Assembly (NCBI RefSeq): GCF_900880625.1
Contig: NZ_CAAHFB010000002.1
Location: 62,001-126,000, forward strand
Reading direction: 5' to 3'
Origin: Halorhabdus rudnickae
Lineage (GTDB): Archaea; Halobacteriota; Halobacteria; Halobacteriales; Haloarculaceae
Length of the DNA: 64,000 bases
This document shows positions 1-64,000 of this stretch, piece after piece. The notes under the pieces are model-generated. The model was not told the DNA's origin. It did no database searches and saw nothing but the letters and a program-made list of their open reading frames with translations. Every line of letters begins with the position of its first letter. The first letter of the stretch is position 1. Both the position numbers and the translations under genes were made by a program.

Positions 1-2
1 AC

Positions 3-554
3 GCGGAGCTAGTCACTGCGGTCACACTTTGGCGCCTCGAAGTAGACGAGATGGACGGTCTCGATACAAGATGGGACGTGCCGCTGGCGGCACTCAAGAA
101 TCTCCGGGGGAACAGAGATGAGGAACTGGGGCACTCGTTCGCGGTTCACGAACACCGCCGCGGCAACAGTGTGGAAAAGAACTCGAAACGACTCATTGAG
201 ACGTTCCAAGCAGCCAGCAACGGATATGATCGTTCCATTGATCCAGCAGACCAATGTGGACCATTAGATATCCCGATTAATGCCACCGACAACGGTGAAC
301 GTGGCGTCGATATTTCGCTCTCGCGACTTGACGATCCGACAGCTGGGGCACGCCGACAACGTCTCACTGACATCGCTAAGTTAAGAATTAGTCAAGAGAA
401 GAGGAGTTTCAAACCGCTTGTTTTGATGGTATCGGCCACTGAAACTCAACTGAAAGGAATAGACGGACTAGAGGACGTGACAAATGGCAAAGTTGAACCA
501 GAAGACGTCACTGCGAATGGTTCGCAGGTCGAATTTGTAGAGGTGAATCGATGA
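3..554 (+). CDS. Unknown protein, C-terminal part (runs off the left edge)
   Basis: The frame is open from base 3 to the stop at 552-554, so the gene enters from outside the window; the first internal ATG is at 51. I do not recognise the family. The visible part is hydrophilic and rich in Arg, Asp and Glu, with no clear motif. Its TGA overlaps the ATG of the SMC-like gene (ATGA at 551-554), so the two are translationally coupled and probably act together. A small partner just before an SMC ATPase resembles the order in Lamassu-type defence loci, but that is inference from position only. Confidence 0.6.
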   Translation, partial: AELVTAVTLWRLEVDEMDGLDTRWDVPLAALKNLRGNRDEELGHSFAVHEHRRGNSVEKNSKRLIETFQAASNGYDRSIDPADQCGPLDIPINATDNGERGVDISLSRLDDPTAGARRQRLTDIAKLRISQEKRSFKPLVLMVSATETQLKGIDGLEDVTNGKVEPEDVTANGSQVEFVEVNR

Positions 555-3544
555 CCGATGTCCCTGCGGAGCTGGGAGAGATTGGAGAAGTAACCCCAGT
601 CCACCCAACGAAAGACAGCGATGGCGAGCCAAAACGTGCTGAGAGCACGGACTCGCTGTACCGGATAGAACGGACTCGCGAAAAGGGGTTCGATGATGAG
701 GTGTTTTTCGTCCGGCTGCTGGGGAGTAGCGATCACGACTGGGAGGCGCTACTGGAGACCGACACCCGACAGCTCGAACTGGAGTTCTACGACGACGACA
801 CGCCGAACCAGTGGAATATTCAGCTATTTTGGGCTTACGAAGACGAGAGTGAGCCAGACGACAAGATTCGTCGCGAACTCGAAAAAGAGACGAAGTTCGC
901 AATCCGGCGGTGTGTTCCTCGCGAGTCGCTAGGGCAGTTCCTCCGCCCGTTGGAACGCAGCCGCAAGACGCTGTCCGAAGTAAATGCCGAGTTCGGGCGC
1001 GACACGCTTGTCGAGCGGGTAACAGGTAACGGTTTGGGATTCCTGTTCGATCAGAGTAGCAACCGCGACCAGAAGTTAAACCGACTACTGGAGATAGATG
1101 TAGATGATTCCGGTGGCGCTCGCGGCCGGTCGTCGCCGACGACCAATGACCGCCCACCAGCCGTCGAAACTGTCGAACTAGGAGACTTCCGAAAGGGCGC
1201 ATCCAGAAGGCACCTCGACACGTCACAGTTCACACTCCTGTACGGCCGTAACGGGACCGGAAAGACGAGTATCCTCGACGGGATCACGATGGGACTCGTC
1301 GGCCAGACCCGACGTGACGACGACCGTGTCTACTCCTACGACGGTCTGGGTGTCACACTGGAGGGCGATGACGAACCGCTGCCTACGGACTCGAAGTCGA
1401 TCAACGACAGAATTGCCGACTGGTTCGGATTCCGGCCGCAGGGGCGAGCGAGACGGCACGTCGAGTTCTACCGGGTCAACTACCACGAGGCCGGCGAGAC
1501 GACACGACTGCTTGAACCATCGACCGACTTGGAGATCGAGCGGGTATTCAAGAACTTTCTCTACGGCGAAGACCTCGCGTACGCCACGAAAGAGAAGGAC
1601 AAACTTCTAGACCTGCTTGATGGAAAGGTCAAAGATGCAAAAGAGAATATCGAGAAGTTCAAATCGGATCGAGAGGAGCTCATAGATCGACGAAACAAGG
1701 TGAAAGAAGCACTCTCAACGCTCGGAAGCGCCCGACGTGACCTTTCGCCGGCTGCATCTGCGCTCGTGGAGAACGACGATTCGAGAGACGGAGAAGAATG
1801 GAAAGACGAGGAGCCGCCACATGAACAGATCTCACGGTGGCGAGACTGGATGCGACGGTTCGGACGACTTGAGATGGCACTTGACGCCACGATATCAGAC
1901 TTGACCTGGGAAACTGCCCGCGACCTGCGGTCGGAGCTTCACAACGAGATTGACATCCTTGAGCAGGGCAAGAGAGACCTCAAGGATCTTCGGGAGCTGA
2001 AAGACGAACATCGCCGGGTCTTCGAAGTTTCGAAACACGTCAGGTCTGAAACGATGACAGAACTGCCGTTCTCGACGTTCTTCACGGGACTCCTCTTCGT
2101 CGCCAACGGAATCGGGCGCCAAGACGTACGTCGACTCGTCCGGGGAATCGGGGAAGCAAATCTCAAGGTCGACGAGATCGAGTCGGTACAGTCTGCCGAG
2201 TCTTGGTACGCGGCTGTCGAAGCGGCATTGCGCGAACGACACGAAGACTTAGAGGAGACTCGAAACCGACTGGCTGAACTCGGTGATCTGGAGGAACGTC
2301 GGCAAGAACTCCGTGAACAGATCCGTTCGGATACGGAAGAGTACCTCAAGATCACCAACGACGAAGACGTTCAACACTGCCCAGCCTGTTACGTCGAACA
2401 GTCTGCCGAGGACATCCGGACACGCAAGGAGCCCGAGCACACACACGACGCGGGCGGCGTTCCGGAGAATCTCATCGAGTCGCTAGAGAATATTGAGCAG
2501 GCACTGGAGGTAATCGAGAATTCCGACCTGAGGGCTATCGACGATGACATTCGTCGGTATGACGACAACCTGTGTGGCCTCGACGACATTTCGCAGCTGT
2601 TCGGTCTCGTGGCGGACGGTAAGGAGGAGTTTCTGTCCTCCGATGTGACTCTTGAGATGGTGGCGGGGGTCGCCAGGCTAGGACAGAGTCAGACTGTTCA
2701 CAATCGGTCAGCCGATGCAGTGCTATCGACGATGATGGAGAAGATCGAGGGCGACATCGAAGAGCAGACCTCAAAGATATGTGAATTCGATCCCAGCACA
2801 GAGGTATGGCGACAAATCGACGACTACGAGGACCGACTGTCAGCCGTTCAGCGGGGACTCGACGTACTAGATGATCAGTGGCCGGAAGAGCTGCTCGACA
2901 CCAGTCTCGCGGTCGATTCCGACCGTCGGATGCTCAAGTTCGCAGTTGAAGAGGCAGCGGATGGGGCCGTGTCGAAGCCTGCCTCGAAGTTGTCGACCGA
3001 AATCGACACAAAGACGGACGAGATCGACCGTCTGAAAGATCATATAGAGCAGCTGGAAGAGGCCCGCGATCACCTCAGAGGGACGTTCGAAGGTGTTGAG
3101 GAAAGTCTCGACGAGGTGCTCGGAGAGTACACAGAGATTGTCACGACACTGTTCAAAGTGTTCCAGCGACCCTACGAGTTCAAGCGCGTAGAACTTACCG
3201 ACGACAACGAGGAACTCCAAGTCATCCGGCGAGAAGGTGAGAAAGTGGCAGGAATCGATGAAATGAGTTCCGGCCAGCGGACGGCGCTCGTGCTGGCAAT
3301 CTTCGTCACGAATAATCTCGCTCACGACTCTGCGCCACCGCTGATGCTACTAGACGAGCCGTTCGCGCACTTAGACGAACTCAATACGCTGTCATTTTTC
3401 AATCTCGTGATTGAGCTTGCGGTCCGAGGAGACCGACAGATCATATTCTCTACCGCGAACGACAATCTCGCCTCGCTTCTAGAGCGCAAGGTTGGCGAGA
3501 CCGAGTCTTTCAAGCGGATCAATCTGGAGAGCCGTCCGAGTTAG
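551..3544 (+). CDS. SMC/Rad50-like ATPase with zinc hook
   Basis: A 997-residue ABC-type ATPase. Seen: Walker A GRNGTGKTS near residues 231-239, long charged coiled-coil stretches (about 330-640 and 760-860), a CPAC zinc-hook motif near 610, a signature-like SSGQR, and Walker B LLLDEPFAHLD near 935. Walker A is preceded by about 225 residues, whereas Rad50 and SMC proteins place it near residue 30, so there is an extra N-terminal domain of unknown role. Family knowledge: such proteins sense or bridge DNA ends, and occur in defence systems with a separate effector. Its start overlaps the upstream gene. Its 3' end overlaps the convergent gene at 3519-4091 by about 26 bp. The exact system cannot be named without the genes to the left. 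Confidence 0.85.
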   Translation: MTDVPAELGEIGEVTPVHPTKDSDGEPKRAESTDSLYRIERTREKGFDDEVFFVRLLGSSDHDWEALLETDTRQLELEFYDDDTPNQWNIQLFWAYEDESEPDDKIRRELEKETKFAIRRCVPRESLGQFLRPLERSRKTLSEVNAEFGRDTLVERVTGNGLGFLFDQSSNRDQKLNRLLEIDVDDSGGARGRSSPTTNDRPPAVETVELGDFRKGASRRHLDTSQFTLLYGRNGTGKTSILDGITMGLVGQTRRDDDRVYSYDGLGVTLEGDDEPLPTDSKSINDRIADWFGFRPQGRARRHVEFYRVNYHEAGETTRLLEPSTDLEIERVFKNFLYGEDLAYATKEKDKLLDLLDGKVKDAKENIEKFKSDREELIDRRNKVKEALSTLGSARRDLSPAASALVENDDSRDGEEWKDEEPPHEQISRWRDWMRRFGRLEMALDATISDLTWETARDLRSELHNEIDILEQGKRDLKDLRELKDEHRRVFEVSKHVRSETMTELPFSTFFTGLLFVANGIGRQDVRRLVRGIGEANLKVDEIESVQSAESWYAAVEAALRERHEDLEETRNRLAELGDLEERRQELREQIRSDTEEYLKITNDEDVQHCPACYVEQSAEDIRTRKEPEHTHDAGGVPENLIESLENIEQALEVIENSDLRAIDDDIRRYDDNLCGLDDISQLFGLVADGKEEFLSSDVTLEMVAGVARLGQSQTVHNRSADAVLSTMMEKIEGDIEEQTSKICEFDPSTEVWRQIDDYEDRLSAVQRGLDVLDDQWPEELLDTSLAVDSDRRMLKFAVEEAADGAVSKPASKLSTEIDTKTDEIDRLKDHIEQLEEARDHLRGTFEGVEESLDEVLGEYTEIVTTLFKVFQRPYEFKRVELTDDNEELQVIRREGEKVAGIDEMSSGQRTALVLAIFVTNNLAHDSAPPLMLLDEPFAHLDELNTLSFFNLVIELAVRGDRQIIFSTANDNLASLLERKVGETESFKRINLESRPS

Positions 3545-4091
3545 GTGTGGAGCCTCGCTGATAGCCAGCAGATTGCAGAAATTCACGAATATGCTCAACC
3601 CCCTGCTTCCCCTCAGAAGAGCTCGCGCCGAGTAGTTCTTCAACCACCTGCTCTCCATCCTCGCAGAGAGTGATTGATTCGCTGAAGAGAGTATCCTCAA
3701 GGGGATGTCGTCGCTCATCGACAAGGATCGGCTGCCGACCACCTTGGTACTGGTATCGATAGAGGGTGATCGTACGGACGGTATCATCGTCGACGAAGAA
3801 GCGTGTTTGTTCACGTTTGCTGGCGACTGCGAGCTTCCCGCTTTCGAGATCTTTAGCGAACTCTTCATAGTTGTGGAACTCAGCAGGAACCGGTCCATCG
3901 ATGACGTGGGTGATAATACCCGGCCAAGTGAAACCGTAGACACGTTCAAAGAAGTTGACAGCATTGTCGTCGGGAGGATCAAACATCAGGAGAAGATCAC
4001 CAAGCTGGAGTTCAGTACCGTCTACGCTGATATGCGACGAATAGGGATATGCTTCGCCGTCGTCAAGGACTTCAATGTCCGGCTTCGGCAT
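3519..4091 (-). CDS. Hypothetical acidic protein, 190 aa
   Basis: Family not recognised. It is soluble, with no signal peptide or membrane segment. It is convergent with the SMC-like ATPase and overlaps its end by about 26 bp, so it is not part of that operon. An AT-rich stretch upstream (4110-4230) separates it from the divergent DUF499 operon and can hold both promoters. Codon use and composition match the neighbouring haloarchaeal genes. It may belong to the defence island as a regulator or accessory protein, but only its location suggests this. Confidence 0.6.
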   Translation of the reverse strand: MPKPDIEVLDDGEAYPYSSHISVDGTELQLGDLLLMFDPPDDNAVNFFERVYGFTWPGIITHVIDGPVPAEFHNYEEFAKDLESGKLAVASKREQTRFFVDDDTVRTITLYRYQYQGGRQPILVDERRHPLEDTLFSESITLCEDGEQVVEELLGASSSEGKQGVEHIREFLQSAGYQRGSTPNSDGSPD

Positions 4092-4304
4092 ACTGTTCGT
4101 GTCTAAACGAAGCTACATAGAGCTGGCTAAAAGGCACATAAATTAGAGATGGGACGATACAGAGGGACAATACTACCGTTTATTCATAGGATGGTCATGG
4201 AAAAGTCATTTTAACATACCAAATCACTAAGTCAACTGTCTGTATACATCGTGATAAGCTACTGTGCGCGAAGCCCAGTGGACCGGACATTTCGTGATAC
4301 AATT

Positions 4305-4445
4305 ATGCCGATGATACGGGTACAGGACTGGACGAAAGAACAGCTAGAGGAGATCAAGGACGAAGAAGACCACACGTCCCTCGATTCAGTAATCAAGACG
4401 CTCCTTAAAGAACGCGCCAACGAAACCACATTTACCAACGAATGA
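4305..4445 (+). CDS. Small RHH/VapB-like protein (DUF7557-like)
   Basis: About 46 residues, with a motif of the type IRV..WTKEQLEEIK....SLDSVIKTLL, typical of small haloarchaeal proteins that resemble ribbon-helix-helix antitoxin N-termini. The family name is from memory. Homologues normally start at Met-Pro-Met-Ile-Arg, so I chose the ATG at 4305. A GTG at 4251 in the same frame is possible because a TATA-like stretch at about 4210-4219 would suit a leaderless start there. The stop overlaps the DUF499 ATG (ATGA, 4442-4445), so it is coupled to the defence operon and is a candidate autoregulator of it. Confidence 0.6.
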   Translation: MPMIRVQDWTKEQLEEIKDEEDHTSLDSVIKTLLKERANETTFTNE

Positions 4446-7400
4446 GCGATACGCCCACAACCACTGGCACGACGAATCGGACGCCGAGTATTTTCGACAC
4501 CTGTGAACCTCGTCAGGACGTTCTCACCGGAGAACTTGCCGAGGACCAATTCGCAGCCAGTCTCGCGGACGTCGCCCACAGCGACGACGCTCCTGATGTC
4601 TACGCTGACCCTCGGCTCTTCTTCGAGAAAACCTACCCCACTAGCGGTCTACAGGAGCTTCTCACACGTCTCGCAACCCGTTTCATCGGCGCGCATAACG
4701 ACGACTATACCGGCACCAACGGGATTCTCCGGCTCGATACCAGCTTCGGCGGCGGGAAAACCCACAACCAAATCGCCGCATATCACCTCGCAGAATCGCC
4801 GAGTGCCGTCCCCGATCTGTCTGACTTCATCCTCGACCAGGACATCGCTGACGAGTATACTGACGCCGCTGCACTCGGTCTCGACGTCAACTCGGCTGTC
4901 TTTGTGGGTACACACGTCGACGCCGAGGACGCCCGCTCGAACTACGACGACCCTGACGCCCCTGCGACGAAGACGATGTGGGGCGAAATGGCGTACCAGC
5001 TTTTCGGACGGGAAGGCTACGAGTTCCTGCGCGAAAACGACGAGAACCGAACGCCCCCGGGAACTACCAAACTCGAGCGTCTCTTCGAGCGGAACGACAA
5101 TCCGTCGCTCATCCTTATCGACGAGATCGCCGCATATCTCGAGCAAGCTGCCGCTGTCGAAATCGGAGATTCGACTCTCGCAAAGCAGACGAATACCTTC
5201 CTGATGTCGCTGCTGTCCGCGACACAGAACAACGACAAGGTTACTGTTGTCCTCAGTATCGCGGATACCGCCTTCGCCGACCAAGCCGAAGACGTCCGCG
5301 GTCTCGTCTCCGAGACCATCTCTGAGTTCAACAGTATCAGCGACCGTGTCGAGAGCTCCATCACACCGACGGAGGACAACGAAATTGCAGCTGTCCTACG
5401 ACACCGCTTGTTCGAGAGGGTCGCAGAAGATGGGCGCGATGCGACCGTAGATGCCTATATGTCCCTCTATACGGGTGATCGTGACTCCTTCCCCGATAGT
5501 GCGACAAACCCGGAGCATCGAGACCGCCTCGAAGACAGCTATCCGATTCATCCGACGGTCATCGATACACTCACAGAGGAACTGGATTCCCTCCCGTCGT
5601 TCCAGCGCACTCGTGGCGCGCTTAAACTCCTCTCTCGCGCCGTCTATCGCCTCTGGCAGCACCAGAGCGACTACCAAGAACGTCACTTCGTCCGTCTATT
5701 TGATATGCATCCCTCCGATGGGGACGTTCGTTCGACCCTTCTCCGACTATTCTCGTCGGTTGACATGGACTTCGAGGCCGCAATCAAAGCCGACATCTTC
5801 TCGGAAGATGGCACGGCAAACGCAGAGGAAGAGGACCGGAATTGGGTCAAGAACGGACACCCCCCACTCGGAACACATCTGACGACGGCAATCCTCTGGA
5901 AAAGCATCGTAAAGGGGGCCGACGGTCGCGGCACTACACGCCGGCCTCTTCGGCACGCGATTGCCAACACCGAGGTCGAGTTGGCGCACTACGACGATGC
6001 GCTGAATAACCTTCTTGGAGAGGGGCGCCGGTCTGCGTGTTTCTACCTGCACGGAGACAGCGGTGAGAAAATACAGTTCAAGTCAGAGCCGAACCTCACG
6101 AAACTCATCGATTCCGTCGTCGAACAGCTGCAAGACGGGCTCGCTCGCCGGCATCTCGAAGAAGCCCTCGACGAAGCGCTCGGTCAGGGTAGTCTGAGCG
6201 TGATTGTCGGTCCGGAGGAGCCGCACGAGATTCCGGATACAGCCGACGAAGCGCATCTGTGCGTGATGGACTTCGATACGGTCACCATCACGGACTACGA
6301 GACCGTCCCTGAGGCAATCCAAACGCTGTTCAAGAATACAGCATCGTCGAGCGGAGGGCAGAAGACGCCACGGGTGTTCAAGAACAACGTCGTCTTCCTC
6401 GCAGCGAGCGCGAACGACGTGACTGACGCAAAGCGGACCGCAGAGCGCGTTGCCGCCATCAAACACATCCAGAATAATCTCGACGACCAGTACGAACTCA
6501 ACACTGAACAGCAAGACAAGCTCGAAGAGCGTCTCCATAGCGCAAAGGGCACGCTCGATCAGGACATCAAAAAGGCGTATACGCATCTTTACTTCCCGAC
6601 CGAAAGTGGACTCGGCCATCGGAATGTTACCACCGACAGCACCATCCATCAGAGTGTCATCGAGAAGCTCGATGAAGCAGGTGCGATCATCCCCGAAGGA
6701 GAGGACGCCTACGGTGTTGATTGGTTTGAGGCGACGATCTGGAACGTCGGTTCGGCCTCAATGACGACGCGAGCGATAGAAGAACAGTTCGGGAAGCGTC
6801 AGGATGCAGAGATTCTCCTGTCACCGATTCCCCTGCGAAAGACGATCGCCCAGCTCGTCCGTGAAGACGGGTACGCATACTGGGACGAGGAACAGAAGAC
6901 CGGCTATTACACGCCTGAGACGACACTCACGTCGACCGATCACGAACTCGACGACGCGAAGAATCTGCACGCGGGCCTCAGCTATCAGGACGTGAAACTC
7001 TCTCAGTCGCACACACTCTATACCTCGCTCGATGAGCTGGTCGACGACGTCGGGAGTGAGATCGACTGGGAGGAACCCGACGAAGACGAAGAGCAAGAGG
7101 ACGAGACTACTGACGACGATGATGAGCCCACTGGCGGGGGTGGGGGCATTTCAGGTGGTGATGACGAGCCTGAACCGTTCAGTAAACTCATCGAAGTTCG
7201 CACCTCCGAGCCTGCACACGTCTCCCGAGCCCTTCAGGAAATGCGGGCTGACATCGCAGACGAACTTACCAGCGCTCGTGAGGAATACGGCGGACACCCT
7301 GACGAACTGACGCCTATCGTCGAATGCGTCTGGATTCATCTGGACGGGGCTGATGCGTGGAAAGGTACGTGGTTCACTGCGAACAAGCTCAGCAACTCAG

Positions 7401-7732
7401 ATGATTTCGCAGACGACACCACAATGGACTTCGATTATGAAGCCAACGACGGTGCTGAATCGAAATCGGAGTTCGAAGTCGATTTCGAAGGCAGCCCGGA
7501 CGTCTTCGCGAACCATCTCCGGTTCAATATGGAGCCAGAGGACCTCGCGAATCCGGATGGTGGTCGTACCGCAGAGGCCGAGTTTGCCATCGACTTCAAA
7601 AGGGATGACGACCGAATTTATGGGGAAATGTTCGATGCGCTCGACGAACTCCTCGCTGTCGACAACGCGTTCACCGTCACGATGCACACCCAGATCCGTG
7701 TGATCGAATCCAGCGAGGTCACCAAAGTATGA
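4442..7732 (+). CDS. DUF499 (COG1483) AAA+ ATPase
   Basis: A 1096-residue ATPase. Seen: Walker A SFGGGKTH near residues 100-107, Walker B LILIDEIAAYL near 223-233, then helical regions, and a low-complexity linker of Asp/Glu followed by Gly (about residues 880-905) before a C-terminal domain. Family knowledge: DUF499 proteins belong to COG1483, related to the PglY/BrxC ATPases of BREX, and recur beside DUF1156 methylases and SNF2 helicases in defence islands. Here it is the first large gene of a coupled operon; its stop overlaps the next start (ATGA at 7729-7732). It probably powers DNA surveillance or translocation in a restriction-like complex. Confidence 0.85.
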   Translation: MSDTPTTTGTTNRTPSIFDTCEPRQDVLTGELAEDQFAASLADVAHSDDAPDVYADPRLFFEKTYPTSGLQELLTRLATRFIGAHNDDYTGTNGILRLDTSFGGGKTHNQIAAYHLAESPSAVPDLSDFILDQDIADEYTDAAALGLDVNSAVFVGTHVDAEDARSNYDDPDAPATKTMWGEMAYQLFGREGYEFLRENDENRTPPGTTKLERLFERNDNPSLILIDEIAAYLEQAAAVEIGDSTLAKQTNTFLMSLLSATQNNDKVTVVLSIADTAFADQAEDVRGLVSETISEFNSISDRVESSITPTEDNEIAAVLRHRLFERVAEDGRDATVDAYMSLYTGDRDSFPDSATNPEHRDRLEDSYPIHPTVIDTLTEELDSLPSFQRTRGALKLLSRAVYRLWQHQSDYQERHFVRLFDMHPSDGDVRSTLLRLFSSVDMDFEAAIKADIFSEDGTANAEEEDRNWVKNGHPPLGTHLTTAILWKSIVKGADGRGTTRRPLRHAIANTEVELAHYDDALNNLLGEGRRSACFYLHGDSGEKIQFKSEPNLTKLIDSVVEQLQDGLARRHLEEALDEALGQGSLSVIVGPEEPHEIPDTADEAHLCVMDFDTVTITDYETVPEAIQTLFKNTASSSGGQKTPRVFKNNVVFLAASANDVTDAKRTAERVAAIKHIQNNLDDQYELNTEQQDKLEERLHSAKGTLDQDIKKAYTHLYFPTESGLGHRNVTTDSTIHQSVIEKLDEAGAIIPEGEDAYGVDWFEATIWNVGSASMTTRAIEEQFGKRQDAEILLSPIPLRKTIAQLVREDGYAYWDEEQKTGYYTPETTLTSTDHELDDAKNLHAGLSYQDVKLSQSHTLYTSLDELVDDVGSEIDWEEPDEDEEQEDETTDDDDEPTGGGGGISGGDDEPEPFSKLIEVRTSEPAHVSRALQEMRADIADELTSAREEYGGHPDELTPIVECVWIHLDGADAWKGTWFTANKLSNSDDFADDTTMDFDYEANDGAESKSEFEVDFEGSPDVFANHLRFNMEPEDLANPDGGRTAEAEFAIDFKRDDDRIYGEMFDALDELLAVDNAFTVTMHTQIRVIESSEVTKV

Positions 7733-8346
7733 GCCAGGGGATCGCTGAGGGGAATTCGTTCGCCTTTACCACTGGCGCGTACGGGAATCGACCGACGTTC
7801 GTGTTGACGCGTGATCGAGTCGATGACCAGCACGAAATCACGCTCTACGAGCTGGCGCCCCGTGATATCGCAACGGCTCGGCGAGAACGGTTCGAGAGAA
7901 CCCAAAAAGCAGTAAGCGTCCCAGTACACGAACTGGAAGAAGCCATTATCGGCGACCGTTCTCCGTCCGAGCTCCCCGGGGCAGATGACGCGGCATACGA
8001 CTGGGATGACTGGTGTGCGATTCGTATCGCGACGTTACGCGGTGGGGCGTTCAACGAGGTGAGCTTCCTCATCGAATCCACCTTCCGGGAGCTAAGTCTT
8101 GATCCTGAAACCGTCTGTACAGGAGAGCCAGCAAGCGTGAGTCTCCCCGAAGCTGCCGGTGTTCGGCTTTCGATCGCGTTCCGAGCGATGAAGCCGATGC
8201 GACGCCGGGATCGTCTCCGTGAAGTCGCAAAGGGAATCGATCAGATGAGCCTGGGCGAATGCTACTACTGGCACGCCAAGGCTCGCTCGCCGTCCTCACC
8301 CAACGGTACGAAAGCACTTCGCGTCCTACTTGCCGACCACATCTAA
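7729..8346 (+). CDS. DUF7680/DUF3780-like accessory protein of the DUF499 system
   Basis: 205 residues. The C-terminus has GECYYWHAK followed by KALRVLLAD, a pattern I associate from memory with the small DUF7680/DUF3780 proteins that sit between the DUF499 ATPase and the DUF1156 methylase. No enzymatic motif is visible. The ATG overlaps the DUF499 stop, and the methylase follows after 8 bp, so it is in the same transcript. Likely a structural or adaptor subunit. Family assignment is moderate; operon membership is clear. Confidence 0.65.
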   Translation: MSQGIAEGNSFAFTTGAYGNRPTFVLTRDRVDDQHEITLYELAPRDIATARRERFERTQKAVSVPVHELEEAIIGDRSPSELPGADDAAYDWDDWCAIRIATLRGGAFNEVSFLIESTFRELSLDPETVCTGEPASVSLPEAAGVRLSIAFRAMKPMRRRDRLREVAKGIDQMSLGECYYWHAKARSPSSPNGTKALRVLLADHI

Positions 8347-8354
8347 AGTTACCA

Positions 8355-11213
8355 ATGTCTGAGAAATCATTCCTAGACGAAGCAGAGGTTCCTGAGAACG
8401 TTGCAATCGAGTCACAGCTCCCCCTCAATGCAATCGACATTGAGAGTCAGAAAGATATGGAATCCGGGCGCTATCACGCGCTTCGGAGCCTCCACAAATG
8501 GTTTGCTGCGCGACCTACACCAGCAGTCAGACTGGCCGTATTGGCTTCTGTCTACCCCGGGGAAATCGACTCTGACGAACTCCTTCGTCTGATGAAAATT
8601 GGGCCGAAGGAGATGGACACCGGTATTGCGGACTACGTCGAAGAGAAATTCACCGAAAAGAAGGGAAACGGCACTCTCGACGACCATTACGATTATCCGA
8701 ACCCCAATACCCAATCTCCGACAGAGGCTGAAATCAAGAATCTCCAGTCGAAGCTTCGAGAAGCGTGGGGTGGAGAACTACCAACAATTCTTGATCCGAC
8801 CACAGGTCGAGGGATTATTCCATTTGAAGCGATTCGGTACGGAATTCCGGCGAAAGCGAACGAGCTGAACCCAGTTCCATCGCTTATTCTGAAGGCGGGT
8901 CTGGAATACGCACCAGAGGTGGGTTCGCTCGATCCAGCCATCCGTGAATGGCGAGACAAGATTCTCGATACTGCCAGAGAGAATATTGAGCCCTACTATC
9001 CCACAGAAGATCCGGGTCGCCAAATCCTCAACTCGGCGATGACCTATGTCATACAATGTGAATCCTGTGGGGGAGAGATACCTCTCGTCTCCAAGTGGTG
9101 GCTGAATAAAGACTCGGACGGTGGCGATGCGATACTTCCCGTGTACGAAGACGGAGAGGTGCGATACACATACACCCGAGTAGAGGATGCGCCAGACACC
9201 TATGACCCAGAAGATGGCCCACTACGAGGGGAGAGCGCTGAATGTCCCCACTGTGACGTTGTTAACGAACAAGAAGATGTACAGGAGAAAATCCATGATG
9301 GGGATTTTGAATTCAGTATATACGGAGTGAACTACGAAACATCGACCGGTGAACGAAAGTATCGAGCGGGTAATGAATACGACCAGAAGGGAATGGAAAA
9401 GGCCAAGCAACGTGTGGAATCTGATTTTGACCTCCTAACATTCCTCAGCGAACCTGTTGATGTGAGTAGTCGAATAAGTGATCCCAGTAGTTACGGGATG
9501 CATGAGTGGCGAGATATTTTCACACCCCGCCAACTCGTTGTTCAGTACGAGTTTCTCCAAGCATTTGAGGAATACAAACCAAAGATAACGGATGAGTATG
9601 AAGAACAACGGGCGACTGCAATTCTAACAGTATTATCTCTGGCAGCGAGCCGTGCGATGAACTACAATTCTCGACTAAATCAATGGCGTGATTCTAGGGG
9701 ATATGGCAGTCATATATTCACAGATAACAATCTAATTATGAAAAAAATGTCTGTTGACAATAACTTATCTGCTCCTCGTAGAGGATACCGCAAACACTCA
9801 GAACATGTTATTGATGCGTACGAAAAACTGGTGAACTATCTTCCAGACACAAATTCGGCAGAAGTTGTATCTATGGATGCTGGTCAGTTAACGACTGAAT
9901 TTGAATCCGGATCTGTTGATGCAGCGATTGTTGATCCTCCGTATTATAGCAGTATTATGTACGCAGAACTCTCAGATGTGTTCTACGTCACCCAGAAAGA
10001 GTATCTGGAGGATATCCATCCCGACATTTACAGCTCAAGTCTAACGGACAAAGATAACGAAGCAGTTGCGAACCCTTATCGATTCGAGGAAATCGCAGAC
10101 GACGAACAATCGAAGGACGATCTTGCCGACCAGCATTACGAGAGTAAGATGGAGGAGATTTTCGCAGAGGTCCAGAAACTCCTCAGTTCCGGTGGGGTGA
10201 TGACGGTGATGTTCACCCACCGAGAAATGGATGCTTGGGACACTCTCACCTCTGCCCTCATCAGTGCGGGATTCACCATCACGGCGACGCACCCAATCAA
10301 GACAGAAATGTCGGATCGGATTGGCGTACAAGGTAAAGCAAGTGCGGATAGCTCCATCTTCCTAGTGGCGCGTAAGCAGGATACGGAGTCACCAGAACGG
10401 ACACTTTGGGAGGATGTCCAAGATGGGATCCGACAAGCAGCACGTAACCAAGCCGAAGAGATTCTTGATTCTGGATATAACATTTCTAAAACCGACACGG
10501 CGATTGCTGCATATGGCCCAACGCTTCAGAAATACGCAGAAGCCTTCCCAGTAGTGAATAAGAAGGGGGAAGAGATTCGCCCCCGAGAAGCTCTTAGTCA
10601 GGCGCGGGAAGCAGTGACGGGCGTTCTTGCTGAACGCTTCCTCAAAACTGAGGGGCTTGAGCAACTTGACTCTCTCACACGTTGGTATATCCTCTCTTGG
10701 CTAATCTACGAAAACGATACTATCCCCTATGACGAAGCCCGGCAGCTAGGTGTCGCAGCAAACGTTGATATTGACAACATCAAGCGTACGACGAAAATCT
10801 GGGGAAAGAGTCAGAAAGATATCGTCCTGAAGGACCATACCGACCGAGTGCAGGATATCGTCTTGCTGAAGAGCGATAGCGCCGATAACCCCTCTTCTCG
10901 CAAGTACCCCGTAGATCCGACTGATACGAGGTTTACCTACACAATTGACACGGTCCACGGAGCGATCCATGTATACGAGCGTGAAGGCCCTCGATCTGCC
11001 TGGGAGTGGCTTTCCGACAGGGATCTCAAGTCGAATCAAGAGTTCGAAGCCACGGTTACGGCCCTTTTGGAGGTCCTCCCGACCGATTCGGATATGCGAG
11101 AAGTCCTGGTGAACCTTGTCTCCGGTGAAACCGGGGATTATCTGGACATCAATCTTGACCACATCGATATGTCCGGCGAAGACAGGCAAACCGAACTCGG
11201 TGATCACCAGTAA
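8355..11213 (+). CDS. DUF1156 adenine-specific DNA methylase with zinc ribbon
   Basis: About 952 residues from the ATG at 8355, which follows the preceding stop; an upstream in-frame ATG at 8259 lies inside the previous gene and is less likely. Seen: the N-terminal DUF1156-type segment ending RYHALRSLHKWFAARPTPA, SAM-binding motif I DPTTGRGIIPFEA near residue 147, two CxxC pairs (ESCGGE near 235, ECPHCD near 296) forming a zinc ribbon, and the catalytic DPPYYSS near 527. Family: COG1743 amino-methyltransferases that modify adenine or cytosine. The middle third (9,250-10,500) is more AT-rich than the flanks. Stop and next start overlap (TAATG). Likely marks self DNA for the system. Confidence 0.88.
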   Translation: MSEKSFLDEAEVPENVAIESQLPLNAIDIESQKDMESGRYHALRSLHKWFAARPTPAVRLAVLASVYPGEIDSDELLRLMKIGPKEMDTGIADYVEEKFTEKKGNGTLDDHYDYPNPNTQSPTEAEIKNLQSKLREAWGGELPTILDPTTGRGIIPFEAIRYGIPAKANELNPVPSLILKAGLEYAPEVGSLDPAIREWRDKILDTARENIEPYYPTEDPGRQILNSAMTYVIQCESCGGEIPLVSKWWLNKDSDGGDAILPVYEDGEVRYTYTRVEDAPDTYDPEDGPLRGESAECPHCDVVNEQEDVQEKIHDGDFEFSIYGVNYETSTGERKYRAGNEYDQKGMEKAKQRVESDFDLLTFLSEPVDVSSRISDPSSYGMHEWRDIFTPRQLVVQYEFLQAFEEYKPKITDEYEEQRATAILTVLSLAASRAMNYNSRLNQWRDSRGYGSHIFTDNNLIMKKMSVDNNLSAPRRGYRKHSEHVIDAYEKLVNYLPDTNSAEVVSMDAGQLTTEFESGSVDAAIVDPPYYSSIMYAELSDVFYVTQKEYLEDIHPDIYSSSLTDKDNEAVANPYRFEEIADDEQSKDDLADQHYESKMEEIFAEVQKLLSSGGVMTVMFTHREMDAWDTLTSALISAGFTITATHPIKTEMSDRIGVQGKASADSSIFLVARKQDTESPERTLWEDVQDGIRQAARNQAEEILDSGYNISKTDTAIAAYGPTLQKYAEAFPVVNKKGEEIRPREALSQAREAVTGVLAERFLKTEGLEQLDSLTRWYILSWLIYENDTIPYDEARQLGVAANVDIDNIKRTTKIWGKSQKDIVLKDHTDRVQDIVLLKSDSADNPSSRKYPVDPTDTRFTYTIDTVHGAIHVYEREGPRSAWEWLSDRDLKSNQEFEATVTALLEVLPTDSDMREVLVNLVSGETGDYLDINLDHIDMSGEDRQTELGDHQ

Positions 11214-14200
11214 TGTCGCTACAGGACGTCTCCTGGGAGCCGGTGTACGAGAGCGAGTTCCGGACCAACCGGACGCTCATGGAGACGTTCTACCGGCCAT
11301 TCCTCAACAGGGTCATCCGCTACGATCGACTCGCCGGCTATCTCAGTCTTCGGAGTCTCGCACACGCTCTCGAAGGGATTGACTCTGTCCTCGAAACTGA
11401 TGGAACAGTGCGTGTCATCGCTGGAGCCGACCTCCAGAAGCGCGAGAAGGGAGCGATGTTCCCTGACGCAGATGAACCCCTCGAACCCTGGGTTGAGTCC
11501 CAACTCACCATCATCGCGACTCTCCTCGACCGCGGCGACCTCCAGATCAAGGTCGGCGATCCCAAAGGCGGTGACGGACTCTTTCACCCGAAGCTCGGGA
11601 TCGGTGTCGATCGCGAGGGCAACAAGATCAGCTTCGAAGGGAGCATCAACGAGACGCTCAGCGCGTGGCAGTACAACTACGAACGCTTCAAAGTCCATCG
11701 CTCCTGGACCCGCGGCGAAGCGAAGTACGTCGAGGAAGACGTCTCGACGTTCAACGCACTCTGGAACGGCTTCCACCCCTCTGTTGATGTCTTCGAACTC
11801 GATGAAGCTGCACGCCAGGACCTCATCGACTGGAAGGACACCGATGGAACGCTCGAGGAACACGTCGAACGCGTCAAGAATCACAATCCCCAGACGACGG
11901 TACCCGAAGACGATACCGCCGGCGTCGTCTCGATTGCCGGACGAACACCGGGAGGAATCCACCTCGCAGAGGAGATCAGCACTGTCACACCCTGGCCCCA
12001 CCAGCGAACGATCTCCGATACCGCAGTCAGTGTCTACCCGAATAACCTCCTGTTTTGTGACGAGGTAGGGCTCGGCAAAACCATCGAGGCAGGCCTGACA
12101 CTCTCACGCCTGATGCAGGTCGGGGAAGTTGAGCAAGCGCTGTTTCTTGTTCCCGCAGGGTTAGTCCAGCAGTGGCAGGGCGAACTCCTCGACCGTTTCA
12201 ATATCCACGCATACTATCACGAACGGTCCTACGATGGCGATTACATGATCGGCCCTCTCGGAGACGCAGAGAATCACCGCATCCCCACATCTGGAGCGGT
12301 CGACGCCGACGCGTGGGAGAAGACGCCGATTGGTTCGTTCGTTACGGCGAGGGATGAGCCAACCGTTGTAATCGAGTCGTGGCATACCGCCCGTCGTGAA
12401 GGTAACCAAGCACACGTCGCCCCCCGCATCGACGAAAACATGTGGGACCTCACGGTCGTCGACGAGGCTCACAGTGCTCGCGAGGAGACAAAACTCTACG
12501 ACCTGCTCGGACAGGCGGAAGAGGCCTCCCAGTGTCTCTACGCTCTCACAGCGACGCCCATGCAGCTGAATGTTGGCGAGCTCTACGATCTCCTTCGACT
12601 GTGCGATCTCCCAGAGGGGTGGGACGACAAAGATCGATTCGTCGAGTTCTTCGAAACACGGCAAGTACTCGAGGAGAGCCTCAGTACCGTCGGGTCTCGC
12701 TATCAAAATGTCACTGATGGACAGCAACAAGTCCTCCAGCAATTTCAGAAAGAGTTAGATCTTGAAAAGGACGAAGGTCGGCCAAGAATCGAACGGTTCG
12801 GGAAGCTCATTCACGAGCATCTCACCTCGAATCCGGGCTACGACAAGCAAGCGAAGGCGCTAGTCGAAGCGACGGACACGGAATCGATTCAACAGCGGAA
12901 AGCCCTCGAGAAACTTGTCGGTGTGCGCGAAACCTCGCCTCGGTTTGACGATCCGCGCTCGCTCATTTTCGACTGTGGGCCAACGGAGTGGAGCGCACTA
13001 GTGGAGGCTTCTCAGTGGGCGACACCGGTTCAGTCCCGGATCTTCCGGAATACTCGGGCGGTCTTGGAGCAGTGTCAGGATCTCGGACTGCTCGACGATA
13101 CGGTTCCGACTCGGGATGTCGAGACAAAACGTATCGAACTGGGTGACGCAGCCCCGCTGTACGATCAGGTAGAGCAGTATATTGATGAGACGTACAAGCA
13201 GTCGCAGAAAGTCCTGACCGGGAAGGAGAAGCTCGCGTTGGGCTTCGTGATGACCACGTATCGTCAGCGGCTGACGAGCAGTCTCCACGCCATCAAGCAG
13301 AGCCTCCAGCGCCGGATGGAGAAACTCGACCAAAAGGTGGAGGACATGACCGAAGAGGTCTCCGAGCTTAGTAGGGACGCTGGAGTGACGGAGGCGACCA
13401 TCGACGAGGCGATCGGCCAAGCATCTCTCGACGCCTATCAGCCGAGTAGTCGTGGCGCGGCTGACGTGATTCAAGCGGAGCGGACGGCCCTCCAAGAGTT
13501 CGTGGACGATCTCAGGCAGGCCCACACCGACCCGAAGGTAGCGCAGCTGCGCCGCGACATTCGTTCACTCCGTCAGAGCGCCCGAGATAACATCATCATC
13601 TTCACGCAGTATCACGACACCCTCGAGCATATTCGTGAGACCCTGACAGACACGCATCCGAACGTCGGTACGTACAGTGGTGGTGGCGGAATGCAGTACG
13701 ACGAAACGTCCGGGGAGTGGGTGAACGTCGGTAAAGAGGCGATCAAGCGAGATTTCACTGACGGAGACACCAATATCCTGATCTGTACAGATAGCGCGAG
13801 TGAGGGGCTGAACCTCCAGACTGCGGATGCGCTGATCAATTTCGATCTGCCGTGGAATCCGATGCGGGTTGAACAACGCATCGGTCGAATCGACCGTATT
13901 GGCCAGAAGAACGAGGTCGTGAAGATCATCAACTACGCCTACAAGGACAGCATCGACGGCGACATCTACGAGGAACTGGAGGGAAGGTTACAGCTGTTCG
14001 AGAACGTGGTTGGGCCGATGCGTCCGGTACTGAACAGCATCGAGCAGGACATCAAAGACGCCGTTATGGGTAGTTCCGGGTCGGATGACACCAGAGAGCC
14101 CAGTGAGCAAGTCGTCGAAGAAGCAGATTCACGGGCAAAACGTGCCCAGGAGAAAGCCGAGAAGACTGGGCTAGCAGGTGAGCCAGAAGAGGTATCGACG

Positions 14201-14851
14201 AAAGAGACGATAATCGAGAGTGCCGGACTTGACGGATGGGAACCCTATTGCTATCCTGCATTCGATGAGATCGGGACCGGTGAGCGGTCGTATGAACCGT
14301 TGGTGAGCTTGGAGACGATCGAGACACAGCTTACGCAAAGTGAACGCCTCGAGGAGACGGAGTGGTCGTTTACTGCCCTCCGAAACCATGCCCGCGCCGA
14401 CGACTTTGAAGACATCGTCAACGATGCATACGTTCTAGAACTCCCGGAAGAGGATGCAGTAGCAATGCCAGAATCCCTCGGGGAGACAGCTCAGGCAGAG
14501 CTTGGAGGGGGTGGCGGTGTTGTCGTGACGTTCAACCCAGAGATTGCTGAGCAGTTCCCGTCGATTCGGCTACTCCTACCTGGAGATCCACTATTCGAAG
14601 CGCTCGTCCGCGAAGCGGCCCCAGCAGAAGTCGATAATGTGGAGTTCGTTTGTGGTCAGCGTGGAGAGAGTGGATCGTCTGTTACCCGGAGTGGTCAGGT
14701 CGCCGAAGCCAAACAAGCGACTGTTGTAGAACCAGCTGTAACGAGTGAGAGTGTGAAAAATCTCCTCGGTGGGCCAAGCTCGATTTCAGATATCGACGAT
14801 GCTGAGCAAACTGTCCTGACCTGGTTATCCCAGCTTCCATCTGCAGAGTAG
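11213..14851 (+). CDS. SNF2 helicase with N-terminal PLD-like domain
   Basis: 1212 residues. The N-terminal about 200 residues look like a phospholipase-D fold: HPKLGIGV near residue 125 followed by a Ser-Ile-Asn-Glu segment, a degenerate HKD motif as in helicase-linked PLD domains. Then SNF2/RapA-type helicase motifs: DEVGLGKTIEAG near 282, VVDEAH near 416, and motif VI RIGRIDRIGQ near 888. It is the last gene of the coupled operon. Combining PLD and SNF2 modules with a methylase recalls DISARM (DrmC, DrmD), but DrmA and DrmB are absent. It probably acts as the DNA-translocating or cleaving arm of the DUF499 system. Confidence 0.88.
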   Translation: MSLQDVSWEPVYESEFRTNRTLMETFYRPFLNRVIRYDRLAGYLSLRSLAHALEGIDSVLETDGTVRVIAGADLQKREKGAMFPDADEPLEPWVESQLTIIATLLDRGDLQIKVGDPKGGDGLFHPKLGIGVDREGNKISFEGSINETLSAWQYNYERFKVHRSWTRGEAKYVEEDVSTFNALWNGFHPSVDVFELDEAARQDLIDWKDTDGTLEEHVERVKNHNPQTTVPEDDTAGVVSIAGRTPGGIHLAEEISTVTPWPHQRTISDTAVSVYPNNLLFCDEVGLGKTIEAGLTLSRLMQVGEVEQALFLVPAGLVQQWQGELLDRFNIHAYYHERSYDGDYMIGPLGDAENHRIPTSGAVDADAWEKTPIGSFVTARDEPTVVIESWHTARREGNQAHVAPRIDENMWDLTVVDEAHSAREETKLYDLLGQAEEASQCLYALTATPMQLNVGELYDLLRLCDLPEGWDDKDRFVEFFETRQVLEESLSTVGSRYQNVTDGQQQVLQQFQKELDLEKDEGRPRIERFGKLIHEHLTSNPGYDKQAKALVEATDTESIQQRKALEKLVGVRETSPRFDDPRSLIFDCGPTEWSALVEASQWATPVQSRIFRNTRAVLEQCQDLGLLDDTVPTRDVETKRIELGDAAPLYDQVEQYIDETYKQSQKVLTGKEKLALGFVMTTYRQRLTSSLHAIKQSLQRRMEKLDQKVEDMTEEVSELSRDAGVTEATIDEAIGQASLDAYQPSSRGAADVIQAERTALQEFVDDLRQAHTDPKVAQLRRDIRSLRQSARDNIIIFTQYHDTLEHIRETLTDTHPNVGTYSGGGGMQYDETSGEWVNVGKEAIKRDFTDGDTNILICTDSASEGLNLQTADALINFDLPWNPMRVEQRIGRIDRIGQKNEVVKIINYAYKDSIDGDIYEELEGRLQLFENVVGPMRPVLNSIEQDIKDAVMGSSGSDDTREPSEQVVEEADSRAKRAQEKAEKTGLAGEPEEVSTKETIIESAGLDGWEPYCYPAFDEIGTGERSYEPLVSLETIETQLTQSERLEETEWSFTALRNHARADDFEDIVNDAYVLELPEEDAVAMPESLGETAQAELGGGGGVVVTFNPEIAEQFPSIRLLLPGDPLFEALVREAAPAEVDNVEFVCGQRGESGSSVTRSGQVAEAKQATVVEPAVTSESVKNLLGGPSSISDIDDAEQTVLTWLSQLPSAE

Positions 14852-15030
14852 AAGCACTTTCCATAAGCAGAGGGCTTTCCGGAAGTTCCCGGAAGTGCGA
14901 ATCTTCCGCAAACAAAACCACAAAACGTCACCGTGATCGAGGTAGCGATGAGGCCATCCAATGGCGCATTTCCGGAAGCAACCCGGTCACGTTTTTAGTA
15001 CTAGCCAGAAAACCAGTCTATCAAGTAAAG
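14852..15030. promoter_or_regulatory. Intergenic region with TTCCGGAA-type repeats before orc1/cdc6
   Basis: Contains CTTTCCGGAAG (about 14,876), TTCCCGGAAG directly after it, CTTCCGC near 14,902 and a further TTTCCGGAAGC near 14,970. These spaced near-palindromes lie directly upstream of an Orc1/Cdc6 gene and may be initiator-binding or autoregulatory sites. TTTTTAGTA at about 14,992-15,000 lies some 30 nt before the ATG, a fitting archaeal TATA box for a leaderless transcript. Confidence 0.45.
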
Positions 15031-16059
15031 ATGATCCGCGATGCTCGCGTCCTCCGTGCCGGGTTCGTCCCTCGTGAAGTCGAGCATCGCGACGCCGAAG
15101 TCAATCACCTATCCAGTATTCTTGAACCGATTACGAACGGGGAACCCGCCGAGACGGCTATCGTCACTGGGCCCAGCGGCACTGGCAAGATATGTATCTC
15201 GAAATTTGTCACCGAACGCATGCGTGAAGAGGTCCTCGACGTTGAGACCTCCTACGTCAACTGCTGGCGCAACTACAACCGATTCCGGGCGCTCTACCAG
15301 ATTCTCGACGATCTCGGCGCAACCATCGACATCCACCGGCAGTCGACACCCCACGACGAACTCGTCGAACGCCTCCAAAAATACGACGGCCCGCGAACAG
15401 TCATCATCCTCGATGAGGTGGACCAGCTTGAAGATCCAAGCGTCATTTACGACCTCCACAGCCTGCCTCAGTTTGCGATTATCTGTATCGCGAACAAAGA
15501 AGAAGAGCTGTTCAGCCGCGTCGACGACCGTCTCGTGAGTCGACTCCGTTCAAGTGAACACGTCCGAATGGACAAGTACCACGACGATCAGTTGTTTGAC
15601 ATTCTTAGCGCCCGCGCCAAGTGGGGTCTCGATGAGGACATCATCACTGACGATCACCTCTATCGGATCGCCGATGCAGCCGCCGGCGACGCCCGCCTCG
15701 CTATCGGTATCCTCCGAACAGCGGCCAGCAAGGCCGATCGCGAGAACTGCGAGAGAATTACCGATAACATCCTCCAGAATGCCGCTGAAGACGCTCGAGC
15801 CCAAATCAAACAGAAGAGCCTCGATTCACTCACCCCACACCAGCAGGTCGTCTACGATATCGTACGCGATCACGGCCCGGTCGATCCAAGCGAGATTCAT
15901 GAGCGTTATACCGAGGATGTCGACGACCCCCGGACAAAACGAACTGTCCGAACGTACCTTTCCAAGATGGTCCAATACAACCTCCTCGAGGCAGAAGGCA
16001 CGAGTCGGGATCGAAAGTACCTGCTCGTCGATTCGGCAGCTGCGTCGCCGATGCAGTGA
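15031..16059 (+). CDS. Orc1/Cdc6-family replication initiator (first copy)
   Basis: 342 residues. Seen: Walker A GPSGTGK near residues 47-53, Walker B TVIILDEVDQLED near 124-136, a sensor region, and a C-terminal winged-helix part from about residue 265. The length fits the shorter haloarchaeal plasmid Orc/Cdc6 proteins. Family knowledge: AAA+ initiators that bind origin repeats and load the MCM helicase. In this window no ORB array of the kind seen at 28-31 kb surrounds it; only TTCCGGAA-type motifs lie upstream. It may serve a different origin, or be an orphan copy kept after replicon fusion. Confidence 0.88.
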   Translation: MIRDARVLRAGFVPREVEHRDAEVNHLSSILEPITNGEPAETAIVTGPSGTGKICISKFVTERMREEVLDVETSYVNCWRNYNRFRALYQILDDLGATIDIHRQSTPHDELVERLQKYDGPRTVIILDEVDQLEDPSVIYDLHSLPQFAIICIANKEEELFSRVDDRLVSRLRSSEHVRMDKYHDDQLFDILSARAKWGLDEDIITDDHLYRIADAAAGDARLAIGILRTAASKADRENCERITDNILQNAAEDARAQIKQKSLDSLTPHQQVVYDIVRDHGPVDPSEIHERYTEDVDDPRTKRTVRTYLSKMVQYNLLEAEGTSRDRKYLLVDSAAASPMQ

Positions 16060-16076
16060 CGACGTAAACCCGATAG

Positions 16077-16759
16077 CTACCCCGAACTGAAGTCACCGAG
16101 CCCTGATTGCTGGTGGTCCAGCGGCTCGATAACCGGTGGATTGTCGTTGGCAGGATTGTTGACCCGCTCGAGATCTCGTGGGCGTCCAAATCATTCCCGG
16201 GGTACGGCTGGCACAGGCCCTTTCGAGTGTCCGGGCCGCCGGAAAGCCACTGGGACTCGGCATCCCGTGACAGGACGACTGGCATCCGGTCGTGAATGGA
16301 CTCCATCAGGTTGTTCGGGTCGTCGTCAAGATCGTCACGCACGAGATTGTCTCGTCGTTTCCCCCCCCCAAACGTCCAGAGCCCAGCCATCGTGAAGGCC
16401 AGATCATCTGTTCGGTAGATCCGATACGACTGTTTCGGCCCACCGTTCGGTGCTTTCCACTCAAGAGCCCTGAGGACCAGACAGGGGCGGGATTCCTACG
16501 CTTGCTCGAAGACGATTTTCTCGTCGGCGGTCTCGGAACGAGCGTTGATGATTCCCTCCTCGGGCTCGTCTGCCCAGAACGGAATCAGCCCCCAGTGGTA
16601 ACGGTCGATCGCGTCGGGAGCTTCGTTCGTGATGATGTGTAAATCATCGCCGGGTGCGACATTGGATCGCTGTGTATACACTCCGTCCGCGACGAGCACA
16701 GCATCGAAGCGAGCCTTGAGGGCGGCTTGGTCGATGAAGAGAGAGTTTCGGCCACACAT
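16077..16759 (-). pseudogene. Decayed SRAP-family gene (YedK/HMCES-like)
   Basis: The N-terminus starts MCGRNSL, with the catalytic Cys2 that crosslinks abasic sites in SRAP proteins, at 16,759. After residue 88 the codon for an expected Trp (in the family's WESRP block) reads TAG at 16,496-16,498, and ESRPCLV continues in the same frame beyond it. Further on, IHDRMPVVL and a WLS..PDTRK..CQPYP block are recognisable, but frame changes occur around an eight-to-nine-base G/C homopolymer near 16,365 and again near 16,330 and 16,200. The normal end (GLGDFSSG-like) is readable down to a TAG at 16,077-16,079. One nonsense codon and several indels make it inactive. Confidence 0.8.
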
Positions 16760-17174
16760 ACGGAAGTGTTGGTTGGGTATTATTTTCAACATGGTCGCGT
16801 AGAAGCGTGATTGCCGACGGTGAATGTCATAGGTATTATTAATCACTGGTAGACCAAGTTTGTTGGTTGACGTAGTCAGTATAAATATCACACAATAACG
16901 TGATACAACGGTTCTACCTCAATCAAAGCAGGGTACAACGACACGTGATCGGTAATCAAAATCTTCTCTTCACGAGGACTCTTCTTGAAGAACTTCTCGA
17001 ACTACGTACTTCGCTGGAAGATTGTGGGATCAAGTATACGTAGAATGTGTTTGATTATTATCACCAAGGGCAACCATCCCAACGAGCGTATTCTACTCTT
17101 TGAGGACCTTAGCGTGCAACTGTAACCGAGTGAAACCCACACCAGAGGCTGAACAGTGGGAGAAGATGTTCCAG
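16760..17174. other. AT-rich intergenic stretch without a gene
   Basis: About 415 bp between the SRAP pseudogene and the HEPN gene. I see no supported reading frame. The base composition is clearly lower in GC than the flanks. An inverted repeat ATCAC...GTGAT lies near 16,887-16,905. It probably holds the SRAP promoter and the end of the HEPN-methylase transcript. Confidence 0.4.
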
Positions 17175-18539
17175 TTAGAACTGCTTCAATTGTTCAACAT
17201 CAGTGAACGACGCTCGATCCTTACGCCACCGTCGGGCACCATCTAGCTCTGCCAGCGATTCCTTCGATTGATCGATATTCTCTTTATAATCTTCTCGGCA
17301 TTGCTGTAAACTATCGCTATTATCGAGACCGTGATTCAATACTCCACGAATTTCAGGTCTGGTGTATTCCCTCTGGAGGTCAAGAAGCTCATCAAGGGAT
17401 CGATACAACATGTGCCGAAGTAGAAGTACATCACGCTCGTAAACAGGCGACTCAATCCCGCTATGCACGATATCGTTTCGCTTTTCAGCTAAGTCTTCGA
17501 TGACATATTGCAAGATAGCGATGGGGAGGTAATCATGAACGAGTGGAAGACACCGTTCAAGAGCATTTTTTGAACTGTCACCTCGATCGTGGAATGTAAT
17601 CTCTTCAAGACCACGCCAGAAGTAGAGGAACGCGCTCTCGTTGTGAGTTGCTGTCAGGCCAGCATGAAGTGCTCGAAACCCCCGACTCAGTTCTCTATCA
17701 CAGGGGCCAGTATCACCGGCTAATGGAAACCGACGAATTCTCTCAAAATCGGTTTTGAAACCTCGGGGGAGGCGGAAACCAGTTCGCTTTAGCTCTCTAT
17801 TCGGTGTCTTAAACGAGTCATACTCCCCTTCCTGACAAATCAAAAATATCTGTGGACGGTTGATGACGTTTTGACGGGTGCGATCAACGGACCGTAATTC
17901 ATCCATCGAAGTTTCCTCCAGCACCCAATCAAAGGCTGTGAAATTGAGTTTCCCGAGTATAATATCAAGATCTGCTTGGAGTGATGAATAAGCCACTTCC
18001 GACTCTTGCGACTCTATCTCAAAGAGATAGAACGTATACTCACGTTGAGATAGTCGTATCTCTGTACTATTTTGCAGAAGATCCGGAATATCTTTGGTAG
18101 CTGTTTGCTGGTTTACCGCCGCTTGAGCGTCCTCAATAACGCTTTCCCAGTCGTCAGACTCAATTTTTCGAATGGTGGTTTCATTAGCTTCGATTGTCGC
18201 TGGTGGTGACGCATTTCGTCCACTCCGGATATTAAGTGGAAAATATATTTTATATAGAGATTCCTCACCAGCTTTCGATAATTTGCCAAACTCCCGCTCG
18301 AAAGCAGTGAAGACATCTGACTCTCCTTGAGCGCGGCTGAGCGCTTGATCGACAAGACCAGAAATATGACCTTCCTCAAGATCGGTCAAACTTCCGTTGG
18401 ACTGTTTTTGTGCACAGATCCGACGAACAAGGAGGGCGTATTCGTCGGTCCCCGTACTAACTACTGGTTCGTCGTCTGATGGTAGTAACTCAATTGCACG
18501 TGCCACATAGTCTGATAACCCCGGTTCGTCGTCTGCCAT
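17175..18539 (-). CDS. Large protein with C-terminal HEPN (Apea-like) motif
   Basis: 454 residues. Near residues 353-360 it carries EKRNDIVHSG, the Rx4-6H motif (R-N-D-I-V-H) of HEPN ribonucleases, in a C-terminal helical region like Apea-type HEPN domains. The N-terminal about 250 residues are not recognised and could be a sensing domain. The ATG overlaps the stop of the methylase gene (TAATG at 18,537-18,541), so the two are one operon. Family knowledge: HEPN domains cut RNA in abortive-infection, toxin-antitoxin and CRISPR systems. A methylase-HEPN pair would link DNA modification to an RNA-cleaving effector. That link is inferred. Confidence 0.65.
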   Translation of the reverse strand: MADDEPGLSDYVARAIELLPSDDEPVVSTGTDEYALLVRRICAQKQSNGSLTDLEEGHISGLVDQALSRAQGESDVFTAFEREFGKLSKAGEESLYKIYFPLNIRSGRNASPPATIEANETTIRKIESDDWESVIEDAQAAVNQQTATKDIPDLLQNSTEIRLSQREYTFYLFEIESQESEVAYSSLQADLDIILGKLNFTAFDWVLEETSMDELRSVDRTRQNVINRPQIFLICQEGEYDSFKTPNRELKRTGFRLPRGFKTDFERIRRFPLAGDTGPCDRELSRGFRALHAGLTATHNESAFLYFWRGLEEITFHDRGDSSKNALERCLPLVHDYLPIAILQYVIEDLAEKRNDIVHSGIESPVYERDVLLLRHMLYRSLDELLDLQREYTRPEIRGVLNHGLDNSDSLQQCREDYKENIDQSKESLAELDGARRWRKDRASFTDVEQLKQF

Positions 18540-21500
18540 TAGAATTTACCCCGCTGCTGGCTGAATACTCGGACGACACGCTCGAAATACGATTCATCGA
18601 GAACCCGGGGAGAGCGAACTCTAGGGAGAGAATCGAGCATGGACCAAACAACGTCTCGATCTTCGAAGCCGTATGCAAGAAACACCGCTGCATCTATCTC
18701 TGCTTGAGCTGCCGCCCGTTTTTCAACGTCTCGAATAGGATTGATGTTTAATTCTTTTTGAAGTAAATTAAAACTGTCTCCGTAACAGGTTAGCCGCGCT
18801 GCGAGCGCCCATATAGTTTCACCCAGATCACTGACTGGCGAGAGACGGGGTGCCTGGGATTCATTGATTAAATAGTCTGATAGATGTGTCGAGATTTTCG
18901 ATCGCATCAAATAGTCGAATGGCGTGCTATTGAGGATGCCAAGAAGGCAAAATATCTCTTGAGGGGTATAGCGCGGTTCGAAGAGATTATCCGGTGAATG
19001 TGTGGTGTTTGCCGGATCGGTAGTTTTCCAACTGAATGGATGAATCGTGTGAATTGTGTTTACAGTGAGGACATCCGGAGGGATGACAGTTGCAATAACG
19101 GCGCGCTCGTTAGATAGTCCGGCGATGTCACGGTAGGCAATTCGGTATTCCTCATATGGCATCGGAACTTCAGAACGCGGTATTGTTTCACCGTTCTCGA
19201 AGTGTAGGCTATGATCGTCAATTTCGATTGGACGGTCTCCTGTCAGATTCCGGAGTTCACGCTTCCGGATGACGTGTTTGGCACTTTGGTCGCCAGCAGA
19301 TTCATCAAGCCCCCAGTAGCTCGGCGGAGCTACATCATAATAGGTGGAGTCATGCGTGTACTGGTAAATATTTCGGCCACGATAGATTGGGTAGTCGCCT
19401 GGCTCATCAAAGAGGGTATTTGCCTGGCGCGTTTGGTGGAGGCCTCGCGAGGGCGCGATCTGCCACCCATCTTCATCATCCAAATGATTGTGGCCTACAA
19501 GCGTCTCGAGCGCTCTTACATCGTCTTCATTTTCAACGGGAGGGAAGGCAAGAATAGAGCGTGAATACGATTCGAGGAGACTTCGGGTAAGAACTGGCAG
19601 CTCCGTTTCGGTCCTGGTAAGTAGGTCCAGTGATGTTAGGCGGAATTGGGCGTGTAGCTCATTTGTTGGCCCAGTATTTCGAAATTCGAGGATACCAAAC
19701 TCATATCGACGGTCAAAGTCTTCGAAGATTCCATGATTTTCGAAGCCCAGAATCCGATGGAGATCGGTCTCTTCCAGAATTTTTCGGCGGAGTGTTTCAT
19801 GCTTAGACCCTCGGAACAGGACCCCAGGCGCTAAGATAGAGACCATCGCCTGTGGAGTAGCAATCTTCATTGCACGTTCGATGAACAGTTCGCTCAGATT
19901 GGGATCCGCATGAGTTGCGGTCTGATAGTGCTTGGTTAGGTATGCACACTGAATTTCGAAAAGCCCACCGTTCGACGATTCATGTTTTTCGTAGTTAGTG
20001 CGACGTTCGCTGGGGCCACTCTTTGATGAAGTTTTTTCTTTCTGGCTTCTCAGAGTGCCCCAAGGCGGATTGGTGATGACGGCGTCAAACCCACCATCCA
20101 GCATGATATTGGGGAACTCAACCATCCAATGAAACGGTGAAAGTTCATCAATGATATGATCCACTTGAGAGTCCGCTGTAATCGTTCTGTCAAGACTCTC
20201 TAACCCTTCAAATTGAGTCAATGTGAGTTGGCGACTCAGTGTTTCAGTCTGCTCAGAAATATTTTCCTTCAGGTCTGAAATATCGTCTCGTGACGATTGG
20301 CGATATTCCTGAATCAGATCCCGATAATTATTGGTAATATGGTCGAAGTCTTCGCGTGATTGTTGATCCTTAACAGTATCCGGATGGGATCGTTGACTGA
20401 GCCCGATCAGACTGTTGCCAGTGAAGAAATTACGTTCCGTATGATATTCGAGTGCTTGCAGCCCCTCAATTCGGCCGCCACGTGGATTCTCGAACGTCGA
20501 AAGGAGAAGGCGAAACCGTGTCAACTCGATCGCTTCCGGATTTAGATCTACTCCGTACAAATTGTGTTGCGCTGCTAGAAGCCGGGTCTGGTAACTCTCC
20601 GCACCTGAACGCTCCATTAACGGCGTATTTTCAAGCAGACTCCTCTGATCAGGATCTAGGTGCTCCAGGCACTCTGTGTAAATGTCTGCAAGAAATTCTT
20701 GCGCCCTGCTTATAAATGAGCCGCTGCCAACCGCAGGATCGACCACCCGAAAATTTGGGAGCACCTCGTTCCAAAGACAATCTATAGCGTCTAGCGCTGG
20801 CTCCCCTGTGGATGTACTTGCGTCTGTCCCAAACACCGCACTAAGTGACTCAAAGTCAGCATCAACCTCATCATTTAGGGCATTCAGTAGCGATTTCCTT
20901 AGCGTTCGTGTAACCAGAGAATTCTGAAGCTGGTCTGGAGTATGATACGCCGCTGTATGCTGCTTATTAATATACCGTTCCAGCGCATGCCCTACCACCC
21001 GTGGCGTCACTTTAGTCGTATGCTGAATATCATACGGCCCGCCAAGTTCCCAATCAAAGTCTCGCAGCAGCCCAACAATATTCCATAGTAACTCGTTGGC
21101 ATTGGACTCTGAAGAAGGCGGGGAAACCCGATTGTCTGCTTCGGCCTTCGTTTTCTCGAACAAGAAACTTTGTAAATACGGACCTAGGTCCCTCGCCACC
21201 TTATTGGACGGCTCCCCTGCGAAGAGCGGCGCGTAGATTTCTTCGTAGGCATGTGTTCCCTTCAAACTCGCCTGACCCTGTTGCTTTTCTAAAAACGAGT
21301 CAGGCAACACCTCTGCTTCTTGTAGAAGATAGAGATATAAGAATCGATTAACCAGACGCTGTGCGTATCGCTGCCGAGTTTCAGAATCGACATCTGGGTT
21401 CGCTTGAATGGCCTCCACGACGGTATTGACCATCTCCTCGTAGCGGGTCGTGACCCTCTCGATAAGCGGCTCATCATCAAAGAGAGTTGGCAGCGAGCTT

Positions 21501-21904
21501 GGATCATAACCATCGATTTGATTTAAACGTTCTACTACTCTGCGTACTTCACCCGTCTCTGGTTTGATGTCTGCTCTATTGAAGCCAAAATGAACGATTA
21601 GTGGCTTTCCAAGCCCAGTCTCAGTTGGATGTCGAGCGTACAAATCAAATTGCGTCCAGTCTCGGGCCACTGCAATCACGAGCTCGTGTCGATCTGTGAA
21701 TCGATCTAATGATAACCCGACTTCAGGTGATTCACCCTCCGGTACGGTCTTCAGCAATACCGAGGATCCAGTCTGAAACGCCAGTTCGATCTCGTCGTCT
21801 GATTGTTCGCATTTTTCGAGCCCGCGACCGACGAGTGAGTCTGCAATAGCACTGAGAGAGTTCCAAGAGCGAACATCCGCAGCGGAGATCTGTTGCGTAA
21901 CCAC
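18539..21904 (-). CDS. Eco57I-like DNA methyltransferase, 1121 aa
   Basis: Seen: SAM motif I DPAVGSGSF near residues 388-396, further motifs including YGVDLNPEAIELTRFRL, and the catalytic NPPWG near 611-615, all typical of N6-adenine methylases of the Eco57I/type IIG class. The C-terminal third looks like a target-recognition region. The N-terminal 380 residues show no clear PD-(D/E)xK nuclease motif, so it may be a methylase only. The start is GTG at 21,904. It is coupled to the downstream HEPN gene. The system could be a BREX/PglX-like or type IIG derivative; no PglZ is present. Confidence 0.82.
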   Translation of the reverse strand: MVTQQISAADVRSWNSLSAIADSLVGRGLEKCEQSDDEIELAFQTGSSVLLKTVPEGESPEVGLSLDRFTDRHELVIAVARDWTQFDLYARHPTETGLGKPLIVHFGFNRADIKPETGEVRRVVERLNQIDGYDPSSLPTLFDDEPLIERVTTRYEEMVNTVVEAIQANPDVDSETRQRYAQRLVNRFLYLYLLQEAEVLPDSFLEKQQGQASLKGTHAYEEIYAPLFAGEPSNKVARDLGPYLQSFLFEKTKAEADNRVSPPSSESNANELLWNIVGLLRDFDWELGGPYDIQHTTKVTPRVVGHALERYINKQHTAAYHTPDQLQNSLVTRTLRKSLLNALNDEVDADFESLSAVFGTDASTSTGEPALDAIDCLWNEVLPNFRVVDPAVGSGSFISRAQEFLADIYTECLEHLDPDQRSLLENTPLMERSGAESYQTRLLAAQHNLYGVDLNPEAIELTRFRLLLSTFENPRGGRIEGLQALEYHTERNFFTGNSLIGLSQRSHPDTVKDQQSREDFDHITNNYRDLIQEYRQSSRDDISDLKENISEQTETLSRQLTLTQFEGLESLDRTITADSQVDHIIDELSPFHWMVEFPNIMLDGGFDAVITNPPWGTLRSQKEKTSSKSGPSERRTNYEKHESSNGGLFEIQCAYLTKHYQTATHADPNLSELFIERAMKIATPQAMVSILAPGVLFRGSKHETLRRKILEETDLHRILGFENHGIFEDFDRRYEFGILEFRNTGPTNELHAQFRLTSLDLLTRTETELPVLTRSLLESYSRSILAFPPVENEDDVRALETLVGHNHLDDEDGWQIAPSRGLHQTRQANTLFDEPGDYPIYRGRNIYQYTHDSTYYDVAPPSYWGLDESAGDQSAKHVIRKRELRNLTGDRPIEIDDHSLHFENGETIPRSEVPMPYEEYRIAYRDIAGLSNERAVIATVIPPDVLTVNTIHTIHPFSWKTTDPANTTHSPDNLFEPRYTPQEIFCLLGILNSTPFDYLMRSKISTHLSDYLINESQAPRLSPVSDLGETIWALAARLTCYGDSFNLLQKELNINPIRDVEKRAAAQAEIDAAVFLAYGFEDRDVVWSMLDSLPRVRSPRVLDESYFERVVRVFSQQRGKF

Positions 21905-22703
21905 GATACCCTAACCCTCATCCTCCACTGGTATCAAAATTCGGGCAGCATCTCAGAGACCAGTTTCCCGCGCTAGAATTATTATGACCGGGTGTTGATT
22001 GAGATATTCACTTGGTTGGTCCCGAAATTAAAACCCAATGAGAAGTCTGGCGAACTGATCGAGTCGGTTGTCTAGCTGATCCCCATCGTAGATCGTCGCT
22101 TCCCGTTCGTAATATACGGCGAGTTCTGAGGCATCAGCCGATAGATTCTCTGTCTGAGTGTCAATGACAACCATGAGAGAACAGATTGGGGCGGGGATTC
22201 TCGAATCTGTTCGACGACATCGTCGACGCCACCGGATTATCTCCTTGACGGCGAAGAACCAGATTGGGATCGACTCAAACAGTACAATAGCGACGATGTC
22301 ACCACGCTGAGAACCATCGTCGACCACATCAAATCCTAGGTCGGTATGACGATTTGCGGAGACAGACTCTGTGAACTTGTACTGGAGTACAGCGATATCA
22401 TATATGAGAGCCTGCTCTGGGTCAACTCTTGGGATGTTCAGAGGCCGTCAACAGCAGAGTCGTGTGGAGGCGACATCAGCGGTTGATCATAGTGTATTAA
22501 CCAACAAATTACCTCAACTCTCCCAGTTCGTTGGTTAAACCTGAGGTTGCTGACCGATTTCGACTCTGGAAATGTTCTCGGAAACAGTCGAACAATGCCA
22601 GAAATTCCGCGATTGAGTCCGATTCTATATTTTGTCCAACCCTTCTCTGAAACGCGGAAGCACCACGCTGCGGCTTATCGGGGTTGTGGACATTTAGTCA
22701 AGT
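21905..22703. other. Intergenic region with coding debris and one TTAACCAAC palindrome
   Basis: About 800 bp. On the minus strand from about 22,450 to 22,028 a frame reads like decayed coding sequence (including VVDDGSQRGDIVAIVLFES), but it has no convincing start and I cannot name the family. The palindrome at 22,498-22,539 is listed separately. Nothing else is supported. Confidence 0.3.
22498..22539. repeat. TTAACCAAC palindrome, copy 1
   Basis: Left arm TTAACCAAC (22,498-22,506) and right arm GTTGGTTAA (22,531-22,539), 24 bp apart. The next plus-strand gene starts at 22,704. It is one of seven copies in the window; arms are conserved and spacers are not. Confidence 0.85.
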
Positions 22704-23545
22704 ATGGGAGAACACATACCGTCGAACCGACTGGCGGTGGACCAGCCGACACGGGGCGCTGACCGCAATCGGACCCTTGCTGACCAGGCCGATCCGGCTA
22801 CGGACGAGATGTTGTTGCCGTCACTCAGCGACGGCATCACGCTGCTCGACGTCGAGGGAGGCCGCGGCGTGCCGATCCTACAGTCGCTTGTGCTCGACCA
22901 CCTCCTCCTCAACGACGGGCCCGCCTTTTGGGTTGACGCAAACGGGCACGCGACGACGACGACACTCGCCCAGATCGCGCCCAGTCAACGGTTGCTCAAC
23001 CGAATCCACGTGGCACGCGGATTTACCGCCTACCAGCACTACGGCGCCGTCTGTGATCTCCCGACGGCAGTGAACAAGTCGATCCAGATATCCACCACCG
23101 ACGCCGGGGCGGCCGGTCGAGGAGAACCGAGTCGTGACGAGGACACGTCGCCCCACACACCCGCCCTCATCGTCGCGCCGGCCATCGACGTCCAGTACCG
23201 CGCCGACGATACCCTCGGCGAATCCCACGCGAAAACCCTCCAGGCCCGAACTCTCGCCCGGTTGGCGACCTACGGTGATGGGTACGACATCCCGGTGCTC
23301 GTTACTCGAAACGAACGAAACGAATTCACCGAGCCAGTTGCGACGGTCGCCGACCACCACCTGGAGTGCGAGCAAACTCGGATGGGCCACAGGTCGTCGG
23401 CAAGGACTTCGAGACGGTCATCTATCACGTCGACGACGGCGAATACTACCAGACTACGTTCGCGTACTGGCGGCAGCTGCTCGCGACGCTAGCACGGAGG
23501 TCGGCGTGGAACCTCTATACCTTGCACGGCGTTCTTAACGGATAG
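22704..23545 (+). pseudogene. Frameshifted RecA/RadA-like ATPase domain protein
   Basis: Starts at the ATG at 22,704. The sequence resembles a haloarchaeal RecA-superfamily protein with a degenerate P-loop (GGRGVPILQ near residue 52) and a WVDANGHATTTTLA segment. Frame 1 runs to 23,492, but from about 23,375 the C-terminus becomes Arg- and Ser-rich nonsense. In the next frame a sensible tail (GPQVVGKDFETVIYHVDDG, then an aromatic-rich end) runs to the TAG at 23,543-23,545. One single-base indel near 23,370-23,390 therefore separates body and tail. It may be a real mutation or a sequencing error. Confidence 0.6.
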
Positions 23546-23655
23546 CAGACACTCAGCGGGATGATCGGTAAGAGAGTGTCCTGTACTTAGCGTCTTCTCC
23601 CAGAATCTGTATTAGTTGAGGATTCAATAGAGCCGAAAAGGACTCATTATAGTAT

Positions 23656-24138
23656 CTACGGTGGGTTACGGCCTTTGTTGAGCGGTTCATACAAGTCCGT
23701 GTGATAGGCAACGCGCCAGAGTTTGAGAACGGCGCGAGTGACCAATTCTTCTGGGGACTGTGTAATACAGGACTCTTCGACTTCGTCTGGATCTGAACTC
23801 GCATTGGGTGGTGGATGATAGTGTTCAAATCCGGAAACATGAATATAGTCTCCGCTGTGTGGGTGCTTGCCCCATCGGAAGTTCACCCCTTCCGTGTCCG
23901 TGTAGTAGAACTTGTAATCATCTCGTGTCGTCCACTGGATGTCAAGTCGAGCTTCGTCGGCCGCACACAGCCCGTCGTCAAGCGTGACTTCAAGGACGGA
24001 TGGATGTAAGTAATCGTCCAGTTCGGCTGTCGCAAGCGGTTCCATTTCCTCGACGACATCGCGAATCGTCAGTAGCGCCGGCCGATCCGTAGCCCCACGG
24101 AGAGTATGCGTTTCCGCTTGGTCAAAAGTATCCTGCAT
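23656..24138 (-). CDS. Hypothetical protein paired with DUF7342
   Basis: 160 residues, acidic, family not named with confidence. A TTDDYKFYYTD-like central part and a GDYIHVSGFEHYHPPP segment are visible. It lies 3 bp after the stop of the DUF7342 gene, so the two form an operon. The same pairing is common in haloarchaeal plasmids as far as I recall, suggesting a toxin-antitoxin-like or regulator-effector couple. No catalytic motif is evident. Confidence 0.6.
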   Translation of the reverse strand: MQDTFDQAETHTLRGATDRPALLTIRDVVEEMEPLATAELDDYLHPSVLEVTLDDGLCAADEARLDIQWTTRDDYKFYYTDTEGVNFRWGKHPHSGDYIHVSGFEHYHPPPNASSDPDEVEESCITQSPEELVTRAVLKLWRVAYHTDLYEPLNKGRNPP

Positions 24139-24141
24139 TGC

Positions 24142-24732
24142 TCAGACAGGGACGCTGTCGTCAGTCGAGCGACGGTCGCTATCGACGAACTGCTCGGCGT
24201 TGCCGATCGAGAGGGCAGCGTTCGCGAACGCGAGGTTTCGTCGGAGCGTCTTCCACTCACGAATCGTCTCTGGGTCGATCTTGTCCTGTGGAGATCCGGA
24301 TTTTGAGAGAGCCTGATTCGTCTGGTTAACGGCTAAATCTTCAGGAGAGTCGACACCGAATTCAGCCTGATACTTAGTGAGTTGCTCACGCATCTCCTGG
24401 ATTCGCGTGACAAGTTCGTCCGTCGAGACGTGCTCGAGGATGTCGGCAGCCTGTTCGACGACGAGTGATTCGGGCGAGCGGCGATAGAGCGTGCCGCCCT
24501 GCTCGCCGGGTGTCGTCTCGACAAATCCCTCATCCGCGAGTGTGTTTAAGTGCTTTCGAGCGGTCTTCGGAGTGGTCCGTGCATCGTCAGCTACTGTATC
24601 AGCTGAGACAGGGCTGTACGTATGTGCAATGACGTGTCGAATGCGCTCATAGGGCGTCGTTTCAGATTCCCATTCCTCTCCGACCGCTTCGTTGATGTCT
24701 GCAAACTCCTCTGGCGGACTTCGGTCGTTCAT
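24142..24732 (-). CDS. DUF7342-like winged-helix regulator
   Basis: 196 residues from the ATG at 24,732, chosen because related proteins begin with a short Asp-Arg-Ser-Pro-Pro-Glu-Glu-Phe segment; an ATG four codons earlier is also in frame. An N-terminal HTH is clear (VSADTVADDARTTPKTARKH then LADEGFVETT). The C-terminal half is helical and probably mediates dimerisation. It is the first gene of a two-gene operon. Probably a DNA-binding regulator or antitoxin for the downstream 160-residue protein; the target is unknown. Confidence 0.7.
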   Translation of the reverse strand: MNDRSPPEEFADINEAVGEEWESETTPYERIRHVIAHTYSPVSADTVADDARTTPKTARKHLNTLADEGFVETTPGEQGGTLYRRSPESLVVEQAADILEHVSTDELVTRIQEMREQLTKYQAEFGVDSPEDLAVNQTNQALSKSGSPQDKIDPETIREWKTLRRNLAFANAALSIGNAEQFVDSDRRSTDDSVPV

Positions 24733-24902
24733 GTGGAAACGCACGGTTCAAAGTAATATAGTTCTTTGGCTTGGTTCTATATTCCTTCTAACCGAGCAAT
24801 CGTTCTTCAAACAGTACGATAACCCGTGTGTGATCGGTGAGCGCGATGACTCGGTCGTCGAGGAGGCCGGGAAATCCGTCTATTACAGCGTGTATCCGAC
24901 GA

Positions 24903-25062
24903 CGGATCCGATCGGTCCCGGACTGGTCGGTGAGGTAGACAATTCGCTTGGTCGCTGCCCCGATATCAAGTCACACGAAGTACTCACTGACGATGATCCA
25001 GGCACAGCCCCGTTGGTCGGCGGTTCGCATCACGGTCGCGAGCTTCGGAAACTCCCCTGCAA
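24903..25062 (-). pseudogene. Remnant of an AbiEi-type antitoxin gene
   Basis: About 160 bp that align without large gaps to part of the AbiEi gene at 35,349-36,179 (its 35,490-35,650 section). Long matching blocks include gaggtaga.., cttggtcgc, tactc.ctgacg, cagccccgtt.gtcggc.gttcgcatc and cggtcgcgagct. No open frame remains and both ends of the gene are missing. It shows that a second AbiE locus once existed here and was lost. It sits in the gap before the RecQ gene. Confidence 0.65.
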
Positions 25063-25135
25063 CCCAGCTATAGCGATTGAATTAGTTGGTACTCAATCGC
25101 AGAACAATTATTATTCTGGTGGATAGAGGAGTGGT

Positions 25136-27217
25136 GTGAAGGCGTCTTCTAGCCAAGTGTCAAAAGAGAAGGCACAACATCTCCTCAAGCGTAGTATCGG
25201 ACCTGACGCTGAATTCCGTCCCCAACAGTGGGAAGCGATAGATGGGCTTGTAAATGAGAGGGAACGGCTGTTGCTGGTTCAGCGGACTGGGTGGGGAAAA
25301 AGTACGGTCTACTTCATCGCGACAAAACTCCTGAGAGATCAAGGTGAAGGGCCGACACTCATCATCAGTCCGTTGCTGGCGTTGATGCACAACCAGATAC
25401 AGGATGCGGAGGAGCAGCTTGGGCTGGAGGCTTGGACGATTAACTCTAACAATACGGAAGAGTGGGAAGAAGCCAAACAGAGCGTTATTGACGGGACCTG
25501 TGACGTCCTATTGATTTCTCCGGAGCGACTGGCAAATCAGGAGTTTCAGGATGATGTTTTGCTCGAGATGGAAGACAAATTTGGTCTTCTCGTCGTCGAC
25601 GAAGCGCATTGTATCTCCGATTGGGGACACGACTTTCGACCGGACTATCGGCGGATCAAACGAATTCTCCAAGAGCTTCCTCAGCGCATTCCTGTCGCTG
25701 CGACGACCGCTACGGCGAACGACCGCGTTATTGAGGACGTGACCCAACAAGTCCCAAATCTCCGTGTTATTCGCGGCAATCTCGTTAGAGAGTCACTTCG
25801 CATTCAGACTACCCAAATCGGGTCGAGAGCCGAACGCCTGGCATGGCTAGCGGAAAACATTCAGGAAGTGCCGTCAGCGGGGATTATCTACTGCTTGACT
25901 ACGGACGAGGTTGAAATTGTAGCTGATTGGCTCACCAAGCAAGGACTCAATATCAAGCCGTATCACGGCGGGAGAGAAGGTGATCGGCGACGTGAACTCG
26001 AGGACCAACTTATGGCGAACGACGTTGATGCGCTGGTAGCAACCAATGCACTCGGGATGGGATTCAACAAACCGGATCTTGGATGGGTAATACACTTTCA
26101 GCGCCCACCAAACCTCATCAGGTACTATCAGGAGATCGGGCGCGCCGGACGAGGGCTCGATGAGGCGTTCGCGATTTTGCTTTCAGGAGAGGAGGATGAC
26201 GACATAGCGGAATACTTCATCGAACAAGCGTTTCCCACGCCAAGTGAGTTCGACGCTGTCCTCAAAACGATTGAGGAGAGCGACGAGCCACTGTACAAGT
26301 ACGAGATTCTGAAGCGTGTAGATGTCTCATGGAAAGCAGCTACGAAGTGTTTGAATATCCTGCGAGTCGAGAACGCAGTGATTCGGGTCGATGATGGATT
26401 CGAACGAACAGCTAAAGATTGGAGTTATGATCATGAACGATTCGAGTCAATCACTGAGCAGCGGTGGGAGGAATTAGCACAGATTCAGGAGTTCGTCGAG
26501 ACCGATACGTGCTTGACGAAATTCATCGACGATGTTCTAGACGGGACTCTAGAATCGCCCTGCGGCCAATGTGCTAATTGTACTGATGACTTTCTTCCGT
26601 CCACCGTTCGAAATGAGAATCTCGTTCAAGCGGCTGTTGAGCACTATCGCGCCGAATCGTGGGACGAAATATCGGCACGCTACTTCATGCCCGAACGGGA
26701 CGGTGGCAAATCGAAAATTTCTGAATCCCGAAAACCAGAAGACGGTCGCGTCCTCTCTGTGTACGGAGATCCTGGTCTCGGTAAACTGGTACAGGAACAG
26801 AAAGACAACGAGGATGGGTATAGCGACCAGTTGGTTGATACGGCTGTTGAGCACATTAAGAAGGACTGGGGACCGGACCCTGAGCCAATCTGGGTGACCG
26901 CTGTACCCTCGTACTCTGGAAACGACCAAGTCGCCGACCTAGCAGAGCGGATTGCAGACGGATTAGATCTCGCGTATGAGAATCCGCTTCGGAAGACCGA
27001 AGAAACTAGACCTCAGCATGAGTTATCGAACTCATACCAGAAACGGTGGAATATCGAGGACGTCTTCGAAACCACGGAGTCCGTTCGCCAAGAACCGGTC
27101 CTGCTAGTTGACGATACAGTCAACTCTCGTTGGACGCTTACAGAAGCGGGAATGACACTTCGAGATGCGGACAGTGGAACAGTCTACCCATTTGCACTTG
27201 CCAAGCGTACAAGATAG
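25136..27217 (+). CDS. RecQ-type helicase fused to a phosphoribosyltransferase domain
   Basis: 693 residues from a GTG at 25,136; AATTATTATT at about 25,105-25,114 is a suitable TATA box some 25 nt upstream. Seen: a Gln motif-like FRPQQWEA, Walker A QRTGWGKST near residue 46, DEAHCISDWGHDFRPDYRRI in the 150s-170s, motif VI QEIGRAGRG near 340, and a zinc-binding CGQCANC near 480. The C-terminal about 120 residues hold VLLVDDTVNSRWT, the PRPP-binding motif of ComF-type phosphoribosyltransferases. Family knowledge: RecQ-PRTase fusions unwind DNA; the role of the PRTase part is unclear. It stands alone in a defence-rich area. Confidence 0.85.
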   Translation: MKASSSQVSKEKAQHLLKRSIGPDAEFRPQQWEAIDGLVNERERLLLVQRTGWGKSTVYFIATKLLRDQGEGPTLIISPLLALMHNQIQDAEEQLGLEAWTINSNNTEEWEEAKQSVIDGTCDVLLISPERLANQEFQDDVLLEMEDKFGLLVVDEAHCISDWGHDFRPDYRRIKRILQELPQRIPVAATTATANDRVIEDVTQQVPNLRVIRGNLVRESLRIQTTQIGSRAERLAWLAENIQEVPSAGIIYCLTTDEVEIVADWLTKQGLNIKPYHGGREGDRRRELEDQLMANDVDALVATNALGMGFNKPDLGWVIHFQRPPNLIRYYQEIGRAGRGLDEAFAILLSGEEDDDIAEYFIEQAFPTPSEFDAVLKTIEESDEPLYKYEILKRVDVSWKAATKCLNILRVENAVIRVDDGFERTAKDWSYDHERFESITEQRWEELAQIQEFVETDTCLTKFIDDVLDGTLESPCGQCANCTDDFLPSTVRNENLVQAAVEHYRAESWDEISARYFMPERDGGKSKISESRKPEDGRVLSVYGDPGLGKLVQEQKDNEDGYSDQLVDTAVEHIKKDWGPDPEPIWVTAVPSYSGNDQVADLAERIADGLDLAYENPLRKTEETRPQHELSNSYQKRWNIEDVFETTESVRQEPVLLVDDTVNSRWTLTEAGMTLRDADSGTVYPFALAKRTR

Positions 27218-27369
27218 CAATTTGCGGATCTCATCTTGAAGCAATATGTGAACTAAATTCGCCACTTTACTATCAAGACCACCAAGATTACTGAATACTA
27301 TATTCCAGGATTTGCTCAGGATGGTCAGTCCCGACGTTCGAGCGGCCCGTAAAGCTCTGCGCTCTGAAT

Positions 27370-27858
27370 GTGGGTACAGAACTGTACGCAGAGACGACAA
27401 CAATCTGCGGCATCGTTGAACGCCCGGACACTGGCGTCCCAGCGTGTGTGAACGGCACCGAGCACCGCACTCCGAACCGACAGTTGAGTCGCGACCATTG
27501 GACGTACCGAGTCATTGGGGCGATTCGAAGTTCTGCACTCGATCAAGCGTATCGCCCAGTGATATGGAACACTTCTACTGTTACCGTCGTGTTCACTGAC
27601 GATGCCCTCTTCCAGCTCCATAGAGACGATTATTGCGTGTACCTCGAAGATGGCTTCATCAAGAATAACGCACGGCTACTGTTCGTCCCCGAATCGATAG
27701 CGCTTCAACTTGCAATAAATGACGATTCGCGAGTTATCATTGCTCCGTCTCCCTCAACCGGAGCAACAGTAGCCAAGTCTACAGCTCTCGAATCATCCAA
27801 CTTTCATATCATCAAATGGGCGGTAGAGTTGTTCAACGAATATATCAAATTTTCTTGA
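27370..27858 (+). CDS. Doubtful hypothetical protein; 3' part resembles a FilR1-like regulator tail
   Basis: 162 residues. The second half (DDYCVYLEDGF...LLFVPESIALQLAINDD and an ending of WAVELFNEYIKF type) resembles the C-terminal domain of haloarchaeal HTH/FilR1-like regulators, but no HTH is left at the N-terminus. The first half overlaps an opposite-strand frame (27,325-27,621) that also looks coding. I think the region joins two gene fragments. Treat as possible pseudogene. Confidence 0.3.
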   Translation: MGTELYAETTTICGIVERPDTGVPACVNGTEHRTPNRQLSRDHWTYRVIGAIRSSALDQAYRPVIWNTSTVTVVFTDDALFQLHRDDYCVYLEDGFIKNNARLLFVPESIALQLAINDDSRVIIAPSPSTGATVAKSTALESSNFHIIKWAVELFNEYIKFS

Positions 27859-27972
27859 CCTCCTTTCGCGTATTTCAGGAACACACAGCAAGCGTCATCG
27901 GAGGAGAACAAAGTTACGAACCTCAATTTCGATCCGGTCTGCTCTGCCTATAGATATACAGGCAGGGGTCGA

Positions 27973-28150
27973 TTTTTACACTTCGACGGCAGGGGGTGGT
28001 ATGTGCGAAAAATTCCAGGCAACAAATTCGAGAGATGGGTGAGTTACACATCGATGACGGGGAGTGTTACTGATAGATAGTTTGAATTATTTAGCCATGG
28101 GATAATCTACATTGGACCGAGTCAGACGCTGTTACACATCGAACACGGGG
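27973..28150 (+). repeat. ORB-like origin repeats, left group (three copies)
   Basis: Three copies in forward orientation upstream of the second orc1/cdc6 gene: 27,973-27,996 (TTTACACTTCGACGGCAGGG), 28,043-28,062 (GTTACACATCGATGACGGGG) and 28,131-28,150 (GTTACACATCGAACACGGGG). The consensus GTTACAC(A/T)TCGATGACGGGG has the TTxCAC...GGGG layout of haloarchaeal origin recognition boxes. Confidence 0.85.
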
Positions 28151-28295
28151 AGCGGATCAATATCAATGTACTTCGTTACCGGTTCAAATCCAATAGATGC
28201 GAGAGTGTCGAAATATGGGCGTTAAGCCAAATAAAGCGGAGTGATATACATCGATTTGGGTTAACCTTTTAACACCTCCGTCACACAGGAAACGT
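28151..28295. promoter_or_regulatory. Promoter and possible unwinding region of the second orc1/cdc6 gene
   Basis: An AT-richer stretch between the left ORB group and the ATG at 28,296. GGGTTAACCTTTTAAC at about 28,258-28,273 contains a TTTTAA box about 27 nt before the ATG, as expected for a leaderless transcript. The G-run ends of the left ORBs point towards this stretch, which is the usual arrangement next to a DNA unwinding element. Confidence 0.45.
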
Positions 28296-29759
28296 ATGGC
28301 CGGCAGCAATCAGGGGGGGACGGATCAATCTACGATGGAAGGTGAAGCAGCACAATCAGAGACTGAAAACAATCCCGACGTCACCCAAGATAATACCGCT
28401 ACCGACGGTGCGTCACTTGATCTTTCTGAAGACGACTCTACCGAGAGTACACAGCAGTCGATTCGGGATATGCTCAACGAGGACGGCGACGGGTCAGTGT
28501 TCGTTAACCGCGATCTCGTCGAGCCCGACACGATCATCGACGAAGAGCGGATCGTTGGTCGCGATGACCAACTCGAATCGGTCGTGTCATTCTTGAGGCC
28601 GACACTGCAAGGAAATCGGCCGCCGAATATGCTCCTCTATGGCCCTGCCGGAACTGGAAAGTCGCTCATCATCGGCGCCGTGACACAGCAGATCATCGAA
28701 CTCTGCAAATCGAACGGCGAGAGCTTCGGTGTCGTCGACATCAACTGCCAACCGATCAACACCCTCGACCAGGCGGTCTACGAGCTCGTCCAGACAGTCG
28801 CGCAAGACGTCGATACGGAAGTGGGCGTACCTGAAACAGGCGTATCAACTAAACGCAAATACCGACGTCTCTACGAACTCATCAACGACCACTATGATTC
28901 GGTTATCTTCATCCTCGACGAGATCGACCTGCTGGTCGGGCGACGCGCCAACGACGAGCCCGCATACTCGAAGTTGCTTTACCAGCTCTCGCGAGCCAGC
29001 AACACGAACGAGATCGAAGGTCGTGTCTCTGTCGCGGCGCTGACGAATGATCCGAAGTTCATGGAGGACATCGACGGCCGAGCCGAGAGTTCGTTCAACC
29101 CACGAGACGTCTACTTCCCGGACTACGATGCCAACCAGCTGCGAGAGATACTCCAAAATCGTCGCGATGCCTTCCAACCGAATGCACTCTCTGATGACGT
29201 AATCCCACTCGTCGCTGCCTTCGCAGCGCAGAGCCACGGTGATGCTCGAAAGGCCATTGACCTGTTCCGTGGCGCCGGCGATTTAGCTGACGAGCGTGGT
29301 GACAACAATGTCGAAGAACACCACGTCCGAGAGTCCCAAGAGGAGATCGACAAAGACCGATCGCTCAAACTCGTCGAGGGGCTAACAACTCAGAAGAAGA
29401 TCTCACTGTATGCTACTGCCGCCGTTGCCCATTATTCGAAGCACTCAGGAAGCTCTGTTCCGAGTCCTGTCGGTTTCAAAGTGTATCAGTGGGTAACTGA
29501 CGAGCTTGACGCGGACCAAATGACTCGTGAGACATACGTCAAGTACGTCAAAGAGCTTTCCACGTACGGATTGATTTCGACATCGAGGAAGAGTCGAGGG
29601 CGTGGTGGTGGAATGTACATGGAATTCACCTTCACGGGAGATCCCACAGGCATCATGAAGCGGATCACGGAGGACATTCGTTTGGAGAGCATTTCTGAGC
29701 AGAAAGAACTTCTTCGAACGGTGGTCAACGCACAGCTGAAGGAATTCCACCAAGATTGA
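28296..29759 (+). CDS. Orc1/Cdc6-family replication initiator (second copy, origin-linked)
   Basis: 487 residues, longer than the first copy because of an acidic, Asp/Glu/Ser/Thr-rich N-terminus of about 70 residues. Seen: Walker A GPAGTGKS near residues 116-123, Walker B VIFILDEIDLL near 203-213, and a C-terminal winged helix with a Gly-rich RGRGGGMYMEF wing. ORB-like repeats lie on both sides of the gene, so initiator and origin are linked as is usual in haloarchaea. It is the best candidate for the active initiator of this replicon. Confidence 0.92.
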   Translation: MAGSNQGGTDQSTMEGEAAQSETENNPDVTQDNTATDGASLDLSEDDSTESTQQSIRDMLNEDGDGSVFVNRDLVEPDTIIDEERIVGRDDQLESVVSFLRPTLQGNRPPNMLLYGPAGTGKSLIIGAVTQQIIELCKSNGESFGVVDINCQPINTLDQAVYELVQTVAQDVDTEVGVPETGVSTKRKYRRLYELINDHYDSVIFILDEIDLLVGRRANDEPAYSKLLYQLSRASNTNEIEGRVSVAALTNDPKFMEDIDGRAESSFNPRDVYFPDYDANQLREILQNRRDAFQPNALSDDVIPLVAAFAAQSHGDARKAIDLFRGAGDLADERGDNNVEEHHVRESQEEIDKDRSLKLVEGLTTQKKISLYATAAVAHYSKHSGSSVPSPVGFKVYQWVTDELDADQMTRETYVKYVKELSTYGLISTSRKSRGRGGGMYMEFTFTGDPTGIMKRITEDIRLESISEQKELLRTVVNAQLKEFHQD

Positions 29760-29794
29760 GATCAGTAATTCTTGCAAGGTAGAATGGAGACACG

Positions 29795-30049
29795 CCCCGT
29801 CGTCGATGTGTAAGTTTCTAACCTCTCCCCCCGTCATCGAAGTGTAAATGATGAAGATGAGGTGGCTGGTTTGACGAAATTAAGTAATGGTACTCCCCCA
29901 ATAGTGAACGCGGAGTTCAATACAACAATGAGTACAAGGGTAAGATCGTATCCATTGCGTGTAGCGGTTAACTTCGTCCAAACGAAATGAGCTGCAGTGA
30001 ATTCCTAAGTCCATGATCAAACACCCTCCCCCCGCCATCGATGTGTAAA
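29795..30049 (-). repeat. ORB-like origin repeats, right group (three reverse copies)
   Basis: CCCCGTCGTCGATGTGTAAG (29,795), CCCCCGTCATCGAAGTGTAA (29,828) and CCCCGCCATCGATGTGTAAA (30,030), each the reverse complement of the left-group consensus. They face the left group across the orc1/cdc6 gene. Confidence 0.85.
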
Positions 30050-30383
30050 TCATCGATAGAGCATAGGTAGAGACGATCGAGCGAATGATTCTAATCAGGG
30101 AGAGAAGGTCCAACAACAGTAATATCAAGAGAAGATGGACATAGAGAAGCGGTCTACAATGACGATCGATCTCGTTCAATCAAGTTGAGTGGTGCTTAGA
30201 TTGATAGTTACTCTAGATCTAGTACGGTTACTGTTCTAACTAGGCCTACATAAAACTTCGTCAGACTAGAGCTATAATTCCTATAGAAGTTATTCTTTGG
30301 GTATTGAGACTTCTCACCTGTCTTTACGGCTGTTCCGACTATCCATCCACGCTTTCGTTTTCTATACCCCTTCACTTCTTACG

Positions 30384-31050
30384 GTTTTACACATCGATGA
30401 CGGGGGGAGAGGGTCCCCTCTGATCTGAATGGAATTCTCTTCATTTCAGGTTTACAGGGGCGATATATTCGTTCTTTCTGGGGTCTCCGTCACCCCACTG
30501 GAGTAATAATAGCGATACCCAGGCTTCCTCTCTTTCACTGTTAATCTAGGTCCCACTTGCAGGAGTAACGTCGTAATCCTCGGGATCCGTTGAGATCTCG
30601 CGTTCTTCCAGTTCCTCAAGTTCCTCCGCAATAACTTCCTCTTCAGCGCGTCGACGCTAGAGTTCATAAGCGTCCTGATCGAAGCATCACTGGATCGATC
30701 GATCCGTAGCTCTAACAACGATGGCAGCTCGATCATCCGCTGTGAGGTGTACCAGCAGTTCGCTGGTGATCTTCCTACAGAGACTCCACTTGACCGAGAT
30801 CTGAACTATCAAGGCTTGTTTGGCGTATCTATAGGTTGTTTACACTCTCATACCTCCCGTCCGACCAATTCGCTCATTCGAACTCACGGAGATGAGATGT
30901 CCGAATTCTTGAGCAAGGATTATCTTGGCAATCCCATCATTCACCGCACCCTTTCGTTTTCTCGGCTGTCTCACAGTCTTATACTCGAGTCCGTGCTTTT
31001 CCTGTTGGAAATGATAGTCCCCCTCCGGTAGTTACACTTCGATGACGGGG
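30384..31050 (+). repeat. ORB-like origin repeats, outer forward copies (two)
   Basis: TTTTACACATCGATGACGGG at 30,386 and GTTACACTTCGATGACGGGG at 31,031, both forward. With the reverse group at 29,795-30,049 they bracket the AT-rich 30,060-30,380 stretch, but with their G-runs pointing away from it. Confidence 0.82.
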
Positions 31051-31130
31051 TGTGTGAACTGGGGTTCTTCCGAGTGCTTCAAAAATCGCACACGGGGTGT
31101 GGTGACCCCATAACCGGACGTATCGCCTTC

Positions 31131-31454
31131 TCAATCGTCCGGATTGACTGGTCCTTTATATTTGGAGGTCACCGTTTCTCCTTCCCGCCACTGCCAGTAG
31201 TAGTAGCGGTTGTCGTTGATCTCCTTGACCGTGATCGTGGCTTTCGCCGGGACGTCGTCCGGGAGGTCATCGGGCCGCTCGTCGATCTCGTCCCCATCCG
31301 ACTCTTCCTCAATGCGGGCTTCGCGAGCTTTGTGCTCTGCCATCACCTCGGCATAGCGTGCGATCTGCTGGAGCCGGTCTGGAGAGTATTTGTTGAGTGT
31401 GTTGACGATATCTGTCGGGAGTTCCGCTGGCGGTGTCGGTGGCTCGAAGGACAT
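31131..31454 (-). CDS. Small acidic protein, DUF6788-like
   Basis: 107 residues. A helical N-terminal half (LNKYSPDRLQQIARYAEVMAEH) is followed by an acidic linker and a C-terminal part with KEINDNRYYYWQWREGE and a final YKGPV. I associate this pattern, from memory, with haloarchaeal DUF6788. No enzymatic motif is seen. The start lies only 14 bp from TTAACCAAC palindrome copy 2, which therefore sits in its promoter. Function unknown. Confidence 0.65.
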   Translation of the reverse strand: MSFEPPTPPAELPTDIVNTLNKYSPDRLQQIARYAEVMAEHKAREARIEEESDGDEIDERPDDLPDDVPAKATITVKEINDNRYYYWQWREGETVTSKYKGPVNPDD

Positions 31455-31468
31455 CGGCTGACCCTGTG

Positions 31469-31508
31469 TTAACCAACACCTCGGCTACGCCATAGTTTTG
31501 TTGGTTAA
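31469..31508. repeat. TTAACCAAC palindrome, copy 2
   Basis: Arms at 31,469-31,477 and 31,500-31,508, 22 bp apart. It lies between the divergent starts at 31,454 (minus) and 31,609 (plus), immediately upstream of the minus gene. Confidence 0.88.
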
Positions 31509-31608
31509 CACTCCCCTGCACGGACACAATTGGATATCTGTATACCAATAGCTCAACTCCCGAAATGCGGGACAAGACTAATATTGTTGTATGCGATACC
31601 GATAACTA

Positions 31609-32286
31609 GTGATGATGGAGTACGTCGATGAAACGGCGGCGAAAATCATGTTAGCGGTGCGACCGGGCGACTCGATTCGGCGGATCGCCCAGAAGATCGA
31701 CGGCTCCTACTCGTGGGTTTACGACTGGATCGAACGGTTGGAAGAGGCGGGCCTCGTCCGACGTGACAACGGGGTCTATATCGAGGATTACACCATCCGA
31801 GATCGCTATCACGAGATGGTCGCGACCATCTCTCGATCGATACCTCCCTCAATCGATGAGGCCTACGTCATTCCTCATTTCGCTGGGATGCCATTCGCGT
31901 ATACGAAGATCGATAGCGTCTACGTCTGGACGAATGGCGGCTATCAGATTGCTCGCGGTCACGACGACTATCCCATCTTCATTCAGGTCGCTGACCAAGA
32001 TGTCGACCGATGGATGGCATTTTTCGATGAGTTCGGCGTCCCCTGTACGATCGAAGACCGGCCCGATCCGACCGACTATGACGCAACCGTCTCGTATGTC
32101 TTGTTTCCTACCACGAAACCGATCACTCGCGAGTGGGTCGACGGCAACCCGGTCATTGCGTTGGATGAAACGATCGATCACATGATGGAACACCGGGTGA
32201 ACTACGAGCCGGCGTTGGAGATAATCGCTGACGAATACGACCGCGATATCGATGCGGTCCACGAAGACCCACGCTTGAAACCATGA
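31609..32286 (+). CDS. Winged-helix protein paired with a nucleotidyltransferase (antitoxin-like)
   Basis: 225 residues. An N-terminal HTH (SIRRIAQKIDGSYSWVYDWI then LEEAGLVRRDNGVY) is followed by a mixed alpha/beta domain. TAATATT about 27 nt upstream of the ATG is a good TATA box. Its stop overlaps the start of the nucleotidyltransferase gene (ATGA at 32,283-32,286). Family knowledge: HTH protein plus AbiEii/MNT-type nucleotidyltransferase is a common toxin-antitoxin layout, with the HTH protein as antitoxin and repressor. Assignment of antitoxin role is inferred. Confidence 0.72.
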   Translation: MMMEYVDETAAKIMLAVRPGDSIRRIAQKIDGSYSWVYDWIERLEEAGLVRRDNGVYIEDYTIRDRYHEMVATISRSIPPSIDEAYVIPHFAGMPFAYTKIDSVYVWTNGGYQIARGHDDYPIFIQVADQDVDRWMAFFDEFGVPCTIEDRPDPTDYDATVSYVLFPTTKPITREWVDGNPVIALDETIDHMMEHRVNYEPALEIIADEYDRDIDAVHEDPRLKP

Positions 32287-32978
32287 GTCTTGGCGAACGC
32301 GAAGCCGAGTTGCTGGACACGTTAGAGGCAGTCGTCGACGCTGAGTTACCGTACGTCCTGGTCGGCGGCTGGGCGATCGCAGCGTTCAACCAACGGTTCA
32401 CGACGGACGTTGACGTCGTCATTCCCGACCAGGCGATCGATGATTACAACGCTCTCCTCGCAAACCGCGGCTATAAGAAAACTGCCGACGTCGAACGGAA
32501 TGATCTCTACGAGGGCCGTACTATCCGGTTCGAGAAAGATATTGGTAATCCCGTTCGATTCGACGCAATGGTCGATGCGTTGGGCTGTCGCCAGACGGAG
32601 GCCGAGTGGTCGTACCGCTATCTGGCAGAGCATTCAGTTACGGAGGACCTCCGAACAGGTCGCCCAATTTCAGCGAGGATTCCGGAGCGAGAATTGCTGT
32701 TCGCAGTGAAACTCCACAGTGGTCGCAAGGCGGACGCACGAGATTTGGTGGTGCTTGCTGCCAGCGCCGATTTCGACCGGATTGCGACCCATCTCCATCG
32801 CGGCGATCTGGAGAAACTTGCTGGCCGGATCGACACGGTCCTCGAACGACTCACTGCAGATGGATTCGAAGATGCGTTCAAAGGCGTCTTCGAACAACAG
32901 ACTGTCCCAGAGCAAAATGTCGACACTGTCGTTGACTTCCTTCGCGACCAACGCCGTGATCTCGGCTCTTACTCGTAA
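32283..32978 (+). CDS. Nucleotidyltransferase (AbiEii/DUF6036-like toxin candidate)
   Basis: 231 residues. Near residues 21-42 it has VLVGGWAIAAFNQRFTTDVD, the G-G-W/S...DxD pattern of the minimal nucleotidyltransferase fold (the two Asp bind metal). The third acidic residue is likely in the RFDAMVDAL segment. The gene is translationally coupled to the HTH protein. Family knowledge: such toxins transfer nucleotides to tRNA or proteins. The C-terminal helical part from about residue 150 may bind the substrate. The target is unknown. Confidence 0.75.
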   Translation: MSLGEREAELLDTLEAVVDAELPYVLVGGWAIAAFNQRFTTDVDVVIPDQAIDDYNALLANRGYKKTADVERNDLYEGRTIRFEKDIGNPVRFDAMVDALGCRQTEAEWSYRYLAEHSVTEDLRTGRPISARIPERELLFAVKLHSGRKADARDLVVLAASADFDRIATHLHRGDLEKLAGRIDTVLERLTADGFEDAFKGVFEQQTVPEQNVDTVVDFLRDQRRDLGSYS

Positions 32979-32987
32979 GACGCCGGC

Positions 32988-33233
32988 TCAATTGTCGAGA
33001 ATCTCGATGATCTCCTCACGAATCTGTGGCCAGTTCGAACCAAAGGGTACTGTCCCGATGTCCGACTGACGGTATGTTTCTAGATAGTCTGGAACGGCCG
33101 CCTGCAGTGCTGTTCGCCACGCTCCGAATACGCGCTGATACGGATCGGTGGTGAACGTTCTGTGTTCGTTTATCTCGGTCGTTGGTGGGTGGCCTAGTTT
33201 TTCAGCAATAGCCCAGGATTCGGCTAGTTCCAT
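32988..33233 (-). CDS. Small hypothetical protein, 81 aa
   Basis: 81 residues, convergent with the nucleotidyltransferase gene (9 bp between stops) and divergent from the SDR gene. It is Trp-, Tyr- and Pro-containing, with a C-terminal acidic helix, and looks like a real small globular protein. No family recognised and no motif found. Confidence 0.5.
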   Translation of the reverse strand: MELAESWAIAEKLGHPPTTEINEHRTFTTDPYQRVFGAWRTALQAAVPDYLETYRQSDIGTVPFGSNWPQIREEIIEILDN

Positions 33234-33295
33234 CGTAGGCGTCGGTAACCCTATGTCGGATATGTCGTCACCACGATTTTCACGATAGGACGTGT

Positions 33296-34024
33296 ATGGG
33301 TCGTATGACTCGAACAGCAGTTATCGCAGGGGTCGGTCCGGGACTTGGTGAATCGCTCGCCCGAAAGTTTGCAGCTGAGGGCTGTCACGTCGCACTTTTC
33401 GCTCGATCGGAAGACTATCTCGAAGAACTCGCTGAGGAGATGCCGGAACCCGGCGAGGGGCTTGCCGTCCAAACAGATCTCACAGATGTCGAGCAGATAC
33501 AGGAGGGGTTCGAGGCGGTCCGCGAAGCGTTCGGCTCGGTCGACGTTCTCGTAAACCACGCGAGCGCCGCCTCCTGGAAGGGTCTTATGGACGTGAGTGT
33601 CGAGGAATTTGAACAGGCGTGGGCGGTCAATGGACGAGGCGCGTTCGTCTGCTCGCAAGAGGCTGTTGGCGACATGCTCGAGACGGGCGGCGGGACGGTC
33701 ATCTTTACTGGTGCCACCTCTGCGGTGCGGAGCCTCGGCGGCGCGATTGGATTCACGGCCGCGAAGTTCGCTGCCCGTGGGATGGCGATGGATATCGCTC
33801 AGGAGTTCGGCCCCGAGGGGATTCACGTTGCTCATGTCGTCATCGACGGCCAGATCGATACGCCGGGCGTCCGCGAGCGATTTGCCGACCGCGACGACGA
33901 GACGTTCCTCGACCCCGACGAGATGGCCGAGACATACTGGCACCTGGTCGAACAGGATGATGTCAGTACTCAGCCGTTCGAGGTTCATATCACGAACGGC
34001 CCGCAGAACTCCGAATTCATCTGA
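33296..34024 (+). CDS. SDR-fold oxidoreductase lacking the catalytic Tyr
   Basis: 242 residues with an N-terminal Rossmann fold: a GVGPGLG glycine motif near residue 12, an NHASA segment in place of the usual NNAG, and a catalytic-region Ser in TGATSAVRS. Where classical SDRs have YxxxK, this has FTAAK (about residues 155-159), so the catalytic Tyr is Phe while Lys is kept. A known subset of SDR proteins shows this FxxxK pattern; their chemistry is poorly defined. The gene stands alone and has no evident link with the defence genes. Confidence 0.85.
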   Translation: MGRMTRTAVIAGVGPGLGESLARKFAAEGCHVALFARSEDYLEELAEEMPEPGEGLAVQTDLTDVEQIQEGFEAVREAFGSVDVLVNHASAASWKGLMDVSVEEFEQAWAVNGRGAFVCSQEAVGDMLETGGGTVIFTGATSAVRSLGGAIGFTAAKFAARGMAMDIAQEFGPEGIHVAHVVIDGQIDTPGVRERFADRDDETFLDPDEMAETYWHLVEQDDVSTQPFEVHITNGPQNSEFI

Positions 34025-34074
34025 CTGCGTTGGTAGCGGAGCCACCTATCGGCTGTGTTCGGTGGATACGACTG

Positions 34075-34330
34075 AGCAGCAGGACTCTGACTTCTCCCAG
34101 GACTGAAGTCGTGGGGTTGTGCTGGCCACAGACCAGCAGCCGTCCAGACGGGCATCCCCACGTGGGAGTTTGCCGGTCGGATGCTGGGATTGTGGGCCGA
34201 GCCAGTACGGCTCCCGACGGAGACAGTGGCTTTGGTGGGCTTGCTTCGGACTCGACATCCAGCAATGCGGAAGAATGCCAACTAAAGCGTACGCGCTTCA
34301 TCCCACGAGTGAACTCGTGGTTTTTCGCGT
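34075..34330. mobile_element. Remnant of an IS200/IS605-type (IS1341/TnpB) element
   Basis: Two hairpins of the kind found at the ends of haloarchaeal IS1341-type elements frame the stretch: an imperfect one near 34,096-34,116 (CCAGGACT-GA-AGTCGTGG) and a perfect one at 34,303-34,320 (CCACGAG-TGAA-CTCGTGG), preceded by AAGCG-TACG-CGCTT at 34,285-34,298. A TnpB-like C-terminal tail may lie in between on the plus strand (ending KRTRFIPR), but no transposase gene remains. Probably a deletion derivative or MITE-like relic. Confidence 0.5.
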
Positions 34331-34450
34331 TGTTTCCGCTGTAATGCTCTGCGACGCACTCCGTTTCTGCCAGAACGGCTCTGAGATGTCGCTCTGTCAT
34401 AATTCGGTGAGGCTGGAATGTACCTCCGCCCCTCGGCGGGCGGTCAAAAC

Positions 34451-34491
34451 TTAACCAACACACTGGCTAGAGTTCCTGACTTGTTGGTTAA
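34451..34491. repeat. TTAACCAAC palindrome, copy 3
   Basis: Arms at 34,451-34,459 and 34,483-34,491, 23 bp apart. It lies 57 bp beyond the end of the broken AbiEii gene, between that gene and the IS remnant. Confidence 0.88.
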
Positions 34492-34547
34492 TCGTTGGAG
34501 ATCCCGATGCGGCACCCCTCGCCATCGACACCGATATCGACCGTTTC

Positions 34548-35343
34548 CTACGACGATCCCTGTTGGGCGATCGCCGTGTCCAATCGATTCCAGACCATCT
34601 CGAACGCCGGCGGATCACCGGTCAGGTCCGGCAGCGTGGTCTCCCACTGGTCGCAGATTGTCTCTTGTTGCTCGGCGGGGAGCTCGCCCGTCAGATCAAC
34701 GGTGAGCCCATTGTGATCGCACTTTGCCTCGAAGGCAGGTTGGACGTCGACAAAGTCGATCGTGATTGAATCGGTTTCGAGCAGCTGATAGAGGTCGTAG
34801 TAGTCACGAGCGGCCCCGCGCTGGTAGATCGCACGGAGCTTTTCGGCGAAAATCTCCTCGACACTGTACGCCTGGAGGTCGAACTCGGGCACGTCTTCGT
34901 ACGCGTGAGTATGATTCGAAGGCGACATGATCGTCGACCATCACGTCGATGCTGGTCGTGTTGGGGTGGTTGAGGACGGCCCGGTACTGAATGCTGATGT
35001 CGACGTAGTGGGTCGGGTAGTGGTCCTGCTGGGATTCGTGGTGCTCTCGAATCTCGAATTCAATGCCAGAGCGATCGGAAATCGTATCGAGAACTGTTCG
35101 GAGCTCTTGTTTGGATCCTTGGTACTCCCCTTCGACACCGAAATCGAGGTCCTCCGAGAATTGCCACGACTGCGGGAAATACAGTTTGGATAGCGCGGTC
35201 CCACCTTTGAACAGGAGGTTGTCGCCGTAGTCGCTTGTGAAGATGCCCCAGAGGAGCCACGAATTGACGTAGTTCTTTTCGGCGTACCCTTGCCGAACAC
35301 CCAGTTCACGAGCGAGGATTCGGAGCCGATCCTGACTGATCAT
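34548..35343 (-). pseudogene. AbiEii-type nucleotidyltransferase toxin, frameshifted
   Basis: Starts at the ATG at 35,343, 5 bp after the AbiEi stop. The N-terminal part has the AbiEii signature LLFKGGTALSKLYF and SEDLDFGV (nucleotidyltransferase metal site). At about 34,910-34,925 the sense frame changes: after the DDHVAFES segment the first frame turns into Arg-rich nonsense, while the other frame continues with EDVPEFDLQAYSVEEIFAEK and runs to 34,548. One single-base indel therefore splits the toxin. If real, the toxin is dead while the antitoxin is kept. Confidence 0.8.
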
Positions 35344-35348
35344 CGCGA

Positions 35349-36179
35349 TCAGGACTCCGTCGGCTCCAGCATGGCTGGCTCGACGTTGATTCGGAGGCGA
35401 TACGTGCTGTCGGTCGATCCGGTGGCGGGCCGCGTCGGGTCCAGCGGGGAATAGCCACTCGTGAACGACGCGACGAGTTCCTCGCGGGTAGGGAGGTCGA
35501 TGCCGAGCTGGTCGGCGAGGTAGATGATCCGTTTGGTCGCAGCGCCGTTGTCGAGCCGCTTGAGGTACTCGCTGACGGTCTCCCAGTCGCAGCCCCGTTC
35601 GTCGGCAGTTCGCATCGCGGTCGCGAGCTCCCGGAGGCCACCGCAGAACTCGGGGTGGTCCGCACAATCGACCAGCGTCTTCTCCAGGTCGCTGACCTGA
35701 ACGGTCGTGCCCTCGATCGATGTCGGCTCAAAGCCGAAGAATTTCCGCTCGGTGACTGTCGTGACGCGATACGGGACGCCGTGGATCTCTCGGCTTTGCG
35801 CCCGGGTCGGCGTGACGACGTACACCGTCCGAGGTACTTGTTCGGTCAGCCCGTGGTGGCTGAGGGCGCTGTAGTAGCCGATGTACATCGGCTCGGCGAC
35901 GTGGGCGGCGATGAGGTACTCGTGGGTTGTGTACAGGGCCTCCTCGCCGGCCGAGAGTGGCACGATGAGATACGTGCCCGGGAAGAGCCGGTCGAGCCAG
36001 CCCTTCTCGGTGAGCCGGGAGGCGATCTCGCGGGCGGTGTTCGGGGGGACCTCCAGCGTCGTCTCGATGTCGTCGACAGAGATGATCTGGTGGCCCGCGC
36101 CAGCGAGTCGTGCAAGGAGTCGACTTTCTCGAGTCGAGAGGCCTTGCCGTATATTTTGTGACTGTTCTATTGTACTCAC
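35349..36179 (-). CDS. AbiEi-type antitoxin (type IV toxin-antitoxin)
   Basis: 276 residues from a GTG at 36,179; an in-frame GTG ten codons earlier is possible. An N-terminal winged helix (ISVDDIETTLEVPPNTAREI then GWLDRLFPGTYLI) is followed by the AbiEi core (YIGYYSALSHHGLTEQ, VYVVTPTRAQSREI) and a C-terminal AbiEi antitoxin domain. Family knowledge: AbiEi represses the operon and neutralises the AbiEii nucleotidyltransferase. The cognate toxin follows after 5 bp but is frameshifted. The promoter region contains palindrome copy 4. Confidence 0.85.
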   Translation of the reverse strand: MSTIEQSQNIRQGLSTRESRLLARLAGAGHQIISVDDIETTLEVPPNTAREIASRLTEKGWLDRLFPGTYLIVPLSAGEEALYTTHEYLIAAHVAEPMYIGYYSALSHHGLTEQVPRTVYVVTPTRAQSREIHGVPYRVTTVTERKFFGFEPTSIEGTTVQVSDLEKTLVDCADHPEFCGGLRELATAMRTADERGCDWETVSEYLKRLDNGAATKRIIYLADQLGIDLPTREELVASFTSGYSPLDPTRPATGSTDSTYRLRINVEPAMLEPTES

Positions 36180-36258
36180 ACTTGCGTTTCCTACATAGAG
36201 TATAAACACGGGCCTGCTTTAGCCTTGCGACTGCTACCGACGACGGAGATGAGCAGGC

Positions 36259-36299
36259 TTAACCAACGAAATCGGGGTGTAGAACCAAGCGTTGGTTAA
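36259..36299. repeat. TTAACCAAC palindrome, copy 4
   Basis: Arms at 36,259-36,267 and 36,291-36,299, 23 bp apart. It starts 4 bp downstream of the ardC stop and lies about 80 bp upstream of the AbiEi start. Confidence 0.88.
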
Positions 36300-36303
36300 G
36301 GAC

Positions 36304-37236
36304 TCAAGCGCCGTCTTTGAGCACGTCGATGAGCTCTTCTGCTGTGGAACTGATCCGGTCGAGACGGTCGCGAACGACCTCGGGGTCGTCCGACTCCCAC
36401 GCAGCGAGGTAGAACGCTGACCCACTGGTGTCGAGCCCGCAGTAGCGCCCGACGACGTACGCGACGGCTTCCGCCTCGACTTCGCGTTTCGCCCGCTCGG
36501 TGTCGTCGTCGACATCGAAGTGGAGCAGGGCGTGTGCGTACTCGTGAGTTAGCGTCCGCGCGAGGTCGGCCTCGTTCTCCCGATCACGCACTTCAACCCG
36601 CGGTTGCATATCGACGAGACTGAGCTGCTCGCAGATGCCCTTCGCCTCGCCGTGCGTCCACTCCGCTTCCGGCACGATCCGAACCGTCACACCGAGTTCA
36701 TCCGCAGCATCGGTCAGCCGACCGACGAGATCGCCGGCGTCCCCAGTCGCTTCCGTGTCGAGTTCGGGAAGTGGCTCACCTTCAGTCTGGGAGATGTCGA
36801 ACACCGGCGCCGGCTTGAACCCGACCAGCCCCTCCGACCACTCCTCGGGGGCTGTCTCGTCGTACTCACAGTCGCTGTCCTCGTGGTAGCTCGGCGAGTT
36901 CTCGCATTCCGGGCATTGCTTGGTGATGATCGGCGCCCAGATCCAAATGGCCGACTCACCCTCCTGGACATGCCTGTCGAACTCCTCATGCCATGTCCGG
37001 TAGCCCGCCACCCGGGTCGCCTCGGGGCACTGCCGCTTGATGAGGAGCGTGTTCCGGTAGGAGTAGTCATGGAAGCGACTCTGGACGTCGAGCCACTCTT
37101 GGAACTCGTCGCTGGCCTGCGCGTCGTCGACGCCGGCGACGAGGTCGTCGATCCACTGTTCGATGGTACTGTTCATCTCGTCTGATCGCGTGTCGGTCTG
37201 GTCGAAGGAGACCGACGAGTCTCTGGTCGTGGACAT
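36304..37236 (-). CDS. ArdC-like antirestriction protein (ssDNA binding plus metallopeptidase)
   Basis: 310 residues from the ATG at 37,236. The N-terminal ssDNA-binding domain typical of ArdC (W...FHDYSYRNTLLI then GYRTWHEEF) is followed by an inserted CPEC...C zinc-like element and a C-terminal zincin-like domain with HEYAHALLH near residues 229-237 (HExxH). Family knowledge: ArdC protects incoming plasmid single strands from restriction during conjugation. A member of the hairpin repeat family lies upstream (37,283-37,310). Its presence argues for a transferable plasmid. Confidence 0.85.
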   Translation of the reverse strand: MSTTRDSSVSFDQTDTRSDEMNSTIEQWIDDLVAGVDDAQASDEFQEWLDVQSRFHDYSYRNTLLIKRQCPEATRVAGYRTWHEEFDRHVQEGESAIWIWAPIITKQCPECENSPSYHEDSDCEYDETAPEEWSEGLVGFKPAPVFDISQTEGEPLPELDTEATGDAGDLVGRLTDAADELGVTVRIVPEAEWTHGEAKGICEQLSLVDMQPRVEVRDRENEADLARTLTHEYAHALLHFDVDDDTERAKREVEAEAVAYVVGRYCGLDTSGSAFYLAAWESDDPEVVRDRLDRISSTAEELIDVLKDGA

Positions 37237-37282
37237 CGTGTTCACCGAATCAAATTCACGGCGACTGCGTCTGTTCAGACCG

Positions 37283-37310
37283 CGCCGCACCCCTCAGGGG
37301 CGTTCAAAAA
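37283..37310 (-). promoter_or_regulatory. ACCCCTC-loop hairpin upstream of ardC
   Basis: CGCC-GCACCCCTCAGG-GGCG followed by an A-run (plus-strand reading). It lies about 47 bp upstream of the ardC ATG, between it and the preceding stop. Confidence 0.7.
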
Positions 37311-37322
37311 CCGCTCAGTCGG

Positions 37323-37670
37323 TCAGCGGAGCTCGTGGCGTTCGTCCGCAAACCCGACCGTGACGAGGTACTCGAGGAACTCGTCGAACCGCTCGACGTC
37401 GCTGGGCATGTCAGTCGCAAGGTGACGTGCCCACTCGATAGCCCATTGGAAGGCGGGATCCGTGCCGCCCTTGCCGTGTAGATACCACCAGCGAGCCGCT
37501 TTGAGAACCACTATTGGATTCGTTGGTGGCTGCTCACCGGCGAGCCCACGGGTGATGGACTCGATCTCCTCGGGAACGTCGCTTGCGTGGACGTCGCTGG
37601 ACTGCGTGTTCGCGATATCGACGGGAATCTCGTCGATCGAGACATCTCTCGGTGACTGTTGTTGACTCAC
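37323..37670 (-). CDS. Hypothetical protein, about 115 aa
   Basis: Start chosen at the GTG at 37,670, which has a Shine-Dalgarno-like AGGTGA just upstream; a GTG three codons earlier is in the same frame. The centre has VLKAARWWYLHGKGGTDPAFQWAIEWA, a compact aromatic helix pair. Family not recognised. It is preceded by a hairpin of the ACCCCTC-loop family and followed by the hairpin of ardC, so it is probably a separate transcript unit. Similar small genes accompany ardC in haloarchaeal plasmids as far as I recall. Confidence 0.6.
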   Translation of the reverse strand: MSQQQSPRDVSIDEIPVDIANTQSSDVHASDVPEEIESITRGLAGEQPPTNPIVVLKAARWWYLHGKGGTDPAFQWAIEWARHLATDMPSDVERFDEFLEYLVTVGFADERHELR

Positions 37671-37702
37671 GGAGATCACCTGACTGCGAGGACTTCAGCT
37701 GA

Positions 37703-37735
37703 AGCCCTCACCCTCTCAGGGGGGCGAAAAACAAC
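37703..37735 (-). promoter_or_regulatory. ACCCTCTC-loop hairpin upstream of the 115-aa gene
   Basis: GCCC-TCACCCTCTCAGGG-GGGC followed by GAAAAACAAC in plus-strand reading; about 35 bp before the start codon of the minus-strand gene. Confidence 0.68.
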
Positions 37736-37757
37736 CCACGGTCGGTACGACGGTATC

Positions 37758-38522
37758 TTAGCGGCCGATGGTGCCTTGGCGCGTGATTGGCGCGTCGGGC
37801 TTGATGCTGAACGCGACGATGGTAGCATCCTCGGTTGCAGTGATGGTCACGTTGTCGTCGCCGGTCACGAGTGCGCTCTCGGTGAACCCGACCGTTTCAT
37901 CGCCGACCTCGACGGCGCCGTCGAAGACGTACAGATAGGTGTGCCAGTCCGGCTGTGAGGGGAGCGTGGTTGTGGCCTCGGCGGCGAGTCGGCAGTCGTA
38001 GAAGTCGACGTCGTTCCGAACGTACAGCGGGGCGTCGGTTCCCTCGGGCCCGAACAGGTGGCGCCACTCACCGGCGACCGGGTCGGGGATCGGCTCGTGC
38101 TGGATGCCAGGTTCGAGGTCGAGGCTGTGTGGGCGGACGAAGATCTGGAGCATCCGCAGCGGGGGATCGTCGGCGAGCGTTTCCTCGGCGTGCCAGAAGC
38201 CGCTGCCGGCGTTCATCACCATCAGGTGGTCGGGATCGGTGACGAGTTCGTTGCCCTGGCGGTCGTCGTGGCGCATCACGCCCTCGGGGACCCAGGAAGT
38301 GATCTCCTCGTTACGGTGCTGGTGCATCCGGATGAGCGTGCCCGGATCCATGAACGACTCGACGACCGTCGCGAGCGGGCCGTAGCCGTGGTCGTCGTGG
38401 TCGGGGACGGCACGACCGGGGAAGTTGAAGTGGATCCGAAACTTCCCCTGATTCTGCGATACGTCCGTTCGCGGCGCCGTATAGATGCGCGACTGTGTCT
38501 GTGCGGAAGGCGAATCGTCCAT
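37758..38522 (-). CDS. Pirin-family bicupin protein
   Basis: 254 residues from the ATG at 38,522. The N-terminal cupin has the metal-site pattern of pirins: RMHQHRNEEITSWVPEG and FWHAEE. Further family blocks are MLQIFVRPH and a second cupin with TYLYVFDGAVEVGDE. Family knowledge: pirins bind iron or act as quercetin dioxygenases; in archaea the role is unclear. It is one of few metabolic-looking genes here and has no member of the hairpin family upstream, so it may be a later insertion in the cluster. Confidence 0.88.
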   Translation of the reverse strand: MDDSPSAQTQSRIYTAPRTDVSQNQGKFRIHFNFPGRAVPDHDDHGYGPLATVVESFMDPGTLIRMHQHRNEEITSWVPEGVMRHDDRQGNELVTDPDHLMVMNAGSGFWHAEETLADDPPLRMLQIFVRPHSLDLEPGIQHEPIPDPVAGEWRHLFGPEGTDAPLYVRNDVDFYDCRLAAEATTTLPSQPDWHTYLYVFDGAVEVGDETVGFTESALVTGDDNVTITATEDATIVAFSIKPDAPITRQGTIGR

Positions 38523-38599
38523 TACCCGATATAGACGCTCACCCGCTAAATGGGTTCTGCGCAACGGTTCCTAGCTTCACGCTGGGTGAGCCGCGTCCC

Positions 38600-39601
38600 T
38601 CATACCGACGGGAAGTAGACGCTTTCCTCGCCGGCGATCTCTTCCAGGTTGTTCCGGTGACGGTGGCTGAAGTAGCACTCGTAGCTGCAGTATCCACAGA
38701 TGGCGCCGGTATCGTATTCGACGACGTACGGGCCGCGGCGCGTTCGCCAGACGTTCGTCCCGCACTCGGCACAGGCGGCGTCCTCGATATCGGCAGGACT
38801 CGGTCCCTCGTACTCAACGTTGAGCCCCTCGTCTTGCGGTGTCGATTCGGGCCAGACTCCGTGAGTCTGCCAGAACTCGCGGATACGAGCGAGGCTGTGG
38901 CGCACCGTCTTTCGGACGGTGACGTGGTCGGCGTCGCGACCACTGTCGTCCCAGCCGTCGGCCGTCCAGAACTCACCGAACTGCGCGCCACGATGCAGCC
39001 CGTTCCAGTCGACGCCGACGATGTCGGCCGGTGGCTCGTCAGTGAGTGTCGGTCTGGTCAGCTGTCGAATGGCGTCGAGTTGCTTGGGCGGACTCCCGCC
39101 GAGGATGTGGACGCGCCGCCCTCTCCAGTCGGCTGGGTCGGAGAACTCGTGGGCCAGACGGTCGGCATATCCTCGTGAATACCCGAGGACGAGGTCCTGG
39201 GGAATCTCGTCGATCACCGCTTGGCACTTCGGGACGACGATGAGCTGGGCCTCGGGATGGCTCGCTTGGATCTCACGAGCAGCAGCGACGTGGGCGTCGA
39301 CGTCAGCAGGTTCGTAGATGTCGCCAATGACTCCGACCTGTGGCTCGTACTCGAAGAATCGATCGACGAATCGATCCAGATCGGGATTCCGGAAGTCATT
39401 GTCGAGCATCCCGACAGGAATCTCGAGGTTCAGGTACTGGTCTGCCTGATACCCACAGTCTTCCCGAAACCCGGGAAGATATCCGAGTGCCAAGGCGTCA
39501 GCGACGAACGGAACTCGATGGAGGAACGCCACCTGGTCCGCTTGTCTGGCGGCAGCGATGTCGCTAGCCGTGCTGGAGTCCGTACTCAAATCGATGGACA
39601 T
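38600..39601 (-). CDS. DUF6610-like protein with C-terminal zinc finger
   Basis: 333 residues. The N-terminal two thirds resemble a TIM-barrel-like fold recalling tRNA-guanine transglycosylase relatives (LIVVPKCQAV, LVLGYSRGYADR, RRVHILGGSPPKQL). The C-terminal 80 residues hold CAECG and CGYCSYECYFSH, probably a zinc site. I place it in haloarchaeal DUF6610 from memory. Upstream is a hairpin of the repeat family (39,630) and palindrome copy 5. The TGT-like fold may point to base modification, but active-site residues cannot be confirmed by eye. Confidence 0.65.
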   Translation of the reverse strand: MSIDLSTDSSTASDIAAARQADQVAFLHRVPFVADALALGYLPGFREDCGYQADQYLNLEIPVGMLDNDFRNPDLDRFVDRFFEYEPQVGVIGDIYEPADVDAHVAAAREIQASHPEAQLIVVPKCQAVIDEIPQDLVLGYSRGYADRLAHEFSDPADWRGRRVHILGGSPPKQLDAIRQLTRPTLTDEPPADIVGVDWNGLHRGAQFGEFWTADGWDDSGRDADHVTVRKTVRHSLARIREFWQTHGVWPESTPQDEGLNVEYEGPSPADIEDAACAECGTNVWRTRRGPYVVEYDTGAICGYCSYECYFSHRHRNNLEEIAGEESVYFPSV

Positions 39602-39629
39602 GACTGAACTCGCGAGGCCGCCACTGGCC

Positions 39630-39660
39630 GCCCCGCGCCCATTCAGGGGCCCGAAAAACG
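39630..39660 (-). promoter_or_regulatory. CGCCCATTC-loop hairpin upstream of the DUF6610-like gene
   Basis: GCCCC (39,630) - GCGCCCATTCA - GGGGC, then CCGAAAAACG in plus-strand reading; 29 bp before the minus-strand start. Confidence 0.75.
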
Positions 39661-39673
39661 GGATACTCTGACG

Positions 39674-39715
39674 CTAACCAACAAAAGGTGATAGATGATC
39701 CCGTATGTTGGTTAA
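39674..39715. repeat. (C)TAACCAAC palindrome, copy 5
   Basis: Arms at 39,674-39,682 (first base C instead of T) and 39,707-39,715, 24 bp apart. It begins 9 bp after the stop of the 73-aa gene. Confidence 0.87.
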
Positions 39716-39724
39716 GATCGATCG

Positions 39725-39946
39725 CTACTTCTCATCCTCACGCAACTCTTCCGCTTTCCACTGGAGGCGACGCAGAATCTGTGTCCGATTCTGGTGCGCG
39801 TTCTCGTATGCAACGCACTCCCGGAGTGTCTCCATATCGGGAATCGTCGCGATTCCAGCCTTGATCAGTCGATGGTTCGGTGATTCGAGGCGCTTTTCGG
39901 GTGGGAACTCGTCGTCAGCCCCGCTGTTGTCCGTGGACTTCTCCAT
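39725..39946 (-). CDS. Small acidic protein, 73 aa
   Basis: 73 residues with a patterned centre (HRLIKAGIATIPDMETLREC) followed by a helical RTQILRRLQWKAEEL. It recurs in haloarchaeal plasmid gene sets next to DUF932 proteins as far as I recall, but the family name is not certain. It follows the DUF932 gene by 66 bp and is preceded by its own hairpin (39,953-39,984), with GGAGGGCGA as a possible ribosome-binding site. Confidence 0.6.
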   Translation of the reverse strand: MEKSTDNSGADDEFPPEKRLESPNHRLIKAGIATIPDMETLRECVAYENAHQNRTQILRRLQWKAEELREDEK

Positions 39947-39952
39947 CGCTAT

Positions 39953-39984
39953 CGCCCTCCACCCCTCACGGGAGAGAAAGACAG
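39953..39984 (-). promoter_or_regulatory. ACCCCTC-loop hairpin upstream of the 73-aa gene
   Basis: CTCC-ACCCCTCACG-GGAG (39,957-39,974) followed by AGAAAGACAGAAC. The stem is the weakest of the set, but loop and A-rich flank are kept. Confidence 0.6.
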
Positions 39985-40012
39985 AACAGCCGACTACCCC
40001 ACCATGGCAGCG

Positions 40013-41173
40013 TCAGGCCATCGCGTCCTGGAACCGCTCGCGAAGCGCATCTTCACGCTCCTCGAACTGATTGACCTTCTCCTGCAGGTCGTCGCTGACG
40101 CGCTCGATACTCGCGAGCGCCCGCTCGCCGGCGAGCGACGCCTGCGACCCGTCGTCACCGTCCGTCTCCAGCTGCTCCTCGTAGGCTCGTTCGACGCGCT
40201 CGATGGTACCTTCCGGATTGAACAGAATGTCGTTGGCCGTGCGGACGTAGCCGTCCAGTGACGCACCCTCCTTGCCCTGGAAGAAGTGGGTGAGCGCGTA
40301 CGTCGCGCCGGAATGCAGCGTCCACATGTCGATCTCGACGGGTGAGGCCGCGTTGGCCTCCGCATCGCTCGCAGCGCGCTCAGCGAGGTAATCCGGGAAG
40401 CCAAGTAGGCTGTAGAACTCCGTGACAGTGAACGGGAGCTCCGAGAAGTCGAGGTCGATGTCCTGCGCGTCCCGGATGAACTCGAAGAGATCGTTGGCGA
40501 CGAGTTCAACCTGTGCGAGGAGCTCCTCCCACCAGGTCCGGAAGTTCCGCACGTCGCCGACGTGCTTGATGACCTCCTTGTCGGTGAGCGAGCGCATCGT
40601 GTTAGAGCAATACCCATCCTGGGCGAAGCCCTCCACGTAGACGGCGTGCTCGCCGAAGAAGTCGTAGCCCGACGTGACGCCCATCGTGATCGGGTCCGAC
40701 CGGCCAGGAAGGCGCACCTCGAGGCCATCGAACATGATGTCCATGTGGACCTCGCCGCCGCCCCGGTAACGCCGAATCTCGCCGAACATCACATCGCCCA
40801 GCGGCGTCCCGTCGATGGTCTCTTCGCGGAGGACCTCCTCCAGCGGCCCGTACACGTCGACGGGATTGATGATCGCGTAGCTGTCCGTGGGAACATGAAA
40901 TAGTGGATCCGTCTCCGCGCCCTCATCTCTGGCCTGCTCCCGAGCGCGACTCGGCTCGACGAGCGCGTTGAACCGCTCCGTCTCGACCCACTCGTCGGTG
41001 TAGGGGTTCTGGTAGGCCACGGTCGTCTCGACAGCCTGCGGGAGATCGCGGATCGCCTCGGCGAAGGACACGGGACTCTCGCCCCCGTGACGCTGTCGGT
41101 ACCACTCGGGCAGTTCGGTGTCGGTACGTCCATCGACGCCAGCGAAGATGGTTCTCGACTCAGGGTCTTTCAT
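40013..41173 (-). CDS. DUF932-family protein
   Basis: 386 residues from the ATG at 41,173, preferred because GAGGTGA lies just upstream; an in-frame ATG at 41,218 would add 15 residues. The DUF932 pattern is clear: YAIINPVDVYGPLEEVL, a GGEVHMDIMFDG segment, VTSGYDFFGEHAVYVEGF and a helical C-terminus. Family knowledge: DUF932 proteins are typical of phages and plasmids and contain a LigD-like fold; function unknown. A hairpin of the repeat family lies in the leader, and palindrome copy 6 lies upstream of that. Confidence 0.82.
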   Translation of the reverse strand: MKDPESRTIFAGVDGRTDTELPEWYRQRHGGESPVSFAEAIRDLPQAVETTVAYQNPYTDEWVETERFNALVEPSRAREQARDEGAETDPLFHVPTDSYAIINPVDVYGPLEEVLREETIDGTPLGDVMFGEIRRYRGGGEVHMDIMFDGLEVRLPGRSDPITMGVTSGYDFFGEHAVYVEGFAQDGYCSNTMRSLTDKEVIKHVGDVRNFRTWWEELLAQVELVANDLFEFIRDAQDIDLDFSELPFTVTEFYSLLGFPDYLAERAASDAEANAASPVEIDMWTLHSGATYALTHFFQGKEGASLDGYVRTANDILFNPEGTIERVERAYEEQLETDGDDGSQASLAGERALASIERVSDDLQEKVNQFEEREDALRERFQDAMA

Positions 41174-41224
41174 CTCGGTCACCTCGACGCAGGAACGCTC
41201 ATCGACGGCCGCCTGCATCGTCTC

Positions 41225-41257
41225 GCGCCCTGCGCCCCTCTGCCGGGCGCAACAACA
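41225..41257 (-). promoter_or_regulatory. GCCCCTC-loop hairpin upstream of the DUF932 gene
   Basis: GCGCCC (41,225-41,230) - TGCGCCCCTCTGCC - GGGCGC (41,245-41,250), then AACAACAAC in plus-strand reading. In the minus-strand transcript it precedes a GAGGTGA ribosome-binding site by about 45 nt. Confidence 0.72.
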
Positions 41258-41265
41258 ACACCACG

Positions 41266-41307
41266 TTAACCAACACCGGGTCCAGGGGGTGGAAGGGCGT
41301 TGGTTAA
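41266..41307. repeat. TTAACCAAC palindrome, copy 6
   Basis: Arms at 41,266-41,274 and 41,299-41,307, 24 bp apart. The right arm contains the stop codon (TAA, 41,304-41,306) of the Mom-like gene, so the repeat lies at the end of that operon and upstream of the DUF932 gene. Confidence 0.88.
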
Positions 41308-41969
41308 CAAGACCACCGGGAGAGGGAGGCCTGTTCTCGGTCGGACTCAGCAGGAATCTCACAGAGAAACCGCCACTTCGGGCGCTCTCGGATCTGTTTG
41401 TCGGGCCGGTTACCCGCCTGTCCGGGCTCCGTTTTCCCGGCACAGATCCAGCCCTTGTCTCTGAGCGCTTTGATCATCGAGCCGTCGAAGTCGGCTCGTA
41501 CGAACGTCAGCAGAAGCCGAACGCCTCGCCGTCGGCCGTGACGCCGCACGAACCGCTCCATCGACCGGGCGAGGGCAGCGGAAGCGAGATTTGGGAAGTC
41601 GACGCCGATACAGATCCGCGCCGCCTCGACGATCTCGTCGCCCTCGTATCGAGTTCCATCGTACTTCAGCGAGCGAATCAGCGGATAGCGCCACGTAATC
41701 GCACCCAGTAGCTGGTCCTGGTAACAGAGCCCGTGATGAACGAGGTTCGTCCGCGGGACACTGTCCATATAGGAATGGTGGGCTTCGTAGATCGCGCCGG
41801 CGACGTGCCGTGGGATCGATTCGATATGGACGCGCTCTGCGAACCGCAACCCGAGCGGCGCCGTGACCGGCTGGCCCTCGCGATGGATGGGACACGAACA
41901 CCCCTCCGGAGTGCGCGTGTACTGGAATCCGGTACTCCGCGGTTGGCCGGGAGAACGTGTCTGAGTCAC
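41304..41969 (-). CDS. Mom-like GNAT-fold protein (putative DNA base modification)
   Basis: 221 residues. The order of features resembles phage Mu Mom: an N-terminal IYEAHHSYMDSVP segment, GLCYQDQLLGAITWRYPLIR, an acidic-aromatic insert, EAARICIGVDFPNLASAALAR, and LLLTFVRADFDGSMIKALRDKGW like the C-terminal GNAT part of Mom. Family knowledge: Mom adds a carbamoylmethyl group to adenine to resist restriction. The N-terminus has a CSCPIHRE motif that may bind metal. The GTG start overlaps the preceding TGA (GTGA). It ends a three-gene operon with the 43-aa protein and a DUF6166 protein. Assignment rests on pattern only. Confidence 0.55.
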   Translation of the reverse strand: MTQTRSPGQPRSTGFQYTRTPEGCSCPIHREGQPVTAPLGLRFAERVHIESIPRHVAGAIYEAHHSYMDSVPRTNLVHHGLCYQDQLLGAITWRYPLIRSLKYDGTRYEGDEIVEAARICIGVDFPNLASAALARSMERFVRRHGRRRGVRLLLTFVRADFDGSMIKALRDKGWICAGKTEPGQAGNRPDKQIRERPKWRFLCEIPAESDREQASLSRWSC

Positions 41970-42097
41970 GAGTCAGTGGCGTCAGTCTTCTCTTGCCGGT
42001 TATTGTACCGCTCCAGTTTGCGACCGGTTTTTTCGAGTGCCTCGACCCCGCGTTCGATCAGTTGGCGGGTGGCTCGCGACAGCCGAAGCGTCTCCAT
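41966..42097 (-). CDS. Small basic protein, 43 aa, inside the Mom-like operon
   Basis: The ATG at 42,097 overlaps the TGA of the DUF6166 gene, and its own TGA (41,966-41,968) overlaps the GTG of the Mom-like gene, so it is coupled on both sides. The sequence is helical and basic (RATRQLIERGVEALEKTGRKLERY). Gapless coupling and codon use support a real gene. Function unknown; perhaps an adaptor or small regulator. Confidence 0.65.
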   Translation of the reverse strand: METLRLSRATRQLIERGVEALEKTGRKLERYNNRQEKTDATDS

Positions 42098-42783
42098 CAG
42101 CACTCCCCCTCCGGTGGCTCGATGAGGTCGTTGCTCTCGTCGACGAGGGCACGGATGGCCCGCTCGACATCGGCATCGTCCGATACCGTCCGGCTCGCCA
42201 GGGGTGCCGGATAGGCGCGATCGCCCTGACTACAGAGGACGGCCAGCCAGCCATCGGTTCCCTCCCCGAGCACGATGTAGTGGTCGCGATCAGCCCGCTG
42301 GAAGACTCGCCGGTCGGGTCGGGTGACCGTTCGCCAGTTCTCGGGGAGCGTCGGTGATGGCTTTCCGCCGTCGGGAAGGGCGACGACATCGTCGGTGATC
42401 GTCGCCATCGCCGCGTCGATCTGTTCGCCGGTGAGGTGCCAGCACGCCGCCGGACCATCACACTCGAGTTGGCTGATCACGCGATTCCGGAACGCGATGT
42501 AGTGTTCTCGCGCGACCTGGGCGTCATTGTAGTAGTCGAGGAGGAGGCCACAGGCGAGCTGTGCAGGTCCGCTTCCAGCATATCCCCACTCGAAGCCCGT
42601 TGGGCTGTGGTTGACCAGCTCGAGACTCTGATCGGGAGTGAGACGCTGGTGTTCGGAGAGATTCAGAACGACGGCTTGGCCGTCGACGCGAAAGCCGACG
42701 TATTCGATGGCGCCGTCACGACGGTGAGCGGGCGCTTCTGTCTGGACTGCGTTCGACGTGGGGCTTCGTGCGTTCCCGTTCAT
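42097..42783 (-). CDS. DUF6166-like protein (first copy)
   Basis: 228 residues. Near residues 55-90 it has LVNHSPTGFEWGYAGSGPAQLACGLLLDYY followed by a YIAFRNRVISQL helix, the block I associate with DUF6166. It is first in an operon with the 43-aa and Mom-like genes; stops and starts overlap. A hairpin of the repeat family (42,805) lies just upstream of the ATG. A paralogue with the same block is encoded at 42,862-43,416. Function unknown. Confidence 0.7.
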   Translation of the reverse strand: MNGNARSPTSNAVQTEAPAHRRDGAIEYVGFRVDGQAVVLNLSEHQRLTPDQSLELVNHSPTGFEWGYAGSGPAQLACGLLLDYYNDAQVAREHYIAFRNRVISQLECDGPAACWHLTGEQIDAAMATITDDVVALPDGGKPSPTLPENWRTVTRPDRRVFQRADRDHYIVLGEGTDGWLAVLCSQGDRAYPAPLASRTVSDDADVERAIRALVDESNDLIEPPEGEC

Positions 42784-42804
42784 CGGTACGTCGCGGGAGT
42801 GGTA

Positions 42805-42836
42805 ACCCCCGCACCCCTCTCGGGGGTTCTACAAAC
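42805..42836 (-). promoter_or_regulatory. CACCCCTCT-loop hairpin upstream of the first DUF6166-like gene
   Basis: ACCCCCG (42,805-42,811) - CACCCCTCT - CGGGGGT (42,821-42,827), a perfect 7-bp stem, followed by TCTACAAAC. It lies 22 bp before the ATG of the minus-strand gene. Confidence 0.8.
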
Positions 42837-42861
42837 AGATCCGGAAACGCCGTCGCCGCCC

Positions 42862-43416
42862 CTACTGGCTAGCTGCGGGGAACTCGAAGCCGCCGGTGTC
42901 CGTGGGTGATTCCTCCGAATCGGTAGGCTCTGATCGAACTTCCTGGCGAGCGTCCTCCAGTTCTTCGCGGCGGTCGTCGACGCTCTGGTGAATATTGGTG
43001 TCGTGCTTCTCGCAGAGCGCTCGCTCGACCGCGAAGGTCATCTCGTCGAAATCGACCGCCGTGATATCAACGTCCTCTTGTGACGGCGTTTCATCAGCGA
43101 CGTCGATGTCTTGCGACCAGGTATCGGCCGAAATGTCGCTGGACGGAAGTCGCCACTCGTCGCCTTCGAGCTCTTCACGCAGGTACTGAGCGAATTCCTT
43201 GTAGTGATCGAGCGCGATGTTTTTCGTTGCGGAGTCAGCCAGCAGCGCGATGGCGAGTTGATCGATGCGGGCCTCGTCGGCCTCCGGTCCCCAGTTGAAC
43301 CCACCAGGGGCGCGGCGCAGAACGTGGAGGTGCTTGTCCAGCACGTCGCCATCGGGCGTGTACACCAGCTGTCCACCCATACAGCGTTCACCGCGGTACG
43401 CTCGGCCGCCTGTCAT
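42862..43416 (-). CDS. DUF6166-like protein (second copy)
   Basis: 184 residues. It has LRRAPGGFNWGPEADEARIDQLAIALLAD then a YKEFAQYLREEL helix, parallel to the block in the first copy. The ATG at 43,416 overlaps the stop of the 148-aa gene (ATGA), favouring it over the ATG at 43,380. The C-terminus is acidic and probably disordered. The two copies appear to be an old tandem duplication. No hairpin lies directly before this start, which fits its position inside an operon. Confidence 0.68.
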   Translation of the reverse strand: MTGGRAYRGERCMGGQLVYTPDGDVLDKHLHVLRRAPGGFNWGPEADEARIDQLAIALLADSATKNIALDHYKEFAQYLREELEGDEWRLPSSDISADTWSQDIDVADETPSQEDVDITAVDFDEMTFAVERALCEKHDTNIHQSVDDRREELEDARQEVRSEPTDSEESPTDTGGFEFPAASQ

Positions 43417-43859
43417 CGGAACTCACCCTCCCAGTGTCCCATACCTCGTGGTCGTTCCGGGGGCTGGCGGGGGAAGGAATCCGACGGCCGACGGGCGGTA
43501 TCTGGACCGCGTCCGGCTCCCTGATTGCTCGTACTCGTGGCCCCGGTTGGTCGGGGACCGACGTACATCGGCTTTCGCGCTTGACTTCGCTCCGTGACGA
43601 CCTCGCGATGGAGCATCGTACAGAGCCACATAACGCTCTCGGCGAGGTCGAACGCCGCTGCTCGCGACCGGAGGTCGTGCTGGCTGAAGAGGATCGTCCC
43701 ATCGGCTCGATCGAGCCGGACCAGCCATTCCGAGGATTGCTGGACGTGGCAAAGGACGGATTTCGAGAACTCGTAGGCGAACACGAAATGATCGTCGTCT
43801 GTTCGTCGATGCAACCACCAGTTGTCGGGGGCGATCTCGCTGTTGCTCTCAGAACTCAT
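43413..43859 (-). CDS. Hypothetical protein, 148 aa
   Basis: Start at the ATG at 43,859, just downstream of a strong hairpin. The N-terminal 100 residues look globular (WWLHRRTDDDHFVFAYEF, a DRADGTILFSQHD strand pair, SRAAAFDLAESVMWLC helix). The C-terminal 40 residues are Pro/Arg-rich. No family recognised. It is coupled to the second DUF6166 gene (ATGA). Confidence 0.6.
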   Translation of the reverse strand: MSSESNSEIAPDNWWLHRRTDDDHFVFAYEFSKSVLCHVQQSSEWLVRLDRADGTILFSQHDLRSRAAAFDLAESVMWLCTMLHREVVTERSQARKPMYVGPRPTGATSTSNQGAGRGPDTARRPSDSFPRQPPERPRGMGHWEGEFR

Positions 43860-43881
43860 CGCTGACCCGGGACGGTGATGA

Positions 43882-43916
43882 CGTCCCGCACCCCTCGCGG
43901 GACGTGAAACAACAAC
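43882..43916 (-). promoter_or_regulatory. ACCCCTC-loop hairpin upstream of the 148-aa gene
   Basis: CGTCCCGC (43,882-43,889) - ACCCCTC - GCGGGACG (43,897-43,904): a perfect 8-bp stem and the exact 7-base consensus loop, then TGAAACAACAAC. Best copy for judging the motif. Confidence 0.85.
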
Positions 43917-43995
43917 TGCGGTCGCCTCACCCGCTTTTGTCGTCGAAGTCGGCAACGTATTTGGTTCTAGCAAGATACAGTCCAATTATATTCGG

Positions 43996-45360
43996 ATGGC
44001 TGTACTGGACGACCTCTCGGGGTTCGAGTTTGAGGACCTGATGGAAGACGTGTTCCGTAACCTCGGCTACGAGAACGTCCGGCAGGCCGAGCGGACGGCT
44101 GACGAGGGCCGGGACGTCCTAATGGAGGAAGTCGTCGATGGGACGCGACGGGCGATAGTCGTCGAGTGCAAGCATACTGGGACGGTCGGCCGTCCGGTCG
44201 TCCAGAAGCTGCACTCGGCCATCGCGACGTTCGACTTTGACGGTCCAAAGCGTGGGATGGTCGCCACTACTGGTCGATTTACGAACCCTGCCGAGGAGTA
44301 CGCAGATCGACTCCAGCAGAACGGTGATCCTCATCCCATCGAGCTGATCGACGGCGAGGACCTCCGGGAGATCGCCGACGAGATTGGTCTCGATCTCTAC
44401 AACGGCCGCATCGAGATCCTCTGTGACGAGACGCTTCGACCTTACGACCCGGCGGCGGACGTCGACGCACCTGTCCAGGAGGCGTTCCGCGACATCGAGA
44501 ATATCGAGGCCGCGGATCTCCCGGTGCCGCACTCGCAGGTGACGTTCCGACCGGTGGTTGCGATCACCGCCGACACGAATGCTGTCTTCGAGACCTCTGT
44601 CGGTGTCATCCACCGGATCAACGACCGCACACAGTTCGTTGTCCACGCTGAGCGCGGCCAGCCGAAGGTGGCCGACGACGATGTCGCGACGCTGGTCACC
44701 GAGAACTTCCACGCGACGGTTCCCCTCGACACCGAGCAGTTTACCGATGTATTCGACGACGTCGAGGAGCGCCGGTTCGGGCAGACCCAAACGGAGTACA
44801 AGGAGTGGGCTGTTGACCGTCTTCAGGACTACCACACGACGACGGTGACCTACACTGGCGACAACAACGTCACCTACAATAAGACGTGTGAGCCGAATCT
44901 CTCGGACATCTCAGTGCAATCGATCGAGCCGGTGTACCTCCCCGAAATTCGGCAGACGACGGAGATACTGGAGTATTCGTATCCGTACGAATACTATGCT
45001 GCTGGGCCCTCACGGGTTACGCTGGAGGACGGCATTCATCGGTGCGTCCACTGCGAGACGAGCGGCGTCGACGAGACCTACACGTACTGTCCGAACTGCG
45101 GGGCGATTGCCTGCGATAGCCACCGCAAGACCGAACGGCTCGAAGGGGAGCCGGTCTGTACCGGCTGTGCAGTGACTGAACGGTTCGCACTGAAGACGAA
45201 GTACTTCTACGACGAGGAGAACCTCGAGGCGTTCCGCAAGGAGTACGCCGAGATGACCCTCCACGAGAAGGCGATGGAGAACAAGCTACTGGCTGGCGGG
45301 AGTGTAGTTGCGACCCTGTTAATCGTCCTCGGCGTTCTCGTGATCGGCGGCATCATCTAA
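43996..45360 (+). CDS. Mrr-type restriction endonuclease with zinc ribbons and a C-terminal membrane anchor
   Basis: 454 residues. The N-terminal domain has the Mrr/PD-(D/E)xK layout: FEDLMEDVFRNLGYENV, DEGRDVL near residues 35-41 and VECKH near 55-59, then a GMVATTGRF..PA segment. The middle 200 residues are not assigned. The C-terminal part carries CVHCETSG, CPNCGAIAC and CTGCA, which look like zinc ribbons, and ends with a strongly hydrophobic segment (about residues 430-454). Family knowledge: Mrr nucleases cut modified DNA. A membrane anchor suggests action on incoming DNA at the envelope, which is inference. It is the only plus-strand gene between 34 and 52.8 kb. Confidence 0.8.
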   Translation: MAVLDDLSGFEFEDLMEDVFRNLGYENVRQAERTADEGRDVLMEEVVDGTRRAIVVECKHTGTVGRPVVQKLHSAIATFDFDGPKRGMVATTGRFTNPAEEYADRLQQNGDPHPIELIDGEDLREIADEIGLDLYNGRIEILCDETLRPYDPAADVDAPVQEAFRDIENIEAADLPVPHSQVTFRPVVAITADTNAVFETSVGVIHRINDRTQFVVHAERGQPKVADDDVATLVTENFHATVPLDTEQFTDVFDDVEERRFGQTQTEYKEWAVDRLQDYHTTTVTYTGDNNVTYNKTCEPNLSDISVQSIEPVYLPEIRQTTEILEYSYPYEYYAAGPSRVTLEDGIHRCVHCETSGVDETYTYCPNCGAIACDSHRKTERLEGEPVCTGCAVTERFALKTKYFYDEENLEAFRKEYAEMTLHEKAMENKLLAGGSVVATLLIVLGVLVIGGII

Positions 45361-45394
45361 CCTGAGCAACCTCTGCCTGCTGTGGGCGCAGCTG

Positions 45395-46345
45395 TTACCA
45401 CACTCCGTACTGCTCTTTGAGCGCCATATATTCGCCCTTCTTCGGGAGGATGACGGGCAGATCATCTGTCCTGTCGAAGTCTCCCTGAAGTGGTCGATAC
45501 AACGCGTCCACAGTCGGTTCCAGGTCGTACCACTGTGCGGTCTCGACGAGTGTCTCCTGATCGATATCCTCCGCCTCGATCAGCAGCATCGAATAGCTGA
45601 CTCGCCGGGATCCGCTATCGAGAAGGAGCGTATGGCACACGATTTCAGCAGGCGTTAGGCCCTCGTCTGGAGCATACCAGAACGGAGGCTCGCCGGCGAG
45701 GAAAAACTGTAGACCATACGCTGCAAACCGGCCCAGTCCGGTCATCTCCCAGTCCGGAGCTGCTTGGAGTGCGCCCGTATCCTCACCGGTCTGCACGCGA
45801 ACGAGTGCTCGCTTTGGATCACACCACGCGATCGTGGCGCTGGGGGCGACTTCCCGGACTCGGGCTCGATGTTCGTGTTCTACGGCGGCCCGAGCGAACG
45901 CCAACAGCGGCGAGACCTCGTCCCGGAGGGCGTATTTCGAATCGGATCTGGAGAGTAGTGCTCGGTGCTTGAGTGGTGATAACGCGCTATGGACACCTTG
46001 TCGAGTGATTCCGAGCCGATCTGCGATATCAGCGATGTGTCGTGGTCTATCGAGATACCAACACACGTGGAGTGTGGCTGGGGAGAGCAGTTCCGTCCAG
46101 TCTACGTGGCTGAACTCCGACTGAAGCGTGCGATACGCTTCGGTGACGGGATGTTCCGCGATGCGGACTCGACGCTGATTGCTGGGACCACGGGTTTCTG
46201 CGAGTAATCCCGCTGCGAGCAACTCATCGAGTACATCGTACAGATGTTCTCGTGAATACTCGGTTTCAGCCGCGAGTTCCTCCGGTGTCGCATCACGGCC
46301 GGTACTCAGCGCGTCAAGCACGGCGAGTCCGGCCTTCGTAATCAT
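45395..46345 (-). CDS. Protein with two winged-helix domains (regulator or antitoxin)
   Basis: 316 residues. A first wHTH lies at residues 1-65 (TPEELAAETEYSREHLYDVLDELLAAGLL) and a second near 95-135 (HIADIADRLGITRQGVHSALSPL). The C-terminal 150 residues form an unassigned mixed domain with WFLAGEPPFWYAP-like aromatic content. It converges on the Mrr-type gene with 34 bp between ends. The layout recalls antitoxin-like regulators of haloarchaeal nucleotidyltransferase pairs, but no toxin is adjacent. A TATA-like AT-rich stretch lies right upstream (46,350-46,385). Confidence 0.7.
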   Translation of the reverse strand: MITKAGLAVLDALSTGRDATPEELAAETEYSREHLYDVLDELLAAGLLAETRGPSNQRRVRIAEHPVTEAYRTLQSEFSHVDWTELLSPATLHVCWYLDRPRHIADIADRLGITRQGVHSALSPLKHRALLSRSDSKYALRDEVSPLLAFARAAVEHEHRARVREVAPSATIAWCDPKRALVRVQTGEDTGALQAAPDWEMTGLGRFAAYGLQFFLAGEPPFWYAPDEGLTPAEIVCHTLLLDSGSRRVSYSMLLIEAEDIDQETLVETAQWYDLEPTVDALYRPLQGDFDRTDDLPVILPKKGEYMALKEQYGVW

Positions 46346-46389
46346 ATAAGTCCTTCTAAATCCTAACTATATAAATACGATTTGGGATT

Positions 46390-46974
46390 TTACTTGACGA
46401 CTGCTTCGCCCCGGACCAATTCTGTGAGCGCGTCCTCGAGCGACCCGTGGAATTGCCAGTTGGCCTGCTCGAAGGCCTCGTCGGTCGGGCCGTCCCAGCG
46501 GGGGAACGCGGAATGATCGCTCACTTTGACGGTCCACTCGGTCGGCTCGTCGAACGGGTTCTCCGTCGGGAGTTCCACGATGTAGAGGTACTCCTCGTCG
46601 CCGTGGATGCCGTCAGCCGGATTCTCGACGCCGTGGCCCAGCAGGAACAGCGGCTGGTCGAGGTGCTCCATGTTGGACGGCTCGAGAAGATCCGCTGGCT
46701 GAGCCGCGTCGATCGTTCGCTCTGGGTCGCCATCTAGATAGAGGCCGACCGTCGAGAGCTTATCGAGGAACACGAACGTCGCCGCCGTGTAGCCCGGTCC
46801 GCGTTCGGCCTGGGTCGCATCGAGAAGTTCTTTCAGCTGTGCGAGATCCCGGAGGACGCTCCCCGGGTAGCCATCCGAATGCCGGTACACCTGCGCGACG
46901 CGGTCGGCGCTGCCACCTATCTCATCGGTCTGTTCGACTCGTTGGACGAATCGGAGTTGACTCCGTGTCGACAT
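46390..46974 (-). CDS. Hypothetical protein, 194 aa
   Basis: Start at the ATG at 46,974, following a hairpin of the repeat family; upstream in-frame codons lie within that element and are unlikely to be coding. It has a GYTAATFVFLDKLSTVGLYLDGD centre and YLYIVELPTENPFDEPTEWTVKV. Acidic and soluble; no family recognised. Confidence 0.6.
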   Translation of the reverse strand: MSTRSQLRFVQRVEQTDEIGGSADRVAQVYRHSDGYPGSVLRDLAQLKELLDATQAERGPGYTAATFVFLDKLSTVGLYLDGDPERTIDAAQPADLLEPSNMEHLDQPLFLLGHGVENPADGIHGDEEYLYIVELPTENPFDEPTEWTVKVSDHSAFPRWDGPTDEAFEQANWQFHGSLEDALTELVRGEAVVK

Positions 46975-46993
46975 CGGTACTCGCCGGCGCGTG

Positions 46994-47030
46994 TGCGCCG
47001 GCACCCATCGCCGGCGCAGAAACAACACCA
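46994..47030 (-). promoter_or_regulatory. ACCCATC-loop hairpin upstream of the 194-aa gene
   Basis: TGCGCCGGC (46,994-47,002) - ACCCATC - GCCGGCGCA (47,010-47,018), a perfect 9-bp stem, then GAAACAACACC. Its stem differs completely from copy 43,882 while loop and flank are kept. Confidence 0.85.
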
Positions 47031-47056
47031 CACAGTCGTAGCGGGATTGCAATCCG

Positions 47057-47452
47057 CTATGCGAGATGTGACACCTCGTCTGGTTCCTCCATGTCGTCGA
47101 ATTCACCACGCTCGACCGGCTCCCAATCCTCCCCAGGTGCTGGACTCCACCAGTCGACTTTGTAGGCCCCCGGTGCGCCGAGGACTTTCACCCGTGCCGA
47201 GCCGCCAGGTAGGTCGCGACGGAGCTTCTCATCGACGTGAAGGTTCCACGTCGAGTCGGTGTCGAAGCAAGCGAGCACAGCCTCCTCGTAGCCACGATCT
47301 TCTCGGGACTCTCGGAGGACGACCTGCGTGTTACAGTTCTTGCAGAACACTCCCTCGAAGGGAATGTGGGTGAACACTTCTTGCCCGCAGACGGGACACC
47401 AGAGGAACTCGAACAGTGCCTCGCTGTGTCGGTCGAGTACTTCGAGACTCAT
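47057..47452 (-). CDS. Zinc-ribbon protein, DUF7567-like
   Basis: 131 residues from the ATG at 47,452. Two CxxC pairs (CPVCG and CKNC) within the first 50 residues make a clear zinc ribbon, after a conserved MSLEVLDRHSEALFEF start. The C-terminus has YKVDWWSPAPGEDWEPVERGEFDD. DUF7567 is from memory. Likely a small nucleic-acid-binding or regulatory protein. A variant of the hairpin family lies upstream (47,475). Confidence 0.68.
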   Translation of the reverse strand: MSLEVLDRHSEALFEFLWCPVCGQEVFTHIPFEGVFCKNCNTQVVLRESREDRGYEEAVLACFDTDSTWNLHVDEKLRRDLPGGSARVKVLGAPGAYKVDWWSPAPGEDWEPVERGEFDDMEEPDEVSHLA

Positions 47453-47474
47453 TGTTGGGCCGACCCGGTTCGAC

Positions 47475-47510
47475 CGGGTCACTCTCTCCGCCCCGGCCGA
47501 AAAACATCCT
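47475..47510 (-). promoter_or_regulatory. Variant hairpin upstream of the DUF7567-like gene
   Basis: CCGGG-TCACTCTCTCCGCC-CCGG followed by CCGAAAAACATC. The loop differs from the main consensus, but the stem, the position and the GAAAAAC flank agree. Confidence 0.5.
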
Positions 47511-47524
47511 GCGTGTGTACGTTC

Positions 47525-47890
47525 TCAGCGTTCAGAGCCGTAGACGATGCGCGAGGGGGCTTCGTACCCACAGTCCGGGCAGTCGTACCAGCGCTGTACC
47601 TTCGCTCCATCAGCTGCCTTCTCACCGACGAGGACGTCGTCATTCGGACACTCCGGACAGTTTAGTTCCGGCGCTGGCCGCTCCCGAAGCGCATCCCGAA
47701 ATGCGGTCGCCTCTTTTGCCTCGTAGCCCCGCGACCAGATCGGGTAGCCGTCGACGAGGATCGCCCCGCGCCATTTGTACCGGTACGACTCCGGAGCCTG
47801 ATGGAGGACGGCTCGGGCCCCGGTCTCGGTGTTTCGATACGCGAGTGTTGGAGTACGACTTTCCCGGGACCAGTTGGTGATTCGTGGCAT
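47525..47890 (-). CDS. Zinc-ribbon protein, DUF7568-like
   Basis: 121 residues. The N-terminal half is a small beta-rich domain (YKWRGAILVDGYPIWSRGYEAKEA) and the C-terminal half a zinc ribbon (CPEC...CPDCG). It starts directly after the 166-aa gene stop (47,897), so they probably share a transcript. Function unknown; a nucleic-acid role is likely from the ribbon. The family name is from memory. Confidence 0.65.
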   Translation of the reverse strand: MPRITNWSRESRTPTLAYRNTETGARAVLHQAPESYRYKWRGAILVDGYPIWSRGYEAKEATAFRDALRERPAPELNCPECPNDDVLVGEKAADGAKVQRWYDCPDCGYEAPSRIVYGSER

Positions 47891-47896
47891 CGTCAG

Positions 47897-48397
47897 TCAG
47901 AAGTGGACGTCTGCGGGGACGATCCAGAGCGTCTGGCTGTCTTCCTCTTCCTCGAGGACACGATCGAGCTGATCGCGGTGGCGAATCCCCATCGCGTGCT
48001 GGTCGTACATCGGTACTGATGGCCCCTCGTAGGCGCCGACCTGATGGAAGGCGTGTCGGGCGAGGTCCTCATCACGCATAATCTCCTCATCGCTGAGCTC
48101 GTCGAGCGCCTCTTTCACGCGGTCGAGATTCCGCTGGAACTCTTCCTTTGTGGCGTTCCAGGCTCGATCGAGCAGTTCACCGCCCGCCTCTGAATTGATG
48201 GGTGCTGCCGTCGGTAGGTCTCCCCAGCGAGCCTTCCCGGCGACCGTCGTATCCTCTTCGTCGAAGGTGCAGTAGTAGTCAAACACGGCGCAGCCGTGGG
48301 GGTTCGCCCCGACGAGACGGTCGAAGACTGCTTTCCCCTCGACCAGGGCGTCGTGCTGTGTCGGTGCCTCGACCAACGCGTAGATGACCATATGCAT
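47897..48397 (-). CDS. Hypothetical protein, 166 aa
   Basis: 166 residues beginning MHMVIYALVEAPTQHDALVEG, with a DYYCTFDEEDTTVAGKARWG segment and a helical C-terminus ending LWIVPADVHF. A conserved haloarchaeal plasmid protein type as far as I recall, without a known function. GAGGTGA precedes the ATG, so the transcript has a leader; the hairpin at 48,455 lies in it. Confidence 0.65.
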   Translation of the reverse strand: MHMVIYALVEAPTQHDALVEGKAVFDRLVGANPHGCAVFDYYCTFDEEDTTVAGKARWGDLPTAAPINSEAGGELLDRAWNATKEEFQRNLDRVKEALDELSDEEIMRDEDLARHAFHQVGAYEGPSVPMYDQHAMGIRHRDQLDRVLEEEEDSQTLWIVPADVHF

Positions 48398-48454
48398 CTT
48401 TGTTCACCTCGAAGCGCCGACTCACCGGGCACTGCTCGGCTTTGTCTGCTCGGT

Positions 48455-48487
48455 GCGCCGGCACCCCTCGCCGGCGTTCGAAAAAAC
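48455..48487 (-). promoter_or_regulatory. ACCCCTC-loop hairpin upstream of the 166-aa gene
   Basis: CGCCGGC (48,456-48,462) - ACCCCTC - GCCGGCG (48,470-48,476), a perfect 7-bp stem, then TTCGAAAAAAC. Confidence 0.85.
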
Positions 48488-48506
48488 TCGCTTCGCGAGA
48501 TCGCGT

Positions 48507-48932
48507 TCAGGAATCGCCTGTCCGCTCGACGGTGATCGTCAGGTCGCCCGACTCGTAGTCGGCCTCGAAGTCGACGCTGAACGCGCCGGATTCGTAGGCG
48601 GCGTGGTAGGCACGGTGTCGTTCGAGCGATCCGGTCGCCTTGAAGTGGAAGAACGCAGCTGAGGTGTAGGGCTTGCTCTGGGTTTCGACCTGCGACTCGA
48701 CGGATGCGGGGAGCGCGATTTGTGGTGTGTCCGTATCGATGCTCGCAGCGAACGCCTTTGCTTCCTGGACGGTGGCCTGCGAATGTGCGGGCGTCTCGCC
48801 GGTTAGCACGTTCACCGGGGTTTCTGTGTCGTCGGTGAACAGGACATCGTGGAAGGTGCGCGTCCCGAGGACTGCATCGGGACCTAACTCGCAATCGTGG
48901 AATGGATCGTCGTCTGGTTTTTCGGGCATCAA
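48507..48932 (-). CDS. Hypothetical protein, 141 aa
   Basis: 141 acidic residues. The first half has ELGPDAVLGTRTFHDVLF and TPVNVLTGETPAHSQATVQEAK. The C-terminus looks like a beta-hairpin (FSVDFEADYESGDLTITVER). No family recognised. A variant hairpin lies just upstream. Confidence 0.58.
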   Translation of the reverse strand: MMPEKPDDDPFHDCELGPDAVLGTRTFHDVLFTDDTETPVNVLTGETPAHSQATVQEAKAFAASIDTDTPQIALPASVESQVETQSKPYTSAAFFHFKATGSLERHRAYHAAYESGAFSVDFEADYESGDLTITVERTGDS

Positions 48933-48947
48933 ATCACGAGCCTACGG

Positions 48948-48980
48948 TGGGCCTCAGTCCTTTCTGGCCCAGAAAACCAC
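48948..48980 (-). promoter_or_regulatory. Variant hairpin upstream of the 141-aa gene
   Basis: GGGCC-TCAGTCCTTTCT-GGCCC followed by AGAAAACCAC in plus-strand reading. The stem, position and A-rich flank match the repeat family; the loop is divergent. Confidence 0.5.
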
Positions 48981-49003
48981 TTTCTGCTTCGACGCAGATC
49001 GAC

Positions 49004-49666
49004 CTACGTCCGGCTGAGTGTCGCGTCCGGAGACGGTGTTTCACCGCTCGGGATGCGCAACTCTTGGCGCTTCCCGACCCACTCGCCGAGCTTCTGCTTG
49101 AGGTACTGGCGAGCCGTCGACTGGGTGAACACACCCTTGTCGACCATATCGCCAACGACGTCTTTCAGCGCCTGGAACTTCCCCTTCAGGTGGCCGTCGC
49201 CGACCGGCTCGCCGTCGTGCCACCGGACGGTGGCCAGCGCGCCGTTCCCAACTGTCTCGCCGTGGTCGATCGTCTCCGAATCGTACTGAAGGCCGAACCA
49301 TAGCGTCCGGTAGGCGGTCACCTCGAAGGTCGGCGACACAACGTAGAACGCCTCGTGATGGAGGTAGTCGAGATGGTCAGTGATGATCTCCTCGAGTGTG
49401 AGTCCGGTGGCGCGGGGTTTTGGCTCGACGACCGTCGACGGCCGATCTTCGTTGGCGAGGTAGCCGTCGACGCCATCTGCCTCGAGGCCATCGGCCAGCT
49501 CTGCGAGGAGCTGTTTCGCCCACTTGGAGTCGGTGTCGTCGCCACCGAACGGTGACTCAGCGGAAATCCGGTGCTTGAGCTTCAGGTTCGCAGCGCCCCA
49601 ATGAGAGTAGTGGAGCGTGTACTGTCCGTCTGCCCGTTCGTACGCAACGAGTGCGCGGTGACCCAT
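49004..49666 (-). CDS. DUF6735-like protein
   Basis: 220 residues from the ATG at 49,666, preceded by GAGGTGA. The N-terminus MGHRALVAYERADGQYTLHY followed by SHWGAANLKLKHRI is the conserved signature of haloarchaeal DUF6735 (from memory). A central HHEAFYVVSPTFEVTAYRTLWFGL block and a basic helical C-terminus are also visible. Function unknown. The upstream hairpin (49,704) and ribosome-binding site show a leadered transcript. Confidence 0.75.
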   Translation of the reverse strand: MGHRALVAYERADGQYTLHYSHWGAANLKLKHRISAESPFGGDDTDSKWAKQLLAELADGLEADGVDGYLANEDRPSTVVEPKPRATGLTLEEIITDHLDYLHHEAFYVVSPTFEVTAYRTLWFGLQYDSETIDHGETVGNGALATVRWHDGEPVGDGHLKGKFQALKDVVGDMVDKGVFTQSTARQYLKQKLGEWVGKRQELRIPSGETPSPDATLSRT

Positions 49667-49703
49667 TTGTACAATCACCTCGCAGGGCGACCCACTACTG
49701 GAT

Positions 49704-49734
49704 CGCCCCGCACCCCTCCCGGGGGATGAACAAC
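49704..49734 (-). promoter_or_regulatory. CACCCCTCC-loop hairpin upstream of the DUF6735-like gene
   Basis: CCCCG (49,706-49,710) - CACCCCTCC - CGGGG (49,720-49,724), then GATGAACAAC. It lies about 40 bp before the ATG. Confidence 0.8.
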
Positions 49735-49735
49735 T

Positions 49736-50116
49736 CTACTCGTCGATCGGTTCAGGGGAATCGAGGTCCGCGTGGAGGACTTCGCCGTCGCGAACCACGT
49801 ACCGCTTCGCCAGCACTGGGAAGCGGCACTTCGTGAACCCCGCTGTCTGGATGTCGAGTTTTTCGTCGGCTTCGAGGTGGTCGGCAAGGGTTCGAAGGAA
49901 CTCGTGGGTCACGATACCGCCCTCATAGTCAGGGAGCCCGTTCTCTCGCGCCTCGTACACTTCGAAATCGTCGAATCCCCAGATGGTGAGTTCGCCTTCG
50001 TCGGTTACCTCCCAGTCGAGCGTTCCGAAGCAGTAGCTCTCACAGAGTTCCCGGACTGCCTGTGGATCCGATACAATTGCACCGGTCGACGTCGTCGCAG
50101 CTTGTAGTGTCGCCAT
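49736..50116 (-). CDS. Hypothetical protein, 126 aa
   Basis: Start at the ATG at 50,116 after a hairpin of the repeat family. It begins MATLQAATTSTGAIVSDPQA, has an acidic middle (DWEVTDEGELTIWGFDDFEVYE) and a C-terminal part with CRFPVLAKRYVVRDGEVLHA. No family recognised. Probably one of the conserved accessory proteins of this plasmid type. Confidence 0.6.
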   Translation of the reverse strand: MATLQAATTSTGAIVSDPQAVRELCESYCFGTLDWEVTDEGELTIWGFDDFEVYEARENGLPDYEGGIVTHEFLRTLADHLEADEKLDIQTAGFTKCRFPVLAKRYVVRDGEVLHADLDSPEPIDE

Positions 50117-50133
50117 GTCTGGACTTACGGGGA

Positions 50134-50163
50134 AGCCCCGCACTCCTCTTGGGGGCGATAAAC
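50134..50163 (-). promoter_or_regulatory. CACTCCTCT-loop hairpin upstream of the 126-aa gene
   Basis: GCCCC (50,135-50,139) - GCACTCCTCTT - GGGGGC (50,151-50,156), then GATAAACC. It is 19 bp before the ATG. Confidence 0.75.
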
Positions 50164-50202
50164 CGACCCTGGAAGTACCCCTGGCGTGGACGGCGACATC
50201 GG

Positions 50203-50391
50203 TTAGGAGTCTGTTGGGGCGTCTGGCCCGTTTTCGTCCTCTCGTTGTGTGAGGAGACTCACGTCTTCCAGGAGGTCTCTCGCAGTCTCGACTCGCTCTT
50301 GATCCGCGTCGTCTAACCGGTCAACGTCGAGCCGGCTGAGATTGCTGAGTACACGATGCATCCGGTAGCCTTGTTCTACTTGTTGATCCAT
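50203..50391 (-). CDS. Small acidic helical protein, 62 aa
   Basis: 62 residues, predicted helical and acidic (LSRLDVDRLDDADQERVETARDLLED). No family recognised. It lies between the 126-aa gene and palindrome copy 7 (50,468-50,508), and may be the first gene after that repeat. No clear member of the hairpin family precedes it. Small size limits confidence. Confidence 0.5.
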   Translation of the reverse strand: MDQQVEQGYRMHRVLSNLSRLDVDRLDDADQERVETARDLLEDVSLLTQREDENGPDAPTDS

Positions 50392-50467
50392 CGGAACGCC
50401 TCACCACTTGCTGGCGCGCACAGACACCCCACCGTGACTGTCATCGGTCTTGAGGGTACTCGCCGCG

Positions 50468-50508
50468 TTAACCAACAAGGCCCATCCCAAGCAGGGTATG
50501 TTGGTTAA
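50468..50508. repeat. TTAACCAAC palindrome, copy 7
   Basis: Arms at 50,468-50,476 and 50,500-50,508, 23 bp apart. It begins 20 bp after the stop of the 291-aa zinc-finger gene and lies 77 bp before the start of the 62-aa gene. Confidence 0.88.
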
Positions 50509-50528
50509 CCGGCGATCTTCTTCCTGCC

Positions 50529-51404
50529 CTATTCTGGGGCAGGCCCGTAGCGAGGTGTGCCACACACCTGGCACTCCCAGATTGGTTGGCCTGTCCAGGT
50601 CTCGTCGGGGATCGACTCGCGTGTACTGAACCGATGCTCTGCTTCGCTCGTACAATGCTGGCACTCGAGGGTTGTAACGGTCGGAATTTCGGCTCCGCAA
50701 CTGGTGGATTCCGTTTCGCGGGGCATTGTTTCCACAGCGATTGCTGGGACGATCCACAGCTGGTCGCCGCCGTCAAGAGTGTGATCGAGGGACGACTCAT
50801 CACCGACTCCCTGGCCACGCTCGTCATAGACGCGTGGTATCTCCATCTGAGGGCGCTCGCTCCTCCCGTCCTCTTCCCACGCTATCCGCTCGCGGGCCGC
50901 TGTTAGCAACGCGTCGCCGGCCGCTGAGGTCGCCTCGACAGCAGCGGGGAGCGTGGGCCAGTGCTCGGTTAACTGGGGTGCGGGCTCGTCGTCGAGATCG
51001 TAGATGAGCGTACAGTCGTCGACGGGCTCGTCGTGGGTTGATGTGAGGAGTGTCGCTGCAGCTGCTCCTTTCGCGACAGCCCCATAGAACGTCCCAGATT
51101 CGACGAGGAACTGAATTACACCACAGAGCGCCTGTTCGGAACTCACAGCACCCGATTCTGACGCGGCGTCGAGTCTGTGTTCGAGGCAGAACCGGCATTT
51201 TCGCTGCGAAGCCGGGATCGATGCGCCACAGGAGACACAGGTCCGGTCTGTGTCGGTTGTTCCATCCGGATAGCCGCCCGAATGCGAGGCTTCGCGCTGA
51301 CGGGTTGGCTGGGCGTCTGCTGGCTGATCCAGCACCGGGTCAGTAACGAGAGCGCCCTCCCCGACAGGTTGGAACGCGTCTCGGTCAGGATTGTGGTCAG
51401 TCAT
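50529..51404 (-). CDS. Zinc-finger protein, 291 aa
   Basis: 291 residues with three likely metal sites: CVSCGASIPASQRKCRFCLEH near residue 60, ECQHC near 245 and CQVCG near 280. The middle is Ala-rich and helical (LVESGTFYGAVAKGAAAATLLTST). I recall this type from haloarchaeal plasmids, sometimes under unconvincing product names, so I leave it unnamed. Likely nucleic-acid- or protein-binding. It ends 20 bp before palindrome copy 7. Confidence 0.62.
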   Translation of the reverse strand: MTDHNPDRDAFQPVGEGALVTDPVLDQPADAQPTRQREASHSGGYPDGTTDTDRTCVSCGASIPASQRKCRFCLEHRLDAASESGAVSSEQALCGVIQFLVESGTFYGAVAKGAAAATLLTSTHDEPVDDCTLIYDLDDEPAPQLTEHWPTLPAAVEATSAAGDALLTAARERIAWEEDGRSERPQMEIPRVYDERGQGVGDESSLDHTLDGGDQLWIVPAIAVETMPRETESTSCGAEIPTVTTLECQHCTSEAEHRFSTRESIPDETWTGQPIWECQVCGTPRYGPAPE

Positions 51405-51664
51405 CGATTCGCTCTGCGTTTCCCTCGGTTTGGTATTTAAATTCCAGGGTGAGATTCGCGGGTAGGGTTCGACGACTACGGGTCCATCAGGTCGCCTGAG
51501 ACGGATTCAGTCACGGAGCTCAGCGACCGCTTGACCGACCTCGCGAACGTGCTTGCTACGCTCGATATCGAGCTCTGCAGATAGATGCTCGACAGCCTCT
51601 TCGAGGTCCATACCGGTCGATAGATTCTCCGTCTGTATGTAGGTGCTCCTCTACCGGATGCGTC
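51405..51664. other. Gap with a possible 34-aa reading frame
   Basis: 260 bp between the zinc-finger gene and the TFB gene. On the minus strand ATG 51,611 to TGA 51,507 encodes an acidic helical 34-residue peptide (MDLEEAVEHLSAELDIERSK...). It has haloarchaeal composition but no clear start signal. It may be a fragment of a larger lost gene. Otherwise empty. Confidence 0.3.
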
Positions 51665-52585
51665 TCAGATCGCTTGGAGTTCGTCCCGCCGGCTTCGGAG
51701 CGTCACGACTGACACCTCCGCTGTCGATGCAACGGTGGATTGGGTGATCAACGCACCCTGCTCTTGGGCGGCCAGATAGACGCAAGCGGCCGCGACACCC
51801 GATGGCTGACAGCCGTTCGTGAGGGCTGTCCCCTCGGCGCGTTCTGCGAGTTCGTTCGCGCGTCGGCGAATGTCGTGGTCCAACCCCAGCTCCGAGATCA
51901 GCCGCGGAATGAACGACGTCGGGCGCATTGGTGGTGTCGGCAGCCCCAACTCGCGATTCAGTGTTCGGTAGGCGTTGGTGACACGCGTGGACTCGACTCT
52001 TGCCGCGTCGACGACGTCCTCGAGGAGGAGCGGGTGTTGGGTACATCGACAAGTACCATAGATACTCGCTGCGCCGATGGCTTCGATGGATCTGCCTCGA
52101 AGCAGATCCTCGTTCTGAGCGCTCCGGAAGAGCTGGCACGCCTGGTCACGAATCGACTCGGAGAGTTCGAGCGCACTCGCCAGCCGGCGCACCTCGCCCA
52201 ACCCGTGTGCGAGATTCCGTTCCGCTTTGGACCGCCAGCGACCACGGGTCTGCTCACGTCGCATCCGGGACAGTCGCCGGCGTTTCTGCCCTGAGAGTTC
52301 GTTTCCGTGTGTATCGGTTCCGTGGCCGATCTTCGTCGAGAGGCCTCGATCGTGACGGGCTGCAGTCAGTGGTGCGCCTGTTCGCTCGCGTTCGTCCCCA
52401 TCGTACGCTCGCCACTCCGGCCCGTGATCGATACGTTGTTCCTCGATAACGAGTCCACAGTCCTCGCAGACTGTTTCCTTGACGTTCGTAGTGACGTGTC
52501 CGTCGCACTCTGGACACTGGTTCGCGCTCGACTCCGTTTGGACGTCTTCGTCGAATCCAGTCTCGTAGATGTCTCTCGTTGCCAT
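51665..52585 (-). CDS. tfb: Transcription initiation factor TFB
   Basis: 306 residues from the ATG at 52,585 (a start three codons earlier is also in frame). An N-terminal zinc ribbon (CPECDG...CEDCG), a B-finger region (GPEWRAYDGDERERTGAP) and two cyclin-like repeats (QACQLFRSAQNEDLLRGRSIEA and RRANELAERAE) give the full TFB/TFIIB layout. Family knowledge: haloarchaea use several TFBs with distinct promoter preference. It has its own upstream hairpin of the repeat family, and most hairpin-bearing genes lie further along the same strand, so it is a candidate for their specific initiator factor. Confidence 0.9.
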   Translation of the reverse strand: MATRDIYETGFDEDVQTESSANQCPECDGHVTTNVKETVCEDCGLVIEEQRIDHGPEWRAYDGDERERTGAPLTAARHDRGLSTKIGHGTDTHGNELSGQKRRRLSRMRREQTRGRWRSKAERNLAHGLGEVRRLASALELSESIRDQACQLFRSAQNEDLLRGRSIEAIGAASIYGTCRCTQHPLLLEDVVDAARVESTRVTNAYRTLNRELGLPTPPMRPTSFIPRLISELGLDHDIRRRANELAERAEGTALTNGCQPSGVAAACVYLAAQEQGALITQSTVASTAEVSVVTLRSRRDELQAI

Positions 52586-52621
52586 TGTTCTCACCGTCTT
52601 CCGGAACTCGCCAGTACAGCG

Positions 52622-52650
52622 AGCCCCTCACCCATTGAGGGGACAACAGA
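52622..52650 (-). promoter_or_regulatory. CACCCATT-loop hairpin upstream of tfb
   Basis: CCCCTCA (52,624-52,630) - CCCAT - TGAGGGG (52,636-52,642), a perfect 7-bp stem, then ACAACAG. It lies about 38 bp before the tfb ATG. Confidence 0.8.
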
Positions 52651-52652
52651 CT

Positions 52653-52833
52653 CTTGACTCTACACGTCGGGGGTCGAAAGTCGAAGCCGAACTATTAGGT
52701 CCACAGCAACTGACGCACCGGAGATAAGACTTTGACCTCGGTGTATGTGGGTCTAACCGGCGTATTTCACTGAACTATACCGATGAGGCTGCCCAGTAAT
52801 TAGAATTATAATACAGAATGGGAATAATGTTGT
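52653..52833 (+). promoter_or_regulatory. Intergenic region with the promoter of the Qat-CBASS operon
   Basis: Divergent spacer between tfb and the CBASS-like operon. AATTAGAATTATAATAC at about 52,799-52,814 gives a TATA box centred some 27 nt before the ATG at 52,834, so the operon mRNA is probably leaderless. No other sites recognised. Confidence 0.5.
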
Positions 52834-53295
52834 ATGGGAACGGCAACCCGGAACCGATCCGGGGCATCCAACGCTGGTTATGAAGACGCGAAACGCGAGT
52901 TAGCTGATGCTGCGGGTGATAAAGATGCTGCCAGAGCAAGTGAAATCTATTTCAAGGTGATTCTGGCTGCTCAACCGAACGGCGCAGCTAAAGTTCCAGC
53001 ATATCTAGCGGTCCGATACGGCTCTGAATTCGTAATAAAAAGCCATCAAAACGGTGTTGAGTCTGCCACTAGGGATGTCGGTGCCTCAGTTGCAAAAGAG
53101 GTCGTTGCAGCAGGCGCCTCTGAAGCCGTTGTTGAGCAAGCCTCAAAAGAGGCTGCCAGTCGAGGCCTTGCTGATGGATCTCAGGGCACAGACCGAGCCT
53201 TCTCAGGGTCCGCAGAACGAGCAATGGAAAGTGCGATGGGTGACATTATGACCGAAGGAGCTGATGCTCTTGAACGACACCGAGATTCAGAATAA
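52834..53295 (+). CDS. QatB-like small protein with Met-Gly-Thr N-terminus
   Basis: 153 residues, Ala/Gly/Ser-rich, with a helical body (YEDAKRELADAAGDKDAARA; VGASVAKEVVAAGASEAVVE). It starts MGTATRNRSG. QatB proteins of Qat defence systems, as I recall, also start MGT followed by small residues, and QueC-like enzymes of defence systems have been reported to modify an N-terminal Gly of a partner. First gene of an operon containing such a QueC-like enzyme. The leaderless ATG at 52,834 leaves the N-terminus as read. Homology to QatB is not proven; only the N-terminus and context support it. Confidence 0.6.
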   Translation: MGTATRNRSGASNAGYEDAKRELADAAGDKDAARASEIYFKVILAAQPNGAAKVPAYLAVRYGSEFVIKSHQNGVESATRDVGASVAKEVVAAGASEAVVEQASKEAASRGLADGSQGTDRAFSGSAERAMESAMGDIMTEGADALERHRDSE

Positions 53296-53674
53296 TATTG
53301 ACGAGTTCGTAGAGGCCCATGGCGTTGAAGGATTTTTCCGAGTATATTTTCGGGAGTATCTGTTTCAACTGCTTAACGAGGAAATTGAGGCAGCTACAAA
53401 TGATCCCGAGTCAGACTCCGCCCTTCAACTCCATTTCAGCCAGAACGTTGAGACTGACCAAGAGTTGGAGGAATTTGAGGAACAACTGCGAGATCAGTGT
53501 GCCAACCGGGCGGATGAGTTGGTCGAAGAAATACAGGATCAACCCGAATTGGCACCGATTTTCGAAGATGCCGATGTGGAGTTACTAGAGCATGAGGACG
53601 TAGAGGAAATGATTCGGCATACTATGCATGAGATGATTGAGGCGTGGGAGGACGAGGACTTTGAAGGGAACTAA
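53264..53674 (+). CDS. Acidic helical protein of unknown function, 136 aa
   Basis: 136 residues with a strong excess of Glu and Asp. It has an aromatic N-terminal helix (GFFRVYFREYLFQLLNEEIE) and acidic helices after it. No family recognised. Its start overlaps the end of the preceding gene by about 30 bp (a TTG two codons later would shorten the overlap), and its stop overlaps the next gene, so it is embedded in the operon. It could be an adaptor between the QatB-like protein and the QueC-like enzyme, or a second substrate. Confidence 0.6.
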   Translation: MLLNDTEIQNNIDEFVEAHGVEGFFRVYFREYLFQLLNEEIEAATNDPESDSALQLHFSQNVETDQELEEFEEQLRDQCANRADELVEEIQDQPELAPIFEDADVELLEHEDVEEMIRHTMHEMIEAWEDEDFEGN

Positions 53675-55106
53675 GCGATTTCTGATTAAGTCCGGGACCG
53701 GATCGACCCTTAGCGAAGCAGACTCGGACTACACCATAGTCGTCGACGATTATCGGACCGAGACCGAAACGGAAGGTGGTCGTCTAATAAAGTACAAGAA
53801 GAAGGTTCTCAATGATCTGTTCGGCCACAGTCCTCCTCCAACAGTCACGGCGTTGGTTGAGCTTGCACTCGGTACGTATGCTGCGGACCGTTTAGTGAAG
53901 CGAGGGCCAACTGGTGCGAAAGATGATGGGGAGGAAATGCTGAAATCACGGCAGATACAGATTTTGTACCCTGTTGTCGACGTGGAGAAATGGCAACCGT
54001 TGGAGTCTGAACTGAATCACGCTGTTAGCTTCATCTCGCGTGATAACTTTCAATATCGGTTCATCGATGCGATAGACGCGGATCAGTCCATTGATGAGAG
54101 CGATGGTAGAAATCGTGATCAGTTGCCTGAGCCTGATTCTGTCGCACTTTTTTCTGGCGGATTAGATAGTTTGGGTGGCCGATTTCACCTCGCTGATGAG
54201 GGCCACAATCCTCATTTTGTCAGTGTGGATCATGGTCGAAACGTCGGCCATCTAGTGCGGAATTTTGACCATCTCTTCGATGGTAATCTTACTTCAGTTG
54301 GTGTCGACGAGGAGTTCTCTGCATACGAAGATACGCAGTTCACTCGGTCATTCATGTACTTCGCCTTCGCCGCCGCTGTCGCGGTAGCTCTCGATGTTGA
54401 TGATATTTATGTCCCCGAGAATGGTGTCCTCTCACGATTCTCCTCGCTGGAATCCGGCTGGACGACGACTCGCACGGTCCATCCACTGTTCGTTAAGAGC
54501 TTGAATCGAATTTTTGAGGAACTATTTCCGGACCGGAAGGTGGAAATCACCAATCCGTTCCTTGGTTACACGAAGAAGGAGGTCGTCGACTGTATCCCAA
54601 ACAAAGAGGATATCTTCTTTACTCGAACTTGTCCCCATCCACGTGAATTGTCGCAGGGAAAGAACGCTGACGGACACCCATACAACTGTGGTGAGTGTAT
54701 TCCTTGCCTTATCCGTATCATTGGTCTGGTAAACAGCGAGCACAATATACAACCAGACGAGTTGATGTTAGACAAGAATCATCTCTTGAACTTTGACTTC
54801 TCGACCGTGGGTGTGGAGAATATTGCTCAATCCGAACAGGGTCGACAGTCCAGTTTGTCAGTGTTTTTGTTGGGTTTGAATGCGCATCTCTCGTTCGCGT
54901 ATCGTATCCAGACTTCGACTCAAAAGGAACTGGTATCATCTCATCCTGAGCTTCTCGATCCAGATATACTAGGGCTCTATGAGCGGTTTAGCAGGGAGAT
55001 ATTCCGGACTGTGAAGTTCTTTGCAACTGAAAACCCAACGCTGGAAGACTACGTCACAGAGTTTCTTTCCTTGGAGAACAAAGAGCTCGCCAGCCTGAAG
55101 CAGTAG
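53637..55106 (+). CDS. QueC-like enzyme (QatC/Cap9-related)
   Basis: 489 residues from a TTG at 53,637, or about 481 from a TTG at 53,661; both overlap the preceding gene. Seen: the PP-loop ATP pyrophosphatase motif LFSGGLDSLGG near residues 172-182, and C-terminal Cys residues CPHP...YNCGECIPC near 331-360 that match the zinc site of QueC. It is about twice the length of metabolic QueC (around 220 residues), as in defence-type QatC and Cap9, with an N-terminal extension of 170 residues. Family knowledge: QueC makes preQ0 from CDG; related defence proteins instead modify protein partners. No TatD (QatD) or KAP ATPase (QatA) is nearby. Confidence 0.8.
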   Translation: MRRGRTRTLKGTKRFLIKSGTGSTLSEADSDYTIVVDDYRTETETEGGRLIKYKKKVLNDLFGHSPPPTVTALVELALGTYAADRLVKRGPTGAKDDGEEMLKSRQIQILYPVVDVEKWQPLESELNHAVSFISRDNFQYRFIDAIDADQSIDESDGRNRDQLPEPDSVALFSGGLDSLGGRFHLADEGHNPHFVSVDHGRNVGHLVRNFDHLFDGNLTSVGVDEEFSAYEDTQFTRSFMYFAFAAAVAVALDVDDIYVPENGVLSRFSSLESGWTTTRTVHPLFVKSLNRIFEELFPDRKVEITNPFLGYTKKEVVDCIPNKEDIFFTRTCPHPRELSQGKNADGHPYNCGECIPCLIRIIGLVNSEHNIQPDELMLDKNHLLNFDFSTVGVENIAQSEQGRQSSLSVFLLGLNAHLSFAYRIQTSTQKELVSSHPELLDPDILGLYERFSREIFRTVKFFATENPTLEDYVTEFLSLENKELASLKQ

Positions 55107-55166
55107 TTCACTATTGTTGGCGGATATTCGGGAGTATGATAACATCTAGGCACATCTGGCTACACA

Positions 55167-56063
55167 ATGATATCTCGTGCAAAACTTAACCGCTGGACAC
55201 ACTCGGAAACTGCAAATCAAGAAGAAGCCCGAGATACTAATCGCGAACTCCGGGATGATCTAGAAGAAGGCGGGCTCCAGGGTGTCAGTGAAGGGTTAGA
55301 ATTCGCCACCCTCCTCCAAGGTTCGTACCGGAACACGACTATGGTGTACAATTCTGGTGACGTAGATATCCTTGTTATTCGGACGGACACTTTCCATGGG
55401 GATTTCTCACACGTCCCTGATCACGCTGTCAGCCATGCCCCCGATCGAAATCCACAGCAGATGTTCGAGGAGCATGCCGAAGGCGTGTATCGAACCCTAC
55501 AAGCCCAATACGGGACACGCAATGTCGAACGTGGTGAGAAGGCAATAGAAGTGGATAGTGATGAGTTGCCCCTTGGGGCCGATGTCGTTCCTTGTCTCCA
55601 GTATCGACGATTTTGGTCACGCCAGCCAGGAAACCACATGAAAGGAATTGTATTCTGGTCTCCAGACGGGACGAAGATCATCAATTTCCCACGCCGTCAT
55701 CGAATTATGGGCACTAGGTACAACGAATATACAAATGGAAATTACAAACCAACGATTCGTATTTTCAAGAACTTCAGAAATACACTCGCAGAGAACGGCG
55801 CTATTGAGAAGGAAAACGCTGCGTCCTACTTCATCGAGTGTCTCCTCTCAAACGTTGAGACTGCTACAATAGCAACGGATGATATTCGCGATCGAGTTGA
55901 AGGAATTCTCGATGAACTCGAAGCCGACGCTGAAGAAGGATTCCCTGACTATACCGTACAGCATGGGATGCAACCGTTGTTTGGTGACGAGACGACCCAG
56001 TGGGATGTCGAACACGCCAGAGCGTTCATCACAGAGGCCAGACGCTTCTATGAAGAGGATTAG
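55167..56063 (+). CDS. CD-NTase (CBASS nucleotide cyclase), first copy
   Basis: 298 residues. Seen: the nucleotidyltransferase signature LLQGSYRNTT near residues 49-58, metal-binding DVDI near 67-70 and a third acidic position in the GADVVPC segment near 137. A helical C-terminal half ends with PLFGDETTQWD, also present in the second copy. Family knowledge: CD-NTases make cyclic oligonucleotides after phage sensing and activate a linked effector. The gene starts 60 bp after the QueC-like gene and is followed 5 bp later by a Cap15-like effector, so it is part of the same operon. Confidence 0.85.
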   Translation: MISRAKLNRWTHSETANQEEARDTNRELRDDLEEGGLQGVSEGLEFATLLQGSYRNTTMVYNSGDVDILVIRTDTFHGDFSHVPDHAVSHAPDRNPQQMFEEHAEGVYRTLQAQYGTRNVERGEKAIEVDSDELPLGADVVPCLQYRRFWSRQPGNHMKGIVFWSPDGTKIINFPRRHRIMGTRYNEYTNGNYKPTIRIFKNFRNTLAENGAIEKENAASYFIECLLSNVETATIATDDIRDRVEGILDELEADAEEGFPDYTVQHGMQPLFGDETTQWDVEHARAFITEARRFYEED

Positions 56064-56068
56064 TAGCG

Positions 56069-56716
56069 ATGCATACCTACTCAACGGACAACGACAATAG
56101 GCCGACTGTATACGGTATTCTTGGATTCGCAGCCTATGCAGCCGCCCTTGCCGTGGGATGGCTTTCAACAACGCTTAGTGCAGTAATACCCGCAGTCGCG
56201 GGCATTACGATCTCATGGGGTGTGGGATTCACTCTTCTTACAGCGACATTCAGTCGGTTCATCTGGAAGACCGGAATCGCCCGCGCAACAGGAGCGTCAA
56301 AAGTTCCTGATTTCAACGGCGAGTGGACGGGATACGTAAAAACCTCGTATGAAGGAGTGATTCCGGATGATGCGCTTCACGCGTCGAACGACCCGAATGC
56401 GGAAATGCAGCGGGTCGCTGCGACACTGCAAATTACCCAGACATGGCGAAAAATTAGCATCCACCTGGAGACCGATAATTCCGAGTCAGACAGTACTGGC
56501 GCAACCGTACTGACTGAAGATGGGCGTTGGCCGAGCCTCAACTACCAGTATGAGAACGATCCAGACCCAGATTCAGCCTCTTCGATGACAAGACACTACG
56601 GAACCGCTGACTTAGCTTTAAAAACAGACTCCGACGAAACAGTACTAGAGGGGTTCTATTACACAGGCCCTGGCCGTGAGAACTATGGAGAAATGTACTT
56701 CGTGAAATCAGGGTGA
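56069..56716 (+). CDS. Cap15-like CBASS effector (2 TM helices plus beta-barrel), first copy
   Basis: 215 residues. Two hydrophobic segments near residues 10-33 and 38-66 are followed by a beta-rich domain starting VPDFNGEWTGYV, with repeated strands and an ending of EMYFVKSG. This is the layout of Cap15: two TM helices and a cyclic-nucleotide-binding beta-barrel. Family knowledge: ligand binding makes Cap15 oligomerise and disrupt the inner membrane. It follows the CD-NTase by 5 bp. Its stop lies 4 bp from the stop of the opposite-strand homologue. Confidence 0.82.
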   Translation: MHTYSTDNDNRPTVYGILGFAAYAAALAVGWLSTTLSAVIPAVAGITISWGVGFTLLTATFSRFIWKTGIARATGASKVPDFNGEWTGYVKTSYEGVIPDDALHASNDPNAEMQRVAATLQITQTWRKISIHLETDNSESDSTGATVLTEDGRWPSLNYQYENDPDPDSASSMTRHYGTADLALKTDSDETVLEGFYYTGPGRENYGEMYFVKSG

Positions 56717-56720
56717 CTGC

Positions 56721-57338
56721 TCAGTTCACTCTATACAGTTCCAGTATTCCATGGGTTCCTCGCTGATCCGGTCGGTTGTAGTACTTGCCTTCAAGTTTGT
56801 CTTGGCCCTCATCGTATTCTAAGATAGCAGTCCCATAATGCGGATCAAGCTCCTCGTTGGTGGTACTCCCATCATTCCAGTAGTTATACGAGAGTGTCGG
56901 CCAAGCCTTTTCTTTAACTAGAATCGTCGCTGCTCGGCTGTGTGAGGGCGACTCTGGTCCATTCAAGGATACACGTATCTTATCCCACGTCTGATTAATC
57001 TCAATACTGGTTTCTTGTTTTGTTAGCCCCTCAACCTGACGTCCCTCGTCAACAATTTGTTCGTCGGGAATGAGATCCGCGTCGGCGGACGTGTACAGAT
57101 ATCCTTCCCATGATCCATTCAAGTTTGGAACAGCGACCAGTCCCTTATCGTGTAACCACTCCCATTTCCAGAGGTACCTTGTGAATCCGATGTATAGTAA
57201 TGACGAGACAATACCCAATGAGAACCCGACTATAGGACCAAAAACACTGATTCCGCCCAGATAGATTACAGCAGTAAGGATACCGATTAGGATGTACCGC
57301 TGATGGCGATTCGCTTGGTCAGTGGAAAAGTTGTGCAT
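56721..57338 (-). CDS. Cap15-like CBASS effector, second copy
   Basis: 205 residues with the same layout as the first copy: MHNFSTDQANR start (first copy MHTYSTDNDNR), two hydrophobic segments near residues 14-52, then a beta-rich domain from VPNLNGSWEGYL and an ending of ILELYRVN. The DPHYGTA and LEGKYYNRP blocks match RHYGTAD and LEGFYYTGP of the first copy. Its ATG overlaps the end of the second CD-NTase gene (57,319-57,338), so the two are coupled. Same membrane-effector role expected. Confidence 0.82.
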   Translation of the reverse strand: MHNFSTDQANRHQRYILIGILTAVIYLGGISVFGPIVGFSLGIVSSLLYIGFTRYLWKWEWLHDKGLVAVPNLNGSWEGYLYTSADADLIPDEQIVDEGRQVEGLTKQETSIEINQTWDKIRVSLNGPESPSHSRAATILVKEKAWPTLSYNYWNDGSTTNEELDPHYGTAILEYDEGQDKLEGKYYNRPDQRGTHGILELYRVN

Positions 57339-58260
57339 TTTTCTTCTTGTCGTACCAGTCTTCCCACATTTCTCGGAGGCGGTTTATGAGTTCATCTGCC
57401 TCATCAGTGTTCCATTGAGTGTTGCTATCTCCAAATAAAGGCTCCATCTCGGAAACCTGATCGAAGCTTGAGAAGTCCGCGTTTTCTAAGTGGGTGAGTA
57501 TTTCGTCGAACCGGTCTGATCGACTGGTTCGCTTTAAGATGTTCTCAGGAACGTTGTATATGAGACACTCGATTCCGTACGAGTGAGCATCAATCGTCCA
57601 AAGCGTATCGAAGTGGTTGTTGTAATAATACCGTGCGTTCTTGAATATACGGACCGTCTCTTTGTAGTTTGAGTGCATATCCTCTCCGTTCTCCCGATGG
57701 ATCTTGGGAAAGTTGATTATACGATTGTCGCCGTTCTGCGGCATAAAGTGCATTCCCTTGTCGATTTCTGCGTCGTCGTCGCCGCCTTCGGGATATGTCC
57801 GGTAGACACGGTACTCACCGCACGCGACCACATCAACGTCGACGTCAAGTAGTGATGTTTCGTCCTTGTCGATCTTGATTGCCTTATTACCGGGAGTAAC
57901 AGCCGAACGACCAAACTTGATCCTGAGTGCCTTCAGCACATCATCGTAGAAATCACGATGATCATAATCGGCATCATCATGATCCTCATCGTATCGTTCC
58001 TCCTCCTCTTCACTGAGTTCCTCAAGATCGGAGCGCCATGCAGACGTGATTTTCGCGACGACGTCTACGTCGCTCGACCCTCGTGTGTGTGTTGTGTTTG
58101 CATATGAACCCTGTAAATAGACCTCGTAGTCTTCGTCCGCTTGTTCCAGAGGGGAGCGTTCGCTCATTAGAGCACGGCGAGTTTTATCCCGTGCATCAGC
58201 CGACCCCTTATCAGCCCCGGTACCATGCCAGTCATTAAATTTGCTTTCAGGAATCGGCAT
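57319..58260 (-). CDS. CD-NTase (CBASS nucleotide cyclase), second copy
   Basis: 313 residues. Seen: LQGSYANTT near residues 48-56, SDVDVV near 62-67, and an acidic strand LLDVDVDVVACGEYR near 137-151 for the third metal ligand. An acidic, Asp/Glu-rich insert at about 78-100 is absent from the first copy. The PLFGDSNTQWN block near 285 matches the first copy. It is first in a two-gene operon with the second Cap15-like effector and lacks the QueC-like part. The two CD-NTases have diverged enough that they may sense different triggers or make different products. Confidence 0.85.
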   Translation of the reverse strand: MPIPESKFNDWHGTGADKGSADARDKTRRALMSERSPLEQADEDYEVYLQGSYANTTHTRGSSDVDVVAKITSAWRSDLEELSEEEEERYDEDHDDADYDHRDFYDDVLKALRIKFGRSAVTPGNKAIKIDKDETSLLDVDVDVVACGEYRVYRTYPEGGDDDAEIDKGMHFMPQNGDNRIINFPKIHRENGEDMHSNYKETVRIFKNARYYYNNHFDTLWTIDAHSYGIECLIYNVPENILKRTSRSDRFDEILTHLENADFSSFDQVSEMEPLFGDSNTQWNTDEADELINRLREMWEDWYDKKKNAQLFH

Positions 58261-58954
58261 TTTAGCGAGTCCTCATTAAGTTCAGTAGGTGTGGTGTAGT
58301 CACGACTCGACTGAGGATGGCACCATCCACGAGGTGTATAATGTCGTCCGGAATCATCTGTACTCTATCTCCAGATGTGTTCTGATGGGAGACATGGATA
58401 GGTACGGTTGCTTGATAGTTAAACACTCGCGAAACAGAGTGAAAGTGATAACACGATTATTGGGTCCTATAGGGCTGATTTTCCTACAGATAAGGCTTTC
58501 AAGCACGGGGCGTGGGCAGCAAGTCTTTCTAAGTATTCAGAGCAATCGCTGTGCCTCAGCGACCAGGAAATCAGTCGTTCGATGGGTTTCGTGGAGGCGA
58601 ATGAGATACCGTTTACAGGCAGGTTTTCGTATTTTCGGTCATAGTGGGGTAGGAAGGTGGTGTCCTTGCCACCCACCGCTGAAGACGGTTATCGGAGATA
58701 TAGCTGCCGGCTGACAAACCGCTCCCGCAGCTGGTAGTAGCACTAATTGAGAGGTGTATTCGCTTGCAGTCCAGAACACACTCGGAATCGATCAATATGT
58801 CAAGCCGCGCACTGGGGTGGACGTACAGATTATGGCCCCTGCCGAGGTTGTGGCTGCGCGCGCAGCGACCGCAGGGAGCGAGCACGGAGCGGTGGGCGGG
58901 GCGGCGGGGCCTGGGTCGGTCCGGCACACACGAAAAAAGAGGGCACTCAGCCCC
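58261..58954. other. Intergenic region without a supported gene
   Basis: About 690 bp between the second CD-NTase start and the end of the RPA-like gene. Several short frames exist, but none shows coding character across its length. The right part (58,840-58,920) is extremely GC-rich. An A-run near 58,933 is listed as a terminator for the minus-strand RPA-like gene. Confidence 0.4.
58925..58946 (-). terminator. T-tract terminator of the RPA-like gene
   Basis: In minus-strand reading CTCTTTTTTCG lies about 17-22 nt after the stop codon. Archaeal intrinsic termination needs only such a T-tract. A short GAGTGCCCTC element precedes it. Confidence 0.45.
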
Positions 58955-59815
58955 CTACTCTTCCCACCAGCGACGGTCGCGCTCTGGGAAGACGATCATA
59001 CTGTCGTAGGTCACGGCGAGTGAGCACCGTCCCTCGTACCAGTTCTTCTTGACCGCCCGCATCCGGACGGTGTCACCTTCTTGGACGAAGGCCGGCTCGC
59101 TGGCCTTCCACGAGGTGAACTTGATTTTCCCGGTATCGTCCGCGACCAAGCCCACCTGAGCGATCTTGGGGCTGGAAGCATCCCAGAGCTGGACGACTTC
59201 TCCTTCGATGCTCACCTCGTCGGTCTGCACGTCCGGGACGTCCTCGATCGGGCAGATCGCCCCGGGGGCCGCCTTGAGCGCGTCCATCGTGTCGAACACT
59301 GCTTCGGTGATGTCCTGTCCCTTGGCGACCCGCTTTGCGAGCGCCCGCGAGACGGCCGCCCGACTGTGACCGGTGCGAAGCCGCTGTGCCATCCGGTCTG
59401 CTTCCTGGTTCACCTTCGCCAGCTCCATCCGGGAGAGGCGCTCGCGCGGATCCGTCCGCTCCGGAGTGCGCTCCTCCCGCTTGCGCTGCCGCTGTTCGGT
59501 GACGACCTCACGAGTTCGCTTCGCCCGCCCGTCTTGGGTGCCGAGTTCCGCCTGGGCGCTGATGTGCTCCAGTTCGGCCTCTCGGGCTCGAATCTTCTCT
59601 TCCTGCTTGAGGGGCAGGTGCGAGAAGTCCTGGACGATGCCATCTGGGTGGTTCGAATCCACCTTGGCCTGCTTTTCCTGCTGGACCGTCGCCCGGAACT
59701 CCGGGGTGTCGTCGACGACCTCGAAGCCCTCCTCGTCGACGCCGGCGTCTTCGGTTCGTTCGAATGCCTGTTCATCCACCGTAACGACCTTGCGACTCGA
59801 GTTGTTACTAGACAT
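58955..59815 (-). CDS. OB-fold single-stranded DNA-binding protein (RPA-like)
   Basis: 286 residues from the ATG at 59,815; earlier in-frame codons fall in hairpin-rich leader DNA. The N-terminal 150 residues are charged and helical. The C-terminal 110 residues look like an OB fold (TDEVSIEGEVVQLWDASSP then QVGLVADDTGKIKFTSWK, WYEGRCSLAV) as in haloarchaeal RPA proteins. Family knowledge: RPA coats ssDNA in replication and repair. Plasmid copies like this are usual. The leader (59,816-59,967) can fold into three hairpins in a row, which suggests control at RNA level. Confidence 0.75.
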   Translation of the reverse strand: MSSNNSSRKVVTVDEQAFERTEDAGVDEEGFEVVDDTPEFRATVQQEKQAKVDSNHPDGIVQDFSHLPLKQEEKIRAREAELEHISAQAELGTQDGRAKRTREVVTEQRQRKREERTPERTDPRERLSRMELAKVNQEADRMAQRLRTGHSRAAVSRALAKRVAKGQDITEAVFDTMDALKAAPGAICPIEDVPDVQTDEVSIEGEVVQLWDASSPKIAQVGLVADDTGKIKFTSWKASEPAFVQEGDTVRMRAVKKNWYEGRCSLAVTYDSMIVFPERDRRWWEE

Positions 59816-59824
59816 TGGAGTCTC

Positions 59825-59967
59825 AGTGCTCCGAAGGCGCTCGCGCGCCGCCACCGCGATGTCCCTAGCATCGCGGTTTTCCGACGATGTCGACGTCCGA
59901 CAGCACCGACTGCGCGCTCTCGCTCGCGCCTTCGCGAGCGCCCTACCGGGCGCGAGCGAGAGCGCGC
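59825..59967 (-). promoter_or_regulatory. Structured leader of the RPA-like gene (stacked hairpins)
   Basis: Three inverted repeats in series: a perfect 19-bp stem at 59,912-59,930/59,949-59,967 (GCGCGCTCTCGCTCGCGCC and complement), a perfect 9-bp stem at 59,853-59,861/59,869-59,877 (ACCGCGATG/CATCGCGGT), and a GGCGC...GCGCC stem near 59,836-59,850. All lie directly before the ATG. Confidence 0.65.
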
Positions 59968-60399
59968 CCGAGTGCGGCGACCCCAACCAGCACCGCGCGC
60001 CGACCCGCCCGGAGCGAGCGGCCAGCGGAGTAAGCGTGGGGGGTGAGCAGCCACGCCGCGCAACCCCTCGCGCTTACCCGCTGGCGCCGAGGGCACATTC
60101 ACTTTAGCCCGGCAGCCCGCCCGCTACTGCAGGCAGGCAGCCCGGAATGGTCGGTCGCGAGCGACGCGGAGGGCGGCAGCGGCGAGCGGGGCGGGCCGGT
60201 ACGAACACACCTGTCCAGCCGGCCGCGGCACTCGGCGACCCAGCTACCGTCCTGGCGGACTCAGAAAGGGCGAGGCCGCCTCGGCCGTCCCCCGACCCCG
60301 CAAGCACCGCAGGGACGAGGAGCGCAGCGGTGGTCGCGGGATGCCGAGCGGCCGAGGGCTTTCGAGTGTCTTCTCCCCGCGAATCAGGCTTGAATCCCG
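59968..60399. other. Very GC-rich intergenic region
   Basis: No supported gene. Frames are open by virtue of high GC, but composition is Arg/Pro/Ala-rich without motifs. A sequence near 60,054-60,075 (GCCGCGCAACCCCTCGCGC) resembles a weak copy of the ACCCCTC-loop element. Confidence 0.4.
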
Positions 60400-60909
60400 T
60401 CAGCTGTCGCCGGCGACCAGGTCCTTGATCAACCGGAAGCCGTTCACGTACGTCACCGAGTCCCCGTACCCTTCGCTCGCGAGGACGGTCTCAGCCCCCT
60501 CCCCAGCCGCAATATCGGTCGTGTAGATGTAGACCTCGGTTGCTGTCCCTGCACTGAGCTCCTGAGCAGCTAGCGCAGCAAGGGAGGGGTCCGCCCGTTC
60601 AACCTCGTCAGCAGGGCGGTCGTCGGCGTTCGCGATATACCGCTGGACGCCATCCATCGTCCGCGAGACGATCGGTTCGGAGAACTCCAGCGGAGCCGCA
60701 ACCGTCGCCCACCCCTCACCGATCGCGGTGTCAATCGGCACCTTCTCGACATCGGGATCGTCGACGGTGAGCTCCTCGTACACCCGTTCGGGAAGGACGA
60801 AGATGATTTCGTTCCGGCGAGCGAACCGCCGAACGGCCTGGTACCGGCTGTTCGACGGCTGCCCCATCGCGACGAACAGGCCGGTGTCGGCGATGTGGAG
60901 CCGGCTCAC
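60400..60909 (-). CDS. PIN-like nuclease (toxin candidate)
   Basis: 169 residues beginning MSRLHIADTGLFVAMGQ, whose N-terminal Asp (D8) with following acidic residues (PERVYEELTVDDPD; ADPSLAALAAQEL; YTTDIAAGEGAE) fits a PIN-type ribonuclease active site. Its ATG overlaps the stop of the wHTH gene upstream (ATGA-type overlap at 60,906-60,909), so it is coupled. Family knowledge: PIN proteins are the toxins of VapBC-like pairs. Here the partner is a winged-helix protein instead of a VapB. Confidence 0.7.
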   Translation of the reverse strand: MSRLHIADTGLFVAMGQPSNSRYQAVRRFARRNEIIFVLPERVYEELTVDDPDVEKVPIDTAIGEGWATVAAPLEFSEPIVSRTMDGVQRYIANADDRPADEVERADPSLAALAAQELSAGTATEVYIYTTDIAAGEGAETVLASEGYGDSVTYVNGFRLIKDLVAGDS

Positions 60910-61505
60910 GCGTCGTCAGCTGCGTCGCCGTCGTCGATGTCCAACTCGTCGAGTCCTGCCCCTGCCTCCTCGATGTCGTAGTGCTCGTGGACGACGGGCC
61001 GGAGTGCCTGGAGGATCATCTCCGCAGCCAGCGGCGAGATGTCCAGATCCTCCGCCATCAGCCGGTGGGTCACCTCCCCACGCTCCCGCGCAACCGCGTA
61101 GGTGAGCGCGGTCGCGAGGCCGGCGACGCCGTGACGGTCGATGTACGTGTCAATATCCGCGTCCGTCTCGCGGCGGCCAACGGCGTCGATGAGCGCCGGC
61201 GTGATCGTATACTCGCGGTCGCCCGCGGCGGTCGTTACAGTCAGGTCGATCTCCCGGGCGGCGTACCGCCGAGGCTGCTCCTCGTCGGTGACGTCGACGA
61301 CGCCGGCGTCGACGAGCCTGTTGACGTAGCTGTAGGCTGTTCCCTGGGCGAGCTCGAGGTCGTCCATCACGTCCTGGACGGTCACCTCACCCTCCCGAGC
61401 GAGGTGGGCGTACAGCTGGGCCAGCTGTGGCTCCTCGAGCAGGTCTGCGACCGAGAGGAAGTCCCGGACGATGTCGCCGTCGGCGCGATTTGAAGTGCGT
61501 GACAC
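60906..61505 (-). CDS. Winged-helix partner of the PIN protein (DUF7437-like)
   Basis: 199 residues from a GTG at 61,505; the earlier in-frame part lies in a non-coding-looking stretch. A wHTH is clear (VTVQDVMDDLELAQGTAYSYVN then LVDAGVVDVTDEEQPRRYAARE), followed by a helical domain and an acidic C-terminus (LDELDIDDGDAADD). Coupled to the PIN gene. Likely antitoxin and autoregulator. DUF7437 is from memory. Confidence 0.7.
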   Translation of the reverse strand: MSRTSNRADGDIVRDFLSVADLLEEPQLAQLYAHLAREGEVTVQDVMDDLELAQGTAYSYVNRLVDAGVVDVTDEEQPRRYAAREIDLTVTTAAGDREYTITPALIDAVGRRETDADIDTYIDRHGVAGLATALTYAVARERGEVTHRLMAEDLDISPLAAEMILQALRPVVHEHYDIEEAGAGLDELDIDDGDAADDA

Positions 61506-61554
61506 GGGTCGTTCTTGATTACAGTTTACAGCGAAACAGTAAAGAGTGTTTGGG

Positions 61555-61893
61555 TCACTCTGTCGGCGTCGCAACGAGATGCTCCTCGAGGTCGCGGGTC
61601 CAGTACGTTGCCGGCCCACCTGGACTACACCGCGCACAGACCTGTATCGGGCCTTCGAGATGGCCGAGTTCGATTCGAAACCGCGTAAGCGCTGCGAGCG
61701 CGTCGACGATGAGGCCACAGCTGTCACAGGCGTACTGATCACGTTCGTCGGGATTCAGCGTCTCCTGAATCGCACAGTCGACGCAAATCGGGTGGCTAAC
61801 CCGCTCTTCTTTCCCCCACGTGTAGGCAGTCCCGGTCTCTGTCCCGGGTGGAGCCTCGCAGAAGGCACAGCCGGCCAGCGTCTGTTGGCTCAT
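61555..61893 (-). CDS. Small protein with two zinc-binding Cys pairs (DUF7558-like)
   Basis: 112 residues from the ATG at 61,893, which overlaps the stop of the preceding gene (ATGA). CAFCEAPPGTETGTAYTWG, CVDCA, CDSCG and CARC give four CxxC knuckles, enough for two zinc sites. Function unknown, likely nucleic-acid binding. Coupled to the 96-aa gene. Confidence 0.66.
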   Translation of the reverse strand: MSQQTLAGCAFCEAPPGTETGTAYTWGKEERVSHPICVDCAIQETLNPDERDQYACDSCGLIVDALAALTRFRIELGHLEGPIQVCARCSPGGPATYWTRDLEEHLVATPTE

Positions 61894-62180
61894 TCGGCCC
61901 CCTCGCCGGCGTCCACCGCTGCTGTCCAGCCCTCGTGGAAGACGGCGAGCTGCCACATCGATTCGAACGCCGTGCCGCTGGGCTCGTGTACGAGAACCCG
62001 CTCGTCGACGACCGGCGTGACCGTCCCAGCATCGAGCAGCTCTCGGACGAGGTCCTGTGCCGTCTCGTCGTCGAGATCTGCTGTCGACACTCGCCGGGTA
62101 TCCCGATCCTGCGCAAGTAGTTCCCGCTCGAATCGTTCGTGATCGTCTGCCGTATCGTCGTATCTATCTGGGTCGGACAT
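61890..62180 (-). CDS. Hypothetical acidic protein, 96 aa
   Basis: 96 residues from the ATG at 62,180. Helical N-terminus (DTADDHERFERELLAQ) and a small C-terminal domain (VLVHEPSGTAFESMWQLAVFHEGW) that resembles short haloarchaeal accessory proteins. No family named. First of two coupled genes, with a hairpin of the repeat family 27 bp upstream. Confidence 0.62.
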   Translation of the reverse strand: MSDPDRYDDTADDHERFERELLAQDRDTRRVSTADLDDETAQDLVRELLDAGTVTPVVDERVLVHEPSGTAFESMWQLAVFHEGWTAAVDAGEGAE

Positions 62181-62206
62181 ACGAATCAGGGGGCAGCACA
62201 CGAACC

Positions 62207-62238
62207 GCCCCGCATCCATTCCGGGGCGCTGAAAAACA
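62207..62238 (-). promoter_or_regulatory. CATCCATTC-loop hairpin upstream of the 96-aa gene
   Basis: GCCCCG (62,207-62,212) - CATCCATTC - CGGGGC (62,222-62,227), then GCTGAAAAACAG. It lies 10 kb from the other copies but has the same layout. Confidence 0.8.
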
Positions 62239-62866
62239 GCTGCTACAGTCACCTACCCGCTGTCACTACGTCGACCTGCTCTCACCCTCCACGCCCCACG
62301 CCATCGTCCGGGTGGCATCTCGGTCTCGCTTGGCCTGCGGCCTGGCACCTCGGCCCCGGTGGCCGCGAACTGAACTTTGGGCGGCCACCCCCACCACATA
62401 TCGGTTGATTTTCCTGCTGTCTAGTGGCCGAATTTTCCTCCAAATCGCAAGACAGCGACACCTGACACCAGATTTCGTGGGCTGTCCGGGAATTCCTTCG
62501 TTCGTGAGTCTGCTGTCTAGTGCTGCCGTCCTGCGATTTGCGGACTCAGCACGCCTCCTGTCAAACTTGGTGTCTAGGATAGGTCGAAGCTGGTGTCCGG
62601 CTGTCCTATCGGGCTATTAGAGTGAAGGGAATCTTTTGAAATGATGAAAAATGATAGGAATAGCGTGCTGTATACAGAGTCACACGGGCACCACCTACTG
62701 TAGCGCTCCGTTAGGACCCCACTGTTAATACTGGATATCTATTCGGATGGTGGAACAGCCATCGAACCGTGAGGCAGGGATTCGTTGGTGACTCACCCAT
62801 CTACGTTCTATACCCCCTTCTACCCTTATTCTGAAGTCGATCAACTGTGAATGTCGAGGTGATTGA
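62239..62866. other. Intergenic region with short direct and inverted repeats
   Basis: No supported gene in about 630 bp. TGCTGTCTAGTG occurs at 62,415-62,426 and 62,511-62,522, and CAAATCGCA (62,441-62,449) pairs with TGCGATTTG (62,532-62,540). GGTGTCTAGG and GGTGTCC follow near 62,570 and 62,592. These could be protein-binding sites or relics of a small element. The last 100 bp are AT-rich and hold the promoter of the next gene. Confidence 0.4.
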
Positions 62867-63983
62867 ATGTCTGACCTGCAAGAAGCCTACGAGAAGATTA
62901 CGGGATATGGTGAACGTGCAACCGCCTGTGTTGACTTTGACTGGTGCCAAATAGTCCGAGAAGCCGGAAGAATGCATCGTGATTATGATCCTATCTACAA
63001 GGTCTCCGATGAACTCGATATAGATGAGGAAGAGGCCCGGGAAGCGATGATTATCGCGCAGATAATATTTAATTCCCCACCCGAAGAGGTGTCTGCAAGG
63101 GCCTACAATACTGGATACCGGTTTTTTGTTGAGGAACAGGATGCCGAGTCTATTGCATCAGATAGTACTCGTTCAATTGATGAGGTCAAGAAAGAGATTC
63201 GAGAATTTGTGGGAACCGTTTATTTGGGGTCGGATGTTGAGGAGACGGAACTCACGACCCCTCCAGATGAATTTGAGGGAGAGTCTCCGGGTAGAAAAGC
63301 GTTCGACGCCTTGATTCAGAGTGGGGTTTCACAGGAGATCGAACAAATAGGTAAATCCTTCCGACCTATCGATATCACTGCTGGAATAGACCTTTCGCCT
63401 ATCCTCTCGTCGCTATCAAGTTATCAAGATGTTGTGAACCAAAAGTTGAGGGAAGCTATTCAAGAACTCGAACCTCCAGAGGGGTATGACCCCCAGAAAG
63501 TACACATCGACAAGATTTCACTGAACGAGGGGGAGAGAGTATTGGTGAAGTTTATTGATGAATTGGATGATTATAAAGACGAAGAGATAGGGGGGCCTCC
63601 AAGATAGATTACAGCGTGGGTATAATGCCTACCAAGAGGGTGAGTATATGCTATCCTGTTTCGTCTTCATCAGCGTTCAAGATGGGCTGATGACTCATCT
63701 CTGTACCAAGCGTGATGAAATGGAGCCAAATGATAACGGATTCTTTGAGATAGAAAAGCGCATCCCCTCACTCAAGAAGTGTTATAATGAGATTGAGCGT
63801 GATTTTAAAGGATTAGAATGGAGTGATATTGATGAACACGTTGACTACTTTGTCCAACATAGGAATCGCATTATGCACGGAAATCCGAAGGCGTTCTTCG
63901 ATGAGAACATTGCCAGTATTTCTTTGCTCTTCCTCGTTTTCACCATTTTCACTGTCCTCGAGTGGTCTGAAGAAGACCAATAC
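62867..63983 (+). pseudogene. HEPN-motif protein split by a frameshift in a G run
   Basis: The first frame (62,867-63,607) encodes 246 residues. It ends with ...DEEIGGPPR shortly after a run of six G at 63,590-63,595. The frame containing 63,648-63,986 is open from just after that run and reads GGLQDRLQRGYNAYQEGEYMLSC..., so one G fewer in the run would join both into one protein of about 370 residues. The second part holds QHRNRIMHG, the Rx4H motif of HEPN ribonucleases, and ends in a hydrophobic helix. It may be a phase-variable or broken HEPN toxin, or a sequencing error in the run. The N-terminal part is unassigned; it has acidic helices and a CVDFDWCQI motif. Confidence 0.6.
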
Positions 63984-64000
63984 TGAGCAAAACCTTAGCA

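What the first reader, a model, noticed from the sequence alone, without database searches (positions are those of the whole stretch)
52834..52870. Met-Gly-Thr N-terminus as a likely modification site
The first gene product starts MGT followed by small polar residues, and the promoter places the start codon firmly. From memory, QatB starts the same way, and QueC-like defence enzymes attach a deazaguanine-type group to an N-terminal Gly after Met removal. The CD-NTase here starts Met-Ile-Ser and the 136-aa protein Met-Leu-Leu, so the 153-aa protein is the best substrate candidate in the operon.
Basis: partly seen in the sequence, partly recalled or inferred. Interest (0 to 1): 0.72.

Follow-up and report, generated by a model that had tools for sequence, protein, structure and literature searches.

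The report
Archaeal split-QatB defence with conserved Met-Gly start
A three-gene cassette in salt-loving archaea pairs an enzyme of the Qat anti-virus system with a small protein whose Met-Gly start is kept in every relative found, which points to that glycine as the place where the enzyme works; the partner that is one protein in bacteria appears to be split in two here.

Summary
The ATG at 52834 is the only start available at the 5' end, and the protein begins MGTATRN. All 14 haloarchaeal homologues (down to about 30% identity) keep Gly2 as MG[T/S]A. In 391 genomes of the class the protein occurs only in genomes with the QueC-like gene. The two QueC-positive genomes without it have QueC at a contig end. 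Third codon positions vary, so selection acts on the protein.

The enzyme is QatC-like, not Cap9-like: QatC profile E 1e-39, invariant Thr-Arg-Thr in the substrate site, four zinc cysteines, QatC extensions. All 22 bacterial QatB proteins read here start MGTS, and QatB Gly2 is experimentally essential for defence (PMC13279940).

First, the 153-aa and 136-aa proteins together align co-linearly with QatB, well above order-swapped, rotated and reversed controls: a probable split QatB. Second, there is no QatA or QatD, and the CBASS genes are an optional neighbour present in 3 of the 14 cassettes. The same gene order with an MG start recurs in two other archaeal lineages.

No modification has been shown. 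For QatC itself the chemistry is unresolved in the literature, so "deazaguanine" is not established.

The parts
52804..52813 (+). TATA-like element (AATTATAATA region) of a probably leaderless promoter
   Evidence: sequence; conserved block upstream of the ATG in close homologues; inference from haloarchaeal promoter spacing
52834..53295 (+). 153-aa protein, QatB N-terminal-half equivalent and putative substrate (MGTATRNRSGASNAGYEDAKREL...)
   Evidence: 14 homologues, Gly2 invariant, only in genomes with the QueC-like gene; co-linear with the N-terminal part of QatB in the joint alignment
52837..52839 (+). Gly2 codon (GGA), proposed acceptor residue after Met removal
   Evidence: invariant in 14 of 14 haloarchaeal homologues; 22/22 MGTS in bacterial QatB; QatB G2D abolishes defence (PMC13279940)
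53264..53674 (+). 136-aa acidic helical protein, QatB C-terminal-half equivalent; overlaps the 153-aa gene by 32 nt
   Evidence: 13 aligned homologues, always between the other two genes; aligns with the C-terminal 85 columns of QatB; AlphaFold2 pLDDT 76, all helical
53661..55106 (+). QatC-like QueC-family enzyme (481 aa from the TTG at 53661; 489 aa if the TTG at 53637 is used)
   Evidence: PADLOC QatC 1.4e-39 against QueC 5e-4; NCBIfam QatC 3.5e-43; PDB QatC 9zee 3e-22; SGGLDS, TRT and four Cys
55167..56063 (+). CBASS CD-NTase, optional neighbour, not part of the conserved cassette
   Evidence: PADLOC Cyclase 1e-81; absent beside most other copies of the cassette
56069..56716 (+). Cap15 2TM/beta-barrel CBASS effector, optional neighbour
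   Evidence: Pfam Cap15_CD_rec 2.7e-31; PADLOC 2TM effector 1e-55

Best explanation
The three genes 52834-55106 are a stand-alone archaeal form of the Qat anti-virus core (QatB plus QatC). The first protein carries a flexible Met-Gly-Thr tail. Methionine aminopeptidase exposes Gly2, the tail enters the active site of the QatC-like enzyme, and the enzyme uses ATP to activate a carboxylate substrate and join it to the Gly2 amine. The 136-aa protein is the separated C-terminal half of QatB, the part that holds the QatC docking surface in the bacterial structure, so here substrate tail and docking half are two proteins that must come together. Shown here: gene order, invariance of Gly2, QatC-type active-site residues, absence of QatA/QatD, joint alignment to QatB. 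Taken from the literature: QatB-QatC complex, need for Gly2 and for the active site, Cap9 chemistry. Inferred: that modification happens, what is attached, and the role in defence.
For: QatC identity; the haloarchaeal enzymes form one clade beside bacterial QatC. Gly2 invariant. Strict co-occurrence, 11 of 13 QueC-positive genomes with both exceptions at contig ends, and no occurrence without QueC. Split QatB: the concatenated 153+136 profile against 22 bacterial QatB scores 44.8 global and 46.0 local, against a maximum of 16.4/19.4 for reversed and 34.3/34.0 for rotated controls, and 23.7/34.0 for swapped order. Same gene order with an MG start (MGSQNRS, MGGRKSY) in two other archaeal families with QatC-profile enzymes. 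The host has its own canonical QueC and a TGT, so the 7-deazaguanine pathway is likely present. Literature: PMC13279940 (QatBC sufficient for defence, G2D loses it), PMC11996544 (Cap9 attaches a 7-amido-7-deazaguanine to an N-terminus), PMC13329287.
Against: No modification is measured, and the authors of PMC13279940 could not reconstitute QatC activity. The 153-aa half aligned alone to QatB does not beat rotated controls, so homology of that half rests on the joint alignment, gene order and MG[T/S] start. PADLOC, NCBIfam and Pfam find no QatB in either small protein. The 136-aa model finds no QatB fold in the PDB copy, and the 153-aa model is too poor to use. The QatC matches lie below NCBIfam's curated cut-off (148 against 280 bits). 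The conserved QatB Pro16/Trp18 motif is not seen in the shorter haloarchaeal tail.
Confidence: 0.72

Rival explanations
1. Gly2 and the tail are needed only for docking in the QatC pocket (a plug or activity switch), without any covalent modification.
For: The reaction of QatC is unresolved and was not reconstituted, and the nucleobase-recognition residues are replaced by Thr/Thr (PMC13279940; TRT invariant here).
Against: Loss of ATP-site residues abolishes Qat defence (PMC13279940), which argues for catalysis; the ATP motif is kept here (SGGLDS or SDGLDS).
Confidence: 0.15
2. Met-Gly is an ordinary N-terminus kept for Met removal, N-terminal acetylation or leaderless translation, unrelated to the enzyme.
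For: Gly2 is common, about 10% of haloarchaeal ORFs in a crude count; the mRNA looks leaderless.
Against: Invariant over strong divergence, with third codon positions free to vary, and the same motif in bacterial QatB (22/22), where it is functionally required (PMC13279940).
Confidence: 0.08
3. The cassette belongs to the CBASS next door, as in type IV CBASS, with the CD-NTase as the true substrate.
For: CD-NTase and Cap15 lie directly downstream on the same strand.
Against: The CD-NTase starts MIS, not MGGS. The enzyme is QatC- and not Cap9-like. No TGT-like Cap10 is on this contig. The CBASS genes are missing beside most other cassettes.
Confidence: 0.04

Closest known systems
qatABCD (QatB-QatC core), P. 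aeruginosa and E. coli
   Same: QatC-type QueC enzyme with TRT substrate motif, zinc cysteines and N/C extensions; small partner with MG[T/S] start encoded just upstream; bacterial QatBC alone is enough for defence against some phages (PMC13279940)
   Different: No qatA or qatD near any haloarchaeal copy; QatB apparently split into 153-aa and 136-aa proteins; motif MGTA/MGSA instead of MGTS; short tail; archaeal hosts
Type IV CBASS Cap9/Cap10 with an MGGS CD-NTase
   Same: QueC-family enzyme acting on an N-terminal glycine; a CD-NTase lies nearby in this window
   Different: Substrate here is not the CD-NTase; no Cap10; Cap9 Tyr/Asp recognition pair absent
Canonical QueC (preQ0 synthase)
   Same: Rossmann ATP-pyrophosphatase core and zinc site
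   Different: Host has a separate canonical QueC; this protein is far larger and lacks the canonical base-recognition motif

Membership tests
QatC | SGGxDS ATP-pyrophosphatase motif | tested here: met
   SGGLDS at residues 173-178 of the window protein; SDGLDS/SDGIDS in the distant haloarchaeal clade
QatC | Two Thr (T-R-T) in place of the QueC/Cap9 Tyr/Asp pair | tested here: met
   T278-R279-T280 of the window protein invariant in 12 sequences and shared with bacterial QatC
QatC | Four zinc-binding cysteines | tested here: met
   C332, C351, C354, C357 invariant
QatC | N- and C-terminal extensions and the loop before TRT | tested here: met
   alignment with 15 bacterial QatC; loop 3 residues shorter
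QatC | WxR, RxRxxxF/Y and CxxRR signatures of PF06508 cluster 2 (PMC13329287) | tested here: not met
   partly changed here: LKSR for WxR, FTRSFMYF, CLIRI for CxxRR
QatC | NCBIfam QatC equivalog cut-off (280 bits) | tested here: not met
   148 bits, E 3.5e-43: a relative below the curated cut-off
QatB | MGTS-type N-terminus | tested here: met
   MG[T/S]A in 14/14 against MGTS in 22/22 bacterial QatB: same Gly2, Ser4 becomes Ala
QatB | Helical core homologous to QatB | tested here: inconclusive
   joint 153+136 profile above all controls; 153-aa alone not; no family-library or fold match
qatABCD system | QatA NTPase and QatD TatD nuclease in the operon | tested here: not met
   tblastn negative in the window and all haloarchaeal loci, positive in controls
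Type IV CBASS | CD-NTase with MGGS start as substrate of Cap9 | tested here: not met
   CD-NTase starts MIS and is absent from most cassettes
Type IV CBASS | Cap10 (TGT-like) partner | tested here: not met
   only TGT matches of the genome are on another contig
N-terminal modification by a QueC-family enzyme | Covalent group on Gly2 | not testable with these tools
   needs mass spectrometry

The most novel reading that the evidence does not exclude
An archaeal Qat variant in which QatB has been split, so that a small Met-Gly protein is modified at its N-terminus by the QatC-like enzyme with a group that need not be a deazaguanine and can act apart from the docking half: a minimal three-gene protein-conjugation defence without QatA, QatD or a CD-NTase, found in at least three archaeal lineages.
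Probability: 0.35. Interest if true: 0.75.

Novelty: new variant of a known kind. Interest (0 to 1): 0.62.

Why it matters
What QatC attaches to QatB is an open question in the field, and its activity has not been reconstituted. A three-protein archaeal version without QatA and QatD, where the glycine-bearing part is a separate small protein of about 15 kDa, is a convenient system for intact-mass measurement. It would show whether N-terminal glycine conjugation is a general immune chemistry across archaea and bacteria. Of the papers read here, one calls QatC mainly bacterial, and none that I searched mentions a split QatB.

Tried and rejected
A viral-contig search with the QueC-like protein found no relatives. 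Pfam, PADLOC and NCBIfam gave no family for the 153-aa protein; the weak DUF445 and LeoA matches of the 136-aa protein were set aside as coiled-coil noise. AlphaFold2 of the 153-aa protein was unusable (pLDDT 43). Foldseek and VIA-align with the 136-aa model gave only generic helical matches and no QatB; deposited QatBC entries may postdate that copy. Type IV CBASS membership was considered and rejected. The idea that the QueC-like enzyme itself has a conserved MG start in distant relatives (MGNSSRN...) was rejected: that stretch is an upstream extension, and the deposited annotation starts later, 480 codons including the stop. Homology of the two small proteins of the non-halobacterial archaeal loci to those of the window is not significant, so those loci count as same architecture only.

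Full report
Observation. The 153-aa ORF at 52834-53295 begins MGTATRNRSGASNAGYEDAK. The in-frame TAA at 52825-52827 and the absence of any start between it and the ATG fix the N-terminus. A TATA-like stretch about 20-30 nt upstream lies in a block conserved in the close relatives, which fits a leaderless message. The 136-aa gene (53264-53674) overlaps the end of the first gene, and the QueC-like gene follows, probably from the TTG at 53661, preceded by GGAGG. Gly2 by itself is unremarkable: 6 of 60 crude haloarchaeal ORFs.

The enzyme. It is a QatC relative: PADLOC QatC 1.4e-39 against QueC 5e-4, NCBIfam QatC 3.5e-43 though below the curated cut-off, and the only PDB sequence matches are the QatC chains 9zee and 9vlk. 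The alignment shows SGGLDS, the Thr-Arg-Thr that replaces the Tyr/Asp base-recognition pair of QueC and Cap9, four cysteines, and both extensions. Some signatures given for PF06508 cluster 2 in PMC13329287 are changed. In a tree the haloarchaeal enzymes form one clade beside bacterial QatC. The host has a separate canonical QueC and a TGT elsewhere, so it probably makes 7-deazaguanine precursors for archaeosine.

Homologues and the refutation test. In 391 genomes of the class, 13 have the enzyme and 11 have the 153-aa family, all within those 13. The two exceptions, G145 and G155, have the enzyme at a contig end (G145 also seen). A scan of genome contigs added Halapricum and Halosimplex copies. 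Of the 14 complete cassettes, all have the three genes in the same order, though in one the 136-aa ORF is cut to 73 aa. Gly2 is invariant in 14 of 14 down to 30% identity, in the form MG[T/S]A. The codons vary at third positions. The N-termini of the 136-aa family vary. CD-NTase and Cap15 accompany the cassette in the window and L015, and a CD-NTase in L016, whose contig ends just after it; other copies on Natrinema and Halolamina plasmids lack them. QatA and QatD were not found near any haloarchaeal copy, while the same search found them in control operons.

Bacterial comparison. Twenty-two QatB proteins read from annotated or tblastn-found qatABCD operons all start MGTS, and in the 12-sequence alignment M1-G2-T3-S4 are the only fully invariant columns. 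Gao et al. (PMC13279940) report that QatB and QatC form a complex sufficient for defence against some phages, that the QatC ATP site and TRT threonines are needed, and that QatB G2D abolishes defence; they could not identify the reaction. N-terminal attachment of 7-amido-7-deazaguanine is reported for Cap9 in type IV CBASS (PMC11996544).

Split QatB. The 136-aa profile aligns with the C-terminal 85 columns of QatB and the 153-aa profile with the N-terminal part. Joined in gene order they score 44.8 (global) and 46.0 (local). Joined in swapped order they score 23.7 and 34.0, rotated controls reach at most 34.3 and 34.0, and reversed-and-rotated controls at most 16.4 and 19.4. The 153-aa half alone does not exceed rotated controls, and structure did not help. 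The summed length of 289 aa matches QatB (239-298 aa in this set). In the published complex the QatC-binding surface lies on QatB helices 6-8, that is in the later half, which here would be the 136-aa protein. I rate the split at about 0.75.

Beyond haloarchaea. Two further archaeal families of the phylum carry the same order: an MG-start protein of about 150 aa (MGSQNRS..., MGGRKSY...), a protein of 94-96 aa, and an enzyme that matches the PADLOC QatC profile (1.5e-22 and 9.6e-17). In L069 the start is ambiguous (several Met codons in a row), but in its 87%-identical relative L092 the ORF starts directly at MGSQ. The small proteins there are not demonstrably homologous to those of the window.

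Mechanism. Most likely Met1 is removed, the tail of the 153-aa protein enters the QatC-type active site, and Gly2 is joined to an activated carboxylate at the cost of ATP. Shown: architecture, conservation, residues. From literature: necessity of the equivalent residues in bacterial Qat. Inferred: the reaction here, the group attached, the link to virus defence.

Origin. The contig of G145 (same genus as the window's genome) has the length and QueC position of Halorhabdus salina scaffold19, so the window is probably from a Halorhabdus species (inference).

Noticed in passing
55167-58260: Two CBASS-like pairs (CD-NTase plus Cap15-type 2TM effector) lie tail to tail on opposite strands, 55167-56716 (+) and 56721-58260 (-), with proteins about 33% identical to each other; L015 has the same arrangement.
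   Followed up: partly
L017:8938-9159: In the Natrinema salinisoli plasmid the 136-aa gene is cut to 73 aa while the flanking genes look intact: a decaying copy, or a sequencing error.
   Followed up: no
L069:3684-5645, L092:2538-4492, L070:3879-5918: Other archaeal families carry a three-gene cassette of the same order: MG-start protein of about 150 aa, 94-96-aa protein, QatC-profile enzyme.
   Followed up: partly
L094:2264-4891: Bradyrhizobium plasmid: a QueC-like protein without TRT (TRHAHP) beside a glycine-rich MGSGSFGGG protein and an ASCH-domain protein, possibly another QueC-type defence variant.
   Followed up: no
L031:8495-9748: Beside the cassette in Natrinema salinisoli lies a 417-aa protein with a weak Mrr-type restriction endonuclease match (E 0.001).
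   Followed up: no
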